This document shows positions 1 to 64,000 of a stretch of 64,000 nt of DNA, piece after piece (position 1 is the stretch's first letter; every line of letters begins with the position of its first letter). The notes under the pieces were generated by a model. The model made no database searches. It was not told where the DNA came from and worked only from the letters and a program-made list of their open reading frames with translations. The translations under genes and the position numbers were made by a program. The stretch lies in NCBI GenBank assembly GCA_029762595.1, contig JARVGJ010000003.1:62001-126000 (forward strand), given 5' to 3'. The DNA comes from Methanolobus sp. Its GTDB lineage: Archaea; Halobacteriota; Methanosarcinia; Methanosarcinales; Methanosarcinaceae.

Positions 1-1176
1 ATACTTCAGGGATATGTACCGCCATACGATGCACATGTCATCGAGAGATTAAAGGAGGCAGGTGCAGTGATCCTTGGAAAGACAAATATGGACGAGTTTG
101 CCATGGGCACATCCACAGAATCCAGCTATTACGGACCCACTTTAAATCCGTGGGACCATGAAAGGGTGCCCGGGGGTTCTTCAGGAGGTAGCGCCGCTGT
201 GGTTGCGGCAGGTGAGGCACCGGCCTCCCTTGGATCTGACACCGGAGGATCGGTCAGATGTCCGGCAGCATTCTGTGGCGTGGTAGGACTAAAACCGACA
301 TATGGATGCATCTCAAGGTATGGACTCATCTCCTATGCGAACTCACTGGAGCAGATTGGTCCCCTGGCAACAAATGTGGCAGATGTAGCAGCACTTATGG
401 ATGTAGTTGCAGGATATGATCACAGGGACAGCACATCCATCAACCGGGATAACACTTACAGCGATGCCCTGAAGGATGATGTCAAAGGACTGAAGATCGG
501 CGTACCTGAGGAGTACTTCGCAGAGGGTATCGATGAGAAGGTTAAAGCTGCAGTATGGGACAGCATCTCAAAATTCGAGGAGATGGGAGCTACTTATGAA
601 AAGATATCCATGCCACATACAAAATACGCCCTTGCAGCATACTACATCATAGCCATGAGCGAGGCTTCTTCAAACCTTGCACGTTTTGACGGTACAAGAT
701 ACGGCTACCGTGCAGATGGTGAGAACTGGCATGTCATGGCATCAAAGACACGTGCACAAGGATTCGGTGCAGAGGTCAAGCGCAGGATACTGCTTGGGAC
801 CTACGCACTTTCGGCAGGTTACCATGACAAGTACTATCTTAAGGCTTTGAAAGTTCGCACCCTTGTAAAACAGGACTTTGACAGGGCACTTGCAAACGTT
901 GATGTGCTCATGGGACCGACAATGCCTGCACCAGCTTTTAAGATAGGGGAAAAGATAGAGGATCCGCTTTCACTCTATCTTACAGATGTTAACACCGTGC
1001 CCATAAACCTGGCAGGCGTGCCCTCCATCTCAGTACCATGCGGACTTGCAGACGGAATGCCCGTGGGACTCCAGATAATCGGTAAGCACTTCGATGAGAA
1101 CACTATCATCAGGGCAGCCTACAGCTTTGAGCAAAATACAGACCATCACAACAAAAGACCTCCGGAGGTGGCATAA
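1..1176 (+). CDS. gatA: Asp-tRNA(Asn)/Glu-tRNA(Gln) amidotransferase subunit A, 5'-truncated by window edge
   Basis: The reading frame is open from base 1, so the start lies outside the window; 391 residues are visible, and roughly 85 N-terminal residues are missing compared with the family. It is the amidase-signature subunit of GatCAB, which releases ammonia from glutamine for transamidation of mischarged tRNA. The glycine/serine-rich signature GGSSGGSAA followed by GSDTGGSVR carries the cis-Ser and nucleophile Ser; the catalytic Lys would be in the missing part. The stop codon overlaps the gatB ATG by one base, so the two are translationally coupled. A gatC gene is not in view and may lie upstream. 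Confidence 0.96.
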
Positions 1177-2597
1177 TGGTTTACGAGAACCCTGACGGAG
1201 TAAGGATTGGACTGGAGGTACACGTCCAGCTGAACAAGCTGAACACAAAGCTATTCTGTGGCTGTTCCACAAAGTACCACAACTCCGAACCGAACACACA
1301 TGTATGCCCTGTATGCCTGGGGCTTCCCGGCTCATTGCCGGTCATCAATGAAAGGGCTGTGGAATTTGCCATGAAGATCGGCCTGGCCCTTAACTGCAGC
1401 ATCGTTGAGCAGACCCAGTTCCACAGGAAGAACTACTACTACCCCGACCTTCCAAAGGGTTTCCAGACAACCCAGTATGACTATCCTATCGCCGGACAGG
1501 GAAAGATAATGATAGAAGGTGAGGACGGAGAACGTGTGATAAGGATCACACGTGCCCATATGGAAGAGGATCCCGGCAGGCTGCAGCACATGGGAAGTAT
1601 AGACAGGTCCAAGGGTACGCTCATAAATTACAATAGATCCGGTATGACACTTATTGAGATCGTCAGCGAGCCGGACATGAGAAGCCCAAAGGAGGCAAGG
1701 CGCTACCTGGACAAACTCAGAAGCATCCTCGACTACCTTGACGTTTTTGACGGCGACCTGGAAGGAGCAATGAGGGTGGATGCAAATGTCTCTGTGTTTA
1801 ACGGAGAGCGCGTGGAGGTCAAGAACATATCATCCTTCAAGGGAGCTGAGAGGGCCCTGCTCTACGAGATAATGAGACAGAAGAACCACATCAGACGTGG
1901 TGGCACTATTACTTTGGAGACCAGGCACTTTGATGAGGCAAGGGGTGTGACACTTTCCATGCGTACCAAGGAAGAAGAACATGATTACCGCTACTTCCCC
2001 GAGCCAGACCTGGTACCTCTAAGAGTTGCTGACAGGGTGCCGGAGGTACTTAAGACACTGCCCGAACTTCCGGATGCAAAGAAGGAACGCTTCATGAAGG
2101 AGTACGGCATTGCTGATATGCACGCAAGAGCACTGACCACAGAGATAAAGCTGGCAAATTTCTATGAAGAAGTGGCAGCAAAGGTGGACCCAAAAGCAGC
2201 AGCCGTATGGATTGCAGACATACTAAAGGGAGAGCTCAACTATCGCGACCTTGCAATCGATGCCTTCACAGTGGATGATATAGTAGATATCGTGGAACTT
2301 GTAACATCTAACAGGATAACAGAACAGAGCGGTGTTGAGATCATCCGCACAGTCCTTGACCATGGTGGCAAGCCTCAGGATATTGTCAATGAGAAAGGGC
2401 TGCTCAAGGTTGAGGACGACATCGTGGCAAAAGCAGTTGGAGAAGCAATTGCTGAAAATCCGGAAGCTGTTGCAGACTACCTTGCAGGCAAGGAAAAGTC
2501 CCTTAACTTTATCGTGGGCAAGGTAATGCAGAAGACCAAGGGACGAGCTGATGCCCGAGAGGCAAGGGAGAAAGTGCTTGAAGAATTGAAAGAATGA
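1176..2597 (+). CDS. gatB: Asp-tRNA(Asn)/Glu-tRNA(Gln) amidotransferase subunit B
   Basis: A 473-residue protein of normal GatB length. GatB binds the mischarged tRNA and ATP, and activates the acyl group for attack by ammonia from GatA. Family hallmarks include the N-terminal RIGLEVHVQL, the CPVCLGLPGSLP zinc/cradle segment, the HMEEDPG segment, and LETRHFDEARG followed by HDYRYFPEPDL. The C-terminal third is the helical plus YqeY-like tail that contacts tRNA. The ATG is preceded by CCGGAGGTGG, a strong ribosome binding site inside the end of gatA. In methanogens GatCAB is generally regarded as mainly making Asn-tRNA, since GatDE makes Gln-tRNA. Confidence 0.97.
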   Translation: MVYENPDGVRIGLEVHVQLNKLNTKLFCGCSTKYHNSEPNTHVCPVCLGLPGSLPVINERAVEFAMKIGLALNCSIVEQTQFHRKNYYYPDLPKGFQTTQYDYPIAGQGKIMIEGEDGERVIRITRAHMEEDPGRLQHMGSIDRSKGTLINYNRSGMTLIEIVSEPDMRSPKEARRYLDKLRSILDYLDVFDGDLEGAMRVDANVSVFNGERVEVKNISSFKGAERALLYEIMRQKNHIRRGGTITLETRHFDEARGVTLSMRTKEEEHDYRYFPEPDLVPLRVADRVPEVLKTLPELPDAKKERFMKEYGIADMHARALTTEIKLANFYEEVAAKVDPKAAAVWIADILKGELNYRDLAIDAFTVDDIVDIVELVTSNRITEQSGVEIIRTVLDHGGKPQDIVNEKGLLKVEDDIVAKAVGEAIAENPEAVADYLAGKEKSLNFIVGKVMQKTKGRADAREAREKVLEELKE

Positions 2598-2610
2598 ATC
2601 TGAAGCTAAA

Positions 2611-2643
2611 AAATGGGGTTATAACCCCATTTAGAACTTTTTT
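2611..2643 (+). terminator. Intrinsic-type terminator after gatB
   Basis: A perfect 22-base inverted repeat (arms AAATGGGGTTA and TAACCCCATTT) begins 13 bases after the gatB stop and is followed by AGAAC and a run of seven T. It would end gatAB transcription before the convergent gene at 2706. Confidence 0.8.
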
Positions 2644-2705
2644 ATCTATTTGACTAAAACCCACTTTTGCAGTTAATTATTAGATTTAACAGCTGAGTGT
2701 CAGCT

Positions 2706-3038
2706 TTAAAGGTGCTTTGGATCGACATTCTTCAGGAATGCCTCACCGCGTACTGTGATAACGTAAGTAGTGTCATCTTCTTTTTCAATGTATAGAGTAT
2801 CCACAAGCATATCAAGATCCAGTCTTGCCTGTACGTCATTAAGATCAAACTTGGTCTTGATCTCATCGAAAGTCATTTTACCTTCACCAAGGCTTTCAAC
2901 AATGTGCCTGCGAACAGGGTTCTGCATGGTCCTCAGGCCTGCTTTGTGGTCCTCTGTGGGATTCTCCTTAAGCTTTCCTTCTTTCTTGGCTTTCTCGTAC
3001 CATTCATCTCTTCTTATCTTCAGGTCATCGTCTGTCAT
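2706..3038 (-). CDS. Small winged-helix (ArsR-like) DNA-binding protein
   Basis: A 110-residue basic protein. Residues 35-105 read as a winged helix-turn-helix: a helix around NPVRRHIVESLGEG, MTFDEIKTKF then DLNDVQARLDLDMLVDTLYI as recognition region, and a beta wing DDTTYVITVRGEAFL. The first 35 residues are charged and helical (RRDEWYEKAKKEGK). It is monocistronic and points away from rpl40e, with which it shares the 3039-3250 upstream region. The specific target is unknown. No strong Shine-Dalgarno is visible, so the start rests on the fit of the N-terminus. Confidence 0.75.
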   Translation of the reverse strand: MTDDDLKIRRDEWYEKAKKEGKLKENPTEDHKAGLRTMQNPVRRHIVESLGEGKMTFDEIKTKFDLNDVQARLDLDMLVDTLYIEKEDDTTYVITVRGEAFLKNVDPKHL

Positions 3039-3250
3039 GTGAATCGTTCATAATCAATGACCATTCAAATTAAATACTTTGTCCTGTGGACAAAACGAGC
3101 AGTAATATTTATACATTAAAACGTTGTGACTGGTTTATCCCACATAATAATAAACCGGGCAGGAATCGCCAAAACAATTATATGTTTTGAGCATCATGTA
3201 AGCAGCCTATTATTCTAATATACATATTACAATCATTAAGGTGAAAAATA

Positions 3251-3397
3251 ATGGCAAGATTCCCAGAAGCTGAAAACAGGATACTGATCAAGAAGATCTG
3301 TATGGATTGCAATGCACGCAATGCAGCGCGTGCAACAAGATGCAGGAAATGCGGCAACAAAGACCTGCGTATGAAATCCAAGGAAACAAGAGGCTGA
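3251..3397 (+). CDS. rpl40e: Large-subunit ribosomal protein L40e
   Basis: A 48-residue zinc-binding ribosomal protein. It has four cysteines in two pairs (CMDC and CRKC) 15 residues apart, in a very basic background. This matches archaeal L40e, which corresponds to the C-terminal half of eukaryotic ubiquitin-L40 fusions. The ATG follows AAGGTGAAAAATA, a good Shine-Dalgarno with suitable spacing. The stop is 8 bases before the GGGP synthase start, indicating an operon. An AT-rich promoter-like stretch (TAATATTTATACATTAAAAC) lies near 3102-3121. Confidence 0.93.
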
Positions 3398-3405
3398 TCA
3401 TTCCT

Positions 3406-4149
3406 ATGCAAGTGGAAGAGTACCTTAACAAGATCGTTGAAAGTGAGGGTACAGTTCACTTGACACTTATAGATCCGGCATCCCAGTCCCCTGATCAGGC
3501 CGCAGAGATAGCACATGCGGCAGCTCTTGGGGGAACAGATGCCATCATGATAGGTGGCTCCACAGGAGCCGGGGGAATGATCCTTGATCAGACTATTCGT
3601 AAGATAGAAGAGAAGACAGACAAACCCAAAATCCTATTCCCGGGAAATGCTGCAGGTGTTAGCATATATGCTGATGCGATATTTTTCATGAGCCTGCTAA
3701 ATTCCCGTGACATCAATTTCATCACCACCAACCAGGCTATGGGAGCACCGATCGTTTACAAGAGTGGGATCGAACCTATATCCATGGCCTACCTTATAGT
3801 CGAGCCAGGCGGGACTGTAGGATGGGTCGGTGATGCAAAGCTCATACCAAGACATAAACCTGAGATTGCAGTTGCCTATGCCCTTGCAGGAAAATACCTT
3901 GGTATGCACTACACATATCTGGAAGCGGGCTCTGGTGCCAATGCTCCGGTAACCCCTGAGATGATAGGTGCTGTGAAGCATGTACTGGGGGACAATAAAC
4001 TGATAATAGGAGGCGGCATACGCGACGGCCAGACCGCCAGGCTTTGTGCCCTTGCAGGAGCAGACATGATAGTAACAGGGACAATCCTGGAAGAGAGTTC
4101 TAATGTTACAGCAAAGATACAAGAACTTGTTTCTGCGATTAAAAGATAA
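3406..4149 (+). CDS. Geranylgeranylglyceryl phosphate synthase
   Basis: A 247-residue TIM-barrel prenyltransferase that joins geranylgeranyl diphosphate to sn-glycerol-1-phosphate, the first committed step of archaeal ether-lipid synthesis. Seen in the sequence: the N-terminal LTLIDPASQ strand, GGTDAIMIGGSTG, YLEAGSGANAPV and the phosphate-binding ending LIIGGGIRDG then GADMIVTGTILEE. The ATG at 3406 was chosen because the longer in-frame reading overlaps rpl40e in another frame and adds no conserved residues. It lies 8 bases after the rpl40e stop. The PcrB/GGGPS family also includes heptaprenylglyceryl phosphate synthases, but in a methanogen the C20 donor is expected. Confidence 0.93.
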   Translation: MQVEEYLNKIVESEGTVHLTLIDPASQSPDQAAEIAHAAALGGTDAIMIGGSTGAGGMILDQTIRKIEEKTDKPKILFPGNAAGVSIYADAIFFMSLLNSRDINFITTNQAMGAPIVYKSGIEPISMAYLIVEPGGTVGWVGDAKLIPRHKPEIAVAYALAGKYLGMHYTYLEAGSGANAPVTPEMIGAVKHVLGDNKLIIGGGIRDGQTARLCALAGADMIVTGTILEESSNVTAKIQELVSAIKR

Positions 4150-4208
4150 TCAGATACTTTTTTCTTTATTATTTCCCTCATAACAAAGCCATTCGAGGAG
4201 GACTGGTT

Positions 4209-5930
4209 ATGCTTGAAGTATGCAATATCATAAAGGATTATGAGTTTAACAATGAAACAAAAAGAATTCTAGACAATATAAGTTTCAATGTTGCAGACAG
4301 TGAGATCCTTGGGATCACTGGAAAAAGCGGAAGTGGCAAGACCACAATATTGAAGATCCTGAGAGGAATGGAAGATTTTGATTCCGGCTACTTCATACTC
4401 GATGGAGAAAAAATAGAACCTGGCGCTGAAAAGAACAAGCTCAGATTCCTTGCATATAACAGTGCAATACACCTACAGCGCAATTTCGGACTCTGGAACG
4501 GCCCGGCAGTTGAGAATATAATCCGAAGACTCAATTTCCTTGCAGAGGGACATGAAGGATTGCCTGAACCTGACGCTTCAAACTACGATGAACTTTATGA
4601 TAAGGCCATGTATTACATGCGCCTTGTGCGCCTGGATAACAAGGCGCAGCATTCTTCTAATCTGTTAAGCGGCGGTGAGAAGCAAAGGCTTATACTTGCA
4701 CGCCAGCTTGCAGCAAAACCGCGACTTCTGCTCCTTGACGAACCTGTTACAATGACCGACCCCGGCACAAAACAGGAAATGCTTGATGTTATCAGGGACA
4801 TAAAAAAAGAGCTTAACATTCCGATAATCGTCGTTTCACACCTTCCAGAGATCCACCTATACCTTGCAGACAGAGTGGCATACCTGGAAGACGGAAGGAT
4901 AATCGAGACCGGAGAAACTGAAAAGGTGCTGAAACACTTCCTGAAAGACCTCAATGAACAGGTCCCTCTTCCCGAAGTGGACCAAAGGAGACCAATAATA
5001 AAAGTAAGAGGGCTTTCTAACCGTTTTGTACTCCTAAGGGTTGGTGAAGTACTGAAATTCGAAGATATTTCGCTTGATATAAACAAAGGTGAGATAACAG
5101 CATTTATCGGACCTTCAGGTTCCGGGAAGACAACACTGCTTAAGATGATAGAGGGACTAAGGCTGCCTAAAGAAGGAGAAATCAGCTACCTGCACGAAGG
5201 AAAATGGCTCAATATCGTAGATTTTACAACACGGCGCCTGGACCTGCGCAGAAAGATGAGTATCATGCATCAGGAATTCACACTTTCCCCGCACTCCACC
5301 ATCCGAGATCAACTTGCATTCAAATTACGCCTGAAGGGAGAAGGGTCCCTTGAATATGCAAGGAATAAAGCCCGTGGACTTGGCATATCAGATGAGGCAC
5401 TTGATACACTGTACAAGCTCACCGAAGTTGCAGAGGAGGAAAAGGATAAGACACTGAAGGAAATGAACCTTTCAGTTGACATCTACGCCAAACTTTTCCC
5501 CATGATCACAAAGGACGTAGTAGATGAACATGCTGCTAAGATCTTCAAAGCCCTTGACCTTCCAATGTCCGTGCTGGATAAGACCCCATACCAGATAAGT
5601 GGAGGAGAACATGTCAGGGCATATATTGCACTTGCACTTGTATCAAGCCCGGAGATATTGATGCTTGATGAACCCTTCGGTGACCTGGATCCCGTAACTC
5701 TCAGGGATGTCACAAACTCCCTGAAGAACATAAACAGGGAATTTGGCACTACAGTTGTATTTATAAGCCATCACACGGATTTTGTAAAAGAAGTTGCACA
5801 TCGGGCTATCCTTCTGGACAATGCAAGGATTATCATGGATGAAAGACCAGATAAAGCCTGTAAAAAACTAATCGAAATGGGGCATGCAAGATATCTTGAG
5901 CGTGATATCAGGGATTTGTCAGCCAAGTGA
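4209..5930 (+). CDS. Twin-domain ABC ATPase, methyl-coenzyme M reductase system component A2 family
   Basis: A 573-residue soluble protein with two ABC cassettes and no membrane segment. Cassette 1 has Walker A GKSGSGKTT (residues 38-46), signature LLSGGEKQR and Walker B LLLLDEPVT. Cassette 2 has GPSGSGKTT, QISGGEHVR and LMLDEPFGDLDP, with a long helical insertion before the signature. This layout matches AtwA/component A2 of methanogens, a protein described as taking part in ATP-dependent activation of methyl-CoM reductase. Methanosarcinales carry several paralogues, so this copy may have another client. It follows GGGP synthase by 59 bases with its own site (GAGGAGGACTGGTTATG). An ABC transporter role is unlikely, as no permease is adjacent. 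Confidence 0.8.
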   Translation: MLEVCNIIKDYEFNNETKRILDNISFNVADSEILGITGKSGSGKTTILKILRGMEDFDSGYFILDGEKIEPGAEKNKLRFLAYNSAIHLQRNFGLWNGPAVENIIRRLNFLAEGHEGLPEPDASNYDELYDKAMYYMRLVRLDNKAQHSSNLLSGGEKQRLILARQLAAKPRLLLLDEPVTMTDPGTKQEMLDVIRDIKKELNIPIIVVSHLPEIHLYLADRVAYLEDGRIIETGETEKVLKHFLKDLNEQVPLPEVDQRRPIIKVRGLSNRFVLLRVGEVLKFEDISLDINKGEITAFIGPSGSGKTTLLKMIEGLRLPKEGEISYLHEGKWLNIVDFTTRRLDLRRKMSIMHQEFTLSPHSTIRDQLAFKLRLKGEGSLEYARNKARGLGISDEALDTLYKLTEVAEEEKDKTLKEMNLSVDIYAKLFPMITKDVVDEHAAKIFKALDLPMSVLDKTPYQISGGEHVRAYIALALVSSPEILMLDEPFGDLDPVTLRDVTNSLKNINREFGTTVVFISHHTDFVKEVAHRAILLDNARIIMDERPDKACKKLIEMGHARYLERDIRDLSAK

Positions 5931-6107
5931 CAATTCACCATCATCCTCCTGATTACCACTTTTTTTAGTCTGGCATTGAATAAACAGACATATATCAAAT
6001 ATTAGAGACTATCTGTTGTCAGACATTGCAGCCATCTTAGCAGAGTACACGATATCAGAACAAGATATTTATTGTAATCCACAATAATTAACCAGTGGAG
6101 GTTTAAA

Positions 6108-6452
6108 ATGAAAGATGATGATTTTTCAGAAGTAATGAGAAAGGGAGCACTCTTTGGAATTGGCTTGTGGGCACTTACCGAAGAGAAGATACAGGACATT
6201 GCAGATGAGCTAATAGAGAACGGCGAGATCAAGAAGGAAGAAGGTAAGAGATTTGTTCGTGAGATAATAGAAGAGCAAAAAAAACAGAAAGAAGATATGG
6301 AGAGTAAGATATCTACAAGGATCCACGAAACCTTCGGCAAGGCAGACATAGCAACTAAAGAAGAAGTAAAAGAGCTAAAGGATATCATAAGGCAGCTGGA
6401 AGAGAAAATAGACAAGCTTTCTGCCTCTGATGACAGTGAAAAGGAGGTATGA
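6108..6452 (+). CDS. Phasin-like coiled-coil protein
   Basis: A 114-residue charged helical protein. Residues 9-55 (RKGALFGIGLWALTEEKIQD, then EEGKRFVREI) resemble the N-terminal domain of polyhydroxyalkanoate granule-associated (phasin-type, COG3937-like) proteins: a short hydrophobic patch, then an amphipathic helix. The C-terminal part (EEVKELKDIIRQLEEKIDKL) is a heptad coiled coil. The same architecture is repeated as the C-terminal domain of the next gene. A strong site (GTGGAGGTTTAAAATG) sets the start. No PHA synthase or depolymerase is near, so granule binding is not implied by context. It is more likely a surface-coating or scaffold protein of unknown target. Confidence 0.75.
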   Translation: MKDDDFSEVMRKGALFGIGLWALTEEKIQDIADELIENGEIKKEEGKRFVREIIEEQKKQKEDMESKISTRIHETFGKADIATKEEVKELKDIIRQLEEKIDKLSASDDSEKEV

Positions 6453-6469
6453 TCCCACACGGTGGGATC
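6451..6469 (+). terminator. Perfect hairpin at the end of the phasin-like gene
   Basis: GATCCCAC and GTGGGATC form 8-bp arms around a 3-base loop, overlapping the stop codon, followed by TGCTTCTTT. A second perfect hairpin (ATCCGG-CAAA-CCGGAT, 6492-6507) sits just before the next reading frame. The pair could attenuate or process the message between the two genes instead of fully terminating it. Confidence 0.5.
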
Positions 6470-6543
6470 TGCTTCTTTAAGGTCTTTCAGGATCCGGCAA
6501 ACCGGATAATATGGGAGATATACAGAAAGAAAGGAATCGGCAT

Positions 6544-7392
6544 ATGTTCCAAAAGAATGAGTGGAGTGTTTCACCTTCAATACCATGTTCAGGTGACATA
6601 CTGGACATCACAGGCAGAGCAGGGCCTGCTGAAGACATATATATGCAGGTCTCTTTCACAATGATGATACCGGTTATTGATGGTGAATATAGCCATGTTT
6701 TCGAAAATATAAGGATACCGGGTGGTAAGAATAGCTTTCTGGTAAGGACCCGGAAAGTGAGGGACCTGAGTTTTATAGTCCGGATGTTTGTAGACTTTAA
6801 ACGTACTTTTGAGGAAAATGAAGGAGTTGCCGAATTCTTCGAAAAGGATGCACCATCAGGTAGTTATGAGATAGTAATAAAAGGAAATGCTTACCAGGGA
6901 GAAGACGAGGTAAGAGCTGATTTTGTTGCAACACAGACCATCAGATCAGACAGTGACGGTAACTTCCATATTAAATACAATACCACATCCCTTCCAGAAG
7001 GGGAGTTTATAGTCAAGATAGGCGATAATGAAAAGATGATAACTTTAATGCCTCCAAGATCACGGGTTAAAAAACAAAGCAATATTGAAAAACTGATGGA
7101 TAAAGGTTTTCTATTTGGATTCGGTCTGTTGGGACTTGCAGAGGAAAGGATGGAGGAGATTACAGCTGACCTTATAGGCAATATAGAGGAAAAGAAAAGA
7201 GAAGGGAAACAATTCATCACAGAGGTCTCTGAAAGGCAGAAGCAAGATATGAAAAGAGCGATCCATTCTGATCTTAACGGAAGCTTGGACAGGATAGATC
7301 TTGCAAGCAAGGAAGATGTAAAAGAACTAATGGATACTGTCAAGCGATTATCAGAGAAGATAGATAGGTTAAACAATGAAAAACATCCGTAA
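6544..7392 (+). CDS. Two-domain protein: beta-rich domain fused to phasin-like coiled coil
   Basis: A protein of 282 residues from ATG 6544 (AAAGGA eight bases upstream); an in-frame ATG at 6511 would add 11 residues but lacks a site. Residues 1-165 form a beta-rich domain (PCSGDILDITGRAGP, SHVFENIRIPGGKNSF, LPEGEFIVKIGDNEK) with no signal peptide. Residues about 180-280 repeat the phasin-like domain of the upstream gene (DKGFLFGFGLLGLAEERMEE, EGKQFITEVSERQK, and a coiled coil ending VKRLSEKIDRL). The beta domain is repeated alone in the next gene. So the three genes are built from two modules as B, A+B and A. Function is not recognised; a cytoplasmic structural or lipid/particle-associated role is an inference. 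Confidence 0.8.
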   Translation: MFQKNEWSVSPSIPCSGDILDITGRAGPAEDIYMQVSFTMMIPVIDGEYSHVFENIRIPGGKNSFLVRTRKVRDLSFIVRMFVDFKRTFEENEGVAEFFEKDAPSGSYEIVIKGNAYQGEDEVRADFVATQTIRSDSDGNFHIKYNTTSLPEGEFIVKIGDNEKMITLMPPRSRVKKQSNIEKLMDKGFLFGFGLLGLAEERMEEITADLIGNIEEKKREGKQFITEVSERQKQDMKRAIHSDLNGSLDRIDLASKEDVKELMDTVKRLSEKIDRLNNEKHP

Positions 7393-7414
7393 AAAGAAAA
7401 TATAAAGTTTAGGG

Positions 7415-8023
7415 GTGCTAATAATTAGCAAAGAGAAAAATATAGTTTTAACTGTCTCTAAAAGTATATATTCATTGATACACAGACAGAATGAAGAGAA
7501 TCCCGATGCTTCAGTGGACGACTGGGAAATACATCCACCTTCTCCGTGCCCGGGAGATATACTTGATATTGTTGGCAGAACAGATCCCGGGGAGAATATA
7601 GGCATGAGGGTGTCATTTAGCATCAGCATACCTGTAGTTGACAATGAATATAGCCATGTCTTTGATAACATCAAAATACCAGGTGGAAGCAATAGTTTTT
7701 TTGTAAGGTCACAAAAAGTGAAGGACCTTAACTTTATAGTCCGCATGTTCGTAGATTTTAAGAGAAGTTTTGAGGCGGATAATGGAATAGCTGAGTTCTT
7801 CGAAAAGAATGTGCCAGCGGGCAATTATGAGATAGTCGTACAGGGAACAGCACAGGAAGGAGAAAAAAACGTTAAAGCAGATTTCATTGCAACACAAACA
7901 ATAAAAGCAGACAATGAAGGCAAATTTACCCACAGATACGATACATGCTCTCTTCCGGAAGGCGAATTCACTGTAAAGATAGGCGATAAGGAGAAGAAAA
8001 TAGATCTGAAAAGTTCAAAATGA
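7415..8023 (+). CDS. Stand-alone copy of the beta-rich domain
   Basis: A 202-residue protein from a GTG start. Residues about 40-200 align throughout with the N-terminal domain of the preceding gene: PCPGDILDIVGRTDP, EYSHVFDNIKIPGG, FIVRMFVDFKRSFE, DFIATQTIKAD and LPEGEFTVKIGDKEK are shared nearly residue for residue. This indicates tandem duplication. The C-terminal phasin-like domain is absent. The GTG lies directly after AGGG, too close for a normal site, so the true start is uncertain; no ATG occurs upstream of the conserved domain. It starts 22 bases after the previous stop and is probably cotranscribed. No signal peptide or membrane segment is seen, and the function is unknown. Confidence 0.75.
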   Translation: MLIISKEKNIVLTVSKSIYSLIHRQNEENPDASVDDWEIHPPSPCPGDILDIVGRTDPGENIGMRVSFSISIPVVDNEYSHVFDNIKIPGGSNSFFVRSQKVKDLNFIVRMFVDFKRSFEADNGIAEFFEKNVPAGNYEIVVQGTAQEGEKNVKADFIATQTIKADNEGKFTHRYDTCSLPEGEFTVKIGDKEKKIDLKSSK

Positions 8024-8036
8024 AAAATAATAAGAA

Positions 8037-8060
8037 AAAGGGAAATATTAAATTCCCTTT
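8037..8060. terminator. Bidirectional hairpin between convergent genes
   Basis: AAAGGGAA and TTCCCTTT form perfect 8-bp arms around an 8-base AT loop. It lies between the convergent stops at 8023 and 8048, covering the stop of the minus-strand gene. Confidence 0.6.
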
Positions 8061-8317
8061 GAGACCATCAGTTTTATGAATTCTGTTGATTCCATAACAG
8101 GAGTGCTTTCGATTTTGCATATATCAGACCAGGGTATGTTGAACTCTGCATATGCCTTCTCATTTTCTGCTTCATAAAGGATGAAATATCTGCCCCCATT
8201 AAGGTCCATCCACTGGTTTACAATCTTAATACCTGCAGGTGGTTTTAGCTTTTTAAAGTGCTCAATTACCTTTTCACTGTCTTGTGGTTCCCATGTGCTT
8301 ATGTCGAAAAACAACAT
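8048..8317 (-). CDS. DUF3303-like small protein
   Basis: An 89-residue protein with an alpha/beta ferredoxin-like dimer pattern: MLFFDISTWEP, a helix DSEKVIEHFKKLKPPAG, strands IKIVNQWMDL and GRYFILYEAEN, and a helix STEFIKLMVSKG. This resembles DUF3303/EthD-type small proteins found in methanogens. The start is supported by GGAGTGAT five bases upstream. It is a single gene converging on the phasin-like cluster. The biochemical role is unknown. Confidence 0.7.
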   Translation of the reverse strand: MLFFDISTWEPQDSEKVIEHFKKLKPPAGIKIVNQWMDLNGGRYFILYEAENEKAYAEFNIPWSDICKIESTPVMESTEFIKLMVSKGI

Positions 8318-8533
8318 TCAATATCACTCCATAAATTATTTATTTAAGCAAAATCCAGATAATTCCGGATGTAAAGAAAAATGACTTATTGAATTATATA
8401 ACTATCCCTCTTATCTTTAAATAGCACATGATGCAACTATCATCAGGAAGAACAACGAAAATTTAATAACGATGCCTGCCCTAAATATACATCCAAAACA
8501 TCCACACAAAAAAACCAAAGTGCAAGGAAAATA

Positions 8534-10213
8534 ATGAATCGCCGTAAAATTCACAGATATGCAATGATCAAAAGATATGGAAAGATCGTTGATGCCCTTA
8601 TAAAATATGAATTCGAGCATATTGTCGAAAAGCTTGGGATAGGCAGCATGAGACCTTTAAGGTCCAGACTGAGAAAGCAGGAAAGAGTATTGAAGGACAC
8701 AGATACCGGACCTGTTAAGGCCAGGTTGATGCTGGAAGAACTGGGACCTACTTACATAAAGCTTGGACAGATACTCAGCATGCGCCAGGATCTGATACCC
8801 TCCGAATATACTAAAGAATTTTCCAAGTTACAGGATGAAGTAAAACCTTTTCCAATTGATGAAGTTGAAAAGCTTATCGAGAAAGAGTTAGAATCCGGGA
8901 TTGATGATATTTTTGAGTTTTTTCAAGAAATTCCCATTGCAGCAGCATCTATTGGTCAGGTCCACCGTGCAAGATTGAAAAATGGTAGTGATGTGGTCGT
9001 CAAGGTCCAAAGACCAGGGATAACAAAGACAATAGAGACAGATTTGGACATCATGCACAGTATTGCATCCTTTGCAGAAGAGCACCTTCCAGAGGCAAGA
9101 TTATACAAGCCTGTAGAGATCGTAGAAGAATTTGAACGTTCTGTCAAAGCTGAGCTTGATTACACTCAGGAGGGCAGGAATGCTGAGCATTTTGCCCGTA
9201 ATTTCCATGATCACCCCCATATATACATCCCCAGGGTATACTGGGATTATAGCAGTACAAAGGTGCTCACACTTGAATATATAGATGGTGTAAAGAGCAG
9301 TTCCTTTAAAGAACTTGAAAGAATGGGATTTGACAGGAAGGATATAGCCACTGAAGTGCTTGAAGCTTTCATGAAGCAGGTGTATGAAGATGGTTTTTTC
9401 CATGCCGACCTGCACCCGGGAAATGTTATGATAATGGAGGATGGAAGGATAGCACTTCTTGACTTTGGCATGGCAGGGTACCTTTCACATGATATACGCA
9501 ACATGCTCATTGACTCCCTTATTGCACTTACAAGAGGAGACATTTTGCTATATATAGAGATTCTGAGGGACTTTGGGTCTATAGAGGATGATGTGGATAT
9601 AAATTCACTGAAGGCAGATATTGAACATCTTTTATACAAATACTACGGAAGATCTGTTAAGCAGCTGAACATGGCCATCATGATAGAAGAGATGATCAAT
9701 CTTCTTAGAAAACACCATGTAAGGATTCCCGGGAATATAGCCTTGCTTGGCAAAGGTTCTATGACAGCAGAAGGATTCAGCAGCATGATGGATCCTGATA
9801 TCAACCTGACCCTGATAGCCGAACCTTTTGCAAAGAAAGCTTTAAAGGAGCGGTTAAAGCTTAGGAAAATAGCAGATACAACATTCAGGGATCTTAATAA
9901 CTGGTCAAGGGTACTTCATAGAGCACCTCTGAAAATATCACATATACTTGATATCGCAGAAAGAGGGCATTTAAACCTTCGTTTTGACCAGGATGCCCTG
10001 GACAAGTTGATATCAGGAATAGATACTGCAAGTAACAGGCTTTCTTTCAGCCTGATAATAGCTGCCATAATAATAGGTTCCTCTCTTATAATACAGGCCG
10101 GCATGGAACCGTACATATGGGGCATGCCTCTGCTTGGCGTAATTGGCTTTTTGGTTGCAGGGTTCTTTGGCATGTGGCTTGTTATATATATAGTCAGAAC
10201 CGGAAGGATATGA
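8534..10213 (+). CDS. AarF/ABC1/UbiB atypical protein kinase family
   Basis: A 559-residue protein of typical length for the family. Seen in order: the KxGQ motif (YIKLGQILSMRQDLIPSEY), the alanine-rich nucleotide loop AAASIGQVHRA, the lysine strand VVVKVQRPG, the catalytic ADLHPGNVMI and the metal-binding LDFGMAG. Two membrane helices close the C-terminus (FSLIIAAIIIGSSLIIQAGM and GVIGFLVAGFFGMWLVIYIV). Bacterial and mitochondrial members support quinone synthesis; in methanogens a role in isoprenoid or methanophenazine lipid chemistry is possible but not shown here. ATG follows AAGGAAAATA. Confidence 0.92.
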   Translation: MNRRKIHRYAMIKRYGKIVDALIKYEFEHIVEKLGIGSMRPLRSRLRKQERVLKDTDTGPVKARLMLEELGPTYIKLGQILSMRQDLIPSEYTKEFSKLQDEVKPFPIDEVEKLIEKELESGIDDIFEFFQEIPIAAASIGQVHRARLKNGSDVVVKVQRPGITKTIETDLDIMHSIASFAEEHLPEARLYKPVEIVEEFERSVKAELDYTQEGRNAEHFARNFHDHPHIYIPRVYWDYSSTKVLTLEYIDGVKSSSFKELERMGFDRKDIATEVLEAFMKQVYEDGFFHADLHPGNVMIMEDGRIALLDFGMAGYLSHDIRNMLIDSLIALTRGDILLYIEILRDFGSIEDDVDINSLKADIEHLLYKYYGRSVKQLNMAIMIEEMINLLRKHHVRIPGNIALLGKGSMTAEGFSSMMDPDINLTLIAEPFAKKALKERLKLRKIADTTFRDLNNWSRVLHRAPLKISHILDIAERGHLNLRFDQDALDKLISGIDTASNRLSFSLIIAAIIIGSSLIIQAGMEPYIWGMPLLGVIGFLVAGFFGMWLVIYIVRTGRI

Positions 10214-10303
10214 GTAACGTGGCAAACAGTAGATGTTAAATATACATAGATTATAAACCTGTAGGCTGCAAACCATAGACATCAACATTAATCTGGTGAA
10301 AGA

Positions 10304-11278
10304 ATGACAGACCCAAACGTTGAACGAAAGCTTGTAGAGATTATGCGCATAATCAGCGAAAGCGATAAACCCCTTGGTGCACGCCTTATAGCTGATGAGC
10401 TCCATAACCGTGGTTATGCCATTGGAGAAAGGGCTGTCAGGTATCATTTACGTATACTGGATGAAAGAGGATTCACCAAAAAACATGGATACATAGGAAG
10501 GACAATTACAGAGCGTGGAAAGAAGGAACTCAATGATGCCCTGATAAGTGACAGATTCGGTTTTGTCATCACCAGAATAGAAGAGCTCATCTATAGGACT
10601 GACTACGACCTTGAAACGGGCAAAGGGAATGTAATAGTCAATATAACCAATATAGACAAGGATGATTATGATAACGCCACAGATATCATAAGATATGCAA
10701 TGGACAATGGTGCAACTATCAGCCCTAATGTGGGGATAGTCGAAGAGGATACAGATCTGGACATTTATGTACCCGATGGTAAAGTTGCAATTGCAACAGT
10801 ATGCAGCATCACTTTTGATGGATTACTGCTGAAGAGCGGAGTGCCGGTGGTCCCAATCTATGGAGGGGTTATGCAAATGGAAGAGCATGAACCTGCAGGT
10901 TTTGTGGACCTGATATCATATAGCGGTACATCCATAGACCCCATAAAGATATTCCTTAGGCGTGGATCGACTTCCATACTTGAAGCAATTGACACAGGAT
11001 ATGGAAACATGCTTGCAAACGTGCGCCAGATACCTACATCTGCAACCCACAGAGCAGCCAGCATAATGGAAAAAGCAAAAAAGCATGATATTGATGGGCA
11101 TTTTACAATAAGCGAACCCTACCAGGATATCTTTTATGCACCCATAGAAAGAGGAAAAGTAGGTATTTCTGTAATGGTCGGAATCAACGCTGTCGCTGCT
11201 GTGGAAGAAGCTGGTATCAAGGTTGAAACACACCCTGTTTCAACTGTTATGGAATACAGTAAGATGAAGAAGCTATAG
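10304..11278 (+). CDS. nrpR: Global nitrogen transcriptional repressor NrpRI
   Basis: A 324-residue protein. Residues 1-75 are a winged helix (EIMRIISESDKPLGARLIAD, then GERAVRYHLRILDERGFTKK). Residues 80-324 form one NrpR (DUF128) effector domain, with VGIVEEDTD, GVPVVPIYGGVMQME, FLRRGSTSILEAIDTGYGNM and VSVMVGINAVAAVEEAGI. One HTH plus one effector domain is the Methanosarcina NrpRI layout; Methanococcus NrpR has two effector domains. In that system a second protein, NrpRII, holds the other effector domain; it is not in this window. NrpR represses nif and gln genes, and 2-oxoglutarate relieves it. Its place directly before amtB-glnK and nif supports the call. Confidence 0.92.
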   Translation: MTDPNVERKLVEIMRIISESDKPLGARLIADELHNRGYAIGERAVRYHLRILDERGFTKKHGYIGRTITERGKKELNDALISDRFGFVITRIEELIYRTDYDLETGKGNVIVNITNIDKDDYDNATDIIRYAMDNGATISPNVGIVEEDTDLDIYVPDGKVAIATVCSITFDGLLLKSGVPVVPIYGGVMQMEEHEPAGFVDLISYSGTSIDPIKIFLRRGSTSILEAIDTGYGNMLANVRQIPTSATHRAASIMEKAKKHDIDGHFTISEPYQDIFYAPIERGKVGISVMVGINAVAAVEEAGIKVETHPVSTVMEYSKMKKL

Positions 11279-11345
11279 AGAGCGTTGGTAAACACAGCTT
11301 TTTTTAAGCTATTGGAAGTATGAAGAGATACTTCTGCATAGACAA

Positions 11346-11370
11346 TCCTGATTTTCAGGACTATTTTTCA
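11346..11370 (+). terminator. Hairpin terminator after nrpR
   Basis: TCCTGA-TTT-TCAGGA (perfect 6-bp arms) is followed by CTATTTTTC. Two more hairpins precede it in the same gap: AGCTT-TTTTT-AAGCT (about 11296-11310) and GAAGTAT-GAAGAG-ATACTTC (11315-11334). The 11279-11636 gap holds no convincing reading frame. Confidence 0.5.
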
Positions 11371-11570
11371 TTCCAGTTTCAATAGCCGTGATTACATAGG
11401 CAGGAGTTTACACTTCATACTGCTTATAGCTACATATCTAAAATGCAAGTATCTAAAGAGACTTGTTTTACTGAGTATTCTGTCAAATAAGATGCCAAAA
11501 AGGCATTCAAAACCCGCATCATTTTTATGTAGATATGATAAAACAGATTTTGTTACATTTTACCGATTAA

Positions 11571-11604
11571 TTTAAATAATATTAAGTCTACACATAGAAT
11601 CCGT
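11571..11604 (+). promoter_or_regulatory. amtB-glnK promoter with candidate NrpR-type operator
   Basis: A TATA-like TTTAAATAATATT (11571-11583), with CCGATTAA just upstream, is followed 21 bp (centre to centre) by ACATAGAATCCGT (11592-11604). This element recurs almost unchanged at the same spacing in the nifH promoter (16626-16639). Placement over the expected transcription start fits a repressor site. Assignment to NrpR is inference from gene context. Confidence 0.55.
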
Positions 11605-11636
11605 CTTCCTAATTAGACAGAACAAAGGTGTTACTC

Positions 11637-13049
11637 ATGTATAGAATATCACAAAAATCCAATTCAAAGATGATCTGGCAGGCCTTATTGCTGATCAGCA
11701 TCATATTTATGACATTTATAGTTCCGGCATCTGCAGGAACTGTTGAAGAGAACAGCGAATCAATTGCAAATCTTGAGACGGCATTAACATTCCTCTGGCT
11801 CATCGTTGCAGGTGCAATAGTATTCCTGATGCATGCGGGTTTCTCACTTGTGGAGATAGGCCTGACGAGAACAAAGAACACGGCCAACATCCTAATGAAG
11901 AACCTCATGACCATCAGTCTTGGCATAGTTGTCTATTGGGCCGTGGGCTGGGGCATTATGTATGGTGCAGACTATGCAGGCCTAATAGGTATTGACCAGT
12001 TCTTCCTGATGGGTGCTGACAACGCACTGTGGAACAGCTGGTGGTTCCAGATGGTCTTTGCAGCAACCGGCGCAACCATAGTATCGGGTGCAATGGCTGA
12101 GAGAACTGATTTTAAGGCATACCTTGTGTTCACGGTAATTATGGTCGCACTCATTTATCCCGTCTACGGACACTGGGTGTGGAGTGGTTCGGGCATCCTT
12201 ACAAGTGGGTTCCTGGTTGATGCCATAGGCGTTGCACACCATGACTTTGCAGGTTCCGGAGTAGTACACTCAGTTGGCGGATATGCAGCCCTTGCCGGAG
12301 TACTGGTCGTTGGTGCAAGGATAGGCAAGTTCAAGAATGGTAAGCCAACGGCAATACCCGGTCACAGCCTTCCACTGGCATTCCTTGGTACCCTTATACT
12401 GGCATTTGGCTGGGTAGGGTTTAACGGGGGCAGCACACTGGATGCAAATGATCCATTCATGAGCCTTGTGATAACAAACACATTCCTTGCAGCTGGAGCG
12501 GGTTGTATAGCTGTCATGATCATCACCTGGATGAAGACAGGAAAGCCGGATCCATCACTCACAGCAAACGGCCTTCTTGCAGGTCTTGTAGCGATCACGG
12601 CACCATGTGGCGCGGTCAGTAACTGGGCAGCAGTCGTAATCGGCCTTATCGGAGGTATTATAGTATACGCAGGAGTAATGTTCAATGAGAATGTGCTCAA
12701 GGTGGACGACCCGGTAGGTGCAATCGCCGTACACGGATACTCAGGCAGCTGGGGATTGCTGGCAGTGGGCATCTTTGCAATGGGAACAGGCGAGGGTTCA
12801 CTGTTTGCAGATGCAGCATACACGGCAGAAGCAGCAGGACTTATCTACGGAGGATACCAATTATTCCTTATCCAGGTTGTTGGCGTAATACTCAGTATAG
12901 CATGGGCATTTGGAGTCTCATTCATTGTCTTCAAGTTACTTGACATGACCATAGGACTACGCGTATCCGAAGAGCATGAGATTGCAGGGCTGGATGAGAT
13001 AGAGCATGGTATCAGTGCATACCCTGAATTCCTTATCGTAAAGGAGTGA
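11637..13049 (+). CDS. amtB: Ammonium transporter Amt
   Basis: A 470-residue membrane protein with an N-terminal signal peptide (QALLLISIIFMTFIVPASAG) and about eleven membrane helices. Amt marks include the AGFSLVEIGLTRTKNTANIL segment, the FFLMGADNALWNSWWFQMVFA region, the pore histidine segments DFAGSGVVHSVGG and AIAVHGYSGSWG, and GWVGFNGGS. It moves ammonium/ammonia across the cytoplasmic membrane under nitrogen limitation. The ATG at 11637 has AGGTG six bases upstream and is preferred to an in-frame GTG nine bases earlier that overlaps this site. It is followed after 5 bases by glnK, the usual partner that blocks the channel when nitrogen is plentiful. Confidence 0.97.
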   Translation: MYRISQKSNSKMIWQALLLISIIFMTFIVPASAGTVEENSESIANLETALTFLWLIVAGAIVFLMHAGFSLVEIGLTRTKNTANILMKNLMTISLGIVVYWAVGWGIMYGADYAGLIGIDQFFLMGADNALWNSWWFQMVFAATGATIVSGAMAERTDFKAYLVFTVIMVALIYPVYGHWVWSGSGILTSGFLVDAIGVAHHDFAGSGVVHSVGGYAALAGVLVVGARIGKFKNGKPTAIPGHSLPLAFLGTLILAFGWVGFNGGSTLDANDPFMSLVITNTFLAAGAGCIAVMIITWMKTGKPDPSLTANGLLAGLVAITAPCGAVSNWAAVVIGLIGGIIVYAGVMFNENVLKVDDPVGAIAVHGYSGSWGLLAVGIFAMGTGEGSLFADAAYTAEAAGLIYGGYQLFLIQVVGVILSIAWAFGVSFIVFKLLDMTIGLRVSEEHEIAGLDEIEHGISAYPEFLIVKE

Positions 13050-13054
13050 TTTAA

Positions 13055-13393
13055 ATGATGAAGATAGAAGCAATCATAAGGCCAACAAAGATCCATGAGG
13101 TCAAGGACGCACTGGAAGAAGCAGGATATGAGAGTGTTACCGTGACCGATGTAAAAGGCCGTGGTAAGCAAAAGGGCGTAATGCAGCAGTGGAGAGGACG
13201 CAAGTACTGTGTTGACCTGCTACCAAAGATAAAGATAGAGATCGTAGCAAAGGAGGAAGATGTTGACGCTGTAGTTGACATCATAATCAAGACAGCAGCT
13301 ACCGGTTCAATCGGTGATGGTAAGATCTTTATCTACCCTGTAAGCAAGATCATCAGGATCCGTACAGGAGAGACAAACGGAGAAGCACTGTAA
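13055..13393 (+). CDS. glnK: PII nitrogen regulatory protein GlnK
   Basis: A 112-residue PII protein. It has the MKIEAIIRPTKIHEVKDAL N-terminus, a VKGRGKQKG turn, a T-loop containing the conserved Tyr in RGRKYCVDLLPK, the ATP-binding TAATGSIGDGKIF B-loop, and RIRTGE at the C-terminus. It senses ATP/ADP and 2-oxoglutarate, and binds AmtB. AAGGAGTG precedes the ATG; a second ATG follows at once (Met-Met). It forms an operon with amtB. It belongs to the classical GlnK branch, unlike the two NifI proteins further on. Confidence 0.96.
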   Translation: MMKIEAIIRPTKIHEVKDALEEAGYESVTVTDVKGRGKQKGVMQQWRGRKYCVDLLPKIKIEIVAKEEDVDAVVDIIIKTAATGSIGDGKIFIYPVSKIIRIRTGETNGEAL

Positions 13394-13408
13394 GTGCTTT
13401 CCCTTTTT
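13383..13408 (+). terminator. Terminator after glnK
   Basis: AAGCACT-GTA-AGTGCTT, a perfect 7-bp stem that includes the glnK stop codon, is followed by TCCCTTTTTAT. Confidence 0.75.
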
Positions 13409-13512
13409 ATTTTTAAAAACGTATTACGTACATTACAGAACACTCACAGTGAACCCCGGATATTCAACATACCTATTGCACCGGGTGCTGCAAGTACGGT
13501 TGCCACAATATA

Positions 13513-13536
13513 TAGCACACGTCCTAGCACACGTCC
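13513..13536. repeat. Perfect 12-bp tandem duplication
   Basis: TAGCACACGTCC occurs twice head to tail in the 13394-13683 gap between glnK and the convergent surface-protein gene. On the minus strand the duplicated bases fall in an open 37-codon stretch without a start (13444-13557), described in the findings. Confidence 0.9.
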
Positions 13537-13683
13537 ATAGTTATCCGGAGCTCTTCCCTAAACATTGATATTTCCTGATAGTGGATGTTTGACCTATAAT
13601 GAAAATTTGAATATCGTACAAAACTAAAAAATACAGATACTAAAAAATAAAGGACAGATCACTGCCCTTTACTTAACTTTACC

Positions 13684-16065
13684 TTATTGCTCCCTGAACC
13701 TTCTGCTCACAACAAAAGCAACCGATACAAAGAGCATTCCAATCAATCCGGTGAATCCGGGCGTGCTCTTATCTTCTTCATTTACAGGTTCTTCCGGGTT
13801 TTCATCGGCCAAGTCCTGTGATGCAGGTTGAACTTCCTGACTTACTCCCTTTACCTTATCGCCCACTACACTGAAGATGGAAAATCCAGGGGTTTCAGCA
13901 TAGAAGTAGATATACTCGCCTTCCCCTCTTTCCTGATATGTTGGCAGGTCGTTCCACTGGCTATCATAATAACGCGTCATACGGATGGTAGCCGGGTCGA
14001 TGTTATTCTCACTTATCCATTCACGGCTTACTTTGAAGCGGATAAGGATGTTGTCAGCGTTGTGGCTTGAGATAGTGCCCTGGCTTCCCACATCGATACT
14101 CATGAGCTGGTAGGAGTTGCCTGCTGGTGCCGGAATACCTTCCGCCCTGTCCGAGAGCACCTGCACCTTTGCGACCACACGCCCCTCGTTGTCCTTTGCA
14201 TCAAAGCTTATGCCAAGCACAGGACTGCCAGTGCCGGAGAGATCGTATTGAATACTAGTGCCACCCATGACGTTAGTTACAGCCGTATGTGTGGAAGTAA
14301 CACTCTCAGGCGGCTGACCGGGGCTGACAGATGCACGGGTGCCTGAACCGGAACTTGCAGAGCTTACGGTAATGTAGCCCGCATGAGTGCTGACATTACT
14401 ACCACCCACATTCGATGCATTCAGGCTGACAGTGTATGTACCTGCACTTGTATAGGTGTGGGTGGGGATCTTATCCGTTGAGGTCGCACCATCACCGAAA
14501 TCCCACGCCCATACTGCAGGACTGTTGGTGGACAGGTCGGTGAAAGTGACAGCAAACGGCGCTGTCCCTGATGTTGCAGAAGCCGTGAAGTTTGCTACCG
14601 GAGCAATAGCAGCAAGGATATAATTGGTTTGTGTGCTGACGTTGCTGCCAGCTACATTTGTTGCATTCAAACTGACATTATAGCTGCCTACGCTTGTATA
14701 GATATGAATCGGATTCTGGTCTGTTGAATTATTGCCGTCACCGAAGTCCCAGAACCAAGAAGTAGGACCGTTGGCAGATACATCTATAAAGTTTACAGAG
14801 TGTGGGACAGCACCAGAGGTCACATTGGATGAAAAAACAGCCACCGGAGCAATTGCAACCGTAATATAAGATGATTTGGCAATAGTACCATTGCCATCAG
14901 TGTTTGTAGCATTCAAAGTGACATTGTAAGTACCCACTGATGCATAGACATGTATAGGGTTCTGGTCAGTTGAATTATTCCCATCACCAAAATCCCATGC
15001 CCATGAATTAGGGGCATTTGTAGAGAGATCGGTGAAGTTAACCGCAAGAGGAAGAGCACCAGAGGTAACGTTGGATGTGAAGTTAACAACCGGAACAGAG
15101 CCTGTGATGAAGTTCCATACATCTGAGTGAGTTTCCCCACCATCATTTCGGGCTATCACATGCCAGTAATATGTAGTATCGGCAGACAAACCTGAAAAAG
15201 ATACTGATGATTCTGTAGTAAGATATGACGATGCACCGCTCAGATCGTTATTTGTAGAAACTTTGACCGTATAATTGGTCGCGTTCTCAGAACTCCAGCT
15301 CAATGTGGGACTTGTGGATGTAGTAACTCCGACAGAAGGGCTTGGTGAATAAGGTTTTGTAGGCGGTTGTACAGTACCAGCCTTGTAAAGCAAAATATCC
15401 CAGAAGACTTCAATACCTGCTTCTGACTTAGTATAATTGATACCATCATCGTATGCAAAAATTATCGCATATCCACTTCTAATTCCAGCATCCATATTAT
15501 AAGAATGCTGTATAAAACTGCCAGTATTATTTTCCTGTATACCGATAGTTGCAGACTGCCCATAAGAACGTGTGGGTTCTATTAGCGAATTATAATTAAA
15601 CGTAATATTACCATCAGACACTAAATGAACCTGGAAACTATCTACCCCCAATACAGTACCATGGAAACGATAATTTGTCCATTGCACCACCAATACATCA
15701 GTACCATAAGGATTGCCAGATTCTCCTTCAGCAATTGCAGCATACAAGATAGAACCATTTTCATATGGGTTTAAATCGTCCCAGAAGGGAAACACTGCGG
15801 GGTAAGTATAGCTTGATGATGGCAGAACTGTATTACTATATGCAGACCCCCCTCCTCCAAAACTGACAATACCATTGGTTGTTGCATAAAATTGGGTCTG
15901 GTTTGTTTCGTAGAACGGGAAAGTGAAACCTATGTTCAAAGGACCTGCAGACCCGTCATCTGTTCCATCCAAAGTCGATGAGTGTATCCCTTCAGCATAG
16001 TATGTAGCAGAGGCAGGAAAAGCAAATATTGCGAAAAGGATAACTGCAAGAATAATATACTTCAA
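13684..16065 (-). CDS. Secreted PKD-repeat surface protein with PGF-pre-PGF and PGF-CTERM domains
   Basis: A 793-residue protein from TTG 16065, chosen because GGAGGA lies 6 bases upstream and the result starts with a signal peptide (MKYIILAVILFAIFAFPASA); an ATG 34 codons upstream would bury the signal. Next come a beta-rich NHL/nidogen-like domain (to about 235), a fibronectin III domain (about 235-318), three PKD domains (about 318-565, each with WDFGDG), a PGF-pre-PGF domain (about 592-738) and a C-terminal PGF motif, membrane helix and RRFREQ tail. PGF-CTERM proteins are cleaved and lipid-anchored by archaeosortase A. It is many times N-glycosylation-sequon rich. Probably an S-layer-associated or adhesive protein; it has no evident link to nitrogen metabolism. 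Confidence 0.88.
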   Translation of the reverse strand: MKYIILAVILFAIFAFPASATYYAEGIHSSTLDGTDDGSAGPLNIGFTFPFYETNQTQFYATTNGIVSFGGGGSAYSNTVLPSSSYTYPAVFPFWDDLNPYENGSILYAAIAEGESGNPYGTDVLVVQWTNYRFHGTVLGVDSFQVHLVSDGNITFNYNSLIEPTRSYGQSATIGIQENNTGSFIQHSYNMDAGIRSGYAIIFAYDDGINYTKSEAGIEVFWDILLYKAGTVQPPTKPYSPSPSVGVTTSTSPTLSWSSENATNYTVKVSTNNDLSGASSYLTTESSVSFSGLSADTTYYWHVIARNDGGETHSDVWNFITGSVPVVNFTSNVTSGALPLAVNFTDLSTNAPNSWAWDFGDGNNSTDQNPIHVYASVGTYNVTLNATNTDGNGTIAKSSYITVAIAPVAVFSSNVTSGAVPHSVNFIDVSANGPTSWFWDFGDGNNSTDQNPIHIYTSVGSYNVSLNATNVAGSNVSTQTNYILAAIAPVANFTASATSGTAPFAVTFTDLSTNSPAVWAWDFGDGATSTDKIPTHTYTSAGTYTVSLNASNVGGSNVSTHAGYITVSSASSGSGTRASVSPGQPPESVTSTHTAVTNVMGGTSIQYDLSGTGSPVLGISFDAKDNEGRVVAKVQVLSDRAEGIPAPAGNSYQLMSIDVGSQGTISSHNADNILIRFKVSREWISENNIDPATIRMTRYYDSQWNDLPTYQERGEGEYIYFYAETPGFSIFSVVGDKVKGVSQEVQPASQDLADENPEEPVNEEDKSTPGFTGLIGMLFVSVAFVVSRRFREQ

Positions 16066-16604
16066 TTCAAATCCTCCATGAGTTTCCCAGAAGTCCTGTA
16101 ATGCGATTAAATGCGATGCTTCCATGTAAAATATAAACGGGACAAAATGAGACGGAGAATATGCCATTTAAGGAGGAAATATTTAATTTTCGATCCAAGA
16201 TTATCATTCCTATTTTTAATTAGTATATAAATACCAGTAGTTAATCACTGATTATATAATATTAATTATATAAATAATTGTATGGACTTTGTATCACTCA
16301 CCTCTCAAAAAAACCCTGGCATCATTAAACCAATAGTATCCTAAATGAAGAAGAGTTAAAGAGATATCTTTGCCGCAATTTTATAAACACAGTTAGTTGA
16401 TGCCTGAATATTTAAAAAACATAAGACGATCGAATTTTTTGACTGTTTTTTATATAAGCCCATCCTGATTATTCAGAAAGATTGCTTTTTTGATTAATTT
16501 ATACATAAACAAAAAGTACACTTTTTTTGACAGCACTAAATTTCCCTATCAAATGATACTGTTTTCAGCAAAGAAATATTGAAACAATAAATCATATGAG
16601 TTGA

Positions 16605-16644
16605 TATTATATACTATAAAATGGTACATAGGATTCCGTTGTAC
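16605..16644 (+). promoter_or_regulatory. nifH promoter with candidate operator
   Basis: A TATA-rich stretch (ATTATATACTATAAAA, from 16606) is followed by ACATAGGATTCCGT (16626-16639), the near twin of the amtB element at the same 21-bp centre spacing. The element sits inside an inverted repeat, GTACA (16624-16628) and TGTAC (16640-16644). About 100 bases of leader separate it from the nifH ATG. The rest of the 16066-16728 gap is AT-rich, and I see no gene in it. Confidence 0.55.
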
Positions 16645-16716
16645 TATAAAAATTAAAGCGACTTCAATAATATACACAGTTGTACAACACACCCAAGACA
16701 AGCAACATAAGTATAG

Positions 16717-17550
<834 letters not shown>

Positions 17551-17559
17551 GGTGAAAAA

Positions 17560-17877
17560 ATGCAGATGATTCGTGCAATTGTCAGGCCAAACAAGGTATC
17601 CGACATCGTTGAAGAACTTGAGAAGGGAGGCTATGTTTCCCTTACCAAGACCGATGTATACGGAAGAGGAAAGCAGAGAGGTATCCACACAGCTGAAGTA
17701 CAGTTCGATGAGCTTCCAAAGACCATGCTCATGTTAGTAGTTGAAGATGAGGACAAGTCAAAAGTTCTTGACATAATCAAGACCTCAGCTCACACGGGCA
17801 AGTATGGAGACGGAAAGATCTTCGTAAATCCAGTTGAAAACGCTTACACAATACGCACCGGCGAATGCGGACTTTAA
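17560..17877 (+). CDS. nifI1: PII-like nitrogenase regulator NifI1
   Basis: A 105-residue PII-family protein (MIRAIVRPNKVSDIVEEL, VYGRGKQRG, a short T-loop HTAEVQFDELPK without the usual Tyr, and AHTGKYGDGKIFV). Its position between nifH and nifD is diagnostic of NifI1. With NifI2 it forms a complex that inhibits dinitrogenase after ammonium addition, and 2-oxoglutarate reverses this, as shown in Methanococcus. GAGGTGAAAAA precedes the ATG, 9 bases after nifH. Confidence 0.95.
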   Translation: MQMIRAIVRPNKVSDIVEELEKGGYVSLTKTDVYGRGKQRGIHTAEVQFDELPKTMLMLVVEDEDKSKVLDIIKTSAHTGKYGDGKIFVNPVENAYTIRTGECGL

Positions 17878-17896
17878 AACCGTAGGAGAATCTTAA

Positions 17897-18277
17897 ATGA
17901 AGGAAATAACGGCAATCATTCGCATGAACAAGGTGCACAAGACACTTGATGCACTTTCCGACTGCGGATACCCTTCTTTCACCGTGGAAAAGGTGATGGG
18001 CAGAGGAAAGCAAAAGGGATTATGCTATGAATTCGACCCGCCACTTCCCGAACAGGAAGGCATGTCATCAAAGAACTGCATCCCATTCATTCCAAAGCGT
18101 TTGTTCACTATTGTTGTCGACGATAAGGCAGCAGAAAGGGTAGTCCAGAGAATAATCAACATCAATCAGACAGGCCACTCCGGAGATGGAAAGATCTTCG
18201 TAACAGATATACCTGAATCCTACAGGATAAGGACGGGAGAAGAAGGCAATATCACTGTCTTAAGGGAGGAACAATGA
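17897..18277 (+). CDS. nifI2: PII-like nitrogenase regulator NifI2
   Basis: A 126-residue PII-family protein, longer than NifI1 because its T-loop is extended ([20 protein letters not shown]). Conserved parts include [29 protein letters not shown] and the B-loop [11 protein letters not shown], ending RIRTGEEG. It acts with NifI1 for post-translational switch-off of NifDK. The last four bases (ATGA) overlap the nifD start, giving translational coupling. GTAGGAGAATCTTAA supplies the site. Confidence 0.95.
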
Positions 18278-19854
18278 GTTCTGAAATAGAATCCTCACAG
18301 AATATCGTCGATGAGATGATGAAGATCTATCCTGAAAAAGTAGCAAAGGACAGGAGAAAACACTTCGTTGTCAAGGATTCCTGTGACACAGAGCAGCATA
18401 TCGAAGCCAACAGCAAAGTGATACCCGGCATCATGACAAATCGTGGTTGTGCCTTTGCCGGTGGTAAGGGTGTGGTCATGGGACCCATCAAGGACATGGT
18501 TCACATCGTTCACGGACCAATTGGATGTGGATATTACACCTGGGGAACCAGGAGGAATATGGGCAAGGCTGAAAACGGCGGAGACAACTACCTGCAATAT
18601 AGTTTTTCCACAGACATGGTAGAAACGGACATCGTGTTTGGTGGCGAGAAGAAACTCAAAGCAGCTATTAATGATGCTGTGAGGATATTCAAACCAGGTG
18701 CAATCTCCATCTGTGCAACCTGTCCTGTGGGACTTATCGGTGACGACATAGAAGCCGTCGCCCTGGAAGCAGAACAAGAACATGGCATCAAGGTCATGGG
18801 ACTTCGCTGTGAAGGTTACAGAGGTGTGAGCCAGTCAGCCGGCCACCACATTGCAAGTAATGTGCTCATGGAACACGTGGTCGGTACTGAGGAACTGGAA
18901 AACCCGACTCCCTTTGACATAAACATATTCGGTGAGTACAACATCGGTGGAGACCTCTGGGAGATCAGGCCGATATTCGAAAGAATAGGATACCGTATAG
19001 TCTCAAGTTTCACAGGAGACGGATCGTTCCACAGTCTTGCAAAGGCACACAAGGCAAAGCTTAGCATCCTGCTGTGTCACAGGTCAGTCAATTACACCAA
19101 CCGTATGATGGAACAGAAGTACGGAGTTCCGTGGCTTAAAGTAAACTATGTAGGAATAGAAGGTACGAAGAAATCACTCAGAAAGATGGCAAAATTCTTC
19201 GATGACCCGGAACTGACAAACAAGACTGAAGAAGTAATTGAAGTAGAAATGGCAAAGATCCAGCCAGAACTTGAAAAGTACAGAAGGAAGCTTGCGGGCA
19301 AGAAGGTATTCATCTACTCCGGAGGGTCCAGATCACACCATTACCAGAACCTTTTCGAAGACCTTGGTATGAAGGTGCTTGTGGCAGGATACCAGTTTGC
19401 ACACCGCGATGACTACGAAGGCAGACATATCCTTGAAGGCATGAAAGAGAAGGCCTCAAGTGGAGTGCTTGAAGATCTCCACTACGAGATGGAGGAAGGA
19501 TTTGAGCCTGCTATCAGCGAAGAACGTATGCATGAACTCAAGGAAAAACTGGGGCTGATGGACTATGAAGGGATGTTACCTGAAATGAAGGACGGAGCAA
19601 TCGCAGTAGACGACCTCAACCACTATGAAACAGAATTCCTCATAAAGGAACTCAAGCCAGACCTGTTCTGTTCAGGGATAAAGGACAAGTACATGGCACA
19701 AAAGATGGGAATCCCATCCAGGCAAATACACTCCTATGATTACAGCGGACGTTACACCGGATTCTCTGGTGTACTGAACTTCGCAAGGGACATAGACATG
19801 GCAGTGAACAATCCAACATGGAGCCTGATGAAGGTCCCGTGGAAGGCAGAATAA
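18274..19854 (+). CDS. nifD: Nitrogenase molybdenum-iron protein alpha chain
   Basis: A 526-residue NifD. P-cluster cysteines lie in [22 protein letters not shown] and [12 protein letters not shown]. The FeMo-cofactor ligands are both present: Cys268 in LLCHRSVNY and His486 in [11 protein letters not shown]. This separates it from NifE and from cofactor-free homologues. A segment around residues 390-440 ([20 protein letters not shown] onward) is an insertion typical of the clostridial/methanogen NifD group. It forms the alpha2beta2 dinitrogenase with NifK. Mo versus alternative metal cannot be settled by motif alone, but no vnfG/anfG-like delta gene is present, which favours the Mo type. Confidence 0.97.
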
Positions 19855-19867
19855 GGGAGGAAGAAAA

Positions 19868-21238
19868 ATGTTAGACTATACGCCAAAGGAAAGCGTTCAG
19901 CGTGATGCACTGGTGATAAATCCTGCCAAGATATGCCAGCCCATTGGTGCAGTTTATGCTGCAATGGGCATACACAACTGTATGCCTCACAGCCATGGGT
20001 CACAGGGATGTCTTTCATACTTAAGGATGTGTCTTACCAGACACTACAGAGAACCAACAACAGGCACAAGCAGCAGTTTCTATGAAGGGACAGCTGTTTT
20101 CGGTGGCGCATCCAATCTCAGGCAGGCACTTAGCAACATTGAAGCAGTTTACACACCGGAGGTAATTGCCATTCACACAACCTGCGTGGCAGAGACCATC
20201 GGTGACGATGTGAACCAGATAATTGAAGATGTCAAAATTGAAGAACTCATTGACCCGGACATCAAGTTATGTGCTGCATCAACTCCTAGTTATGTGGGTT
20301 CCCACGTAACCGGTTATGACAACATGGTAAAGTCATTTGTCACAACCTTTGCTCAGAAGTCAAAGCCAAATGGCAAGCTCAATGTAATACCGGGTTTTGT
20401 TGATCCGGGAGATATCAGGGAAATTAAGAGAATACTCTCTATCATGAATGTCCAGGCTATCGTATTCCCTGACCAGACAGATGTGTTCGATTCCGGCCTT
20501 TCCGGCGACGGATCACTTTACGCAAAGGGCGGGACATCCATAGGAGATGTGCAAGACAGTGCAAACTCACTTGGAACCATTGCACTCTGTGGCATGGCCG
20601 GCGGTGCAGGAGCAAACGTATTCAAGAACAAGTTCAAAATGCCTGTACAGATAGGACCGATACCTATCGGCGTACGTTACACAGACAGGTTGATCATGAA
20701 GATAGCCGAGCTTGCAAACGTACCAATACCACCGGAAATAGATCAGGAAAGAGCAAGGGTCGTTGATATGATGACAGATGCTCATGCACACTACTATGGA
20801 AAGAAGGTAGCCATATTTGGTGATCCTGACATCATACAGGGTCTGACAAGCCTGGTGCTTGAGATGGGAATGGAACCAACAGTAGTCCTTTCAGGTACTG
20901 CCAGCAAGAAGTTCGAAGAGGAAATGTCAGAACTGGTTCATCCTTTGTACCCAGATTCACAGATCCTTACAGGAGCAGACCTATTCACACTCCACCAGAT
21001 CATAAAGAACGAACCTGTGGACATGCTCATCGGTAACACCTATGGAAAGCACATAGCACTTGCTGAAGACATACCACTGATAAGAGTCGGCTTCCCGATA
21101 ATGGACAGAGCCAACCTGCACCACTTCCCCGTAATGGGATATGCAGGAACTGCTCGAATGATCGATTGGATAGGAAATACTTTCCTTGATATAAAGGACA
21201 AGACAGTTCCTGAAGAAGAGCTGGAGGTCGTCCAATAA
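19868..21238 (+). CDS. nifK: Nitrogenase molybdenum-iron protein beta chain
   Basis: A 456-residue NifK. P-cluster cysteines occur in NPAKICQPIGA, HGSQGCLSY and HTTCVAETIGDD. It lacks the roughly 50-residue N-terminal extension of proteobacterial NifK, as in other methanogen and clostridial forms. AGGGAGGAAGAAAA before the ATG is a strong site, 13 bases after nifD. Central part: PDQTDVFDSGLSGDG, and GGTSIGDVQD. It pairs with NifD. Confidence 0.97.
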   Translation: MLDYTPKESVQRDALVINPAKICQPIGAVYAAMGIHNCMPHSHGSQGCLSYLRMCLTRHYREPTTGTSSSFYEGTAVFGGASNLRQALSNIEAVYTPEVIAIHTTCVAETIGDDVNQIIEDVKIEELIDPDIKLCAASTPSYVGSHVTGYDNMVKSFVTTFAQKSKPNGKLNVIPGFVDPGDIREIKRILSIMNVQAIVFPDQTDVFDSGLSGDGSLYAKGGTSIGDVQDSANSLGTIALCGMAGGAGANVFKNKFKMPVQIGPIPIGVRYTDRLIMKIAELANVPIPPEIDQERARVVDMMTDAHAHYYGKKVAIFGDPDIIQGLTSLVLEMGMEPTVVLSGTASKKFEEEMSELVHPLYPDSQILTGADLFTLHQIIKNEPVDMLIGNTYGKHIALAEDIPLIRVGFPIMDRANLHHFPVMGYAGTARMIDWIGNTFLDIKDKTVPEEELEVVQ

Positions 21239-21278
21239 CGACCCCGCATATTATTCTATATTAGTTAGGAGTGAGAAG

Positions 21279-22775
21279 ATGCCAGACATTACAAGCGTTA
21301 TCAACACGCTGGATGAAAGACAACCATACATTGCCCTGAAACAGGCAAAGAAGAGCAGCGAACTTGCATGCGACAATACATCCATCGCCGGTTCAATGAG
21401 CCAGAGAGCCTGTGTCTATTCCGGAGCCCGCGTGGCATTAAATCCTGTTACCGACGCAGTACACCTTGTACATGGTCCAATCGGATGCGCAAGCTACACC
21501 TGGGATATCAGAGGTAGTCTTTCAAGTGATAAAGAAACGTTCCGTACCAGTTTTTCAACTGATATGAAGGAGCTGGACGTAGTATTTGGCGGCGAGAAAA
21601 AACTCTCAAAGAGCATCGATGAGATAGTCGGGTTATACAGCCCTCCGGTAGTCTTTGTCTATTCAACCTGTATTGTCGGTATAATCGGAGATGACCTTGA
21701 AGCTATTTGCAAGGAAGCAACCCAGAGAGTAGGCATTCCTGTAATACCTGTGAAATCAGAAGGATTCAGGGGAACAAAGTCTGATGGATATAAGGCAGCA
21801 TGCAATGCACTTATGCAGATCATAGGAACAAAGGAACCTAAGATCACCTCAGAATACAGGATCAACATCTTTGGTGATTACAATGTAGCAGGAGATGTTT
21901 GGTTAGTAAAGCCTCTCTTTGAAAAGATGGGAATACAGGTCATCACTTCAATGACAGGAGATGCAACAGTAGATACAATATCTAAGTCACACGGAGCGCA
22001 GTTGAATCTCGTTCAATGTTCAGGTTCCATGACATACCTTGCAAAGTGGATGAAGAAGGAATATGGAATTCCTTTCAAGAAGGTAAGTTACTTTGGAATA
22101 GAAGATATTGCAATTGCACTTCGAACGACAGCTGAGTTCTTTGGTTCCGAAGAAATGATTAGAATCGCTGAAGAAATCATCGAAATGGAAACTGAGAGAA
22201 TAATGCCCGAGATTCAGGCAATTAAAAGCAAGCTCCAGGGAAAGACTGCCGCAATATACATGGGCGGTGCTGCCAAGGCACTTACACTCATTAAGGGCTT
22301 CCGGGAACTTGGAATGGAAGTCGTTATAATAGGTACACAGACCGGAAAGCGAGATGACTACAAGCAGATCAGTTACCAGGTAAAGGATGGAACGGTAATT
22401 GTAGATGATGCAAACCCACTGGAACTTGCCGACCTTCTTGTTAAACAAAAGGCTGACCTGATGGTAGCAGGTGTTAAGGAAAGGTTCCTGGCTTACAAGC
22501 TGGGAGTTGCTTTCTGTGATTTTAATCATGACAGGGTAATTGAGTTTGAGGGCTATGACGGATTCCTGAACTTTGCAAGGGAACTGGATACTTCCATCAA
22601 CAGTCCCGTATGGAGATATGTTGGAAGTAAACTGGCAGCCACATCATCAGCTGCAGGGACCGGACAATGTAACAAAAGATCCGCAGAACATGGTTCAGAT
22701 AATGACAGGATAACAGTGGAGAGAAGCAATATGCATGAAATGAACAACATTACATTACAGGAGTCAATGACATGA
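21279..22775 (+). CDS. nifE: Nitrogenase cofactor scaffold protein NifE
   Basis: A 498-residue NifD homologue that builds FeMo-cofactor with NifN. It keeps cluster cysteines (SQRACVYSGARV, HGPIGCASYTW, STCIVGIIGDD) and NHDRVIEFEGYDGFLNFA near the C-terminus where NifD has its His ligand region. The last 45 or so residues (after WRYVGSKLAATSSAAG) are low-complexity, polar and not part of the usual fold. The gene overlaps nifN by four bases (ATGA). ATG follows TTAGGAGTGAGAAG, 40 bases after nifK, the largest gap in the operon. Confidence 0.94.
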   Translation: MPDITSVINTLDERQPYIALKQAKKSSELACDNTSIAGSMSQRACVYSGARVALNPVTDAVHLVHGPIGCASYTWDIRGSLSSDKETFRTSFSTDMKELDVVFGGEKKLSKSIDEIVGLYSPPVVFVYSTCIVGIIGDDLEAICKEATQRVGIPVIPVKSEGFRGTKSDGYKAACNALMQIIGTKEPKITSEYRINIFGDYNVAGDVWLVKPLFEKMGIQVITSMTGDATVDTISKSHGAQLNLVQCSGSMTYLAKWMKKEYGIPFKKVSYFGIEDIAIALRTTAEFFGSEEMIRIAEEIIEMETERIMPEIQAIKSKLQGKTAAIYMGGAAKALTLIKGFRELGMEVVIIGTQTGKRDDYKQISYQVKDGTVIVDDANPLELADLLVKQKADLMVAGVKERFLAYKLGVAFCDFNHDRVIEFEGYDGFLNFARELDTSINSPVWRYVGSKLAATSSAAGTGQCNKRSAEHGSDNDRITVERSNMHEMNNITLQESMT

Positions 22776-24187
22776 CGGAGCGGAATTATACAACGGTCAA
22801 TCCATGTATAATGTGCCAGCCCATTGGCAGTGTCATGGCTTTTAAGGGAATGGAGGATTCCATGGTACTGCTACATGGTTCACAGGGCTGCAGTACATAT
22901 ATGAGACTGCATCTGGCACACCACTTCAGGGAACCCGTGGATATAGGCTCAAGCTCGCTCAGTGAGAAAGGGGCTGTATACGGAGGAAGCGAGAACCTGA
23001 AGAAGGGACTTAAGAATATTATCATACGTTACGACCCGAAGGTCATCGGGGTTTCAACCACATGTCTTGCTGAGACCATCGGCGATGATATTAATCGTAT
23101 TATCAATGAATTCAGGGAAGAGGAAGACATTGGTGATGAAAGGATAATAATCCCTGTCCCTACGCCCAGTTACGAGGAAAGCCACAATAGCGGATACATC
23201 AAGGCTGTGGAAGCTATTGTCAGGACATTTACAATGGATAATTCAAGGAAGGAGATATTCAATAACAGGCTCAATGTAATACTATCCGAGAACATCTCTC
23301 CTGAAGATACAAGGGAACTTAAACATATATTCGGCACGATCGTAGGGCAAAACTCATTCATTCTCCTGCCCGATATATCAGAAACATTTGACGCTCCTAT
23401 GACAGGAGATCTGCATAAGATACCGCCAGGAGGAACGACACATGCCGACATTGCAGACATGAAGAACAGTGCTGCAAGCATTGGTCTTGGAATTACTAAC
23501 GATAACAAGGCTATCAATTACCTTGAAAGGACATTCGATGTCCCTTCACAGGACCTGCCTCTTCCGATAGGACTTGAATACACTGACAAGGTGCTTAACG
23601 CACTCTCCTGCATATCCGGAGCAGATATACCTGAGGAATTCCAGAAGGAAAGAGGCAGACTCATTGATGCCATGGTGGATTCCCACAAATACGTGTACGC
23701 CACAAAGGTTGCCATTTACGGCGATCCTAACAACGTTCTTGGAATGCTCTCACTAGCTCTTGAAAATGGCATGCACCCCATACTTGTGGTTGCTTCCAGC
23801 AAGTCTCCCCGATTTGCCGAGCATGCAATGGAAAGAGTGAAGCAGGTTAAGCCGGACTGCGATGTCACCATACTTGAAGATGTGGACTTTGATAGCTTCA
23901 ATGATGCTGTAAGGAAGGCAAAACCACAAATTATGATAGGCAATTCCAATGGGAAGTACATTGCAAAGGAAATGAACATACCGTTAATAAGATTCGGATT
24001 CCCCATACATGACAGAGTAGGAGCCCAGAGGATACTGACACTGGGATATAAGGGAGCAATGCGCATGCTTGACAGGATAACAAATACAATCCTGGAAGTC
24101 CAGGATAGTGAACTTGCTGCGAAATGGTCCGAACCTGAAAGCTATATTCCCCTTGTAGAGGGTAACTTTCGCTCCGCAGAAGCATAA
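22772..24187 (+). CDS. nifN: Nitrogenase cofactor scaffold protein NifN
   Basis: A 471-residue NifK homologue: NPCIMCQPIGSVMAFKGMED, HGSQGCSTYMRLHLAHHFREP, STTCLAETIGDD and, near the C-terminus, GNSNGKYIAKEMNIPLIRFG. It forms the NifEN scaffold on which the NifB product is matured. GGAGTCAATGAC inside the end of nifE is the ribosome site. It appears to close the operon: the next gene is on the other strand, and no nifX, nifB or nifV is in the window, so nifB must be elsewhere in the genome if the system works. Confidence 0.95.
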   Translation: MTERNYTTVNPCIMCQPIGSVMAFKGMEDSMVLLHGSQGCSTYMRLHLAHHFREPVDIGSSSLSEKGAVYGGSENLKKGLKNIIIRYDPKVIGVSTTCLAETIGDDINRIINEFREEEDIGDERIIIPVPTPSYEESHNSGYIKAVEAIVRTFTMDNSRKEIFNNRLNVILSENISPEDTRELKHIFGTIVGQNSFILLPDISETFDAPMTGDLHKIPPGGTTHADIADMKNSAASIGLGITNDNKAINYLERTFDVPSQDLPLPIGLEYTDKVLNALSCISGADIPEEFQKERGRLIDAMVDSHKYVYATKVAIYGDPNNVLGMLSLALENGMHPILVVASSKSPRFAEHAMERVKQVKPDCDVTILEDVDFDSFNDAVRKAKPQIMIGNSNGKYIAKEMNIPLIRFGFPIHDRVGAQRILTLGYKGAMRMLDRITNTILEVQDSELAAKWSEPESYIPLVEGNFRSAEA

Positions 24188-24311
24188 AAATAACGCAAAG
24201 AACATATGATGGCAACAAAGTATGGTTTGCAGGATAGAAAAACGGAAAACCATGTCCTGCAAAAAATATTTATTAATCAATTAAATTATATTAGGTACTG
24301 ACAGGATTAAT

Positions 24312-24893
24312 TCACCTTACCCAGACAACCTCAGGGTCTTTCTTTTCTGGTTCTTCGGGCTCTTTTACTGCATATCCGAAAACAATGGGTGCGATAACCC
24401 TGTAGTCAGAAGTAATGCCAAGTTCTGCCATCATCTCGAGATTCTCCTGTATGAAACATGCCGTCCCTATCCAGCAACTCCCTATCCCAAGGGAATGTGC
24501 TGCAAGCATCATGTTCTGTGCACACAGGGAACAGTCATAGTCCGTTGTAAAACCCGCATTGCTTCCAAGGACCATTATAACTACTGGAGCATCGTAGAAT
24601 ATATTGAACTCAGCGTTTGCAAGCTCTTTTTTGAATTCAATGGCATTCTCATCCGTGACCTCTTCCAGTTGCGCCAGCAGACGCGGTTTGCAATGATCTG
24701 ACATCCTTTTCATCATTTCACGGTTCTTCACAACCACAAAGAACCAGGGCTGGCTGTTAAAACCGGAAGGTGCATGAACACCCGCATCGATGATCGTACG
24801 GATATCATCATCACTTACCTCCCTGTCAGTATATTCCCGGACACTTCTTCGTGTCCTTATGTTCTCAATTACAGCATCTTTTTCTGTTCCCAT
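24312..24893 (-). CDS. Nitroreductase-family FMN oxidoreductase
   Basis: A protein of 193 residues from ATG 24893; a GTG at 24902 would add three. Nitroreductase marks: IRTRRSVREYTDREVSDDDI at the N-terminus (FMN phosphate binding), APSGFNSQPWFFVVV, the central CAQNMMLAAHSLGIGSCWIG, and the C-terminal APIVFGYAVKEPEEPEKKD. Such enzymes bind FMN as dimers and reduce varied acceptors with NAD(P)H or ferredoxin; the substrate cannot be read from sequence. It converges on nifN and is upstream-flanked by the glutaredoxin/Rieske genes in the same orientation, with a 166-base gap, so a shared operon is possible but not certain. Confidence 0.88.
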   Translation of the reverse strand: MGTEKDAVIENIRTRRSVREYTDREVSDDDIRTIIDAGVHAPSGFNSQPWFFVVVKNREMMKRMSDHCKPRLLAQLEEVTDENAIEFKKELANAEFNIFYDAPVVIMVLGSNAGFTTDYDCSLCAQNMMLAAHSLGIGSCWIGTACFIQENLEMMAELGITSDYRVIAPIVFGYAVKEPEEPEKKDPEVVWVR

Positions 24894-25059
24894 TGATATC
24901 ACGTCCTGTTTTTATATATAAGGAGTGACTGCACTGATATATCCATAAGGTTGCCAAGGATTATCTGCCCCCTTATGACATACAACACACCCCCATGCTT
25001 CATCGTATCATCGCTCCCTGTGAGAGGATACGTAGCACACCGATCCCATACAGGGACAT

Positions 25060-25308
25060 TCATAGCCCCAGTAATTTGGAATACTTCTGCGGGTTGTACC
25101 CTACAACCACATCTTCATCGATTTTCACAAATGGAAAGGACATTTCCGAACCATGGGCCTTGCAGTCGTCCTTTATAGCCTGTTTTGTCCTGTCATCCGC
25201 TTTATCATAATCCGTATATTCGAAAGGAATATTGTTTTCCCTGAAGAATTTCTTTGCTCTCATACACCAGGGACAGGTGCTGAGAGTGTAAATGACTACT
25301 TTTTTCAT
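25060..25308 (-). CDS. Glutaredoxin-like (NrdH-type) redoxin
   Basis: An 82-residue thioredoxin-fold protein with active-site CPWC (Cys12, Cys15), a FPFVKIDEDVVVGY cis-Pro and glutathione/substrate loop, and no extra domain. CPWC redoxins in Methanosarcina work with thioredoxin or ferredoxin:disulfide reductases to reduce disulfides. Its ATG overlaps the stop of the Rieske gene upstream by four bases, so the two are coupled. Confidence 0.88.
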   Translation of the reverse strand: MKKVVIYTLSTCPWCMRAKKFFRENNIPFEYTDYDKADDRTKQAIKDDCKAHGSEMSFPFVKIDEDVVVGYNPQKYSKLLGL

Positions 25309-25634
25309 TTAACTGCACCTTCCATATTGACAAAAACACTTCCTTCCATAAGGCTTGTTTCATAGACATGGACCTTGATCTCTGTTGCATCAAGGAATTC
25401 ACCGTTTCGAATATCAAATTTCCAGTCGTGGCAAGGACATTTTATCACATATCCCTCCAGTACACCTTTTGAAAGAGGGCATCCCATATGAGGACACTTG
25501 TTGGATATTGCATAAAAGTCACCATTTATCCTGACGAGGAGAATTTTATGATCTTCAATCAATAATGGCTTTTTGTCCCCATCTGCAAACTCATCTTCCT
25601 TTATTGCGAATGTCCACTTGTTTTCCTGATTCAT
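25305..25634 (-). CDS. Rieske-type [2Fe-2S] ferredoxin (copy 1)
   Basis: A 109-residue soluble Rieske protein. Ligands are Cys47 and His49 (KCPHMGCPLSKG) and Cys66 and His69 (KCPCHDWKFD). The fold and length match NirD/BphF-like stand-alone Rieske ferredoxins. There is no oxygenase or nitrite reductase large subunit nearby. Translationally coupled to the glutaredoxin gene; a paralogue lies 186 bases upstream. The partner is unknown. A role as low-molecular-weight electron carrier is inferred. Confidence 0.9.
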   Translation of the reverse strand: MNQENKWTFAIKEDEFADGDKKPLLIEDHKILLVRINGDFYAISNKCPHMGCPLSKGVLEGYVIKCPCHDWKFDIRNGEFLDATEIKVHVYETSLMEGSVFVNMEGAVK

Positions 25635-25819
25635 AGATATATCCCTGCCATTTCACACAAGCATGGATTTCTTCCCATCCATCTCCTGTGTCCCATATAT
25701 TTTAATCTGATAATGTCAGATGATGCATAGTACCCGGTACTTTTGCTTTCTTTTATCTCATTGGCACTTGCAACGGTTATCCAGGAAGTCATTTCAAATA
25801 CCTCAGTAGAACAAATGCA

Positions 25820-26134
25820 TCAAAGAAGAACTAATATCTTCCCATCTTCTATTTTGTTATCATATAGTTCCAGAGATTCATCCTTGTCCCCAAGGTATTT
25901 ACCGGACCGTATATCATATTCCCAGCCATGGCAGGCACACTTCAGGATGAAGTCATCGCTGAAAGTACCTTTTGACAGACGACAGCCCATATGTTTACAC
26001 TTGCCGAAAAAAGAATAGACCTTTCCGTTTCTTCTTGTCAGAAGTACAGGAGTTCCTTTTACCCTGACAAATTCAAGGCTTCCTTCCCCGAGGTCACTGT
26101 CATTGATCGCAAAAAACCAGGATTTTTCTGACAT
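25820..26134 (-). CDS. Rieske-type [2Fe-2S] ferredoxin (copy 2)
   Basis: A 104-residue paralogue of copy 1. Ligands: Cys46/His48 (KCKHMGCRLSKG) and Cys66/His69 (KCACHGWEYD). The first residues MSEKSWFFAINDSDLGEG match MNQENKWTFAIKEDEFADGD of copy 1. Start at 26134 was chosen because GGGAGATAGTA precedes it and because this aligns both N-termini; an upstream ATG would add 24 unrelated hydrophobic residues. The 25635-25819 gap between the copies holds no gene that I can see. Confidence 0.88.
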   Translation of the reverse strand: MSEKSWFFAINDSDLGEGSLEFVRVKGTPVLLTRRNGKVYSFFGKCKHMGCRLSKGTFSDDFILKCACHGWEYDIRSGKYLGDKDESLELYDNKIEDGKILVLL

Positions 26135-26420
26135 TACTATCTCCCATAAATAGCAGGGATTCAAAAATATAAATAGTTGTCGTGGAATGCTGACAAATGA
26201 AAACATATCATTTATTGCATCGCATGTTCAGTAAAGAACAAGTGCCAACTATCACATGATACTCTGTCCTGTTAAGGAAAACATGAGATATATAATGACA
26301 ATCCAACCCTATTATCAGGTATTGTTTGATGGCAACCTATAACTGCATGGAAGTAGATATCCTGCAAGAAATTTGCATCTTACATGCAACATATTAAAAC
26401 AAATAATAGCAGGCGATCCA

Positions 26421-27749
26421 ATGATGATTTGCAATAAAGAAGACGTTATCAAAGCAATTGAAACGAATAACGTGAAGTTCATAAGGTTACAGTTTACAGA
26501 CATACAGGGCGTGGTCAAAGATGTGGAGATCCCTGTGACACAGATCGAAAAAGCATTGACTATAGGCATCTCATTTGACGGGTCATCAATTGAGGGCTTT
26601 GTCAGGATCGATGAATCTGACATGGTATTAAAGCCTGATATCACAACCTTTGCAATACTCCCATGGAACAAAGAAAAGGGCGTTGTAGCAAGGATGATCT
26701 GTGATATCCATCTCCCCAACGGGAAACCTTTTGAAGCTGACCCCCGCTATGTCCTTAAGAAGGTGATGACAGAAGCCCAAGAGATGGGATACACATTCAA
26801 TGTCGGCCCTGAACTTGAGTTTTTCCTTTTTGAGAAGAAAGATGGAAATGTGACAACAACACCACATGATTATGGAAGGTACTTTGAGTTTGCACCCACG
26901 GACCTTACTGAGGATATCAGAAGAGATATAGTACTGACACTTACCGACCTGAATTTTGACATTGAGGCATCCCACCACGAGGTTGCCTTTGGTCAGCACG
27001 AAATAGATTTCAAGTACGGGGATGCGCTTACAACGGCTGACAACGTCATGACATTCAAATATGTTACAAGGACCATTGCAAAGCTGCATGGACTGCATGC
27101 CACATTCATGCCAAAACCCATTGCAGTAGAAAACGGATCAGGTATGCATGTGAATCTTTCGCTATCCCAGGGGGAGGAAAATGCATTCTATGACCCGGAG
27201 GAAGAGATGGAGATCAGCGAGAACGCAAGACAGTTCATCGCTGGTGTCCTGAAACATATTAAAGCTATCAGTTGCATTTCAAACCCGCTTGTAAACTCAT
27301 ACAAACGACTGATACCCGGTTACGAGGCGCCTGTTTATATCACCTGGTCCGGTGCAAACCGCAGCTCACTCATACGCATACCTTCTGCCAGGGGAAAGAG
27401 CACAAGAGTGGAGCTTAGAAGTCCGGACCCCTCATGCAATCCGTACCTGACGTTTGCAGCCATCCTTGCTGCAGGCCTGGAAGGTATCAGGAATAAAATG
27501 GATCCCGGAAAGATAATGGATTACAATGTATTTGACCTGACAAAGCAGGAGCGTGTAGAGAGAGGTATTGAGACACTGCCATCCACTATCAGCGAAAGCG
27601 CCGACCATCTTGAGAAGGACGAACTCCTTAAAAGTACACTTGGTGCACATGTCCATGACAATATACTAAGACTTGCAAGAGCAGAATGGGATGCATACAG
27701 AACACAGGTCCACGACTGGGAGGTCCAGCGTTACCTTAACACGATTTGA
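26421..27749 (+). CDS. glnA: Glutamine synthetase type I (first copy)
   Basis: A 442-residue GSI. It makes glutamine from glutamate, ammonium and ATP. Seen: the Asp-50 loop ISFDGSSIEGF, the metal-ligand helix NVGPELEFFLFE, SHHEVAFGQHEIDFKY, FMPKPIAVENGSGMHVN, and the active-site NRSSLIRIPSARGKSTRVELR. Length and the absence of the adenylylation tyrosine place it with the GSI-alpha group common in archaea, which is controlled by effector binding. ATG 26421 follows AGGCGATCCA; a longer reading adds 16 non-conserved residues. A TATA-like GATATATAAT lies at 26287-26296. A second glnA lies at 33042. Confidence 0.95.
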   Translation: MMICNKEDVIKAIETNNVKFIRLQFTDIQGVVKDVEIPVTQIEKALTIGISFDGSSIEGFVRIDESDMVLKPDITTFAILPWNKEKGVVARMICDIHLPNGKPFEADPRYVLKKVMTEAQEMGYTFNVGPELEFFLFEKKDGNVTTTPHDYGRYFEFAPTDLTEDIRRDIVLTLTDLNFDIEASHHEVAFGQHEIDFKYGDALTTADNVMTFKYVTRTIAKLHGLHATFMPKPIAVENGSGMHVNLSLSQGEENAFYDPEEEMEISENARQFIAGVLKHIKAISCISNPLVNSYKRLIPGYEAPVYITWSGANRSSLIRIPSARGKSTRVELRSPDPSCNPYLTFAAILAAGLEGIRNKMDPGKIMDYNVFDLTKQERVERGIETLPSTISESADHLEKDELLKSTLGAHVHDNILRLARAEWDAYRTQVHDWEVQRYLNTI

Positions 27750-27754
27750 AATCC

Positions 27755-28258
27755 ATGGGTCCCGGATTTTCTATAAGGGAGACAAAAAAAGAAGATCATC
27801 TACAGGTTAAAGGGTTCATTGAACTTGTAGATAACGATTTTTATCCCCCCCTGAGCAAAAGGGGAGGAGGGATCCCTGAAAGAATAGAGAAATGTCTTGA
27901 CACACCGGATGCAAATTTCCTTGTTGCAAGGTTAATGGGAAGGGACCGTACTTACCTGCCTGAAGATTTCATAGCTATGGTGGGATACACACGGAACTGG
28001 AAAAGTGATGACAGCGCCTACATTAATTTCCTTGCAACACATCCGGAACACAGGAATGGCGGTGTTAGCAAAGCACTCTGCATGAGGCTTGAAGAGGTGC
28101 TTGTTGAACAGGATGTAAAGAGCATCTACCTTTGTACCTGGTCAGGTAATCCTGCTGCAATTAAATTCTACGAGAAGCTGGGATACTACTCATACACCGT
28201 AGTCCTCAATGACAGAGGAATCGGCATAGATACCATCTATTACAAAAAGAAGATCTAG
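27755..28258 (+). CDS. GNAT-family N-acetyltransferase
   Basis: A protein of 167 residues from ATG 27755. A TTG at 27746, overlapping the glnA stop, would add three residues and give direct coupling. The acetyl-CoA motif is in INFLATHPEHRNGGVSKALC and the following helix; the end LCTWSGNPAAIKFYEKLGYY is the usual GNAT beta5-alpha4 pattern. The R/Q-x-x-G-x-G/A element reads RNGGVS, a variant. Cotranscription with glnA suggests a small amino or amide substrate, but none can be named. Confidence 0.8.
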   Translation: MGPGFSIRETKKEDHLQVKGFIELVDNDFYPPLSKRGGGIPERIEKCLDTPDANFLVARLMGRDRTYLPEDFIAMVGYTRNWKSDDSAYINFLATHPEHRNGGVSKALCMRLEEVLVEQDVKSIYLCTWSGNPAAIKFYEKLGYYSYTVVLNDRGIGIDTIYYKKKI

Positions 28259-28307
28259 CACATCATTGTGCAAAACAATAATATAATATCAGATTCTCGA
28301 GTAGAAA

Positions 28308-28363
28308 GGTTTTTTTATAAAAACCATCACCGCGGAAAACATTACAGGATGTTCACCCTGTAA
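28308..28363. terminator. Hairpins between convergent genes
   Basis: Two perfect stems: GGTTTTT-TTAT-AAAAACC (28308-28325) and TTACAGG-8-base loop-CCTGTAA (28342-28363). The first is rich in T on both strands and may serve the plus-strand GNAT gene and the minus-strand glutamate synthase operon alike. The rest of 28259-28475 shows no gene. Confidence 0.5.
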
Positions 28364-28475
28364 GATGGCCGCACTGATTGAAAAAAGACAGGACACGAAT
28401 GCCTATTGCATGGTTAGGAAGAATAGAGGAAGTGGATAGGCACCGTGTCCATAAATGTGATATTTTCGTTTTTGT

Positions 28476-29498
28476 TTACTCCTCCGGCATTCGTTCAAGT
28501 TTCTTTGCAGAAAGCTTTTCAACCAATTCCAGATTTACATCATCTTTAAGCGAGAGCTTTTCATTCCTTACGGCCTCGTCAACGAACTGCTTACCAACAG
28601 TATTACGTATGACCAGGGTCGTAAAACCTCCTGAACTGCCAATGGAACCTGCAGAGATATCAGCATCCAGCGCAGTAAGGTCTGTGCATATATGGCATCC
28701 CGGACGCACGCAATCTTCAACCTCCTTAAGTGAGATAGTTGTCATGCTTCCATCCTTAAGGGTTATCTCAAGCTTTCCCTTCACATCGAAACGTATTATG
28801 TCCAGTGGCTCTATCTGGCGCTGTGCAATGAGCTTATCCTGCACGAGTTTTTCATAATCGAATGTCTCGGTGCAGAAAAGTCCCACCACAAGACGTATGT
28901 ATTTCCTGAAAGGACGCAAAAGATCCAGGTCACTCCTGCGCATCCTGCTCACAGCCTGCACAACGCATGGCACGCCCACTACAGCAACATTGGTGAATTT
29001 GCGGGTGATGACGGCTTCTTTAAGAGAAGCTACAAGAGGAACCCACCAGTTGTAACGGCTGCCTGCGTGGTGGACAAGCACCTCGGATGAAGTGATAACA
29101 GCAGATGAGGGCCTGAGTGTCCAGGGATCCTCCACAACAGTTACGATTGCATCTATCATGCCCTGCTCAAGGGCGTTTGCAAGTATCGCCGTAACAGCAC
29201 CCCCGCTCTGTTTTCTGGGCACATCCATCGTTGCCTTTGCAGACACTATATCGATGTAATCACCAAGTACCTCAGACGATGGCCTGTCAATCCTCGGGCA
29301 AACCTCATAGCATGCACCGCATGGAACCCCGTCGTTTACATCCTTACAATAGCCACTATTGAGAGGATGGGTGGAATCCCTTCCAATCTCAAAATAAATG
29401 GCATCTGCCGGACACACCGCAACACATGCACCACAAGAGGCACATTTTTCCGTGTCCCATATCTCTGCCTTCAGATCCAGATAATTCTTACCAGTCAT
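28476..29498 (-). CDS. FrhB-like F420/flavin Fe-S subunit of the glutamate synthase operon
   Basis: A protein of 340 residues from ATG 29498, preceded by GGAGTGATCACA. Residues 1-65 hold two 4Fe-4S motifs (CASCGACVAVCPADAI and CKDVNDGVPCGACYEVCPR). The rest matches the FrhB/FpoF/FdhB family (SGGAVTAILANALEQG, VVGVPCVVQAVSRMRR, LVVGLFCTETFDYEKL, PGCHICTDLTALDADISAGS), which binds FAD and exchanges electrons with coenzyme F420. It is the last gene after three glutamate synthase domains, 5 bases from the GXGXG gene. The reasonable reading is an F420H2 (or ferredoxin) input module for GOGAT, which would replace the NADPH-binding GltD. This is inference from family and operon. Confidence 0.85.
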   Translation of the reverse strand: MTGKNYLDLKAEIWDTEKCASCGACVAVCPADAIYFEIGRDSTHPLNSGYCKDVNDGVPCGACYEVCPRIDRPSSEVLGDYIDIVSAKATMDVPRKQSGGAVTAILANALEQGMIDAIVTVVEDPWTLRPSSAVITSSEVLVHHAGSRYNWWVPLVASLKEAVITRKFTNVAVVGVPCVVQAVSRMRRSDLDLLRPFRKYIRLVVGLFCTETFDYEKLVQDKLIAQRQIEPLDIIRFDVKGKLEITLKDGSMTTISLKEVEDCVRPGCHICTDLTALDADISAGSIGSSGGFTTLVIRNTVGKQFVDEAVRNEKLSLKDDVNLELVEKLSAKKLERMPEE

Positions 29499-29503
29499 TG
29501 TGA

Positions 29504-30250
29504 TCACTCCCATGTGTATTTACCTGCAAAGGGCCTGCTGCTTGCAGGGATTATTCTCGAATAGTTCGTGTCCAGGAAAGGAGCAGGATCGATACCAAAC
29601 CTTTCACAGAATTCTTCTATCACAGGAGTCAGCCGTTCCAGATCCTCTTCGGTGAACTCAACCTTTTTAGCCCCTACTCCAAGAAGCTTTTCGTTGATAT
29701 CTCCCCTTATGACAATCTCGCCACCATGTATGCCACTTCCTATCCCACGGTCCCTGACCGCCGGCTCCTGGCCGATCCCAAGCACCAGTATAAGACCACC
29801 TGCCATGTATTCACCCAGGAATGCATGGGTTGTGCCACCAACAGCAAGGATGGGATACTTGCCATCATATTCCTTCATATGGATACCACCACGGTATCCA
29901 ATGTTTCCCTTAACGAAGACCTTGCCTCCGCGCATACTATGTGCCACTGCATCGCCGGCACTGCCATGGATGAAAAGGTAACCATTGTCCATTGTATTAC
30001 CAGGAGCATGTTCTGCATCACCGAATATCTCGCATTCAGGACCGCTCATAAACATCCCGAGGTCACCTCCGGGCACACCATTGATGGTTATTTTAACATT
30101 CCCTCTTAATCCATTACCAATAAAACGCTGGCCAAGGACATTATTAAGCACTATGTCCCTGACTCCGGAAGCCACTGCCTCACGGATCATTCTGTTCAGC
30201 GGGGTGTAGTGCATGCCCTTAACATCAATTACCAGAGGATCCACTTGCAT
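29504..30250 (-). CDS. Archaeal glutamate synthase, GXGXG (domain 3) subunit
   Basis: A 248-residue beta-helix protein equal to the C-terminal domain of bacterial GltB. Repeated glycine turns are visible: NVLGQRFIGNGLRG, ECEIFGDAEHAPGNTMDNGY, GGKVFVKGNIGYRGGIHMKE, GGLILVLGIGQEP and GGEIVIRGDINEKLLG. Its start overlaps the stop of the domain 2 gene by one base. In bacterial GltB this domain is structural, and it lies between the synthase domain and the partner subunit. Confidence 0.93.
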   Translation of the reverse strand: MQVDPLVIDVKGMHYTPLNRMIREAVASGVRDIVLNNVLGQRFIGNGLRGNVKITINGVPGGDLGMFMSGPECEIFGDAEHAPGNTMDNGYLFIHGSAGDAVAHSMRGGKVFVKGNIGYRGGIHMKEYDGKYPILAVGGTTHAFLGEYMAGGLILVLGIGQEPAVRDRGIGSGIHGGEIVIRGDINEKLLGVGAKKVEFTEEDLERLTPVIEEFCERFGIDPAPFLDTNYSRIIPASSRPFAGKYTWE

Positions 30251-31758
30251 CAGGCCCCCACAGATCCTACTTTAAGGACATTGAGCAGACCTTCATCAAG
30301 CATGTACCCACGCAGACGTTCACGATTCCCACGAAGGCTTTCAATACTGTTAAGACCTGCCGCACCCATGAGTTCGCTCAGCTCAAGTGTCCATGCATGT
30401 ATGAGATTTGCAACATGCTGAGAACCTAGCTCCGGGTCGATACGCTGCACCAGTTCAGGCTTCTGTGTGGCAATACCCCACGGGCACATACCACGGTAAC
30501 AGTTGCCGCATACACGACACCCGAGTGCTATCAGGGCAGCCGTTCCTATGTACACAGCATCAGCCCCAAGAGCTATGGACTTTGCAAGATCAGCACTGTT
30601 ACGTATACCACCACTTGCAATGACAGATACCTGGTTCCTGATACCCTGATCATTTAACTTCTGGTCCACTGCAGCAACAGCAGCCTCTATCGGTATGCCT
30701 ACGTTGTCCCTGAAGACCTTTGGAGCAGCGCCAGTTCCACCGCGGAAACCGTCAATGACAACAGCATCTGCAGAGGAACGGGCAATACCTGCTGCTATTG
30801 CAGCCACGTTGTGAACTGCAGCTATTTTCACAAAGACGGGTTTCTCCCAGTTCGTAGCCTCCTTAAGGCTGCGTACCAGCTGTGCAAGATCCTCTATACT
30901 GTAGATATCATGATGAGGAGCGGGGCTGATAGCATCTGAACCCATAGGGATCATACGGGTACATGAAACATCAGAGCATACTTTCTCCCCGGGAAGATGA
31001 CCACCAATACCGGGCTTTGCACCCTGGCCTATCTTGATCTCAATTGCAGCACCACGCTCCAGATAATTTATATCCACACCAAAACGACCTGATGCTATCT
31101 GGACTATAGTATGGTCCTGATATGGATAGATGGCTTCGTGCATCCCTCCTTCACCGGTGCCCATGAAAGTCCCGGTCTTTGCAACAGCCTTTGCCAGACT
31201 AAGCTGTGCATTAAGGCTGATAGCACCATAGCTCATATGACCTATCATTATTGGCGTGTCCAGCTTCAGGTTTGGAGAGAGCTTTGTTTTGAGCTCCACA
31301 TCCCCGTTGTTCTTTGTGAATTCCATTTTTGCAGGCTTCTTACCAAGATAGGTCCGAAGCTCCATGGGTTCTCTCAGAGGATCTATGCTCGGGTTGGTGA
31401 CCTGGCATGCATCAAGCACCAGCCTGTCAAATATTATTGGATAGTCAATAGCATTGCCCATTCCTGCAAGGATTATCTTGCCGGTACGTGCCTGGTTGAT
31501 TATATCTTCACGTGCCTCTACTGTCCACAGGGGATGGCTGCGATAATCAACAGGCTTTTCCTGTAGCATGATAGCATCTCTGGGACACATGGAAATACAG
31601 CGATGACATGCAGTACACTTGCGGGAATCGATGAGGATCCTGTCATTCTCGAGCCTGTAAACACCATAGGAACAATTATCTACACATCGCATGCATTTCA
31701 TGCACTGGTCACGGTCAATACTTATCCTGTACTTAAGCGGAACGCTTCCAAGACTCAT
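30250..31758 (-). CDS. Archaeal glutamate synthase, FMN-binding synthase (domain 2) subunit
   Basis: A 502-residue protein. Residues 15-70 are a two-cluster ferredoxin domain (CMKCMRCVDNCSYG, CTACHRCISMCPRDAI). The rest is the FMN TIM-barrel that converts 2-oxoglutarate plus ammonia to glutamate: MSYGAISLNAQLSLAKA, GTGEGGMHE, KIGQGAKPGIGGHLPG, VIDGFRGGTGAAP, and ASGGIRNSADLAKSIALGAD. The 3Fe-4S ligands lie in CRVCGNCYRGMCPWGIA. It is the catalytic core of the split enzyme, overlapping domain 1 by four bases upstream and domain 3 by one base downstream. Confidence 0.95.
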   Translation of the reverse strand: MSLGSVPLKYRISIDRDQCMKCMRCVDNCSYGVYRLENDRILIDSRKCTACHRCISMCPRDAIMLQEKPVDYRSHPLWTVEAREDIINQARTGKIILAGMGNAIDYPIIFDRLVLDACQVTNPSIDPLREPMELRTYLGKKPAKMEFTKNNGDVELKTKLSPNLKLDTPIMIGHMSYGAISLNAQLSLAKAVAKTGTFMGTGEGGMHEAIYPYQDHTIVQIASGRFGVDINYLERGAAIEIKIGQGAKPGIGGHLPGEKVCSDVSCTRMIPMGSDAISPAPHHDIYSIEDLAQLVRSLKEATNWEKPVFVKIAAVHNVAAIAAGIARSSADAVVIDGFRGGTGAAPKVFRDNVGIPIEAAVAAVDQKLNDQGIRNQVSVIASGGIRNSADLAKSIALGADAVYIGTAALIALGCRVCGNCYRGMCPWGIATQKPELVQRIDPELGSQHVANLIHAWTLELSELMGAAGLNSIESLRGNRERLRGYMLDEGLLNVLKVGSVGA

Positions 31759-32807
31759 ACCATGACCCTCCCTACAACCGGCTCTCCTGCCCTTGGCATG
31801 TATATCGACTCTATATCAGGATCCATTACGCGAATTGCAGCTTCTTCACTGGATATGTAAAGAAGAGGACCCTTCTCGCCAACTACAAGGGGACGCAACT
31901 TTATCCTGTCAGTAAAACCTACGATTCCGTCCTTTGTAGCCACTACTATTGCAAAAGGACCGTTCATAAGTGCCGGCCCATATGTGAGGCGTAATACACG
32001 CATGAACTCTTCCTGTTTTTGCGGCATCTCGTCGATCTCATCCCAAAAGGGAGGAGCTAGAGCACCTACAACTATTTCAGATGGAAGACCATGTCTTCTT
32101 CCCAGAAGATCAAATAGGTAGGCCACAACTTCGGTATCTGTAGACATAGTACATTTGTATCCATTACTCTCCACATAACGACGATTAGTACCGTATGAGG
32201 TTATCTCGCCGTTGTGAACAACTGCCCAGTCAAGCAGGTTGAATGGATGAGCTCCGCCCCACCATCCCGGTGTATTGGTAGGGTATCGATTATGAGCAAG
32301 CCAGATGTAACCTTTGTAATCTTCTATCCTGTAGAAATTGGCTACATCCTCAGGCCATCCTGCTGCCTTGAAAACACCGAGATTGATACCGGAAGAAAAG
32401 ACCAGGGCACCTTCTACCGTGGAATTTATCGCCATCACAATATGCTTGACAGTATCATCAGCCGGGCTTGTAGTACCCACCATCAGGTCAGTATATGGCT
32501 TGAAGAAATACCTCCATGGGATGTGTTCCTTTTTAAGACCTGGCTGGTCATATGTTGGTATCTCTTCCTGGTGAGCTATCCTCCCCCAGGTTTGCAGTAT
32601 CCTGTCCACGGTGGACTTTGGTTCTAACAGATTATCAAAGAATACGTGAATTGCGTAGCAATCCGGATAGTCAGGATATATACCATAAGCTACATATCCT
32701 GCACCTTCTCCACTTCCTCTTTCATCCATCAGACTCAATGCTCTTTTAATGCTGGAGCCGTCCATCCTGGACATCGTCCGATCGATTACACCTATAATTC
32801 CGCACAT
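31755..32807 (-). CDS. Archaeal glutamate synthase, class II glutamine amidotransferase (domain 1) subunit
   Basis: A protein of 350 residues from the ATG that puts the nucleophile at residue 2 (MCGIIGVID); class II amidotransferases need an N-terminal Cys after Met removal, which decides this start over an ATG three codons upstream. Other marks: WLAHNRYPTNTPGWWGGAHPF, VVHNGEITSYG, and CTMSTDTEVVAYLFD. It hydrolyses glutamine and passes ammonia to domain 2. First gene of the operon; AATATAAAAAC about 20 bases upstream suggests a promoter very close to the start, with a short leader. Confidence 0.94.
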   Translation of the reverse strand: MCGIIGVIDRTMSRMDGSSIKRALSLMDERGSGEGAGYVAYGIYPDYPDCYAIHVFFDNLLEPKSTVDRILQTWGRIAHQEEIPTYDQPGLKKEHIPWRYFFKPYTDLMVGTTSPADDTVKHIVMAINSTVEGALVFSSGINLGVFKAAGWPEDVANFYRIEDYKGYIWLAHNRYPTNTPGWWGGAHPFNLLDWAVVHNGEITSYGTNRRYVESNGYKCTMSTDTEVVAYLFDLLGRRHGLPSEIVVGALAPPFWDEIDEMPQKQEEFMRVLRLTYGPALMNGPFAIVVATKDGIVGFTDRIKLRPLVVGEKGPLLYISSEEAAIRVMDPDIESIYMPRAGEPVVGRVMV

Positions 32808-33041
32808 GTTGATCACTATATGTAGTTTTTATATTTTTGTTCACGGGGCCAAAAGATAGTCTTTTCCACTATGGATTTAACCATGCAAAAATCCAAGGGT
32901 AGCCCATGTCGTATGAACTGTCCATGTTCACTTTTTAGCAGCTTTGCTTTTAAAGTGCTGCGAATCTGAAATGATATATACTCATTATAAGTTCAAGTAT
33001 GTAATGTATTAATATAAAGTAAAAGTAAGGAGAATATCCCC

Positions 33042-34382
33042 TTACAGTATGCTAAGATATGTGTCAAGTTCCCACTGGTGTACCTGTGCCTTGTAGTCGT
33101 CCCACTGAGTATTCTTTGCCCGCAGATAATTTGCGAACACGTGGTCACCCACTACACTCTTTACGAATTCACTGCCTGCCATAAGATCAACGGCTTCCTT
33201 AAGGTTACCTGGCAATGACTCGATACCTCTTGCCTTTCTTTCATCCTCACTTAGCTTGAAGATGTTGACATCGGTTGATTGAGGAACTTCCATTTCGTTC
33301 TTTATGCCTTCAAGACCTGCACGAAGCATCACTGCAAATGCAAGGTACGGGTTACATGCAGGGTCCGGGCATCTCAATTCGACCCTTGTACCAAGACCTC
33401 TTGATGCAGGGATCCTGATAAGTGAGCTTCTGTTGGATGCTGACCAGGTACAGTAGATCGGTGCCTCATATCCCGGTACGAGCCTCTTATATGAATTCAC
33501 CGTCGAATTGGTAATTGCAGCGAACTCACGGACATACTTAAGGATACCTGCAATATACTGCCTTGCAGTTATTGAAAGCTTGTCCGGGGTGTCCGGGTCA
33601 TAGAATGCATTGTCACCATTCATCATAAGAGACTGGTTGGAATGCATGCCTGAACCGTTCACACCATAAAGTGGCTTTGGCATGAAGGTTGCGTAATAAC
33701 CCATATGTGCTGCAATGGACTTTACAACATACTTAAATGTTACAATATTATCACATGTGCTTAACACATCATTGAACCTGAAGTTGATCTCGTGTTGTGA
33801 AGGGGCAACTTCGTGGTGGGATGCTTCCAGCTTAAAGCCCATGTCCTCAAGGGCGAAATCGATAGCTCTCCTTACATCCTGTGCCTTGTCAAGGGGTGCG
33901 AAATCAAAGTATCCACCCTTGTCCGTGAGGTTTGTGGTAGGATGACCCTTCTCATCAAGTTCGAAAAGGAAGAACTCAAGTTCCGGACCTGTATTCATTG
34001 TATAGCCCATCTTAGCTGCTTCTTCAACAGCCTGCTTCAGCACATACCTGGGGTCTCCTTCAAAAGGCTTGCCGTTGGGCCTGAATATATCACCAATTAT
34101 ACGGGCAACTGCTCCTTCCTTAGGTCTCCACGGAAGTAACCTGAAGGTAGAAGGATCGGGCATAAGGATCATATCGGATTCTTCGATCCTTGTGAAACCT
34201 TCGATGGATGAACCATCAAACATTACACCATTCTCAAATGCACCCTCAAGATCCTCTGCAGGGATAGCCCAGCTCTTGATCATTCCGATAGTATCGGTGA
34301 ACTGGGTCCTTATAAACTTAACATCACACTCGGTTACAGCCTGTAACACGTCTTCCTTTGTTACTGGATTTGCTTTTACCAT
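33042..34382 (-). CDS. glnA: Glutamine synthetase type I (second copy)
   Basis: A 446-residue GSI with the same motifs as the copy at 26421: VMFDGSSIEGF, NTGPELEFFLFE, SHHEVAPSQHEINFRF, FMPKPLYGVNGSGMHSN and NRSSLIRIPASRGLGTRVELR. It is about as long, and again lacks the adenylylation tyrosine. AATGGAGGAATAGTTAAA before the ATG is a strong site. It is monocistronic, next to the glutamate synthase operon and in the same direction. The two copies differ clearly in sequence, so this is an old duplication with probable division of labour. Confidence 0.95.
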   Translation of the reverse strand: MVKANPVTKEDVLQAVTECDVKFIRTQFTDTIGMIKSWAIPAEDLEGAFENGVMFDGSSIEGFTRIEESDMILMPDPSTFRLLPWRPKEGAVARIIGDIFRPNGKPFEGDPRYVLKQAVEEAAKMGYTMNTGPELEFFLFELDEKGHPTTNLTDKGGYFDFAPLDKAQDVRRAIDFALEDMGFKLEASHHEVAPSQHEINFRFNDVLSTCDNIVTFKYVVKSIAAHMGYYATFMPKPLYGVNGSGMHSNQSLMMNGDNAFYDPDTPDKLSITARQYIAGILKYVREFAAITNSTVNSYKRLVPGYEAPIYCTWSASNRSSLIRIPASRGLGTRVELRCPDPACNPYLAFAVMLRAGLEGIKNEMEVPQSTDVNIFKLSEDERKARGIESLPGNLKEAVDLMAGSEFVKSVVGDHVFANYLRAKNTQWDDYKAQVHQWELDTYLSIL

Positions 34383-34414
34383 TTTAACTATTCCTCCATT
34401 CTTTAAGGGGTGTA

Positions 34415-34445
34415 AGTAACCTATTACCTATTACATTATATAAAT
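34415..34445 (-). promoter_or_regulatory. Promoter of the second glnA
   Basis: On the minus strand a TATA box TTTATATAA (34436-34444) is followed directly by GTAATAG GTAATAG GTTAC (34434-34416): two exact 7-bp direct repeats and a third partial unit over the likely transcription start. This position suits a repressor. The ATAGGT core resembles the ATAGGAT of the nifH element only loosely. Confidence 0.45.
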
Positions 34446-34741
34446 AGTTTACTATCACTCGTCAATCAAAGTGTTTACTCCCCAAATAAAAAGAAAATAT
34501 AAGAATAGTTAAAACTTACCTCTGAAAAGATAAAAGAACCATAAAAACCAATAACATAGAGAATGAACTAAGAATAGTATGCACCTATTATAATTTGAAA
34601 CCCATATTATCATGATATTTCCGACAAAGGATTAAGGAAGAGAAAAAAGGATACTCATATCCGAACTTGCCGCAACTGCAAATTATACTTGTGGAAGCTT
34701 TACCGGTTTTGCAAAAATACAGATTTCAGGAAAAAGGTCCT

Positions 34742-35269
34742 ATGAAAGACGGGAATACGGCTCAAAAGGCAAAGTCACATGAAACTGATAGCCATAATAA
34801 AGATATTCTCAGATGTATGCAGTGTGGAGTCTGCACCAGCAGTTGTCCCTCCGGCAGGCATACGAGCCTTAATATCAGGAAACTGGTAAAGATAGCAGGC
34901 AGAACAACCAACATATTCAGCAATGAGGAACTATGGATGTGCACCACCTGCTATAATTGCCAGGAAAGGTGCCCGAGGAACATACCCATAGTTGACATAT
35001 TGCTGGACATCAGGGCCACTGCCGCGCATCAGGGGATGATCCAGCCCGAGCACCGTCAGGTATGCAGAATGTTGCTCGAATACGGACATGCAGTACCCAT
35101 CAATGAAGAGAACAGGAAGATAAGAACAGACCTTGGAATGGAAGAGCTTCCCGAGACTGTGCAGAAGTATAAAGAAGGGCTTGAAGAAGTAAAGGAACTG
35201 CTCAGGTCCTGTGGCTTTGAAACGCTTATAGGAGATAACAAAGGATGCATCCCAGAAGGTAAAAAATGA
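34742..35269 (+). CDS. hdrC: Heterodisulfide reductase subunit C-like Fe-S protein
   Basis: A protein of 175 residues from ATG 34742, after AAAAAGGTCCT. Two classical 4Fe-4S sites: Cys25/28/31/35 (CMQCGVCTSSCPSG) and Cys67/70/73/77 (CTTCYNCQERCPRN). In soluble HdrABC, HdrC relays electrons from HdrA to HdrB for reduction of CoM-S-S-CoB. The gene overlaps hdrB by four bases. No hdrA is adjacent, so the pair must work with an HdrA encoded elsewhere, or serve as an HdrBC-like module with another partner. The 34446-34741 gap contains no other gene that I can support. Confidence 0.88.
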   Translation: MKDGNTAQKAKSHETDSHNKDILRCMQCGVCTSSCPSGRHTSLNIRKLVKIAGRTTNIFSNEELWMCTTCYNCQERCPRNIPIVDILLDIRATAAHQGMIQPEHRQVCRMLLEYGHAVPINEENRKIRTDLGMEELPETVQKYKEGLEEVKELLRSCGFETLIGDNKGCIPEGKK

Positions 35270-36156
35270 AAGCTTTAACACTCTTTATGGGATGCCTTGT
35301 ACCCAACCGATACCCTGGCATCGAGCTGGCAACAAAGTTGTGCCTTGCAAAACTTGATATCGATTTCAATGAGCTTGCAGGAGCCTCATGCTGCCCTGCA
35401 CCCGGAGTGTTCCGATCCTTTGACAGAACATCCTGGCTGACAGTTGCAAGCCGCAATATAGTACTGGCAGAGCAAATGGAAAGGGATATACTCACTATCT
35501 GCAATGGATGTTTCAGTACTCTGGCGGATGCGAACCGCATCATAAAAGAAGAGAACGGGACAAAGGAAGATATCAATGAGCATCTCAGGAAGATAGGAAA
35601 GGAGATCAATGGAAACATTGATGTCAGGCACATTATAGAATTCCTGTACGAAGAATACGGTCCCGAAAAGATCAGGTCCTACGTAGAAAGACAGTTAAAA
35701 ATCCGGGTTGCTGTGCATTATGGCTGCCACCTCATCAAACCCACAAAAGATAGAGGTCTGGGAAATTTTGAACGACCGAGGTTTTTTGATGAACTTGTCA
35801 ATGCACTGGGAGCAACAAGTGTTGAATACCCGGACAAGATGGCATGCTGCGGAGCAGGAGGAGGAGTACGTTCCGCCATGAAGGACAAATCCCTGAAAAT
35901 GACAGAAGCCAAGCTTGCCAGAATAAAAGAGATGGAAATTGATTGTATTGTAAATTCGTGCCCTTTCTGCCACATGCAACTGGATGCAGGGCAGGCAGAA
36001 ATAAAGGAGAAGATGGAGATAGAATATGATATTCCCGTCCTGCACTATACACAACTTCTGGGACTTGCCCTGGGATTCCCCCCAGAGATGCTTGGAATCG
36101 ATACTTCACTCAAAAAGAACAGGGAATTGATGGAACAGCTGGATTTGCAAGAATGA
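35266..36156 (+). CDS. hdrB: Heterodisulfide reductase subunit B-like CCG-domain protein
   Basis: A 296-residue protein of normal HdrB length. It holds two CCG domains (CX31-39CCX35-36CXXC): first GCLVP, ASCCPAPG and CNGC; second YGCHL, MACCGAGGG and CPFC. These bind the noncubane clusters that split the CoM-CoB heterodisulfide. The ATG overlaps the hdrC TGA. No membrane anchor is present, so this is the cytoplasmic type. Substrate assignment to CoM-S-S-CoB is from family; related proteins act on other disulfides. Confidence 0.88.
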   Translation: MKALTLFMGCLVPNRYPGIELATKLCLAKLDIDFNELAGASCCPAPGVFRSFDRTSWLTVASRNIVLAEQMERDILTICNGCFSTLADANRIIKEENGTKEDINEHLRKIGKEINGNIDVRHIIEFLYEEYGPEKIRSYVERQLKIRVAVHYGCHLIKPTKDRGLGNFERPRFFDELVNALGATSVEYPDKMACCGAGGGVRSAMKDKSLKMTEAKLARIKEMEIDCIVNSCPFCHMQLDAGQAEIKEKMEIEYDIPVLHYTQLLGLALGFPPEMLGIDTSLKKNRELMEQLDLQE

Positions 36157-36273
36157 TAATATGGAACACTGATCACCACACATATAAGAATAGAATACAA
36201 AGATAAAGGGAAAGAACAGGTTTCCACCAATAACTTTAAGATATTGGATGTTATTACGTGAGTATCGCAACAT

Positions 36274-36348
36274 GAGCGTGTGGCCTAGTCAGGATATGGC
36301 GGCAGCCTCCTAAGCTGCAAGCCGGGGGTTCAAATCCCTTCACGCTCG
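36274..36348 (+). tRNA. tRNA-Arg (anticodon CCT)
   Basis: A complete cloverleaf: acceptor GAGCGTG/CACGCTC with discriminator G; anticodon stem GCAGC/GCTGC with loop CTCCTAA (anticodon CCT, reading AGG); T-loop TTCAAAT with stem GGGGG/CCCTT (two G-T pairs). No CCA is encoded and no intron is present. A T-rich tract (TATTTTTCTTTTTAAT) follows directly. Confidence 0.95.
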
Positions 36349-36384
36349 CTATTTTTCTTTTTAATATTTCATGGAGATCGGTAA

Positions 36385-36837
36385 TTGATTATAAGAAAGG
36401 CTAATGTTAATGATATACCAGGTATAAAGAACATCATAGACCATTATGCAAAACAGGAGAAGATGCTACCACGATCATTGAGCGAACTTTATGAATTTAC
36501 CCGCAGCTTCTATGTTTGTGAAATACAGGACCGTATAGTGGGTTGCTGTGCCCTTCAGGTAAGCTGGGAGGATATGGCCGAAGTGATGTCCTTTGCCGTA
36601 ACACCCGAGTATAGAGAACAGGGAATTGGTACGCAACTTATCAATGCCTGCCTTGAAGAAGCAAAAGAACTTGGCATCAGAAACGTGTTCACTCTTACCT
36701 ATGCAGTAACATTCTTTGAAAAGCAGGGATTTGAAAAAATAGACAAACAATTACTTCCGCACAAAGTATGGAGCGGATGTATAAAGTGCCCCAAGTTCCC
36801 CAATTGTGATGAGGTCGCAATGATGAAGGCTATATGA
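36385..36837 (+). CDS. ArgA-like short GNAT N-acetyltransferase
   Basis: A 150-residue GNAT protein from TTG 36385, with GGAG eight bases upstream. Motifs: the acetyl-CoA loop REQGIGTQLINACLEEAKEL, and YAVTFFEKQGF. The C-terminal WSGCIKCPKFPNCDEVAM with four cysteines resembles short amino-acid acetyltransferases annotated as N-acetylglutamate synthases. A role in arginine synthesis fits with argB at 41947, but the two genes are about 5 kb apart and not in one operon. The start codon is uncertain. Confidence 0.75.
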   Translation: MIIRKANVNDIPGIKNIIDHYAKQEKMLPRSLSELYEFTRSFYVCEIQDRIVGCCALQVSWEDMAEVMSFAVTPEYREQGIGTQLINACLEEAKELGIRNVFTLTYAVTFFEKQGFEKIDKQLLPHKVWSGCIKCPKFPNCDEVAMMKAI

Positions 36838-36845
36838 ACCTCACA

Positions 36846-37283
36846 TCAAAGATACCTTTCAAACCATATGGCTCCATTCTTTTTTTTCACCACAACAAAA
36901 CCGCTTTTCAAGTACATCGAAATGGCTTTTTTGAGTGAACTGTCCGTTTTCACTTTTATGCAGTGGTGATCCTTTTTTGCAAATTCCAGCGCGGTGAGGA
37001 ACAAAGACAGACCAATACCCTTACCACGACATTCTTTCTTTAAATACAGTCTTTTTATTTCGCAAACTCCGCAACCAAGGTTCTTTACAGCAGATGTCCC
37101 AATCAGCTTCTCACGATTAAGTGACAGGAAAAAGGCACCTCCATCATGAAAATAACTGTAATGGATGTCATCCAGATCAGAATCCTTAAGAGGATCATAA
37201 TCAAAACCTTCCTCTGAAAGCACCCCGAGGACAAAGGACCTGGTCCGAGAGGAATATTCAGAGGAGAAAGGAACTATTTCCAT
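36846..37283 (-). CDS. GNAT-family N-acetyltransferase
   Basis: A 145-residue protein. The motif A region is VCEIKRLYLKKECRGKGIGL followed by LFLTALEFAKKDHHCIKVKT, with a typical RGKGIG acetyl-CoA loop; the tail AISMYLKSGFVVVKKKNGAI fits GNAT beta5. Its start overlaps the end of the M20 hydrolase gene by 10 bases in another frame, so translation is probably coupled. Substrate unknown. It converges with the ArgA-like gene. Confidence 0.8.
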   Translation of the reverse strand: MEIVPFSSEYSSRTRSFVLGVLSEEGFDYDPLKDSDLDDIHYSYFHDGGAFFLSLNREKLIGTSAVKNLGCGVCEIKRLYLKKECRGKGIGLSLFLTALEFAKKDHHCIKVKTDSSLKKAISMYLKSGFVVVKKKNGAIWFERYL

Positions 37284-38509
37284 CCCAGATATGCCTCCGG
37301 CCTTTTCATAAAATCAAGAGCTACAGAACTGAGCAACTCGACACCGGTGATCAACACGTCCTCATCTATATCAAAACTGGCCGAATGGTTGCCTTCAACA
37401 ATGCCTTTGTCTACATTCCTGGTCCCCAGGATCACATACATACCAGGGACTTTTTGAAGATAGTATGCAAAATCCTCAGCGCCGAATATTGCCCTGGAAT
37501 TGGCATTAACACAGGGAAACCTTGACCTGAGCAACGTAGAAGCAGTATCCGTGAAAAGGAGGTCATTGAAAAGTACAGGATATCCATGCTGGATATCCAG
37601 CTCATATGCAGGAACACCGGAAATATCAGCACGCGAATAGACATCCATAAGTGAATCAAGTAAAGAGTACATTGTTCCTTCTATCATTCTTGTATCATGC
37701 TCGTTGAATGTCCGGAAACTACCCTCAAGTTCAAGCACATCAGGACTTCTGTTGAATTGCTTGCCGCTATTCATCGTGCCAAACCCAAGTACATAGTCAG
37801 AGGTGGGCACCTTTTTGGATATAAGGGGATGCAGGGACGATATGAATTCAGAGACTATTTGTATAGGATCAATGCAATACTGCGGAGTGGAATGATGACC
37901 TCCTTTTCCGATGATCTTCAAGCAAAAGCGATTGGAGCTTGCCATGAAAGGACCCGGACGTACATTAATGACACCCGCATCAACATCACCAAAGATATGA
38001 AGACCAATGATAGCATCCACACCATCAAGTCCGCCTTCATCTATTACCCTGGCAGCACCACCCGGAGGGACTTCCTCTGCAGGCTGGAAGATAAACCTTA
38101 CAGACCCATAGGAATCACTGCAAAGACCATTATATTTATCCCTGATCAGTCTGGCAACCCCCAGAACTATGGCAATGTGACCGTCGTGCCCACATGCATG
38201 CATAACACCAGGATTCTGCGAGATGTATCCTTTATTTAAACCTGTCAGAGATTCATGCACAGCGAGAGCATCCATATCTGAACGTATGGCAATACATGGC
38301 CCGGGTCCTTTGCCCTTTATATCAGCCACCACCCCTGTGCCAGCTATCTTCCTGCATTCAACCCCAAGTTCTTTCAATATGGACAAGATCCGCTCCTGCG
38401 TCCAATACTCATGAAAGCTTAGCTCCGGATGCATATGGAACTCCCTGCGGATATCCTGTACCCATTTTTCGAAGGATTTCAAACCATCTCTCCTTATATT
38501 AGAAATCAT
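37274..38509 (-). CDS. M20-family metallo-amidohydrolase
   Basis: A 411-residue protein like N-acyl-amino-acid amidohydrolases and hippurate hydrolases. Seen: HPELSFHEYWTQ, metal-binding HACGHDGHIAIVLG, the catalytic FQPAEEVPPGGA, GLHIFGDVDAG, GKGGHHSTPQ (dimerisation-domain His) and GAEDFAYYLQKVPGMYVILG. The metal sites use Cys/His/Glu as in the peptidase M20D subgroup. It releases an acyl group from an amino acid. The overlapping acetyltransferase downstream hints at turnover of the same kind of substrate, which is inference. Confidence 0.9.
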   Translation of the reverse strand: MISNIRRDGLKSFEKWVQDIRREFHMHPELSFHEYWTQERILSILKELGVECRKIAGTGVVADIKGKGPGPCIAIRSDMDALAVHESLTGLNKGYISQNPGVMHACGHDGHIAIVLGVARLIRDKYNGLCSDSYGSVRFIFQPAEEVPPGGAARVIDEGGLDGVDAIIGLHIFGDVDAGVINVRPGPFMASSNRFCLKIIGKGGHHSTPQYCIDPIQIVSEFISSLHPLISKKVPTSDYVLGFGTMNSGKQFNRSPDVLELEGSFRTFNEHDTRMIEGTMYSLLDSLMDVYSRADISGVPAYELDIQHGYPVLFNDLLFTDTASTLLRSRFPCVNANSRAIFGAEDFAYYLQKVPGMYVILGTRNVDKGIVEGNHSASFDIDEDVLITGVELLSSVALDFMKRPEAYLGWK

Positions 38510-38681
38510 ATGGAAGTAAGATCAATATTCATATTCCCATTGATATTGCCCATGTGAGTGGAAGTATATATCAGATTTCATATTCATTATCTTATGCCAG
38601 TACCATTTTTATGTGAAAAGCTATTTTACCTGTACAAATATCTCCCGGAAAACTGCCGGAAGATCAACAGGAAGACAAAAT

Positions 38682-39623
38682 ATGATTAAGACACGACTCC
38701 GGGATTTCCTAATTACAAAAGATGACTGGATATTTGCTGTTTCCGATTATTTCCACCCACATGGCATCAGGTCAACTTTAAGATACGTACCAGATGACAA
38801 CGGAGATCGGGAACTTGCAGGAAAACGCTACCTTAAGTACGATTTTGACGTAGCTTTTGCTTTTATGCGCACAAACCGACCGGAATGGGTAGAGGATGTG
38901 CACGTAGTACCCGAAGAACACATAAAGAAGGTACTGTCACCAAACAGTGCAATTGAGAGACTGTATGGATCGGACAGACGAGTAAATGCAATTGTGGACA
39001 TTCTTGAAAAAGAAGGTATAAGCAGAGAAACGATGGGAGTGACTGGATCCCTGCTACCAGGACTTCAGAACGAGGGTTCAGACATAGATTTTGTAGTCTA
39101 TGGAAAAGAATGGTTCATTGCAAGGGATGCTATAACAAAAGCCAAAACAGAACCCGGACCTATCGAAGATATTGATATGGACATGTGGAAGAAGATATAC
39201 AACAAGCGCATTCCGGAAATATCTTTTGACGAATTTGTCATTCATGAAAAGAGAAAGGGCAACCGTGGAATGGTTGCTGGCACATATTTTGACCTTCTTT
39301 TCGTCCGTTCCTGGGAGCAGATCAAAGACCCCGCACCAAGAGGTATGGATACGGGCACCATGAGGATAGAAGCAAAGATCACAAACGCCGATTTTGCTTT
39401 TGATAGTCCTTCTATCTACAAAGTGGATCATGAAGAGATAGATCATGTACTTTCCTACACACACACCTACGCAGGGCAAGCCCTTGAAGGAGAGACTATA
39501 GAAGCACAGGGCGTAGTTGAACAGATAGGAAATATAAAAAGACTTGTAGTGGGCACCTCCAGGGAACCGAAGGGCGAATGGATACGATCTTTAACGTTGC
39601 TTGAAAAGAAAGGACATATCTAA
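38682..39623 (+). CDS. Predicted archaeal nucleotidyltransferase (COG2413-like)
   Basis: A protein of 313 residues from ATG 38682 (AGGAAGACAAAAT upstream). The middle has a nucleotidyltransferase signature, MGVTGSLLPGLQNEGSDIDF: a GS element followed by the metal-binding DxD (SDIDFVVYG). Conserved flanks include YFDLLFVRSW and KITNADFAFDSPSIYKVD. This is a conserved archaeal family of unknown substrate. The first 70 residues (TKDDWIFAVSDYFHPHGIRS) are typical of the family. It is a single gene, divergent from the M20 hydrolase. Confidence 0.78.
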   Translation: MIKTRLRDFLITKDDWIFAVSDYFHPHGIRSTLRYVPDDNGDRELAGKRYLKYDFDVAFAFMRTNRPEWVEDVHVVPEEHIKKVLSPNSAIERLYGSDRRVNAIVDILEKEGISRETMGVTGSLLPGLQNEGSDIDFVVYGKEWFIARDAITKAKTEPGPIEDIDMDMWKKIYNKRIPEISFDEFVIHEKRKGNRGMVAGTYFDLLFVRSWEQIKDPAPRGMDTGTMRIEAKITNADFAFDSPSIYKVDHEEIDHVLSYTHTYAGQALEGETIEAQGVVEQIGNIKRLVVGTSREPKGEWIRSLTLLEKKGHI

Positions 39624-39687
39624 GCCCCCACAATAAAACAATGTTTGTTAAAAAAGAGATAAGAACGGGTCATCGGACCAGGGGTGT

Positions 39688-40005
39688 TCAACCACCGCCT
39701 GTCACCTGCCCGATATCAACACCTGAATCTGGCCCGGCTGCGGAGGAGCGTACGTAACCTTCGGCCTCTGCAGCAGAAACACGGGCGATACGTTCCTCTT
39801 TAAGTTCACTGGGATCTGCAATGATAAGAGTCTGGGGTTTATAGTAAAGGCCGGTACTATCCATCATAACCCATATTCCATCCTCCTCTTCCATGATGTC
39901 TGTTACCTTCCCCACACTACCTGTATTAATGTACCTTACCAAAGAACCTATTACTATGGGATTGCCGTCCATACTCAGAGCATCAATCTCTTTTGAGTCT
40001 TCCAT
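39688..40005 (-). CDS. DUF2098 family protein
   Basis: A 105-residue protein with a small SH3-like beta core (PIVIGSLVRYINTGSVGKVTDIMEEEDGIWVMMDSTGLYYKPQTLII), then a polar tail ending in glycines. It matches the methanogen family DUF2098, of unknown function. ATG follows AGGAGTTACACC. It lies 67 bases downstream of mptA in the same direction, so it may share its transcript. Confidence 0.8.
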   Translation of the reverse strand: MEDSKEIDALSMDGNPIVIGSLVRYINTGSVGKVTDIMEEEDGIWVMMDSTGLYYKPQTLIIADPSELKEERIARVSAAEAEGYVRSSAAGPDSGVDIGQVTGGG

Positions 40006-40072
40006 GGTGTAACTCCTGCTGTTTATACATTAGGATATATTATAAAGGATGAATTAATAATTAAGCATTTTA

Positions 40073-41029
40073 TCAGGCATCATCTGATATTTCCAGGCGA
40101 AGTTCACCAATGGTTGCAACCCTTTCTGCAAAGGCGTTATGCCTGTGTATACTTTCCTCATTGATCTGCTTGATCGTCACAATTGCTTCATCGGGCAGGT
40201 GCCCAAAGTTCCTTACAACGTTCTTTGCCATGGTCCTCACGCAATCCTCTACGAACTTTGGGTTGTTATGAGCCGTCTGGACAACCATTGCCTCATCAGA
40301 GCGTTTCAGCAGCTCAAATACACTTGAACTCATGGAATTTTCAATGATCTCTATTATCTCCTCAAGAGAGACAAATGTATTGCCTTCCACTTCTATGGAG
40401 ATAATACCACGTCCACGCTGGTTATGGGTTGCCATGGGAACCCTGTGGAGAAAAGCTGCTATTTGCCTTTCATCAACACCTATATTTTGAAGCTCCTTCC
40501 TTGCATTGTCCCTCATTATCTCCTGGGCACAAGGACAAGCAGTCATCCCTACCACTTCAGCACCAATGAGTTTTTTGACCGCCATTTTCTCAATGTCATC
40601 ACGCATTGCAATTGCCTCTGCAAAGATCTCTACGACTTCCTGGCACTCCATTCTGGTGGAAGGGGATTCCCTCTTGACCACATACTCACTTTTCAGTACA
40701 ACTTCTGCGCGAGTTGCATATTCATGGCGTATCAGAAGACTCTGGGCAACATCACTGCAAAGCTGTTCGATCTCATATACAGGCATGTTGACAGCTTTTT
40801 CAAGTACCTCGTCCACGGCCTCAAAGTTGCGGGAAAGGTTAGCACCTTTCAGGTGAGAAGGTAGGTCCACGAAAATATCAAAGACACATATCAGGATGAC
40901 AGGACGCCTGTCCTTCCTCCTGATCTCTACAAGTTTCTTGACATCCGTAACTCCAACGCGTGTCAGGTTAATAGGTATCTGCGGCTTGTTTGCCTGTATA
41001 TCGGGTAGTTTAACAACAGGGACTTCCAT
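40073..41029 (-). CDS. mptA: GTP cyclohydrolase MptA (methanopterin synthesis)
   Basis: A 318-residue FolE2/GCYH-IB-type enzyme from ATG 41029 (GAGGTTATAAT upstream; a longer reading adds 14 non-conserved residues). It converts GTP to 7,8-dihydroneopterin 2',3'-cyclic phosphate, the first step of tetrahydromethanopterin synthesis, using Fe(II). Marks: [40 protein letters not shown] with the metal Cys, [20 protein letters not shown] with ligand His residues, and [13 protein letters not shown]. Confidence 0.94.
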
Positions 41030-41450
41030 ATTATAACCTCTAACAATCAAAAGATGATGTACCACCAGCAAAGGGTGGATGATATAGTAAGTATATCATG
41101 TTGAAAGGGATTCATTGCATGTAAATGTTGTGTTAGTGCCGGGGCTTGAAAATAAAATAAAGTAAAATAAAACCATAATGGACAAAATGAAAGCCACGGA
41201 TACAAAATACAAACGCATCTAACTGAGAAAAAAAATAATAAAGCTAATGGTATATTTTAATTGAGCCTGCCTGTACTGTTGCCGCACACTAATCTGCAAT
41301 CATTCATCATTTTATAGAAATAATATAAAAATATACCATATTTCTCTCTGATAACTGCCCTAAATTACGAGAGTTACATTAAAACAAGAACAAAAGACTA
41401 CATTAAAAGAAAAATATATATACCTTATATACTAAATACGGTTAGCAGAG

Positions 41451-41469
41451 GTAATCACATAATGATTAC
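41451..41469. promoter_or_regulatory. Perfect hairpin before the MC1 Shine-Dalgarno
   Basis: GTAATCA-CATAA-TGATTAC, with 7-bp perfect arms, ends one base before GAGGTGACATC, the ribosome site of MC1. A TATA-like AAAAATATATATACC is at 41410-41424. The hairpin would sit in the 5' leader or act as a protein site. The rest of the 41030-41450 gap is AT-rich with no gene seen. Confidence 0.55.
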
Positions 41470-41480
41470 GAGGTGACATC

Positions 41481-41771
41481 ATGTCTGAAACAAGAAATTT
41501 TGTGCTAAGAGACAAGAAAGGAAATGAGCATGGGGTATTCACTGGAAAACAGCCTAGACAGGCTGCGCTCAAGGTGGCTAACAGAGGGAAAGGAACAAAG
41601 TCAAAACCAGAGGACATAAAGCTACGCGAACGTGGAACAAAAAAGGTCCATGTCTTCAAAGGCTGGAAAGAGAAGGTTGAAGCTCCAAAGAACAAACCTG
41701 ACTGGATGCCTGACAAGATCAACAAGCCTTTTGTAAAGAAGGTCGGTATCGAAAAGCTTGAAAAAGTCTGA
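41481..41771 (+). CDS. Archaeal chromosomal protein MC1
   Basis: A 96-residue basic protein that matches MC1 over its whole length: ETRNFVLRDKKGNEHGVFTG, KQPRQAALKVANRGKGTKS, IKLRERGTKKVHVFKGW and PDWMPDKINKPFVKK. MC1 is the abundant monomeric DNA-bending protein of Methanosarcinales and haloarchaea, and binds bent or cruciform DNA. Strong site GAGGTGACATC, a good promoter and its own terminator suggest high, monocistronic expression. Confidence 0.96.
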   Translation: MSETRNFVLRDKKGNEHGVFTGKQPRQAALKVANRGKGTKSKPEDIKLRERGTKKVHVFKGWKEKVEAPKNKPDWMPDKINKPFVKKVGIEKLEKV

Positions 41772-41779
41772 TTTTTGGA

Positions 41780-41806
41780 GGCCCATTCAATGGGTCTTTT
41801 TGTTTT
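41780..41806 (+). terminator. Terminator after MC1
   Basis: A stem GGCCCA/TGGGTC (one G-T pair) with a TTCAA loop is followed by TTTTTGTTTT, 8 bases after the MC1 stop. Confidence 0.8.
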
Positions 41807-41946
41807 ACATTCCTTTATGCGTACCTATTTGTTCAGTCCATTGCTCCTGCGTGAAAATAACTTTTAAATCATATAAGCATACTTATAACAAGCTCAGGGA
41901 TTGAACAAATATCACCGGGAGCTAAGAATTATCGCAGGTACACACC

Positions 41947-42840
41947 ATGACACTTAATCGAGAGAATGTGCTGATAGAGGCATTGCCTTACATAAGGGAA
42001 TTCCATGATTCGATAATGGTTATCAAAGTAGGGGGCCACGCAATGGTCAACCCTGAAGTGATGAGTGATATCATCCAGGATATCGTCCTTCTGAGATTTG
42101 TAGGGATACACCCCATAATAGTTCATGGCGGCGGTCCTGAGATCTCTGAGAAAATGAAGCGCATGGGAAAAGAGTCCCAGTTTGTAGGAGGCTTGCGAGT
42201 AACGGATGACGACACTATTGAAATAGCCCGCATGGTGCTTGTGGGCAATATCAATACAGAAATTGTCGCACTCATTGGAAAACACGGGGGCAAGGGAATT
42301 GGACTTTCAGGAAAAGATGGAAAATTGCTCATCGCAAAGAAAAAGCCATTTCAGAAAGTAATGATCGAGAACGTAGAGCATGAGGTAGATCTTGGGTGGG
42401 TAGGAGATACTGAGATCATCAACCCCGAGATCCTTAATATTCTCATCAGGGAAGGATATATACCAGTGATATCACCAATTGCAATGGACATAAATGGAAA
42501 AGCCCTCAACATCAATGCAGATACAGTAGCAGGAGACATTGCAGCCGCAGTGAATGCCAAGAAGCTGATACTGATGACCGATGTCCCCGGAATCCTTAAA
42601 GATATCAACGACAGAAGTTCAAGAATTTCAAGGATCTATATAGAGGACATAGAGGATCTCATAGAGAGCGGATTGGTCCTGGGAGGAATGATACCAAAGA
42701 TACGGAGTGCTGCATGCTCGGTTGCAAGCGGTGTTGGAAAGATCCATATCATAGACGGAAGTATTTCCCACTCAATACTGCTGGAGCTGTTCACTGATAC
42801 CGGAATAGGTACAATGGTATACAAAAAGGAAGACGAGTGA
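41947..42840 (+). CDS. argB: Acetylglutamate kinase
   Basis: A 297-residue amino-acid kinase that phosphorylates N-acetylglutamate in arginine synthesis. Marks: VIKVGGHAMVN (P-loop Lys), IIVHGGGPEISEKMKRMG, GLRVTDDDTIEIARMVLVG, NINADTVAGDIAAAV and LILMTDVPGIL, with GLVLGGMIPKIRSA near the end. The family length is usual. It is followed by a T-rich tract (GATCTTTTTTTTT, from about 42851) that may terminate it. It is monocistronic. Confidence 0.96.
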   Translation: MTLNRENVLIEALPYIREFHDSIMVIKVGGHAMVNPEVMSDIIQDIVLLRFVGIHPIIVHGGGPEISEKMKRMGKESQFVGGLRVTDDDTIEIARMVLVGNINTEIVALIGKHGGKGIGLSGKDGKLLIAKKKPFQKVMIENVEHEVDLGWVGDTEIINPEILNILIREGYIPVISPIAMDINGKALNINADTVAGDIAAAVNAKKLILMTDVPGILKDINDRSSRISRIYIEDIEDLIESGLVLGGMIPKIRSAACSVASGVGKIHIIDGSISHSILLELFTDTGIGTMVYKKEDE

Positions 42841-42897
42841 AAACCCGTCTCGATCTTTTTTTTTAAGAATAGCATACCATAGTTATTTTCGTACTTT

Positions 42898-43938
42898 TCA
42901 GTTAATTACCGGGCTTCCAAAAGTATGGTCATCGAGTTCCAGAACCTGTTCCCAAAGATCCTTACAGTCACATGTAAGCTGCTCCAGGCAGGAGATGTCC
43001 TGGGTAAGTGAGAACAGTCTTATGGCATCAGCAACTGCATGGCTGCATTCCCTGCAGTTATGGGGGCCTCTTTTAGAACCAGCACCCACAGGGTCTGATG
43101 TGATCACCATATCAGGAAACTCTGCCTTTGCCCTTTTCAATATATCGACTATACTCCAGAGCCATGGAGGACGATATTGCCTTCTTTCCCACAGGTACTC
43201 TACGAATGTGCCACGCTGGACATTGCAAAGGTTTATGGAAAATGTATCCGAGTACTTTGCAGCATCCCGCACTGTAGTTACAATGTCCTCAAGGGCATCT
43301 TTTTCAGAAATGAAAGGTGGTTTTAACATCAGATAGGACTTAACGGTCACACCGTTTAATCGGGCTATGCTTGCAGCATCGGTGAAATCCTTAAAGCTAA
43401 AACCCTTGTTTATGGATTGTCTGCGTATAAGGTCAGAGCTTGTCTCAAGTCCCATTGCAACCTCAAACGCTGTATTGCGGAGGATACCTGTACAATCCTT
43501 TACATTTTCAGCCGTTACGAATTCCGGACGGGTTTCTGCCAGTACTTTAACAATACGCTCATCATTATCAAGTTCAGAGAGGACCTTATGCCGTACCTCG
43601 ATTGGTATCTCTTTTGTATCAAGGAAACTTCCGGATGTGAATATCTTTACCATGAAGCTCTCAAACCCGGCTGCCTTTTTCATTGCCCTTTTAAGCTGGG
43701 CGAGCAGATCATCATCCGATGGGCAGGTCTGCGCACTATCATAGACATAGCCGCACATGGTACAGCCTCCGGCTTTACCCCACCAGCATCCGGAAGTCTT
43801 GAAGATGATGGTAATGGTGTCTATCTGCTCATTTTCCAGCAGATCCTTCCCGGTCCAGACTGCACAAGGCTCATCTGAATTAGAAGGTTTCACCCTCTGT
43901 CGATTACGTATATCAAGTACTGCTTTATTAAGTGACAT
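42898..43938 (-). CDS. Archaeosine biosynthesis radical SAM protein RaSEA
   Basis: A 346-residue radical SAM protein. It has an unusual cluster motif within GCWWGKAGGCTMCGYVYDS, then ETRPEFVTAENVK, AMGLETSSDLIRRQSINKGF, and the C-terminal HNCRECSHAVADAIRLF that binds another metal or cluster. This pattern matches RaSEA, which with ArcS turns lysine-preQ0 tRNA intermediates into archaeosine at position 15. It is 47 bases downstream of the GMP synthase gene and in the same direction. Confidence 0.88.
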   Translation of the reverse strand: MSLNKAVLDIRNRQRVKPSNSDEPCAVWTGKDLLENEQIDTITIIFKTSGCWWGKAGGCTMCGYVYDSAQTCPSDDDLLAQLKRAMKKAAGFESFMVKIFTSGSFLDTKEIPIEVRHKVLSELDNDERIVKVLAETRPEFVTAENVKDCTGILRNTAFEVAMGLETSSDLIRRQSINKGFSFKDFTDAASIARLNGVTVKSYLMLKPPFISEKDALEDIVTTVRDAAKYSDTFSINLCNVQRGTFVEYLWERRQYRPPWLWSIVDILKRAKAEFPDMVITSDPVGAGSKRGPHNCRECSHAVADAIRLFSLTQDISCLEQLTCDCKDLWEQVLELDDHTFGSPVIN

Positions 43939-43985
43939 CTACTCTGACCCTGTTATATACTGATGCATTCATCAACTATCCCAGT

Positions 43986-44900
43986 TCACTCAAATTCGAT
44001 GGTTGCGGGGGGCTTGGGAGTAAGGTCATAAAGTACCCTTGCAACTGAAGGTATCTCTGCTGTGATCCTGGATTCGATCTTTCTAAGTACATTCCAGGGA
44101 AGTTCCAGTGCCTCGGCAGTCATGCCATCCCTGGAACCCACAGCCCTTACTGCAACTATCCATCCGTGCACCCTCACATCGCCTTTAACACCGGTGCCTT
44201 TGCCTACAATAGCTGCGAAGGTTTGCCATGGGTGGAACTGCTCCACAAGCTCTTCCTCAACAATGGCATTTGCCTCTCTTACTGCATCTATGAGCTCTTC
44301 TGTGACCTTACCGACTACCCTTACCGAAAGGCCCGGGCCCGGGAAAGGCATCCTTTCCGAGATTTCATGTGGCAACTCAAGTGCCCGGGCAACCTCACGC
44401 ACTTCATCCTTGTAAAGGTCCTCTATTGGCTCAACAATTGCCTTAAAATCCATAACAGAAGGAAGACCCCCTACATTATGATGGGATTTTATACCACCCT
44501 CAGACTCGATCCTGTCAGGATAGATGGTGCCCTGTATGAGATATTCGGCTTTCAGCAACTTTGCCTCCTCTTCAAAGACACGTATGAAGGCCTCACCTAC
44601 TGCCTTGCGCTTTTCCTCAGGATCCTCTATGCCTGCAAGAGATGAAAGGAAGCGTTCCTTGGCATCCACTACCTGAAGGTTCATATCAGAGAAGATCTCC
44701 TTTATCCTCTTTGTCTCGCCTTTGCGCATCAGTCCGGTATCTATGTATATGGGTGTCAGCTTGTCACCAATGGCACGGTGCGCAAGGACGGCACAGACCG
44801 AACTGTCAACACCTCCTGAAAGTGCTATTATGGCCCGGCCATCGATCTGCTGCTGTATCTTTTCTATTGCCTTGGGAATGAATCTGTCTGCTTTTACCAT
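43986..44900 (-). CDS. guaAB: GMP synthase ATP-pyrophosphatase subunit (subunit B)
   Basis: A 304-residue protein equal to the C-terminal part of bacterial GuaA. P-loop [15 protein letters not shown]; then [34 protein letters not shown], and [13 protein letters not shown] with the C-terminal dimer domain ending in PATIEFE. It adenylates XMP and uses ammonia from the separate glutaminase subunit, which is not in this window. A split GMP synthase is the archaeal norm. Confidence 0.95.
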
Positions 44901-45105
44901 GAATGAGAACTCCGAAAATATGAATTGTTCTGGATTTTCTTCTGAGATTTATCCAGAGATAGTATTCCGTACATATTAATGCTCGCCCACAAATAAGAGC
45001 CTTGCCGGAAATATGTAAGGTTTGTAAGAATACTTTCACCCCACACTCCAGAAAGTTAAATACAGCGCAAAACTATATCCAGCAAAAACAAGTATGGTCT
45101 AAAAG

Positions 45106-47196
45106 ATGCACGATACTCTGCGCAAGTACTTTGGATATTCTGATTTTCGACCCCTGCAGCAAGATATCATCAACGATGTGATCAACGGTCAGGACACCTT
45201 TGTGCTTATGCCCACAGGTGGAGGTAAATCCCTTTGTTACCAGCTTCCTGCCCTTCTTATGGAGGGGATAACCATAGTAGTCTCACCCCTCATATCACTA
45301 ATGAAGGACCAGGTAGACAGCCTAAAGGAGAACGGCGTATGTGCAGCATATCTTAACAGCACCCTGAAGCCAGCCGAGTCCAGGAGGATACATGATGAGC
45401 TGAAAAGGGGAGAGATAAAGATCCTTTATGTTGCACCTGAAAGACTGGTCATGTCCCATACAATCGACCTTCTGAAAAGTCTTAATGTAAGCCTTTTTGC
45501 GATCGATGAGAGTCACTGCATCTCTGAATGGGGACATGATTTCAGACCTGAGTACCGCAAGCTGAACATATTGAAGAAAAAGTTCCCCGGAATCCCCGTT
45601 ATAGCGCTTACAGCAACAGCCACCCAAAAGGTTAGAGAAGATACAATCAGACAGCTCGGGATCAGCGCATGCAGTACTTATGTTGCAAGTTTTAACCGTG
45701 AAAACCTTTTCTACCGAGTCAGGGCAAAGAAGGACACCTATGATAATCTGCTGCAATACCTGAGAAAGAAAAAAGGTGAAAGCGGCATCATATATTGCCA
45801 GAGCCGCAGGACAGTGGACAGCCTCACCGGAAAGCTCAGGAAGGACGGTTTCAATGCACTTCCCTACCATGCAGGCCTTACTGATCTGCAGAGGGGAAAG
45901 AATCAGGACATGTTCATAAAGGACAGGACAGAGATAATCGTTGCCACCATTGCCTTTGGGATGGGGATCGATAAACCAAACGTCCGTTTTGTCATTCACT
46001 ACGACCTACCCAAAAACCTTGAAAGCTATTACCAGGAAACCGGACGTGGAGGAAGAGATGGCCTGGAATGTGAATGTGTGCTTTTCTTCAGCCGTGGTGA
46101 CAGGTATAAGATAGAGTATTTTATCAAACAGAAGGACAAGAAGGAAGAAAGGGACATCGCACTGAAGCAGCTCAGTGATATGGTGGACTACTGTGAGAGC
46201 ACAACATGTCGCAGGAAAGTATTGCTAAGGTATTTCGGGGAAGAGACAGATGTTGATAACTGCGGCACATGTGATGTCTGCCTGCAGCCACGCATTGAGA
46301 TCGACGGCACTGAGGATGCTAAATTGCTTCTGAGCTGTATCATGGAACTTGAGCAACGCTATGGCATGAACCATGTAATAGATGTGCTTACAGGCAGCCG
46401 TGCCAAGAAGATAACAGACAAGAAACACCACCTGCTCAAATATTTTGGCCAGGGGGACATGCACCCAAAAGCAGACTGGGTGGAGATGGCCCGCGAGATG
46501 ATCAGGCAGGAAATCATCAAAGTGGAAGGAACACGTTACCCGCTGCTAAGGCTGTGCGGCCGAAGTGAGGAGGTCCTGGCTGACAAAAGAAAGGTCACCT
46601 TCACAAAGAAAGTAGAGCAAGATTACCAGGAAGAGTATGAGCCTGTGATACATGCCTCTCCCGGAAAGGAAGAGATAGAGGTTGAGAAGCCACATGCTGT
46701 TGTTCACAGGAAGATCAGCGATGACCCTGAAAGGGACCTTTTCAACAGGTTGAAAGAACTGCGTATATCCATGGCACAGATGCAGGATGTACCGCCTTAC
46801 ATAGTATTTGCCGACACAAGCCTGCGCCAGATGGCTGCCCGCAAACCCCGCAACAAAGAGGAGATGCTGAAAATAACGGGTGTCGGAGAGTACAAGCTCA
46901 GGAAATACGGGGACATATTCCTTAAAGAGATAGCAAAACATTGTGATGCAGACAACGAGACAGAAAAAGGAATTAAAGTCGATGAGACGGTATCAGCAGA
47001 TCTGCCTGCCCGGAAAAAAAATATCCTGAACAAATCCTTCTCAGACCCTGTTCCTGAACTGGAAAAAGCTATCGTCCTTGAGGCCATGGAAGTAATGGAA
47101 GATGAACTTGTCAGGATGATAAGGGCTAAACTGAATGGCCTGCACTCAGATGAGCAGATAAGGGAAGTATACCGATCGATCATCAAAAATAAATAA
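45106..47196 (+). CDS. recQ: RecQ-family ATP-dependent DNA helicase
   Basis: A 696-residue helicase. Motif I is MPTGGGKSLCYQLPA; motif II is FAIDESHCISEWGHDFRPEY (a DESH variant of DEAH); motif III is ALTATAT; motif VI is YYQETGRGGRDG. An RQC zinc site follows (CESTTCRRKVLLRYFGEE, then CGTCDVC), and an HRDC domain at about residues 545-625 (PPYIVFADTSLRQMAARKPR). The last 70 residues are a charged tail. It unwinds 3'-5' in recombination and fork repair. Full-length RecQ with an HRDC is not universal in archaea, and it may have been acquired from bacteria. Confidence 0.95.
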   Translation: MHDTLRKYFGYSDFRPLQQDIINDVINGQDTFVLMPTGGGKSLCYQLPALLMEGITIVVSPLISLMKDQVDSLKENGVCAAYLNSTLKPAESRRIHDELKRGEIKILYVAPERLVMSHTIDLLKSLNVSLFAIDESHCISEWGHDFRPEYRKLNILKKKFPGIPVIALTATATQKVREDTIRQLGISACSTYVASFNRENLFYRVRAKKDTYDNLLQYLRKKKGESGIIYCQSRRTVDSLTGKLRKDGFNALPYHAGLTDLQRGKNQDMFIKDRTEIIVATIAFGMGIDKPNVRFVIHYDLPKNLESYYQETGRGGRDGLECECVLFFSRGDRYKIEYFIKQKDKKEERDIALKQLSDMVDYCESTTCRRKVLLRYFGEETDVDNCGTCDVCLQPRIEIDGTEDAKLLLSCIMELEQRYGMNHVIDVLTGSRAKKITDKKHHLLKYFGQGDMHPKADWVEMAREMIRQEIIKVEGTRYPLLRLCGRSEEVLADKRKVTFTKKVEQDYQEEYEPVIHASPGKEEIEVEKPHAVVHRKISDDPERDLFNRLKELRISMAQMQDVPPYIVFADTSLRQMAARKPRNKEEMLKITGVGEYKLRKYGDIFLKEIAKHCDADNETEKGIKVDETVSADLPARKKNILNKSFSDPVPELEKAIVLEAMEVMEDELVRMIRAKLNGLHSDEQIREVYRSIIKNK

Positions 47197-47216
47197 TAGG
47201 GATTGTTAAGTCACTA

Positions 47217-47354
47217 TCATTCGCAGGTATCCAGCAAATGGCGTTTTGGGCGAACCCTGGAATCCCCGGGATGAATTGGAGTGACCTTTACCTCTTTTTC
47301 ACCTTCTGATTCCTCGTGTCGCTGTTTTATCCCCTCAGGTTTTTTTTCTGTCAT
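47217..47354 (-). CDS. Small 45-residue charged protein
   Basis: The reading frame starts with ATG 47354 after an excellent site (GGAGGTGGGTTTA) and codes for 45 residues: MTEKKPEGIKQRHEESEGEK, then EVKVTPIHPGDSRVRPKRHL, then LDTCE. It is strongly charged, has a proline/arginine-rich C-terminal half with one Cys, and shows no signal or membrane segment. It fills most of the 47197-47436 gap and is too short for common cut-offs. It converges with recQ. No function is recognised. Confidence 0.65.
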   Translation of the reverse strand: MTEKKPEGIKQRHEESEGEKEVKVTPIHPGDSRVRPKRHLLDTCE

Positions 47355-47436
47355 TAAACCCACCTCCATCCAATTATTTGTGGCTGGAAGTATTAAAGGT
47401 TACTGAAAGAAAGATAAAGGGAACAGGAGGAGCAGT

Positions 47437-48195
47437 TTACATCAGCATGAACTGCATTGTAAGGTAGAATATAAGGTCACCGAATATAACTGCCGTTATA
47501 AAACCTGCTGTTATTGGGATCATAAACGGCAGACCTGGAGTTATCCACACACCGTCCCGGACCTTGCCTGCCTTCTGGTAGCCCTTTAGTTCTGAGATAA
47601 CTTCAGATGTAAGTTCAGTACCAGCCCTTGAGAATCTAAACTCAACACCTTTCTTTGTTCTTTGATAGGAATCTATCATGCGAAAATGCCCTTTTTCCAG
47701 TTCTGAGATAGGAGTGACGTAGCCTATGAACATATAGAACGGCTTTTTCAACGACTCTTTTGGGTTTTTGAGCAGATTATAAATGAACAACCCAATTGGA
47801 ACTATGACGGTAAGTATCACGGAGTTACCAAATACGCTGAAGGCAAAAAGATCAATGGGGGGTACGCCACTTAGCGGTAGCAAAGTTTGGCCCACCAAGA
47901 TCACAGGATATGTTGGGATTATCAGCGAGATAACCATAAGCACCTTTGCATCAGCTCCTCCGAATGCACCGAACTGGAAAAGGATGTACACAAAAGCAAA
48001 GATGAACAGGAAAGAAAGTATGTTCCTTAACAGATATGGAAAACCATATGATATCAGATCGTACATGATAAATATATAGCCTACCCCAAACATCATGAAC
48101 CATACTTCATTGGCCACACGACGGGTTTTGATATCAGCATAACATGCATAAAGTAAGAATGGCATGCAAGCAAGCACTTTAAGTATTTCTATCAT
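47437..48195 (-). CDS. Type IV prepilin/preflagellin peptidase (A24 family)
   Basis: A 252-residue membrane protein with about six helices. The catalytic aspartates are in YADIKTRRV (residue about 21) and the GxGD-like FGGADAKVLMVIS (about 79). A soluble loop of about 60 residues lies before the last helix. It cleaves class III signal peptides of archaella or pili subunits, like FlaK/EppA/PibD. It starts two bases upstream of the stop side of the HPS-RraA gene's 3' end, in the same direction, which suggests cotranscription. No archaellin or pilin is in the window. Confidence 0.88.
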   Translation of the reverse strand: MIEILKVLACMPFLLYACYADIKTRRVANEVWFMMFGVGYIFIMYDLISYGFPYLLRNILSFLFIFAFVYILFQFGAFGGADAKVLMVISLIIPTYPVILVGQTLLPLSGVPPIDLFAFSVFGNSVILTVIVPIGLFIYNLLKNPKESLKKPFYMFIGYVTPISELEKGHFRMIDSYQRTKKGVEFRFSRAGTELTSEVISELKGYQKAGKVRDGVWITPGLPFMIPITAGFITAVIFGDLIFYLTMQFMLM

Positions 48196-48196
48196 A

Positions 48197-49495
48197 TCAG
48201 TGTTTCTCCCATTTCCGCAGTTTCATAATCTCTGACAGAGTAGAGCCCCTGCGTATCTCCTCGAAAAGGCGCTGTTCAGTCTTCTCGACTTCCTTTGCCC
48301 GCCTTGCTATCTCATAGGCGCGCTCTTTGGGGATAACAACAACGCCATTATCATCCCCTACTATGTAGTCACCGGGCCTTACCGTCTGATTGCCACAGAC
48401 TATCTCAGAATTGATCTCACCAAAACCCTTGGGCTCTCCAGCGTTTAGAACATTACACGTTGCAAATACAGGAAGTCCTATAGTTTGGATATCATCTATG
48501 TCCCTCACAGCACCATCAATGACCACACCTGCAACACCCTTGTTAAGGCAGCTTAGGGTTGCAAGACCACCCCATGGAGCAACATGCCTGCTACCGTTGT
48601 AAATAACAATGACGTCCCCTTCTTTTGCCTCGTCTATGGCTTCTACTGCCTTGGCCCAGTCCCCTTTAAAGGTCTGGACAGTGACGGCAGTACCTACCAT
48701 TCTTTTGCCGGGAAGCATGGAAAAGATATCCTGCATAGCCCCCTTGCGATGCATTGCATCGGAAATATTGGGAGTCGAAACACCTGTTAGTATACGGCGT
48801 ATCTCTTCATCGGTGGAAGATTTCAATAAAGGCGCTGCAGAGGGGGAGTCCACACTTTGCCTGATAGACCGGGCTGAACCTTTCACATCGGAAGAGCGTA
48901 CGATATTACCACCCACTATCACAATGTCAGCACCAGCAGCAACAGCCTCTGAGCAGGAGACTGCATCCAAGCCGCCTGCGATGGCAACAGGGATACTTAC
49001 CTTTTCTACAACTTTTTTCATTATGGAAAGTGAATCCTGTCCCATCATCTGCTGATCAATGCCCGCATGGACATTGATATAGTCCACACCCATCTTCTGC
49101 AGCTCCATGCTTCGGGAAACCGGATCATCATCAGATATCAGATCTGCCATGATCCTCACACCATATTTCCCTGCCGCACGCACAGCCTCCAGAATTGTGG
49201 AATCATCCGCACTTCCAAGAACGACTATAATGTCAGCACCCGCCTTTGAAGCCATCTCAACTTCCATGGCACCGGTGTCTGCTATCTTCATATCTGCGAC
49301 TATCGTTCGCCCAGGGAACTGTTCCCTGAGCTTCCTTACTGCATCCATGCCTTCACTTTTTATAAGAGGTGTGCCGGCCTCTAACCAGTCGACACCCCCT
49401 TCAATGGACTCATGTGCAATTTGTATTGCTCTGTCTGCTTCCAGAAGGTCAAGAGCTACCTGGATGATTGGTTTTATATGATTAGCTTTGGACAT
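48197..49495 (-). CDS. 3-hexulose-6-phosphate synthase fused to RraA-like domain
   Basis: A 432-residue two-domain protein. Residues 1-215 are an OMP-decarboxylase-suprafamily barrel ([45 protein letters not shown]) of the HPS type, which joins formaldehyde and ribulose-5-phosphate; in archaea the reverse reaction supplies pentoses. Residues 225-432 form an RraA/aldolase-like domain ([47 protein letters not shown]). This fusion is known in Methanosarcinales. The role of the second domain is unsettled. The partner isomerase (HPI) is not adjacent. Confidence 0.9.
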
Positions 49496-49581
49496 CTTAC
49501 AATACTAAAATACTTCAAAACCTATAAATTTAATCACGCTAAAATACACATTGTTATCATATCCAGAAAATAGTGATAAAA

Positions 49582-50022
49582 ATGGCAGAAAATGACGAGA
49601 TATCTGACAAGGAGCGTCAAAAATTACTGAACCGGCTTCACAGGAGTCTTTTCTGGGTAGGGGAACAGATACCAGGGAAAATAAAGATCAACGGCAAAGA
49701 GATATATCTTCATGAAGTGATATGGGAAATCGTCAACAGACCTAAACTGGAAAAAGATGAACTAAAGGATATCGAACAGTTTACATGCCTTTTAATGGAA
49801 AAAGAAAAAGAATATGAGAAAGTGCTTGAAAATGAGCAGTTGACCACTGATGAAGCAAAAGAGATCTTTGACCTTGCTGCCGGTGTAAGAAGAGCCATCA
49901 TGGACCTTAAAGAACTCACTACGCCTTCTAAGAGAAAAGCAATTTTCAAGGATAGGCACATATGCAAAGATATTGAAACCGATGAGTGGGATAGCCTGAC
50001 AGATGAGCTGAATAAAAAATGA
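49582..50022 (+). CDS. DUF5788-like protein
   Basis: A 146-residue acidic helical protein from ATG 49582 (GTGAT four bases upstream). Conserved-looking elements: RLHRSLFWVGEQIPGKIKIN, GKEIYLHEVIWEIVNRPKL, and AAGVRRAIMDLKELTTPSKRKAIFKD. This matches a methanogen-specific family of unknown function. It points toward pyrB, 71 bases ahead. A GTG at 49573 is an alternative start but overlaps the ribosome site. Confidence 0.72.
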   Translation: MAENDEISDKERQKLLNRLHRSLFWVGEQIPGKIKINGKEIYLHEVIWEIVNRPKLEKDELKDIEQFTCLLMEKEKEYEKVLENEQLTTDEAKEIFDLAAGVRRAIMDLKELTTPSKRKAIFKDRHICKDIETDEWDSLTDELNKK

Positions 50023-50093
50023 TGTGGATCTTACCTTTCCAGCCAGTTAACTGCAGGCAAATATTATATCTCATGCAATGCCTTTAGTAGTCG

Positions 50094-51020
50094 ATGAAAT
50101 TCAAGGACCAACATATCATTTCTATGAGGAGTTTTTCCAAGGGAATGATCGACCACATCCTCAATGCTGCTGAAATGATGGAACCTATAGCACATGGGGA
50201 ACAAAGGTCAGACCTTCTCGCCGGAAAGATCCTTGCAGTCCTCTTTTTTGAACCAAGCACAAGGACAAGGATGTCCTTTGAGACCGCGATGTACCGGCTT
50301 GGAGGAGATGTACTGCACCTGGGGTCAGTGGATGCAAGCTCCATATCAAAAGGAGAGACACTGGCAGATACTATCAGAGTTGTTGATGGATATGCTGATG
50401 CCATTGTCCTGCGTCACCCGAAAGAGGGAGCTGCGCAACTGGCATCTGAGTTCTCAAGGGTGCCCATTCTTAATGCAGGTGATGGAGCAGGACATCATCC
50501 CACACAGACATTGCTTGACCTTTACACAATAAAACGTGAAAGCCGCCTTGAGAACCTGAAGATCGCCCTTGCCGGTGATCTGAAGTATGGAAGGACGGTA
50601 CATTCACTCTGTTATGCATTGTCACTTTACGGCGCACATATAACATTGATATCTCCAAAGGAACTGGGCATGCCTGAAGAGATCATAAATGACATCATAG
50701 AGAGAGGTGCAAAGATCATCGAAACCGATTCCATCGAAGATGCGATCAATGATGTTGATGTACTTTATATGACACGCATACAGAAAGAAAGATTCCCTGA
50801 TGCTGCAGAATACCAGAAAGTTGCTAACCGGCTGAAGATCACAACTGAATCCCTGAAAGATGTAAAACCCGGACTAAAGATCATGCATCCACTCCCAAGG
50901 GTCAATGAGATCGACCCGAAAGTTGATGGTACACCTCACGCATGTTACTTTAAACAGGCATTCTACGGAGTTCCGGTGCGTATGGCACTTATGGGACTGG
51001 TTATGGGGGCGATCGAATGA
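50094..51020 (+). CDS. pyrB: Aspartate carbamoyltransferase catalytic subunit
   Basis: A 308-residue ATCase catalytic chain. Carbamoyl-phosphate loop FFEPSTRTRMSFETAM, the 80s-loop region SSISKGETLADT, DGAGHHPTQTLLDLYTI, and the 240s-loop MHPLPRVNEID. It makes carbamoyl-aspartate in pyrimidine synthesis. It overlaps pyrI by four bases. The length is normal. No clear Shine-Dalgarno precedes the ATG, which may mean a short or leaderless start. Confidence 0.97.
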   Translation: MKFKDQHIISMRSFSKGMIDHILNAAEMMEPIAHGEQRSDLLAGKILAVLFFEPSTRTRMSFETAMYRLGGDVLHLGSVDASSISKGETLADTIRVVDGYADAIVLRHPKEGAAQLASEFSRVPILNAGDGAGHHPTQTLLDLYTIKRESRLENLKIALAGDLKYGRTVHSLCYALSLYGAHITLISPKELGMPEEIINDIIERGAKIIETDSIEDAINDVDVLYMTRIQKERFPDAAEYQKVANRLKITTESLKDVKPGLKIMHPLPRVNEIDPKVDGTPHACYFKQAFYGVPVRMALMGLVMGAIE

Positions 51021-51487
51021 GTGACATAGAAACCGAGCTACGGGTGCGCAGGATAGAGAACGGGACAGTCATCGACCATATAACAGCAGGTAAAGCCCTT
51101 AATGTCCTTAAAATACTTGGGCTTCCCGATTCATCCGAAGGAGTTGTCAGCATACTGCTCAACTCACAAGGGATGCATGGGAATAAGGATGTTGTCAAGA
51201 TAGAGAATCGCGAACTAAAGGTCGAAGAAGTGGATAGGATAGCACTGATAGCACCCAACGCAACTATCAATATCATACGCAAGTTCAATGTGGCAAGCAA
51301 AAGCAGGGTTCACATTCCCACTTTTGTTGAAGGCGTTGTGGAGTGTATTAATCCCAATTGTATATCCAATAGCAATGAACCTGTGACATCCAAATTCAAA
51401 GTGACGACCGAAGAAACCGGCCTGAAGCTAAGATGTTTTTACTGTGGACGGGTCATCTCAGAGAATATTGCAGAACATCTTCTATAG
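51017..51487 (+). CDS. pyrI: Aspartate carbamoyltransferase regulatory subunit
   Basis: A 156-residue regulatory chain. Residues 1-95 are the allosteric nucleotide-binding domain (RRIENGTVIDHITAGKALNV, KDVVKIENRELKVEEVDRIA). The zinc domain has the four cysteines in CINPNC and CFYC, then GRVI. It binds CTP/ATP and joins catalytic trimers. Coupled to pyrB by an ATGA overlap. Confidence 0.97.
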   Translation: MSDIETELRVRRIENGTVIDHITAGKALNVLKILGLPDSSEGVVSILLNSQGMHGNKDVVKIENRELKVEEVDRIALIAPNATINIIRKFNVASKSRVHIPTFVEGVVECINPNCISNSNEPVTSKFKVTTEETGLKLRCFYCGRVISENIAEHLL

Positions 51488-51532
51488 GACAGATGAAAAA
51501 CGAAAAAGAAGAAACATCTGGAGGTAGTAACA

Positions 51533-51586
51533 ATGGCATCAAAATACACATGCTACAATTCATCTTATATATCAACAAATATATAA
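51533..51586 (+). other. 17-codon reading frame with strong Shine-Dalgarno
   Basis: GGAGGTAGTAACA precedes an ATG that codes only for MASKYTCYNSSYISTNI before TAA. The site is better than most in the window, yet the product is tiny. It could be a real micro-peptide, the leftover start of a lost gene, or chance. It lies 46 bases after pyrI and could be on its transcript. Confidence 0.25.
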
Positions 51587-51648
51587 AATTCATGTGTGTT
51601 GTTCTTTATTTATCATGTTGTTTTGAGCACATATAACAATAATTGTGC

Positions 51649-51673
51649 CACATATGAACACATGCCATATGTG
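51649..51673. repeat. Inverted repeat between pyrI and dapB
   Basis: CACATATG and CATATGTG are perfect 8-bp arms around a 9-base loop in the 51488-51739 gap between convergent genes. No T-run follows on the plus strand, so it is not a classical terminator. It may be a site for a DNA-binding protein or an RNA hairpin. Confidence 0.5.
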
Positions 51674-51739
51674 TGATGCTTCAGAAAGAAACCTGCCTGA
51701 AAAAAAGGATTTATAAAAAATTGAGTGAAATAAAGAATC

Positions 51740-52531
51740 TCATAGGCCAAGAATATCCTGCATTGTGTAAAGACCCGGCTCTGCCTTCGCTATCCATTCA
51801 GCTGCCTTTACCGCACCGCCGGCAAAAGCCTGTCTTGAATGCGCCTGATGCTTTATTTCGATCCTCTCGCCGTCACCTGCAAAAAGCACAGTGTGATCGC
51901 CTACTATATCCCCGCCGCGAACTGCATGTATACCTATCTCTTTACCACGTGGTGCAAGACCTTCACGTCCATATACATATTCCTTACCGCCCAGAACCTC
52001 ACTGATAAGCTCAGCAGCACCTTTTGCAGTACCGCTTGGAGCATCCTTCTTCTGGTTGTGATGGGCCTCTATTATCTCAATATCAGCATCCCCAAGATAC
52101 TTTGCAGCTTCCCCGAGGATCCGGAAGAATACGTTCACACCCACCGAATAATTGGGAGAGATGATTCCCGCAACGTTATTGCTTATGATGGAATCCTCAA
52201 TACTCTTCCTCTGCTCCGGAGTAAAGCCAGTGGTACCGATTACAAGGTTTACACCACAGGCTGCAGCCCTCGGAGCATTTACGATAGTGGCATCTGCTAT
52301 CGTGAAATCAATAAGCACCCGGGTATCGGTATCTTTCAGAACAGATTCCATGTCTGCAACATCAGAAACAGGAACATTCAATTTACCCGCCTGTGCAACC
52401 TCACCAACGTCCATGCCTATGTTCATAAGGTCAAAGGCTGCAGACAAATGCAGTTCTTCTGAACGCAGAATGTTATCTATTATAAGCCTGCCCATCCTTC
52501 CTGATGCACCGGTCACTGCTACGTTTATCAT
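51740..52531 (-). CDS. dapB: 4-hydroxy-tetrahydrodipicolinate reductase
   Basis: A protein of 263 residues from ATG 52531, which overlaps the dapA stop by four bases (ATGA). NAD(P)-binding VAVTGASGRMGRLIID, GTTGFTPEQRKSIED, SPNYSVGVNVFFRIL and the signature IIEAHHNQKKDAPSGTAK (with HH and KxxxSGT substrate residues) are visible. It is the second step of lysine/diaminopimelate synthesis after DapA. A longer reading starting three codons earlier lies inside dapA and lacks support. Confidence 0.96.
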   Translation of the reverse strand: MINVAVTGASGRMGRLIIDNILRSEELHLSAAFDLMNIGMDVGEVAQAGKLNVPVSDVADMESVLKDTDTRVLIDFTIADATIVNAPRAAACGVNLVIGTTGFTPEQRKSIEDSIISNNVAGIISPNYSVGVNVFFRILGEAAKYLGDADIEIIEAHHNQKKDAPSGTAKGAAELISEVLGGKEYVYGREGLAPRGKEIGIHAVRGGDIVGDHTVLFAGDGERIEIKHQAHSRQAFAGGAVKAAEWIAKAEPGLYTMQDILGL

Positions 52532-53403
52532 GCAATGCACCCCATATTACGAAGGACGTTTTCAAGGACAAGACTGTTCTCCTCGCTAAGTGGTGCAAGA
52601 GGAAGCCTCATGGTCCCGCCTGACAATCCCAGTAATTCCACGGCACGCTTAACAGGAATAGGATTTGTTTCCCTGAACAGTGCCCTTATAAGTGGCGCCA
52701 TTTCAAAGTGAAGCTGCCTTGCAGTAGCAAGATCACCTGCATTCACTGCTTCTGTGAGCTTTACCATCTTTTCAGGAACTATGTTGGCAACCACGGATAT
52801 AACACCCGTACCACCCATAGCAAGGATTGGCAATGTTAATCCATCTTCACCGGAAAGAACTTCAAAATCCTCATCAGCTGTCTCTTCAATGATCTGGGAC
52901 AACTTAGAGAGACTACCGCTTGCCTCCTTCACAGCCATGATATTATCAACTTTTGAAAGTTCAACAATGACCTCTAAAGGCATATCCTGTCCTGTACGGG
53001 AAGGCACGTTATATAGAATAACAGGGATATCCGCAGACTCGGCTATTTTTTTAAAATGGGCAATGAGACCTGCATTATTGGGCTTGATGTAATAAGGAGA
53101 TATGATCAGAGCACCAGCTGCTCCGGCATCTGCTGCATGCCTGGTAAGTTCGACTGCCTCAAGCGTGTTATTGGACCCGGTACCTGCAATCACAGGAACC
53201 TTTGCATGATCGATACAAAGGTCGATCAATTCTTTATGTTCTGCAGTCGATAGTGTCGCAGATTCGCCGGTCGTGCCGCAGACGACAACCCCTGAAACAC
53301 CGCCCTCTTCAACGTAATTTATAATATTCCTGAAACTCTCTTTATCGATTGTGTCATCGTTAAAGAATGGGGTTATAAGTGCAGGCTGAACTCCTTCGAA
53401 CAT
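52528..53403 (-). CDS. dapA: 4-hydroxy-tetrahydrodipicolinate synthase
   Basis: A 291-residue TIM-barrel lyase of normal length. Marks: QPALITPFFNDDTID, GVVVCGTTGESATLS, the Tyr of LYNVPSRTGQDMP, and the Schiff-base Lys in NIMAVKEASGSLSK. It condenses pyruvate and aspartate semialdehyde. GGGAGTGATGTTCCC just before the ATG gives a site (GGGAGTGAT). It sits 21 bases after rps17e and is coupled to dapB. Confidence 0.96.
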   Translation of the reverse strand: MFEGVQPALITPFFNDDTIDKESFRNIINYVEEGGVSGVVVCGTTGESATLSTAEHKELIDLCIDHAKVPVIAGTGSNNTLEAVELTRHAADAGAAGALIISPYYIKPNNAGLIAHFKKIAESADIPVILYNVPSRTGQDMPLEVIVELSKVDNIMAVKEASGSLSKLSQIIEETADEDFEVLSGEDGLTLPILAMGGTGVISVVANIVPEKMVKLTEAVNAGDLATARQLHFEMAPLIRALFRETNPIPVKRAVELLGLSGGTMRLPLAPLSEENSLVLENVLRNMGCIA

Positions 53404-53424
53404 GGGAACATCACTCCCGCAAGA

Positions 53425-53619
53425 TCACTCCCGAGGCCTGTGTGTCATTTTCCTTGTCACGTAACCTGCTACACGGTTTCTGATAACCTTACTCTCGATA
53501 GTAGTATACTTTGTCACAAGATGCTTGTTTGTGTCAAAATCGGTTGTGAACACGTCTCCGTGGTTTTCAGCTAAGCGAATTGCAATTCTCTTGATATTGG
53601 TTTGTCTAATATTTCCCAT
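53425..53619 (-). CDS. rps17e: Small-subunit ribosomal protein S17e
   Basis: A 64-residue protein matching archaeal S17e throughout: [40 protein letters not shown] and [18 protein letters not shown] follows GGAGAATTATC. It opens an operon with dapA and dapB, linking a ribosomal protein gene with lysine synthesis. Confidence 0.95.
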
Positions 53620-53752
53620 GATAATTCTCCATTATGGTATATTGAAAATCTATGATAGTGAGTTGCACCATAGTAAATGGTATCCGGATATAATAAATAC
53701 CCTTACATTTATACCTTTTGGATTAGCAGAAGTGCGCAAGGAAATCCAGTAA

Positions 53753-53782
53753 TATAGACAGTTATATTATAGACAGTTATAT
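53753..53782. repeat. Perfect 15-bp tandem duplication at a gene end
   Basis: TATAGACAGTTATAT occurs twice without gap. The second copy includes the stop codon of the minus-strand gene at 53777. The rest of the 53620-53752 gap is the AT-rich upstream region of rps17e. Confidence 0.9.
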
Positions 53783-54064
53783 ATCAGTCTTCCCAAAGAA
53801 GCGATCAATTGTTTTCGCGTCCTTAAAAACCTTCTCCCTTTGGCCTTTTTGATTTATCAGAAGAGCAACGAGAATAATCAAAAGTCCTATGTTGGGATTC
53901 CAGAGGGTGAACAATATACCCAGAAGTACAAAAGTCGAAGCAATCAGCCCTTTCATAGCACCCTTGCGGTAGGACTCATACCTGGTCCTTTTATAGATAC
54001 GAATATCCCTCAGGGTAAGGAAGAGGACCACCATATAAGCTAATATTGCTATATAAGTATACAT
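53777..54064 (-). CDS. Small membrane protein of unknown function
   Basis: A 95-residue protein. Residues 3-18 (TYIAILAYMVVLFLTL) form a membrane helix; a basic loop follows (RDIRIYKRTRYESYRKG); then residues about 37-72 make two closely spaced helices (GLIASTFVLLGILFTLW, IGLLIILVALLI); the tail is charged (KGQREKVFKDAK). It is a single gene divergent from dinB. It matches no function that I know. Confidence 0.65.
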   Translation of the reverse strand: MYTYIAILAYMVVLFLTLRDIRIYKRTRYESYRKGAMKGLIASTFVLLGILFTLWNPNIGLLIILVALLINQKGQREKVFKDAKTIDRFFGKTDI

Positions 54065-54235
54065 TCTTGCACCAGTTATTCTTCAAAGTCCCTGATCTTA
54101 TATGAGTTTTCTGTCAAAAATGCAGCACATCGATTATTTGGTATTAACTAACATTATATGTGAAATCACATAAGATCTGACAATACTTTGCTAAATACTG
54201 CCAATATAAAAAGGTCCCAACCATAGAGGTATAAA

Positions 54236-55330
54236 ATGAAAAACTCACCCGGTGAACGAATAACATTGCACCTGGACATGGATAGCTTCTACTCATCCGT
54301 AGAAGTACGAGAGCGACCTGAAATTCAAGGATTACCAGTAGTCGTTGGTTCTGACCCAAAGGGCGGCCAGGGCCGGGGAGTAGTAAGCACATGCTCCTAT
54401 GAGGCCAGGGAATTCGGGATACATTCCGGAATGCCAATATCAAAAGCATACAGGCTCTGCCCTGATGCTGTGTACCTCCGCGTCAACATGGAGCTTTACA
54501 AGGAAGTATCGGAAAGCATAATGGAAACGATACGCATCTTTGCAGACAGGTTCCAGCAGGTAAGCGTTGATGAGGCATATATCGATGTAGGGGATTCGAT
54601 CAACGACTATTCTTCTGCGATACTACTTGCAAGGAAGATAAAGAACGAAGTCTTTCGCCTGCATGGGCTTACCTGCTCCATAGGCGTTGCGCCCAACAAG
54701 GTTATTGCAAAGATAGCATCCGATCACAACAAACCTGACGGGCTTACAGTCGTAAAACCGGAGGAGATCCAGGAATTCCTGTTCCCCATGCATATATCAA
54801 AGATACCTGGCATAGGAACAAAAACACAGCCACTACTTCATGAAATGGGCATTGAGACCATAGGACAACTTGCATCATGTGATGTCCAGGTCCTTATAGC
54901 ACGCTTTGGCAGACCAGGAGTAGTTATGCATCAGCTTGCAAACGGCATAGATATGCGTGAAGTAAAAGAGAGGGAAGAGGTAAAATCTGTCAGTACCGAG
55001 GACACTTTTGAAGAGGACATATCAGACCCATTGAAAATAGAGAGATGTATTTACCAACTTACAGAGAAAGTGCATGAATCGGTTACCAGAAAACACTTCC
55101 GGTTCCGGACAGTGACGTTGAAGGTACGTTTTGAGGATTTCAGGACATACACACGTGCAAAAACATTGCATGCAGCTACTACGGACAAAGAAAGCATCAG
55201 AAAGACTGCAATGGGACTTATGGACGAGTTCCTTGGGAAAGGGAGATTCCGGTTGCTTGGTGTAGGAGTCAGCAAACTGGAGAAACTGAACAAGGGACAG
55301 ACATACCTGAGTGATTACCTGCAGCAATAG
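54236..55330 (+). CDS. dinB: DNA polymerase IV (Y family)
   Basis: A 364-residue translesion polymerase. Catalytic motifs: HLDMDSFYSSVEVRERPEI (first Asp), VVVGSDPKGGQGRGVVSTCS (nucleotide loop), SVDEAYIDVG (Asp-Glu pair), then SIGVAPNKVIAKIASDHNKP and the helix-hairpin-helix ISKIPGIGTKTQPLLHEMG. The little-finger domain follows (TEDTFEEDISDP). The end is SDYLQQ, not a clear PCNA-binding motif. GAGGTATAAA precedes the ATG. A promoter-like ATATAAAAAGG lies near 54205. Confidence 0.95.
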   Translation: MKNSPGERITLHLDMDSFYSSVEVRERPEIQGLPVVVGSDPKGGQGRGVVSTCSYEAREFGIHSGMPISKAYRLCPDAVYLRVNMELYKEVSESIMETIRIFADRFQQVSVDEAYIDVGDSINDYSSAILLARKIKNEVFRLHGLTCSIGVAPNKVIAKIASDHNKPDGLTVVKPEEIQEFLFPMHISKIPGIGTKTQPLLHEMGIETIGQLASCDVQVLIARFGRPGVVMHQLANGIDMREVKEREEVKSVSTEDTFEEDISDPLKIERCIYQLTEKVHESVTRKHFRFRTVTLKVRFEDFRTYTRAKTLHAATTDKESIRKTAMGLMDEFLGKGRFRLLGVGVSKLEKLNKGQTYLSDYLQQ

Positions 55331-55728
55331 TCCAGCAAGGAACAGTTCTGAAGAGATCATAGACATTCAGGCAAACTGAAAAAAGGATATATATTAATTA
55401 TAAAATAAAAGCTAATTTAAAAAAAAACAGATTTTAAAATAAAATATGCTCTAAATAAGAGCTATAGATGTTTTAAAAACAATGAAACAACGTATTTCAA
55501 CATTGTAAAGAAAATATAATTTTAAAAAGCTTTAAAATGAAAAATTAAAGAATAATCCAGAGATAAAAAGATAATAAAAGATTAATACACTACTGAAGTA
55601 GATTTAAAATAGAAAAATGAACCTATAAAGCTATAAAGTAGATAATAGCAGCTTTTTTATCCTTAAAGATTCTATATGGCCTTTGAATGTAATGAGAATG
55701 CATTCCAAAAAATAGAGGGTTATACCTG
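55331..55728. other. Very AT-rich intergenic region
   Basis: About 400 bases dominated by A runs and TTTAAAA/ATAAAAG words, with a small hairpin GCTCT-AAATA-AGAGC (about 55450-55464). No reading frame with a ribosome site is visible. It probably holds the promoter of the 55729 gene; a non-coding RNA is possible but unsupported. Confidence 0.6.
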
Positions 55729-57645
55729 ATGAAAGATAGATCCAGAGATTACCAGAACAAAGAAAAACTAAAACCAAGGACATTAGGTCCTGTACCGCAC
55801 CTGGAAGAACATGTGAATCCGGACTGGTGGAAAAAGATATTCAACTCACTTTACCTGAAGACAGATGCAGATATTGTAGATGATGCATCCATCACAAAGC
55901 AGGAGATAGATACTTTTTCCTCCATAATGAAGCTTGATATGGAAAGCCATGTGCTTGACCTGTGTTGCGGCCAGGGAAGACACTCACTTGAACTTGCAAG
56001 AAGAGGTTTCAAGAACATAGACGGACTTGACAGGTCCCACTACCTGATACAGAGGGCTAAGAGCTCTGCAAAGAAAGAGAGTCTTGCAGTCAGGTTCAGG
56101 GAAGGCGATGCAAGAAAGACACCCTATACAACAGACAGCTTTGATTTTGTCATGCTCCTTGGAAACAGTTTTGGTTACTTTGAGACATCTGACGAAGACC
56201 TCAGGGTACTTAAAGAAGTAAAAAGGATACTCAAGCCCGGAGGGAAAATTCTGCTGGATGTGGCGGATGGGTCATATCTCAAAGAAAGATACCAACCTCG
56301 TTCATGGGAATGGATCGATAAGCATAACTTTGTATGCAGGGAGCGTTCCATATCCACAGACCAACAAAAACTGATATCCAGGGAAGTGATAGTCAATGAT
56401 GTTTCAGGAGTTATTGCAGACCAGTTCTATGCTGAACGTCTCTACACCAACGAAACCCTGATGGAACTGCTTAAAAAGGCAGAATTCACAGATATAGAGA
56501 TAGTTGATTCCATAGATTCCCGGACAATGAGAAACCAGGACTTGGGCATGATGGAAAGACGTATACTGGTCACTGCATCTGTGAGAAAGGAATGGACACC
56601 TAAGAAGAGAAAAGGGAAAGATGCCGAAAAGAATATTGTGGTTGTTTTCGGAGACCCCAGAAAGAATGATTCTCTGAAACCATGTGGGGTCTTTGATGAT
56701 GATGATATCTATACCATCGACCAGTTAAAAGAAGGTCTGCACGAAATAGATGGATACTCTTTCAAGTATCTGGACAACCATGACACCCTTATAAACGACC
56801 TTTCCAGAATCAGGGGGAAAGTGGATTTTGTTTTCAACCTTTGTGATGAAGGATATGGAAATGATCCAAAAAAAGAGTTACACGTCCCTGCAATGTTGGA
56901 AATGCTGAATATCCCATATACAGGATCCGGACCACAATGCCTTGCCTTCTGTTATGACAAGGCACTGGTCAGAGGCATCGCCAAGGACCTTGGAGTACCC
57001 GTACCGGAAGGAATAGTCGTAAAAGGGGAGGATAGCCTTTTTGAATTGCCCATGGATTTCCCCGTTATCGTGAAACCAAACTTTGGAGACTCGAGTTTTG
57101 GGCTGAACCAGAACAGCGTATGCAACAACCGAGACGAAGTCGTAAGGGCCATATATGACATCAGAGAAGGATTGGGATATGATAAGCCCATACTTATCGA
57201 GGAATTCCTAACGGGCAAGGACCTGAGTATAGGGATCATCGGAAATCCTCCTGAAAGCTATACAGTGCTTCCACTTACACAGGAGGACTATTCGCAACTG
57301 CCGGAGGAACTGCCCAGGTTATGTGGCTACGAAGCGAAATGGATCCCGGATTCACCATACTGGAAGATAAGATCTGCTCCTGCCAATCTTCCAAAGGATA
57401 CAGAGGAAATGATAGTGGACTGGAGCCTGAAACTTATAAACAGGCTTGAGTGCAGGGACTATACTCGCCTGGACTGGAGACTGGATGCGGCAGGAAACCC
57501 AAGGCTTCTGGAAGTAAACCCTAATCCCGGATGGTGCTGGGATGGACACCTGGCAAAGATGGCAAAATTTGCGGGTATACAATATAGTGAAATGATGAAA
57601 ATGGTACTCAAGAGTGCGGATGAGCGGATATCTGCAAACAGATGA
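55729..57645 (+). CDS. SAM-dependent methyltransferase fused to D-Ala-D-Ala-ligase-like ATP-grasp domain
   Basis: A 638-residue fusion. Residues about 40-285 are a class I methyltransferase: motif I VLDLCCGQGRHSLELARRG, FDFVMLLGNSFGYFE, and VKRILKPGGKILLDVADGSY. Residues about 300-638 are an ATP-grasp ligase of the D-alanine-D-alanine ligase type: VFNLCDEGYG, FPVIVKPNFGDSSFG with the ATP-binding Lys, PILIEEFLTGKDLSIGI, and the metal-binding RLDWRLDAAGNPRLLEVNPN. Archaea lack peptidoglycan D-Ala-D-Ala, so the ligase must join another amino acid or carboxylate; the fused methylase may act on the same product. ATG follows TTATACCTG with only a weak site. Two ferritin-like genes follow. Confidence 0.9.
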   Translation: MKDRSRDYQNKEKLKPRTLGPVPHLEEHVNPDWWKKIFNSLYLKTDADIVDDASITKQEIDTFSSIMKLDMESHVLDLCCGQGRHSLELARRGFKNIDGLDRSHYLIQRAKSSAKKESLAVRFREGDARKTPYTTDSFDFVMLLGNSFGYFETSDEDLRVLKEVKRILKPGGKILLDVADGSYLKERYQPRSWEWIDKHNFVCRERSISTDQQKLISREVIVNDVSGVIADQFYAERLYTNETLMELLKKAEFTDIEIVDSIDSRTMRNQDLGMMERRILVTASVRKEWTPKKRKGKDAEKNIVVVFGDPRKNDSLKPCGVFDDDDIYTIDQLKEGLHEIDGYSFKYLDNHDTLINDLSRIRGKVDFVFNLCDEGYGNDPKKELHVPAMLEMLNIPYTGSGPQCLAFCYDKALVRGIAKDLGVPVPEGIVVKGEDSLFELPMDFPVIVKPNFGDSSFGLNQNSVCNNRDEVVRAIYDIREGLGYDKPILIEEFLTGKDLSIGIIGNPPESYTVLPLTQEDYSQLPEELPRLCGYEAKWIPDSPYWKIRSAPANLPKDTEEMIVDWSLKLINRLECRDYTRLDWRLDAAGNPRLLEVNPNPGWCWDGHLAKMAKFAGIQYSEMMKMVLKSADERISANR

Positions 57646-57757
57646 ACAGGGTGATATGTAGCGCAATGTTCACTCCTTTATTCCGGACCCCGGCAGATAT
57701 AAGTAATCAGAACAACCATTGATTACAAGGACAAATAAAATACAGGAGAGTGGAAAT

Positions 57758-58042
57758 GTGTTTTCGAAAGTACCAATCGATATTGCAAAGATCAAAAAGG
57801 AAGATATAAACAAAGAGATCCTCAGGGCTGCACTGGTTGCAGAACTTGATGCCATAAGCCTTTATGAACAAATGGCAGAGATGACAGAGAACCAGGAAGT
57901 AAAAAGAGTACTGCTCGATGTTGCCAAGGAAGAAAAGACCCACATTGGAGAGTTCCAGACGCTCCTGCTTAGAATGGATAAAGAGCAGGTGGAAGAACTT
58001 GAGGCCGGCAGGAAAGAGGTCGAGGAAGAACTACAGGAATAA
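57758..58042 (+). CDS. Encapsulin-type ferritin-like protein (copy 1)
   Basis: A 94-residue helical protein from GTG 57758 (GGAG nine bases upstream), which aligns its N-terminus (MFSKVPIDIAKIKKEDINKE) with copy 2. Two iron-ligand helices: LRAALVAELDAISLYEQMAE (Glu, Tyr) and LDVAKEEKTHIGEFQTLLLR (ExxH). This is the pattern of encapsulated ferritin-like (EncFtn) proteins and of the ferritin-like domain fused to Pyrococcus encapsulin. Such proteins form open ferroxidase multimers usually held in an encapsulin shell; no shell gene is in this window. It follows the methyltransferase/ATP-grasp gene by 112 bases. Confidence 0.85.
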   Translation: MFSKVPIDIAKIKKEDINKEILRAALVAELDAISLYEQMAEMTENQEVKRVLLDVAKEEKTHIGEFQTLLLRMDKEQVEELEAGRKEVEEELQE

Positions 58043-58060
58043 ACAAAGGAGGCAGATACT

Positions 58061-58333
58061 TTGTTCTCAGAAGTCCCCATAGATGTTGAAAAGATAAATC
58101 CAGAAGACCTTGACAAGGAAATGATGAGAATTGCTATCATGGCAGAGTTCGATGCAATAAACATGTATGAACAGATGGCAAACCTTACCGACGACAATGA
58201 CCTCAAAACCATCCTCCTTGACATAGCAAGGGAAGAGAAGATACACGTAGCCATGTTTGACACGGTGCTCATGGAAGTGGACAATGAATACCTGAAGGTA
58301 ATGGCCGATTATTCACTGGCACGGAAAGGGTAA
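58061..58333 (+). CDS. Encapsulin-type ferritin-like protein (copy 2)
   Basis: A 90-residue paralogue of copy 1 from TTG 58061, with AAAGGAGG eight bases upstream. Matching elements: MFSEVPIDVEKINPEDLDKE, IAIMAEFDAINMYEQMANLT and LDIAREEKIHVAMFDTVLME. Both iron helices keep E...Y and EExxH. The C-terminus ends in SLARKG, and copy 1 ends in an acidic EEVEEELQE; neither looks like a classical encapsulin-targeting peptide. It is 18 bases after copy 1 and in the same operon. The two may form a hetero-oligomer. Confidence 0.85.
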   Translation: MFSEVPIDVEKINPEDLDKEMMRIAIMAEFDAINMYEQMANLTDDNDLKTILLDIAREEKIHVAMFDTVLMEVDNEYLKVMADYSLARKG

Positions 58334-58342
58334 TTAGCCAAA

Positions 58343-58370
58343 CTTGAGTCCGGGTTTCACTCAAGCATTT
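58343..58370 (+). terminator. Terminator after the ferritin-like genes
   Basis: CTTGAGT and ACTCAAG (perfect 7-bp arms, 58343-58365) enclose a 9-base loop and run directly into a TTTA-repeat tract. Confidence 0.65.
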
Positions 58371-58416
58371 ATTTATTTATTTATTTATTTGTTTATTTAT
58401 TTGTTTATTTGTTTTA
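58368..58416 (+). repeat. (TTTA)n tetranucleotide repeat
   Basis: About twelve TTTA units, three with a G variant (TTTG), lie directly downstream of the hairpin. This is the only microsatellite-like tract in the window. It is intergenic; the rest of 58417-58705 holds the promoter region of the PEF-CTERM gene and no other gene I can see. Confidence 0.9.
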
Positions 58417-58705
58417 CAGTTAGTTAATTGTTAATTATATTGAAAATGCATTAAAGCTGATCGATTTTCGCCTGGCTATGAAATGATCAGTATGAATCAA
58501 CGGACATTATCAGTAAATCAATATGGATCGTAGTAATTCCACATATTGAACTATATAATCATTCCTGATTGTTTAATTCATCATCATGATTATTATTTTT
58601 TGGCTTTTGAAAAGCTATTTATACAGATTCACAGATAATGTAAAATGGTTGGAATAGAGCTTCATTTTGAAGAGATATACTCCACCCGCATAAACAAACG
58701 GTGGT

Positions 58706-59752
58706 ATGATAAAATTGAATAAAATAATAACATTACTATTAGTACTCTCGTTGCTAATAGGAACAGGCGCAGCAGCAAACAATGACCTTGATACAAAATA
58801 CACGCCTCAAGTGTCAGTGAACAATATGAAGGTTGCCGCTGCAGCAGAAACAACTATTGACAACGGAGACGGGACATTCACGTATACTCAAACTGTGAAT
58901 CAATACAGTACAGCACCCCACTACGTAAAACCTGCAAATGGTGGAGGATTTGGGATATACAGCTGGTGGAATCAGGACTATGGCTGGTTACATACTTTTG
59001 ACATATGTGGCGAACCCAACATGACAATAAACTCAGTACAGCTCATAGTGACTGCATGGGATGTAGACTCTGACATAGAGGATGGAGAGTATGACCACCT
59101 GACTGCTGACGGAGTGGATATGAACCCCGTATATCTCCAAGGATTCGATAATGAATGGTCAATAACCACATTTGACGTTGATCCTGTCCTCTTGACAGAC
59201 GACTGTGAACTGGAGATATTCATGGATATTGACATGAACCACAATTATTACATGTGGGCAACAACACTGGATAAAAGCCAGCTTGTAGTGGTTTATAGTT
59301 ATGGGAACAACAGTGCTCCATACCAGCCTGTGGTAGAAAAGAATCCTGCAAATTGTGTGGACACCGAGGATGACCTTGTTGTAACAGTTATTGGGCCAAA
59401 CCCTGCAGACCCTGATGGGGATGAAGTTACATATAAGTACAGATGGTTTGTCGACATAGGAACTGGCGGATACCTTGATGATGATTTTGTCATTGGTATT
59501 GATCACACGGGCAACACCGTACCTGCAGCAAACACCGAGATCGGACAAAAATGGATGGTCCAGGTAACACCTGTAGATGAACATGGAAGACAGGGGCCAA
59601 TTGTAGAGGTTCAATTTGAAGAGATTGTCGAGAAATGCCCTAATGGAGGAGGCTCCAATGGAGAAGAGATTCCCGAATTTCCGACACTTATTCTTCCAAT
59701 GGCTGCAATAATTGGTCTTGCACTGGTATTCCAGAGAAGCAAGAAAGAGTAA
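58706..59752 (+). CDS. Secreted PEF-CTERM surface protein
   Basis: A 348-residue protein. Signal peptide: MIKLNKIITLLLVLSLLIGT followed by GAAA. The middle is beta-rich and acidic (YTQTVNQYSTAPHYVKPANG, YDHLTADGVDMNPVYLQGFD), with a cadherin/Ig-like part around NPADPDGDEVTYKYRWFVD. The C-terminus has a GGGSNGEE linker, the PEF motif (EIPEFPT), a membrane helix and RSKKE: a PEF-CTERM sorting signal recognised by an archaeosortase. The first domain is not one I can name. ATG is preceded by AACGGTGGTAT, a good site. Confidence 0.82.
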   Translation: MIKLNKIITLLLVLSLLIGTGAAANNDLDTKYTPQVSVNNMKVAAAAETTIDNGDGTFTYTQTVNQYSTAPHYVKPANGGGFGIYSWWNQDYGWLHTFDICGEPNMTINSVQLIVTAWDVDSDIEDGEYDHLTADGVDMNPVYLQGFDNEWSITTFDVDPVLLTDDCELEIFMDIDMNHNYYMWATTLDKSQLVVVYSYGNNSAPYQPVVEKNPANCVDTEDDLVVTVIGPNPADPDGDEVTYKYRWFVDIGTGGYLDDDFVIGIDHTGNTVPAANTEIGQKWMVQVTPVDEHGRQGPIVEVQFEEIVEKCPNGGGSNGEEIPEFPTLILPMAAIIGLALVFQRSKKE

Positions 59753-59778
59753 GTGAAATACTTACTCTGTTTTTATTT

Positions 59779-60519
59779 TCACATCAATACAAGCAGCAAT
59801 CCCACGATCACCGGCTGATGGACCAGGTAGATCAGAAGTGACTTTTTTCCAAAGGATTCCAGCAACCTTACAAGCACATTGCTTTCGCATTCACATATCC
59901 TGAAACTCCTACGATAACCAGGATACAGGCTGTTTCCCGTAAAGACACCTAAAAGAACGACACCGAACCACGGAACAAGAGGGAAATAGTCGAGGGTGTA
60001 AAAACCATGTGGTTTAATACCAATCCAGAGAAGCCAGGGAAAATCCACATATACATTTTCCATAAAGAAGCCTGCAAACAGTATGAATATCCCTGCAATC
60101 AAGGGAACTAACCTGTATTTAAGAAAGGGATAAGCAAGTATGATGGAAATACCTATCATATGTAATATACCGAAATAGATGGTACCTTTTTCAAGAACCG
60201 TTGCTGTAACAACAGTGATAACAAGACCAAAAGAAAATATCCCTGCCCCCCTCCAGAGAAGATGAGTAAACTGCCCCGGGGAATTCTCCGGGGCCAGAAC
60301 AGACCTGGAATTGCTCAGTGTGAGCGAAACACCCACAAGCAAGATAAATAATATCGCAGCACTTCTTCCCACTATCAGGAGAAGTCCGCAGTTCATATCA
60401 AAATCAGCGATGCCAAGAAAATCAAGATCATAAAAGAAATGATATATCACCATCAAAAGGATTGCAATACCCCGCAGGGCATCGACTTCGAAGAAACGTT
60501 CTTTAGAAGCTTTATCCAT
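59779..60519 (-). CDS. DUF1624 membrane acyltransferase-like protein
   Basis: A 246-residue protein with about seven membrane helices. The N-terminal FFEVDALRGIAILLMVIYHF, with Asp, Arg and His conserved, is typical of DUF1624/heparan-alpha-glucosaminide acetyltransferase-like proteins, which move acetyl groups across membranes. Other family elements: GRSAAILFILLVGVSLTLS, YFPLVPWFGVVLLGVFTG and SLLIYLVHQPVIVGLLLVL. The substrate in archaea is unknown; surface glycans are a guess. It converges with the PEF-CTERM gene. Confidence 0.85.
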   Translation of the reverse strand: MDKASKERFFEVDALRGIAILLMVIYHFFYDLDFLGIADFDMNCGLLLIVGRSAAILFILLVGVSLTLSNSRSVLAPENSPGQFTHLLWRGAGIFSFGLVITVVTATVLEKGTIYFGILHMIGISIILAYPFLKYRLVPLIAGIFILFAGFFMENVYVDFPWLLWIGIKPHGFYTLDYFPLVPWFGVVLLGVFTGNSLYPGYRRSFRICECESNVLVRLLESFGKKSLLIYLVHQPVIVGLLLVLM

Positions 60520-60529
60520 TATATATCCC

Positions 60530-60557
60530 GCAAAAGGATCACTGCAAAAGGATCACT
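60530..60557. repeat. Perfect 14-bp tandem duplication at a gene end
   Basis: GCAAAAGGATCACT occurs twice without gap. The second copy reaches the stop codon of the minus-strand gene at 60553 and lies just upstream of the next minus-strand gene. On the minus strand each copy reads AGTGATCC, which resembles a Shine-Dalgarno sequence. Confidence 0.9.
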
Positions 60558-61023
60558 TATTCTTCCTGCCCTTTTTCTTCTTCTCTTCATCCTTCTTGAA
60601 AACAGAGCCAAGGTGCAATGCGTAAGTGCCATCCTCTTTAATGGCCATGACAAGTTCCTTGCGGTCAAGCAGGGAATCAAGGTTAAGTTCATATGAACCC
60701 GGGCCAAGGATACGGACAGACTCCACCCTTTCACCATCCTCTTCAGTTACACTGGGCTCCTTCTTTTTTACCCCCAGTATATCATCGATCTCCCTTATGA
60801 TAGTCTCAGACGTCTTATCGGGCTGGCTTGCAGAAGACGTTTCATCAATGATGACGTGCCCTTCATCCACTTCAGTTCCCTGGTCCTTTTCCCCGGCGGG
60901 CGTCTCAAGCTCCTCATCCTTTACATAAAGGAACTTGTTCCAGCCACATTTAGGGCATCCGCTAAGTATTACTGAAGCACCGTCTACAAAGATAGATTCG
61001 CATCTTGTACACTTATGAGGCAT
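60553..61023 (-). CDS. Zinc-ribbon protein (DUF2072/COG3364-like)
   Basis: A 156-residue protein. The N-terminal zinc ribbon is MPHKCTRCESIFVDGAS, then LSGCPKCGWNKFLYV (CxxC pairs). A polar, acidic linker of about 65 residues follows. The C-terminal part (ESVRILGPGSYELNLDSLLD, RKELVMAIKEDGTYALHLGS) is a small conserved domain, then a lysine-rich tail. This layout is a conserved archaeal family of Zn-ribbon proteins of unknown role, plausibly nucleic-acid related. It is 33 bases upstream of the DUF1624 gene in the same direction. Confidence 0.78.
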   Translation of the reverse strand: MPHKCTRCESIFVDGASVILSGCPKCGWNKFLYVKDEELETPAGEKDQGTEVDEGHVIIDETSSASQPDKTSETIIREIDDILGVKKKEPSVTEEDGERVESVRILGPGSYELNLDSLLDRKELVMAIKEDGTYALHLGSVFKKDEEKKKKGRKNK

Positions 61024-61103
61024 TGATCCACCGACTTAAATAAGTACCATGATATATTAAAACACTTGCGATTAGCCTGCAACAGGTAGCAGGCCCATCA
61101 CTC

Positions 61104-61132
61104 TTCATTAATTCACTTTTCATTAATTCACT
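61104..61132. repeat. 14-bp near-tandem duplication downstream of a gene
   Basis: TTCATTAATTCACT occurs at 61104-61117 and 61119-61132 (period 15). A third partial unit (ATTCACTC, 61141-61148) covers the stop codon of the minus-strand gene at 61143, so the units look like copies of the gene end. Confidence 0.85.
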
Positions 61133-61142
61133 CTTGAGAGAT

Positions 61143-62006
61143 TCACTCATCAACATATTTATGGATAAGAGGAGCTAGCTTTCTTTTGGCCTCATAGGAT
61201 ATCATTGAAGGAACCGTGGCAATAGCACCCATCAGGGCATCCTTGCACATACAATGCTGCTCAGGCTCGAGTCTGTCAAGTGTAGCCATTATAATATCCT
61301 TTACAGCTGCCTCGTTCTTCATAGCATTCTCGATCACGACCTCAATTGTCACATCCTCATCGTGCCATACATCATAATCTGTTACCGTAGCGATCATGGA
61401 ATAGCAGATCTCAGCCTCCCTGGCAAGTCTTGCCTCCGGGATGGCAGTCATGCCGATTATATCGAAACCAAGTGCCTGATATACCCTGGATTCTGCCCTT
61501 GTGGAGAACTGGGGACCTTCCATACAGAGATAAGTTCCACCTACCCTGACATTATAATCTTTTGACCTGGCAACATCCACGATAGTATTTGAGGTCTGCG
61601 GACAGAAAGGATCGGCAAAACCCATGTGTACTACAATACCATCCTCAAAGAAAGTTGATGGCCGGGATTTAGTATGATCGAATATCTGGTTGGGGATAAC
61701 TATATCCAGCGGTTTGAACTCTTCCTTCAGGCTTCCGACTGCAGATGCGGCGATTATCCGTTTCACACCAAGTTTCTTGAGTGCGAATATATTGGCCCGG
61801 GAATTGAGTTTTGAAGGGGATATCCTGTGTCCCACACCATGCCTTGGAAGAAAGCAGACTGTCTTATCCCCGTGATCACCTATTGTTATGGAATCGGAAG
61901 GTTTTCCAAAAGGCGTGTCCACATCTATGGTCCTTACATTGTCCAGCAGATTTGCATCATATATGCCACTTCCGCCGATTATCGCAATATCAGCTTTTCC
62001 ATTCAT
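61143..62006 (-). CDS. mtnP: 5'-methylthioadenosine phosphorylase family
   Basis: A protein of 287 residues from ATG 62006. Phosphate-binding IIGGSGIYD, LPRHGVGHRISPSKLNSRAN, AASAVGSLKEE, and YLCMEGPQFSTRAESRVYQALG with MTAIPEARLA. The purine loop reads TVTDYDVWHDE: two Asp as in mammalian MTAP (TDYDCW), which favours a 6-aminopurine (adenine) substrate over the 6-oxopurine of methylthioinosine phosphorylases. It degrades methylthioadenosine. An upstream ATG would add 19 residues overlapping the preceding gene. Operon with the phosphoribosyltransferase (22-base gap). Confidence 0.9.
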   Translation of the reverse strand: MNGKADIAIIGGSGIYDANLLDNVRTIDVDTPFGKPSDSITIGDHGDKTVCFLPRHGVGHRISPSKLNSRANIFALKKLGVKRIIAASAVGSLKEEFKPLDIVIPNQIFDHTKSRPSTFFEDGIVVHMGFADPFCPQTSNTIVDVARSKDYNVRVGGTYLCMEGPQFSTRAESRVYQALGFDIIGMTAIPEARLAREAEICYSMIATVTDYDVWHDEDVTIEVVIENAMKNEAAVKDIIMATLDRLEPEQHCMCKDALMGAIATVPSMISYEAKRKLAPLIHKYVDE

Positions 62007-62028
62007 AATAAAATAACCACCACTGAAC

Positions 62029-62727
62029 TTACACAAGCTTCCAGTACTGTTTCCCATCCTCACTTACAGAGCTTACCGTACCCCTGCGATGCATTTCTTC
62101 AAGCACCTCAGGAAGTCTGCCAGGCTGGGCTATTTCAAATGCAAAAGAATCCAGGGAATGGTACATGTAGAGACCATGCCTGATCGCAGGGATATCCCAC
62201 ATGCTCCTGTCCTCTTTTTTCATGAGAGTAGATATGAGATCGGACATATCTTCGATAAAATTCCATGGGAATACGACCCATGCCCACTCCTCAAGACGTT
62301 CACCACAATAATCAGGATCATGTTCGGAGGAATCAAGGTACTGGAGGGTTGCGGTCCTGACCTCTTTCGGGTTCTGCTGTTTTACATATTCAATGGAGCG
62401 GAGCAGGCTCTTTCCAGTGTCAGCTATGTCATCTACCAGAAGTATGTTCTTGCCGGCAACAGCATTGTCAGCAAGCGGATATCTTATCATTGGTTCATCG
62501 CCTGCAAGCGCCGTACCAAGGTAATGCTCGACCTTCAGGCTTGTGAGGTCATCAAGTCCCAGGAAATCACAAAGTACGCGACCTGCAAACCAGCCACCTC
62601 TTGCAAGGGCAATTATCATGTCAGGTTCATAGCCTGAAGCTTTTATCTCATTTGCAACTTCCCTGCAAAGATCGTAGATATAATCCCAGTTCGTAACAAC
62701 ACATTTGAATTTATCAGGTAAGACCAT
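62029..62727 (-). CDS. Purine-type phosphoribosyltransferase (COG2236-like)
   Basis: A 232-residue protein. The PRPP loop is NILLVDDIADTGKSLLRSIE (hydrophobic-VDDIADTG). The N-terminal part has IIALARGGWFAGRVLCDFLG (PPi loop), and WAWVVFPWNFIED is typical of the archaeal/xanthine-type subgroup. The C-terminal 60 residues form a small helical domain (ALPEVLEEMHRRG-like). It would salvage the base freed by the neighbouring phosphorylase, which is inference. ATG 62727 follows GAGAGAATAATAA. Confidence 0.88.
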   Translation of the reverse strand: MVLPDKFKCVVTNWDYIYDLCREVANEIKASGYEPDMIIALARGGWFAGRVLCDFLGLDDLTSLKVEHYLGTALAGDEPMIRYPLADNAVAGKNILLVDDIADTGKSLLRSIEYVKQQNPKEVRTATLQYLDSSEHDPDYCGERLEEWAWVVFPWNFIEDMSDLISTLMKKEDRSMWDIPAIRHGLYMYHSLDSFAFEIAQPGRLPEVLEEMHRRGTVSSVSEDGKQYWKLV

Positions 62728-62911
62728 TTATTATTCTCTCCGAGCCATTATATTTACACTGATTATTTAACCAGATAAAAGATATATTTTTGCTATAAAT
62801 AATATCCCAGCCCATATCCACCCAAGCCGAATACCAGACCATACGCAAACTATATCTGCAATGAAAACGTTGATGGGGGAGTACCCTTCCAAAACCAACA
62901 ACAATCTCCAA

Positions 62912-62986
62912 AGCGGGGTGGGGTAGCCAGGAGATCCCGACGGGCTCATAACCCGTAGACCGATGGTTCGAATCCATCCCCCGCTA
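62912..62986 (+). tRNA. Initiator tRNA-Met (anticodon CAT)
   Basis: A full cloverleaf: acceptor AGCGGGG/CCCCGCT with discriminator A; anticodon stem-loop ACGGG-CTCATAA-CCCGT; T-arm GATGG-TTCGAAT-CCATC. The A1:T72 pair and the three G-C pairs next to the anticodon loop mark an archaeal initiator. No CCA and no intron. A possible stem (AAACTTT-ACG-AAAGTGTTT, about 63017-63035) follows. The 62987-63271 gap has no other feature that I can see. Confidence 0.95.
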
Positions 62987-63271
62987 CTTTTCTTCTACTT
63001 TTACACAATAAAGCTATAAACTTTACGAAAGTGTTTTTGGTCATTTTTTCAAATACTGATGGTTAATACTGTTTTGCAAAGGATTTGCGACACATTCCTT
63101 ACTAGCACCTTGGCTATGGCAATATGAATATGAAAATCATCATATAGGTCGGTAAACAGAACCTGTTTTAATATTCAAAACTGTAAAATAACTAAAGCTT
63201 TCACAACAGAATTAAATATGAACTGCCCGTTTAATAGAACAAAATAGAGAAATTAACAGGATGATCCTTAA

Positions 63272-64000
63272 ATGGTAATGGATAAACTCGGGAATTCCCT
63301 GCAGGAAGCCCTGAAAAAGCTGGTGAAATCGGGGCGAATAGATGAGCGGACCGTAAATGAAGTGGTCAAGGATATCCAGCGGGCTTTGCTCCAGTCAGAC
63401 GTGAACGTCAAGCTGGTAATGCAGATGTCGCAGCATATCAAGGAACGTGCACTCAAAGAAGACGTCCCTTCCGGAATGAGCCCCAGGGAACACATAATAA
63501 GGATAGTGTACCAGGAGCTTATCAATATAATAGGGAAGAGTACCGACATTCCCCTCAAGCCCCAGACCATAATGATGATAGGTCTGCAGGGTAGCGGTAA
63601 GACGACAACGACATCAAAGCTTGCACGCTACTTCCAGAGGAAAGGGCTTAAACCTGCTGTTATTTGTGCCGATACTTTCAGGCCCGGAGCATACCAGCAA
63701 CTCAAGACGCTCTGTACCAGACTCAACGTTGCATTCTATGGAGAAGAGGGCAATCCGGATGCTGTTGGAATTGTAGAAAGAGGCCTGAAAGAGCTTCAAA
63801 AACATGACGTACTGATCGTAGATACTGCTGGAAGACACTCACTTGAGAGTGACCTTATAAAGGAAATGGAAGACATACACGCTGTGGCCAGGCCGGACTA
63901 TAAACTGCTTGTACTTGATGGCGCCATCGGACAGCAGGCCAGTGAACAGGCAAAGGCCTTCAATGATTCCATCGGGATATCCGGAGTGGTTATCTCCAAG
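63272..64000 (+). CDS. srp54: Signal recognition particle GTPase SRP54, 3'-truncated by window edge
   Basis: The reading frame opens at ATG 63272 and is open to the last base; 243 residues are visible of about 440. The N domain ([34 protein letters not shown]) is followed by the G domain: G1 [17 protein letters not shown]2 [13 protein letters not shown]3 [10 protein letters not shown], and DGAIGQQA. The M domain that binds signal peptides and 7S RNA is beyond the window. GGATGATCCTTAA precedes the ATG; a second in-frame ATG follows two codons later. Confidence 0.96.

Follow-up and report, generated by a model that had tools for sequence, protein, structure and literature searches.

The question raised by this locus is what a small coiled-coil protein, a beta-rich protein, and a fusion of the two do side by side in a methanogen. 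In the window (the whole stretch of 64,000 nucleotides analyzed here, from a Methanosarcinaceae genome placed in or beside the genus Methanolobus), three ORFs follow one another on the plus strand: P1 (6108..6452), a 114-aa phasin-like/UbiK-like protein characterized by a family profile and a predicted structure; P2 (6511..7392), a 293-aa fusion of an N-terminal beta domain (residues about 13 to 184; 6547..7062; located by BLAST and an AlphaFold2 model) to a second copy of the P-type coiled coil (residues about 188 to 293; 7072..7389; located by BLAST and a tree); and P3 (7415..8023), a 202-aa free beta domain with a GTG start and with neither a signal peptide nor a membrane anchor. A preliminary description had recognized this three-gene module of coiled coil, beta domain plus coiled coil, and beta domain, and all three ORFs are indeed present. 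We consider it fairly probable that P1 is a UbiJ/UbiK-like accessory scaffold for the UbiB protein encoded nearby and that the module is not a storage-granule coat.

The module contains two copies of each domain. The beta domains of P2 and P3 share 63% identity over 164 aa (BLAST; E = 4e-82), the coiled coils of P1 and P2 share 43% identity over 82 aa (E = 1e-17), and P1 and P3 show no similarity in pairwise BLAST. The earlier statement that the domain copies align over their full length needs qualification for the coiled coils, which align by BLAST over only about 80 of the 114 residues of P1; the hydrophobic N-terminal part can be matched only when the whole family is aligned. Because a second Methanolobus genome (G049, contig PXAV01000071.1) also has all three genes, fused ORF included, the fusion in P2 is not a sequencing slip. 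This arrangement was found only in these two genomes; about two dozen relatives retain the plain pair, and nearly all other Methanolobus genomes have one P gene (our name for the coiled-coil family) followed by one beta gene at the site, mostly 10 to 50 bp apart. In trees, the P2 coiled coil groups with P1 of the present genome and G049 (94/85), the two fusion beta domains group together (100/99), and so do the two free ones (100/97). Given this restriction of the fusion to two genomes and these groupings, the pair was duplicated in tandem in the ancestor of the present genome and G049, and the stop codon between the first beta copy and the second P copy was lost. The origin by duplication with fusion proposed in the preliminary description is thus borne out and can be specified as a tandem duplication of the P-beta pair. 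The copies have since diverged unequally: P1 of the present genome is 89% identical to its counterpart in G049, the fused coiled coil only 48%.

Two perfect hairpins on the plus strand between genes 1 and 2, one with an 8-bp stem overlapping the P1 stop codon (6451-6469) and one with a 6-bp stem before the P2 start (6492-6507), were also correctly noted at the outset. Their suggested role in controlling the relative expression of the two genes is unproven, since G049 retains the first (with a 7-bp stem, common only to the two fusion genomes) but not the second, and neither was seen in Methanolobus genomes without the duplication.

The surroundings of the module are conserved across Methanolobus in the order gatA-gatB, geranylgeranylglyceryl phosphate (GGGP) synthase, AtwA-like ATPase, P1, P2, P3, DUF3303, UbiB, and NrpR. 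We take the first two genes to be gatA-gatB from their size, their order, and general knowledge. The PcrB-family GGGP synthase of isoprenoid membrane lipid synthesis (PF01884; 3307..4149, plus strand) was identified by profile match, and its true start is probably downstream of the annotated position 3307. Upstream of it, a winged-helix gene (2706-3038; PF14947-like, below the cut-off) encodes a single domain here, and its counterpart in other Methanolobus is a tandem double-domain protein of about 215 to 226 aa. The double ABC ATPase that follows (4209..5930, plus strand) is presumably AtwA-like, judging by domain content and general knowledge. Downstream of P3 lie a DUF3303 gene (PF11746; 8048..8317, minus strand), convergent with the beta gene, and a gene for a UbiB/ABC1 atypical kinase (PF03109; 8534..10213, plus strand), both identified by profile match, so that in Methanolobus a beta gene and the convergent DUF3303 gene separate P and ubiB. 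The UbiB protein scores 288 bits on PF03109, shares 29% identity with E. coli UbiB, and falls narrowly below the equivalog cut-off of TIGR01982 (463 versus 488 bits). Its sequence has the features expected of a UbiB: the ABC1 domain, a KxGQ motif (KLGQI) at residue 76, and a hydrophobic C terminus with putative helices. The earlier reading of the neighborhood as free of PHA genes had missed this ubiB gene and had also missed that, in distantly related archaea and bacteria, relatives of P immediately precede ubiB.

Those relatives were found by a scan of genome contigs with the P alignment, followed by profile searches; a scan with the full P2 protein gave no match, as patterns from one sequence were too strict. 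P is immediately 5' of ubiB at all eight P loci of the phylum Hydrothermarchaeota (several overlapping by 26 to 32 bp), in 4/4 genomes of a small second bacterial phylum, and at 15 of the 30 best loci in planctomycetes, including all of the top 11. The gaps in planctomycetes and the other bacterial phylum range from a few to about 75 bp, with one of 357 bp. When planctomycetes were approached from the UbiB side, 9 of 30 genuine ubiB genes had P 3 to 74 bp upstream. Across 57 loci, every one of the 17 P matches among 1,158 ORFs was directly before ubiB. The order AtwA-P-UbiB-NrpR was found in Methanococcoides and Methanohalophilus-like genomes, and ANME-3 genomes have the same order, with NrpR not seen. 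Because this gene order is common to distant archaea and bacteria and emerges from both directions of search, we regard the link as functional and not due to chance. A Nitrospinota match (L165), with no UbiB beside P and none found in that genome, counts mildly against the UbiB reading and was left out of this argument. The open-access papers searched, an incomplete literature, contain no mention of a phasin-UbiB link. Nor do the homologues occur only singly beside unrelated genes, a pattern that the preliminary description had named as speaking against a module: P and beta genes adjoin in Methanolobus, Methanohalobium, and Methanomethylovorans. Since P is present without a beta gene in other genera, the beta domain is an add-on.

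The presence and absence of the two genes are partly concordant. P was found in 104/112 Methanosarcinaceae genomes. Six genomes of one genus (g6) have neither a full UbiB nor P (one has a borderline P match), and two genomes (G105 and G107) lack both UbiB type 1 and P, which their congeners (G106 and G110) both have; at one Methanolobus locus (L073, genome G041), P and ubiB are both gone and beta is kept. The main caution regarding the UbiB reading is that several species retain P after loss of ubiB. In several Methanolobus, ubiB has decayed to fragments and P is kept (L072 8741-8862, L111 7463-7740, L114 1828-1947, L070 6177-6705, and L108 6581-7109); the Methanomethylovorans locus retains P-beta-DUF3303 and lacks ubiB, and three genomes (G103, G082, and G006) have P with only the second UbiB type.

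The P family resembles two kinds of known proteins. P1 has a helix containing a hydrophobic GxG segment at its N terminus and a coiled coil at its C terminus, according to a structure predicted with moderate confidence (pLDDT of 68). P proteins are like phasins (PF05597, TIGR01837, NF047773) in length, in helical makeup, and in a C-terminal motif of the type A-T-K/R-x-E/D-V-x-x-L, and all 25 family members match PF05597, TIGR01837, and the phasin-related NF047773 at E ≤ 0.01, whereas the Pfam BMFP (UbiK) family matches 14 of the 25. Matches of single members to the phasin, phasin-related, and UbiK/BMFP models are mostly below or near curated cut-offs. P1 itself misses those of the phasins (26.6 versus 28.8 bits for PF05597; 33.8 versus 94.7 bits for TIGR01837) and that of UbiK (25.3 versus 37.2 bits for PF04380; E = 0.014 for NF047835). 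E. coli UbiK scored 16.4 bits against the P profile, versus 8.9 for the best of 200 shuffles, and hhalign gave E = 2e-4 with a probability of only 48%, coiled coils being prone to spurious similarity. The best match in a PDB sequence search was no better than E = 0.14, and Foldseek with the P1 and P2 models returned nothing at E ≤ 0.001, only generic helices and beta-sandwiches, from which no function was drawn. A gas vesicle origin (GvpT/GvpP) was rejected, P1 scoring 19.8 versus 80 bits on NF041669. The present genome encodes two more P-like paralogues away from ubiB (L093, C3:57541-57843; L094, C54:34468-34758).

The closest functional parallel is with the ubiquinone system of E. coli. UbiJ-UbiK2 is a membrane-associated complex of a lipid-binding domain and paired C-terminal coiled coils: two UbiK chains associate with the coiled coil at the UbiJ C terminus and present the lipid-binding domain of UbiJ to the membrane (PMC9499169). 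Similarly, P1 appears to be a small amphipathic coiled-coil protein and P2 a globular domain followed by a C-terminal coiled coil. The gene position is also comparable: E. coli ubiJ sits directly before ubiB, with a 4-nt overlap, where P sits elsewhere. Linkage of P to ubiB is likewise a UbiK-type feature, ubiKBE adjoining in some Desulfobacterota (PMC13386864), although not a strict one, as E. coli ubiK is unlinked to ubiB. The differences are considerable. P2 has a beta-sandwich where UbiJ has an SCP2 lipid-binding domain, the coiled coils of P1 and P2 go back to a recent duplication, unlike those of UbiJ-UbiK2, and the host family uses methanophenazine, whereas the E. coli system serves ubiquinone. 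As P1 does not reach the UbiK family score, P2 has no profile match to UbiJ, and the sequence of the beta domain is not that of an SCP2 domain, we do not claim membership in either family; the likeness would be one of architecture and gene position.

On this analogy, P1 would be a membrane-peripheral, oligomeric coiled-coil protein serving the UbiB-type kinase/ATPase encoded just downstream, its N-terminal helix touching the membrane and its C-terminal coiled coil oligomerizing and holding partners. Methanolobus and two other genera gained a cytoplasmic beta-sandwich protein, encoded between P and ubiB, and the tandem duplication with loss of the inner stop gave the present lineage its order of P, beta::P, and beta. 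P2 would use its coiled coil to pair with P1 and so bring one beta domain to the complex, much as UbiJ contributes the SCP2 domain of UbiJ-UbiK2. From gene order and architecture we infer that UbiB contacts and acts on the P1-P2 complex and that the cargo may be an isoprenoid lipid, either methanophenazine or another polyprenyl lipid. For Methanosarcina barkeri, Ubi-like genes have been suggested to yield methanophenazine (PMC6315138), and the gut-associated relatives Methanimicrococcus/Methanolapillus keep it (PMC11362671). If genus g6, lacking full UbiB and P, is that gut clade, P-UbiB cannot be essential for methanophenazine; because these presumed gut genera retain the carrier without UbiB or P, we downgraded methanophenazine as the specific cargo. 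More broadly, and more tentatively, the phasin-related proteins of many archaea and bacteria might be a general accessory subunit of UbiB kinases outside Proteobacteria, a counterpart of UbiK, with Methanolobus having gained a UbiJ-like second subunit by fusing its own to a cytoplasmic copy of a surface beta domain. UbiB/COQ8 kinases occur in all domains of life, and the way in which they act on isoprenoid lipids remains under debate; a small partner gene that is conserved in archaea and bacteria, and that has been misread as encoding a PHA phasin, would offer a direct handle on UbiB, and the Methanolobus fusion is a natural experiment suggesting which domains belong together.

Other explanations have to be weighed against an accessory role for UbiB. 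One is that the beta and DUF3303 genes are the functional unit and simply came to lie between P and ubiB, with the fusion as a neutral by-product of duplication. DUF3303 genes lie tail to tail with nonsecreted beta genes in the window (8048-8317) and at L077, L099, L100, and L101, with 12 to 43 bp between them; such pairs occupy unrelated sites in four genomes and are also found in other genera, so the two travel as a cassette. The P2 coiled coil also has a roughly 15-fold higher rate of evolution than P1 (branches of 0.9 to 1.0 versus 0.06). Against this, two genomes that have diverged (48 to 77% identity) both retain intact copies of the two fused domains, and P and beta are codirectional and mostly 10 to 50 bp apart in three genera, so that we regard this explanation as unlikely.

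Within Methanosarcinaceae, P is as constant a neighbor of AtwA as of ubiB. P might thus serve the upstream AtwA-type ATPase in methyl-CoM reductase activation, the ubiB link being incidental in methanogens; AtwA is directly 5' of P in Methanolobus, Methanohalobium, Methanomethylovorans, Methanococcoides, Methanosalsum, and ANME-3, including where ubiB is gone or distant. This seems still less likely, as the P genes of Hydrothermarchaeota and planctomycetes adjoin ubiB with no AtwA beside them and Methanosarcina has P away from AtwA. Least likely, in our estimation, is that the proteins coat a lipid body or another particle in the manner of phasins, to which targets the preliminary description had added a filament. 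The uniform phasin matches of the family favor it, and plant ABC1K/UbiB kinases occur at lipid globules. Unlike phasins, P has its gene tied to ubiB, P1 falls under the phasin cut-offs, and PHA synthase (TIGR01836) was found in only 2 of the 112 genomes of the family, the present one (G000) not being among them; an insensitive search also saw no PhaC-like gene beside 34 P loci. A full-scoring class III PHA synthase (L265, G098:C114:4163-5188) occurs in one Methanosarcina genome and is otherwise almost absent from the family; it may reflect contamination or transfer.

The beta domain has a history of its own. In P2 it is predicted to be a beta-sandwich of 13 strands (AlphaFold2; pLDDT mostly 89 to 98), with no clear solved relative in Foldseek; no Pfam family covers it, and Big_7/Ig-like matches are weak. 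(A joint protein alignment of beta and coiled-coil sequences was dropped, as the coiled coils misaligned onto the beta domain.) Surface-anchored proteins of Methanosarcinaceae carry the same domain at roughly 32 to 42% identity to P2. Unlike the locus copies, they carry signal peptides and, in many cases, a membrane anchor at the C terminus: a signal-peptide-like stretch precedes the domain in 15 of the 16 wider-family copies listed, as well as in L097 and L098 (the exception, L342, may reflect start-site choice), and many surface copies end in a membrane helix. A third beta copy in the present genome (L341) is of this surface type. Signal peptides and membrane segments are missing from the beta copies of the P locus and from those that pair with DUF3303 elsewhere, and the surface copies form one clade (99/97). 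The locus proteins thus contain a surface domain of Methanosarcinaceae in a form free of membrane segments. Many free beta copies of the locus have an N-terminal segment of amphipathic appearance, as would befit contact with a membrane. The domain also occurs inside very large Methanosarcina proteins of 1,264 to 1,579 aa (L342 2570-6364 and L343 4161-8900).
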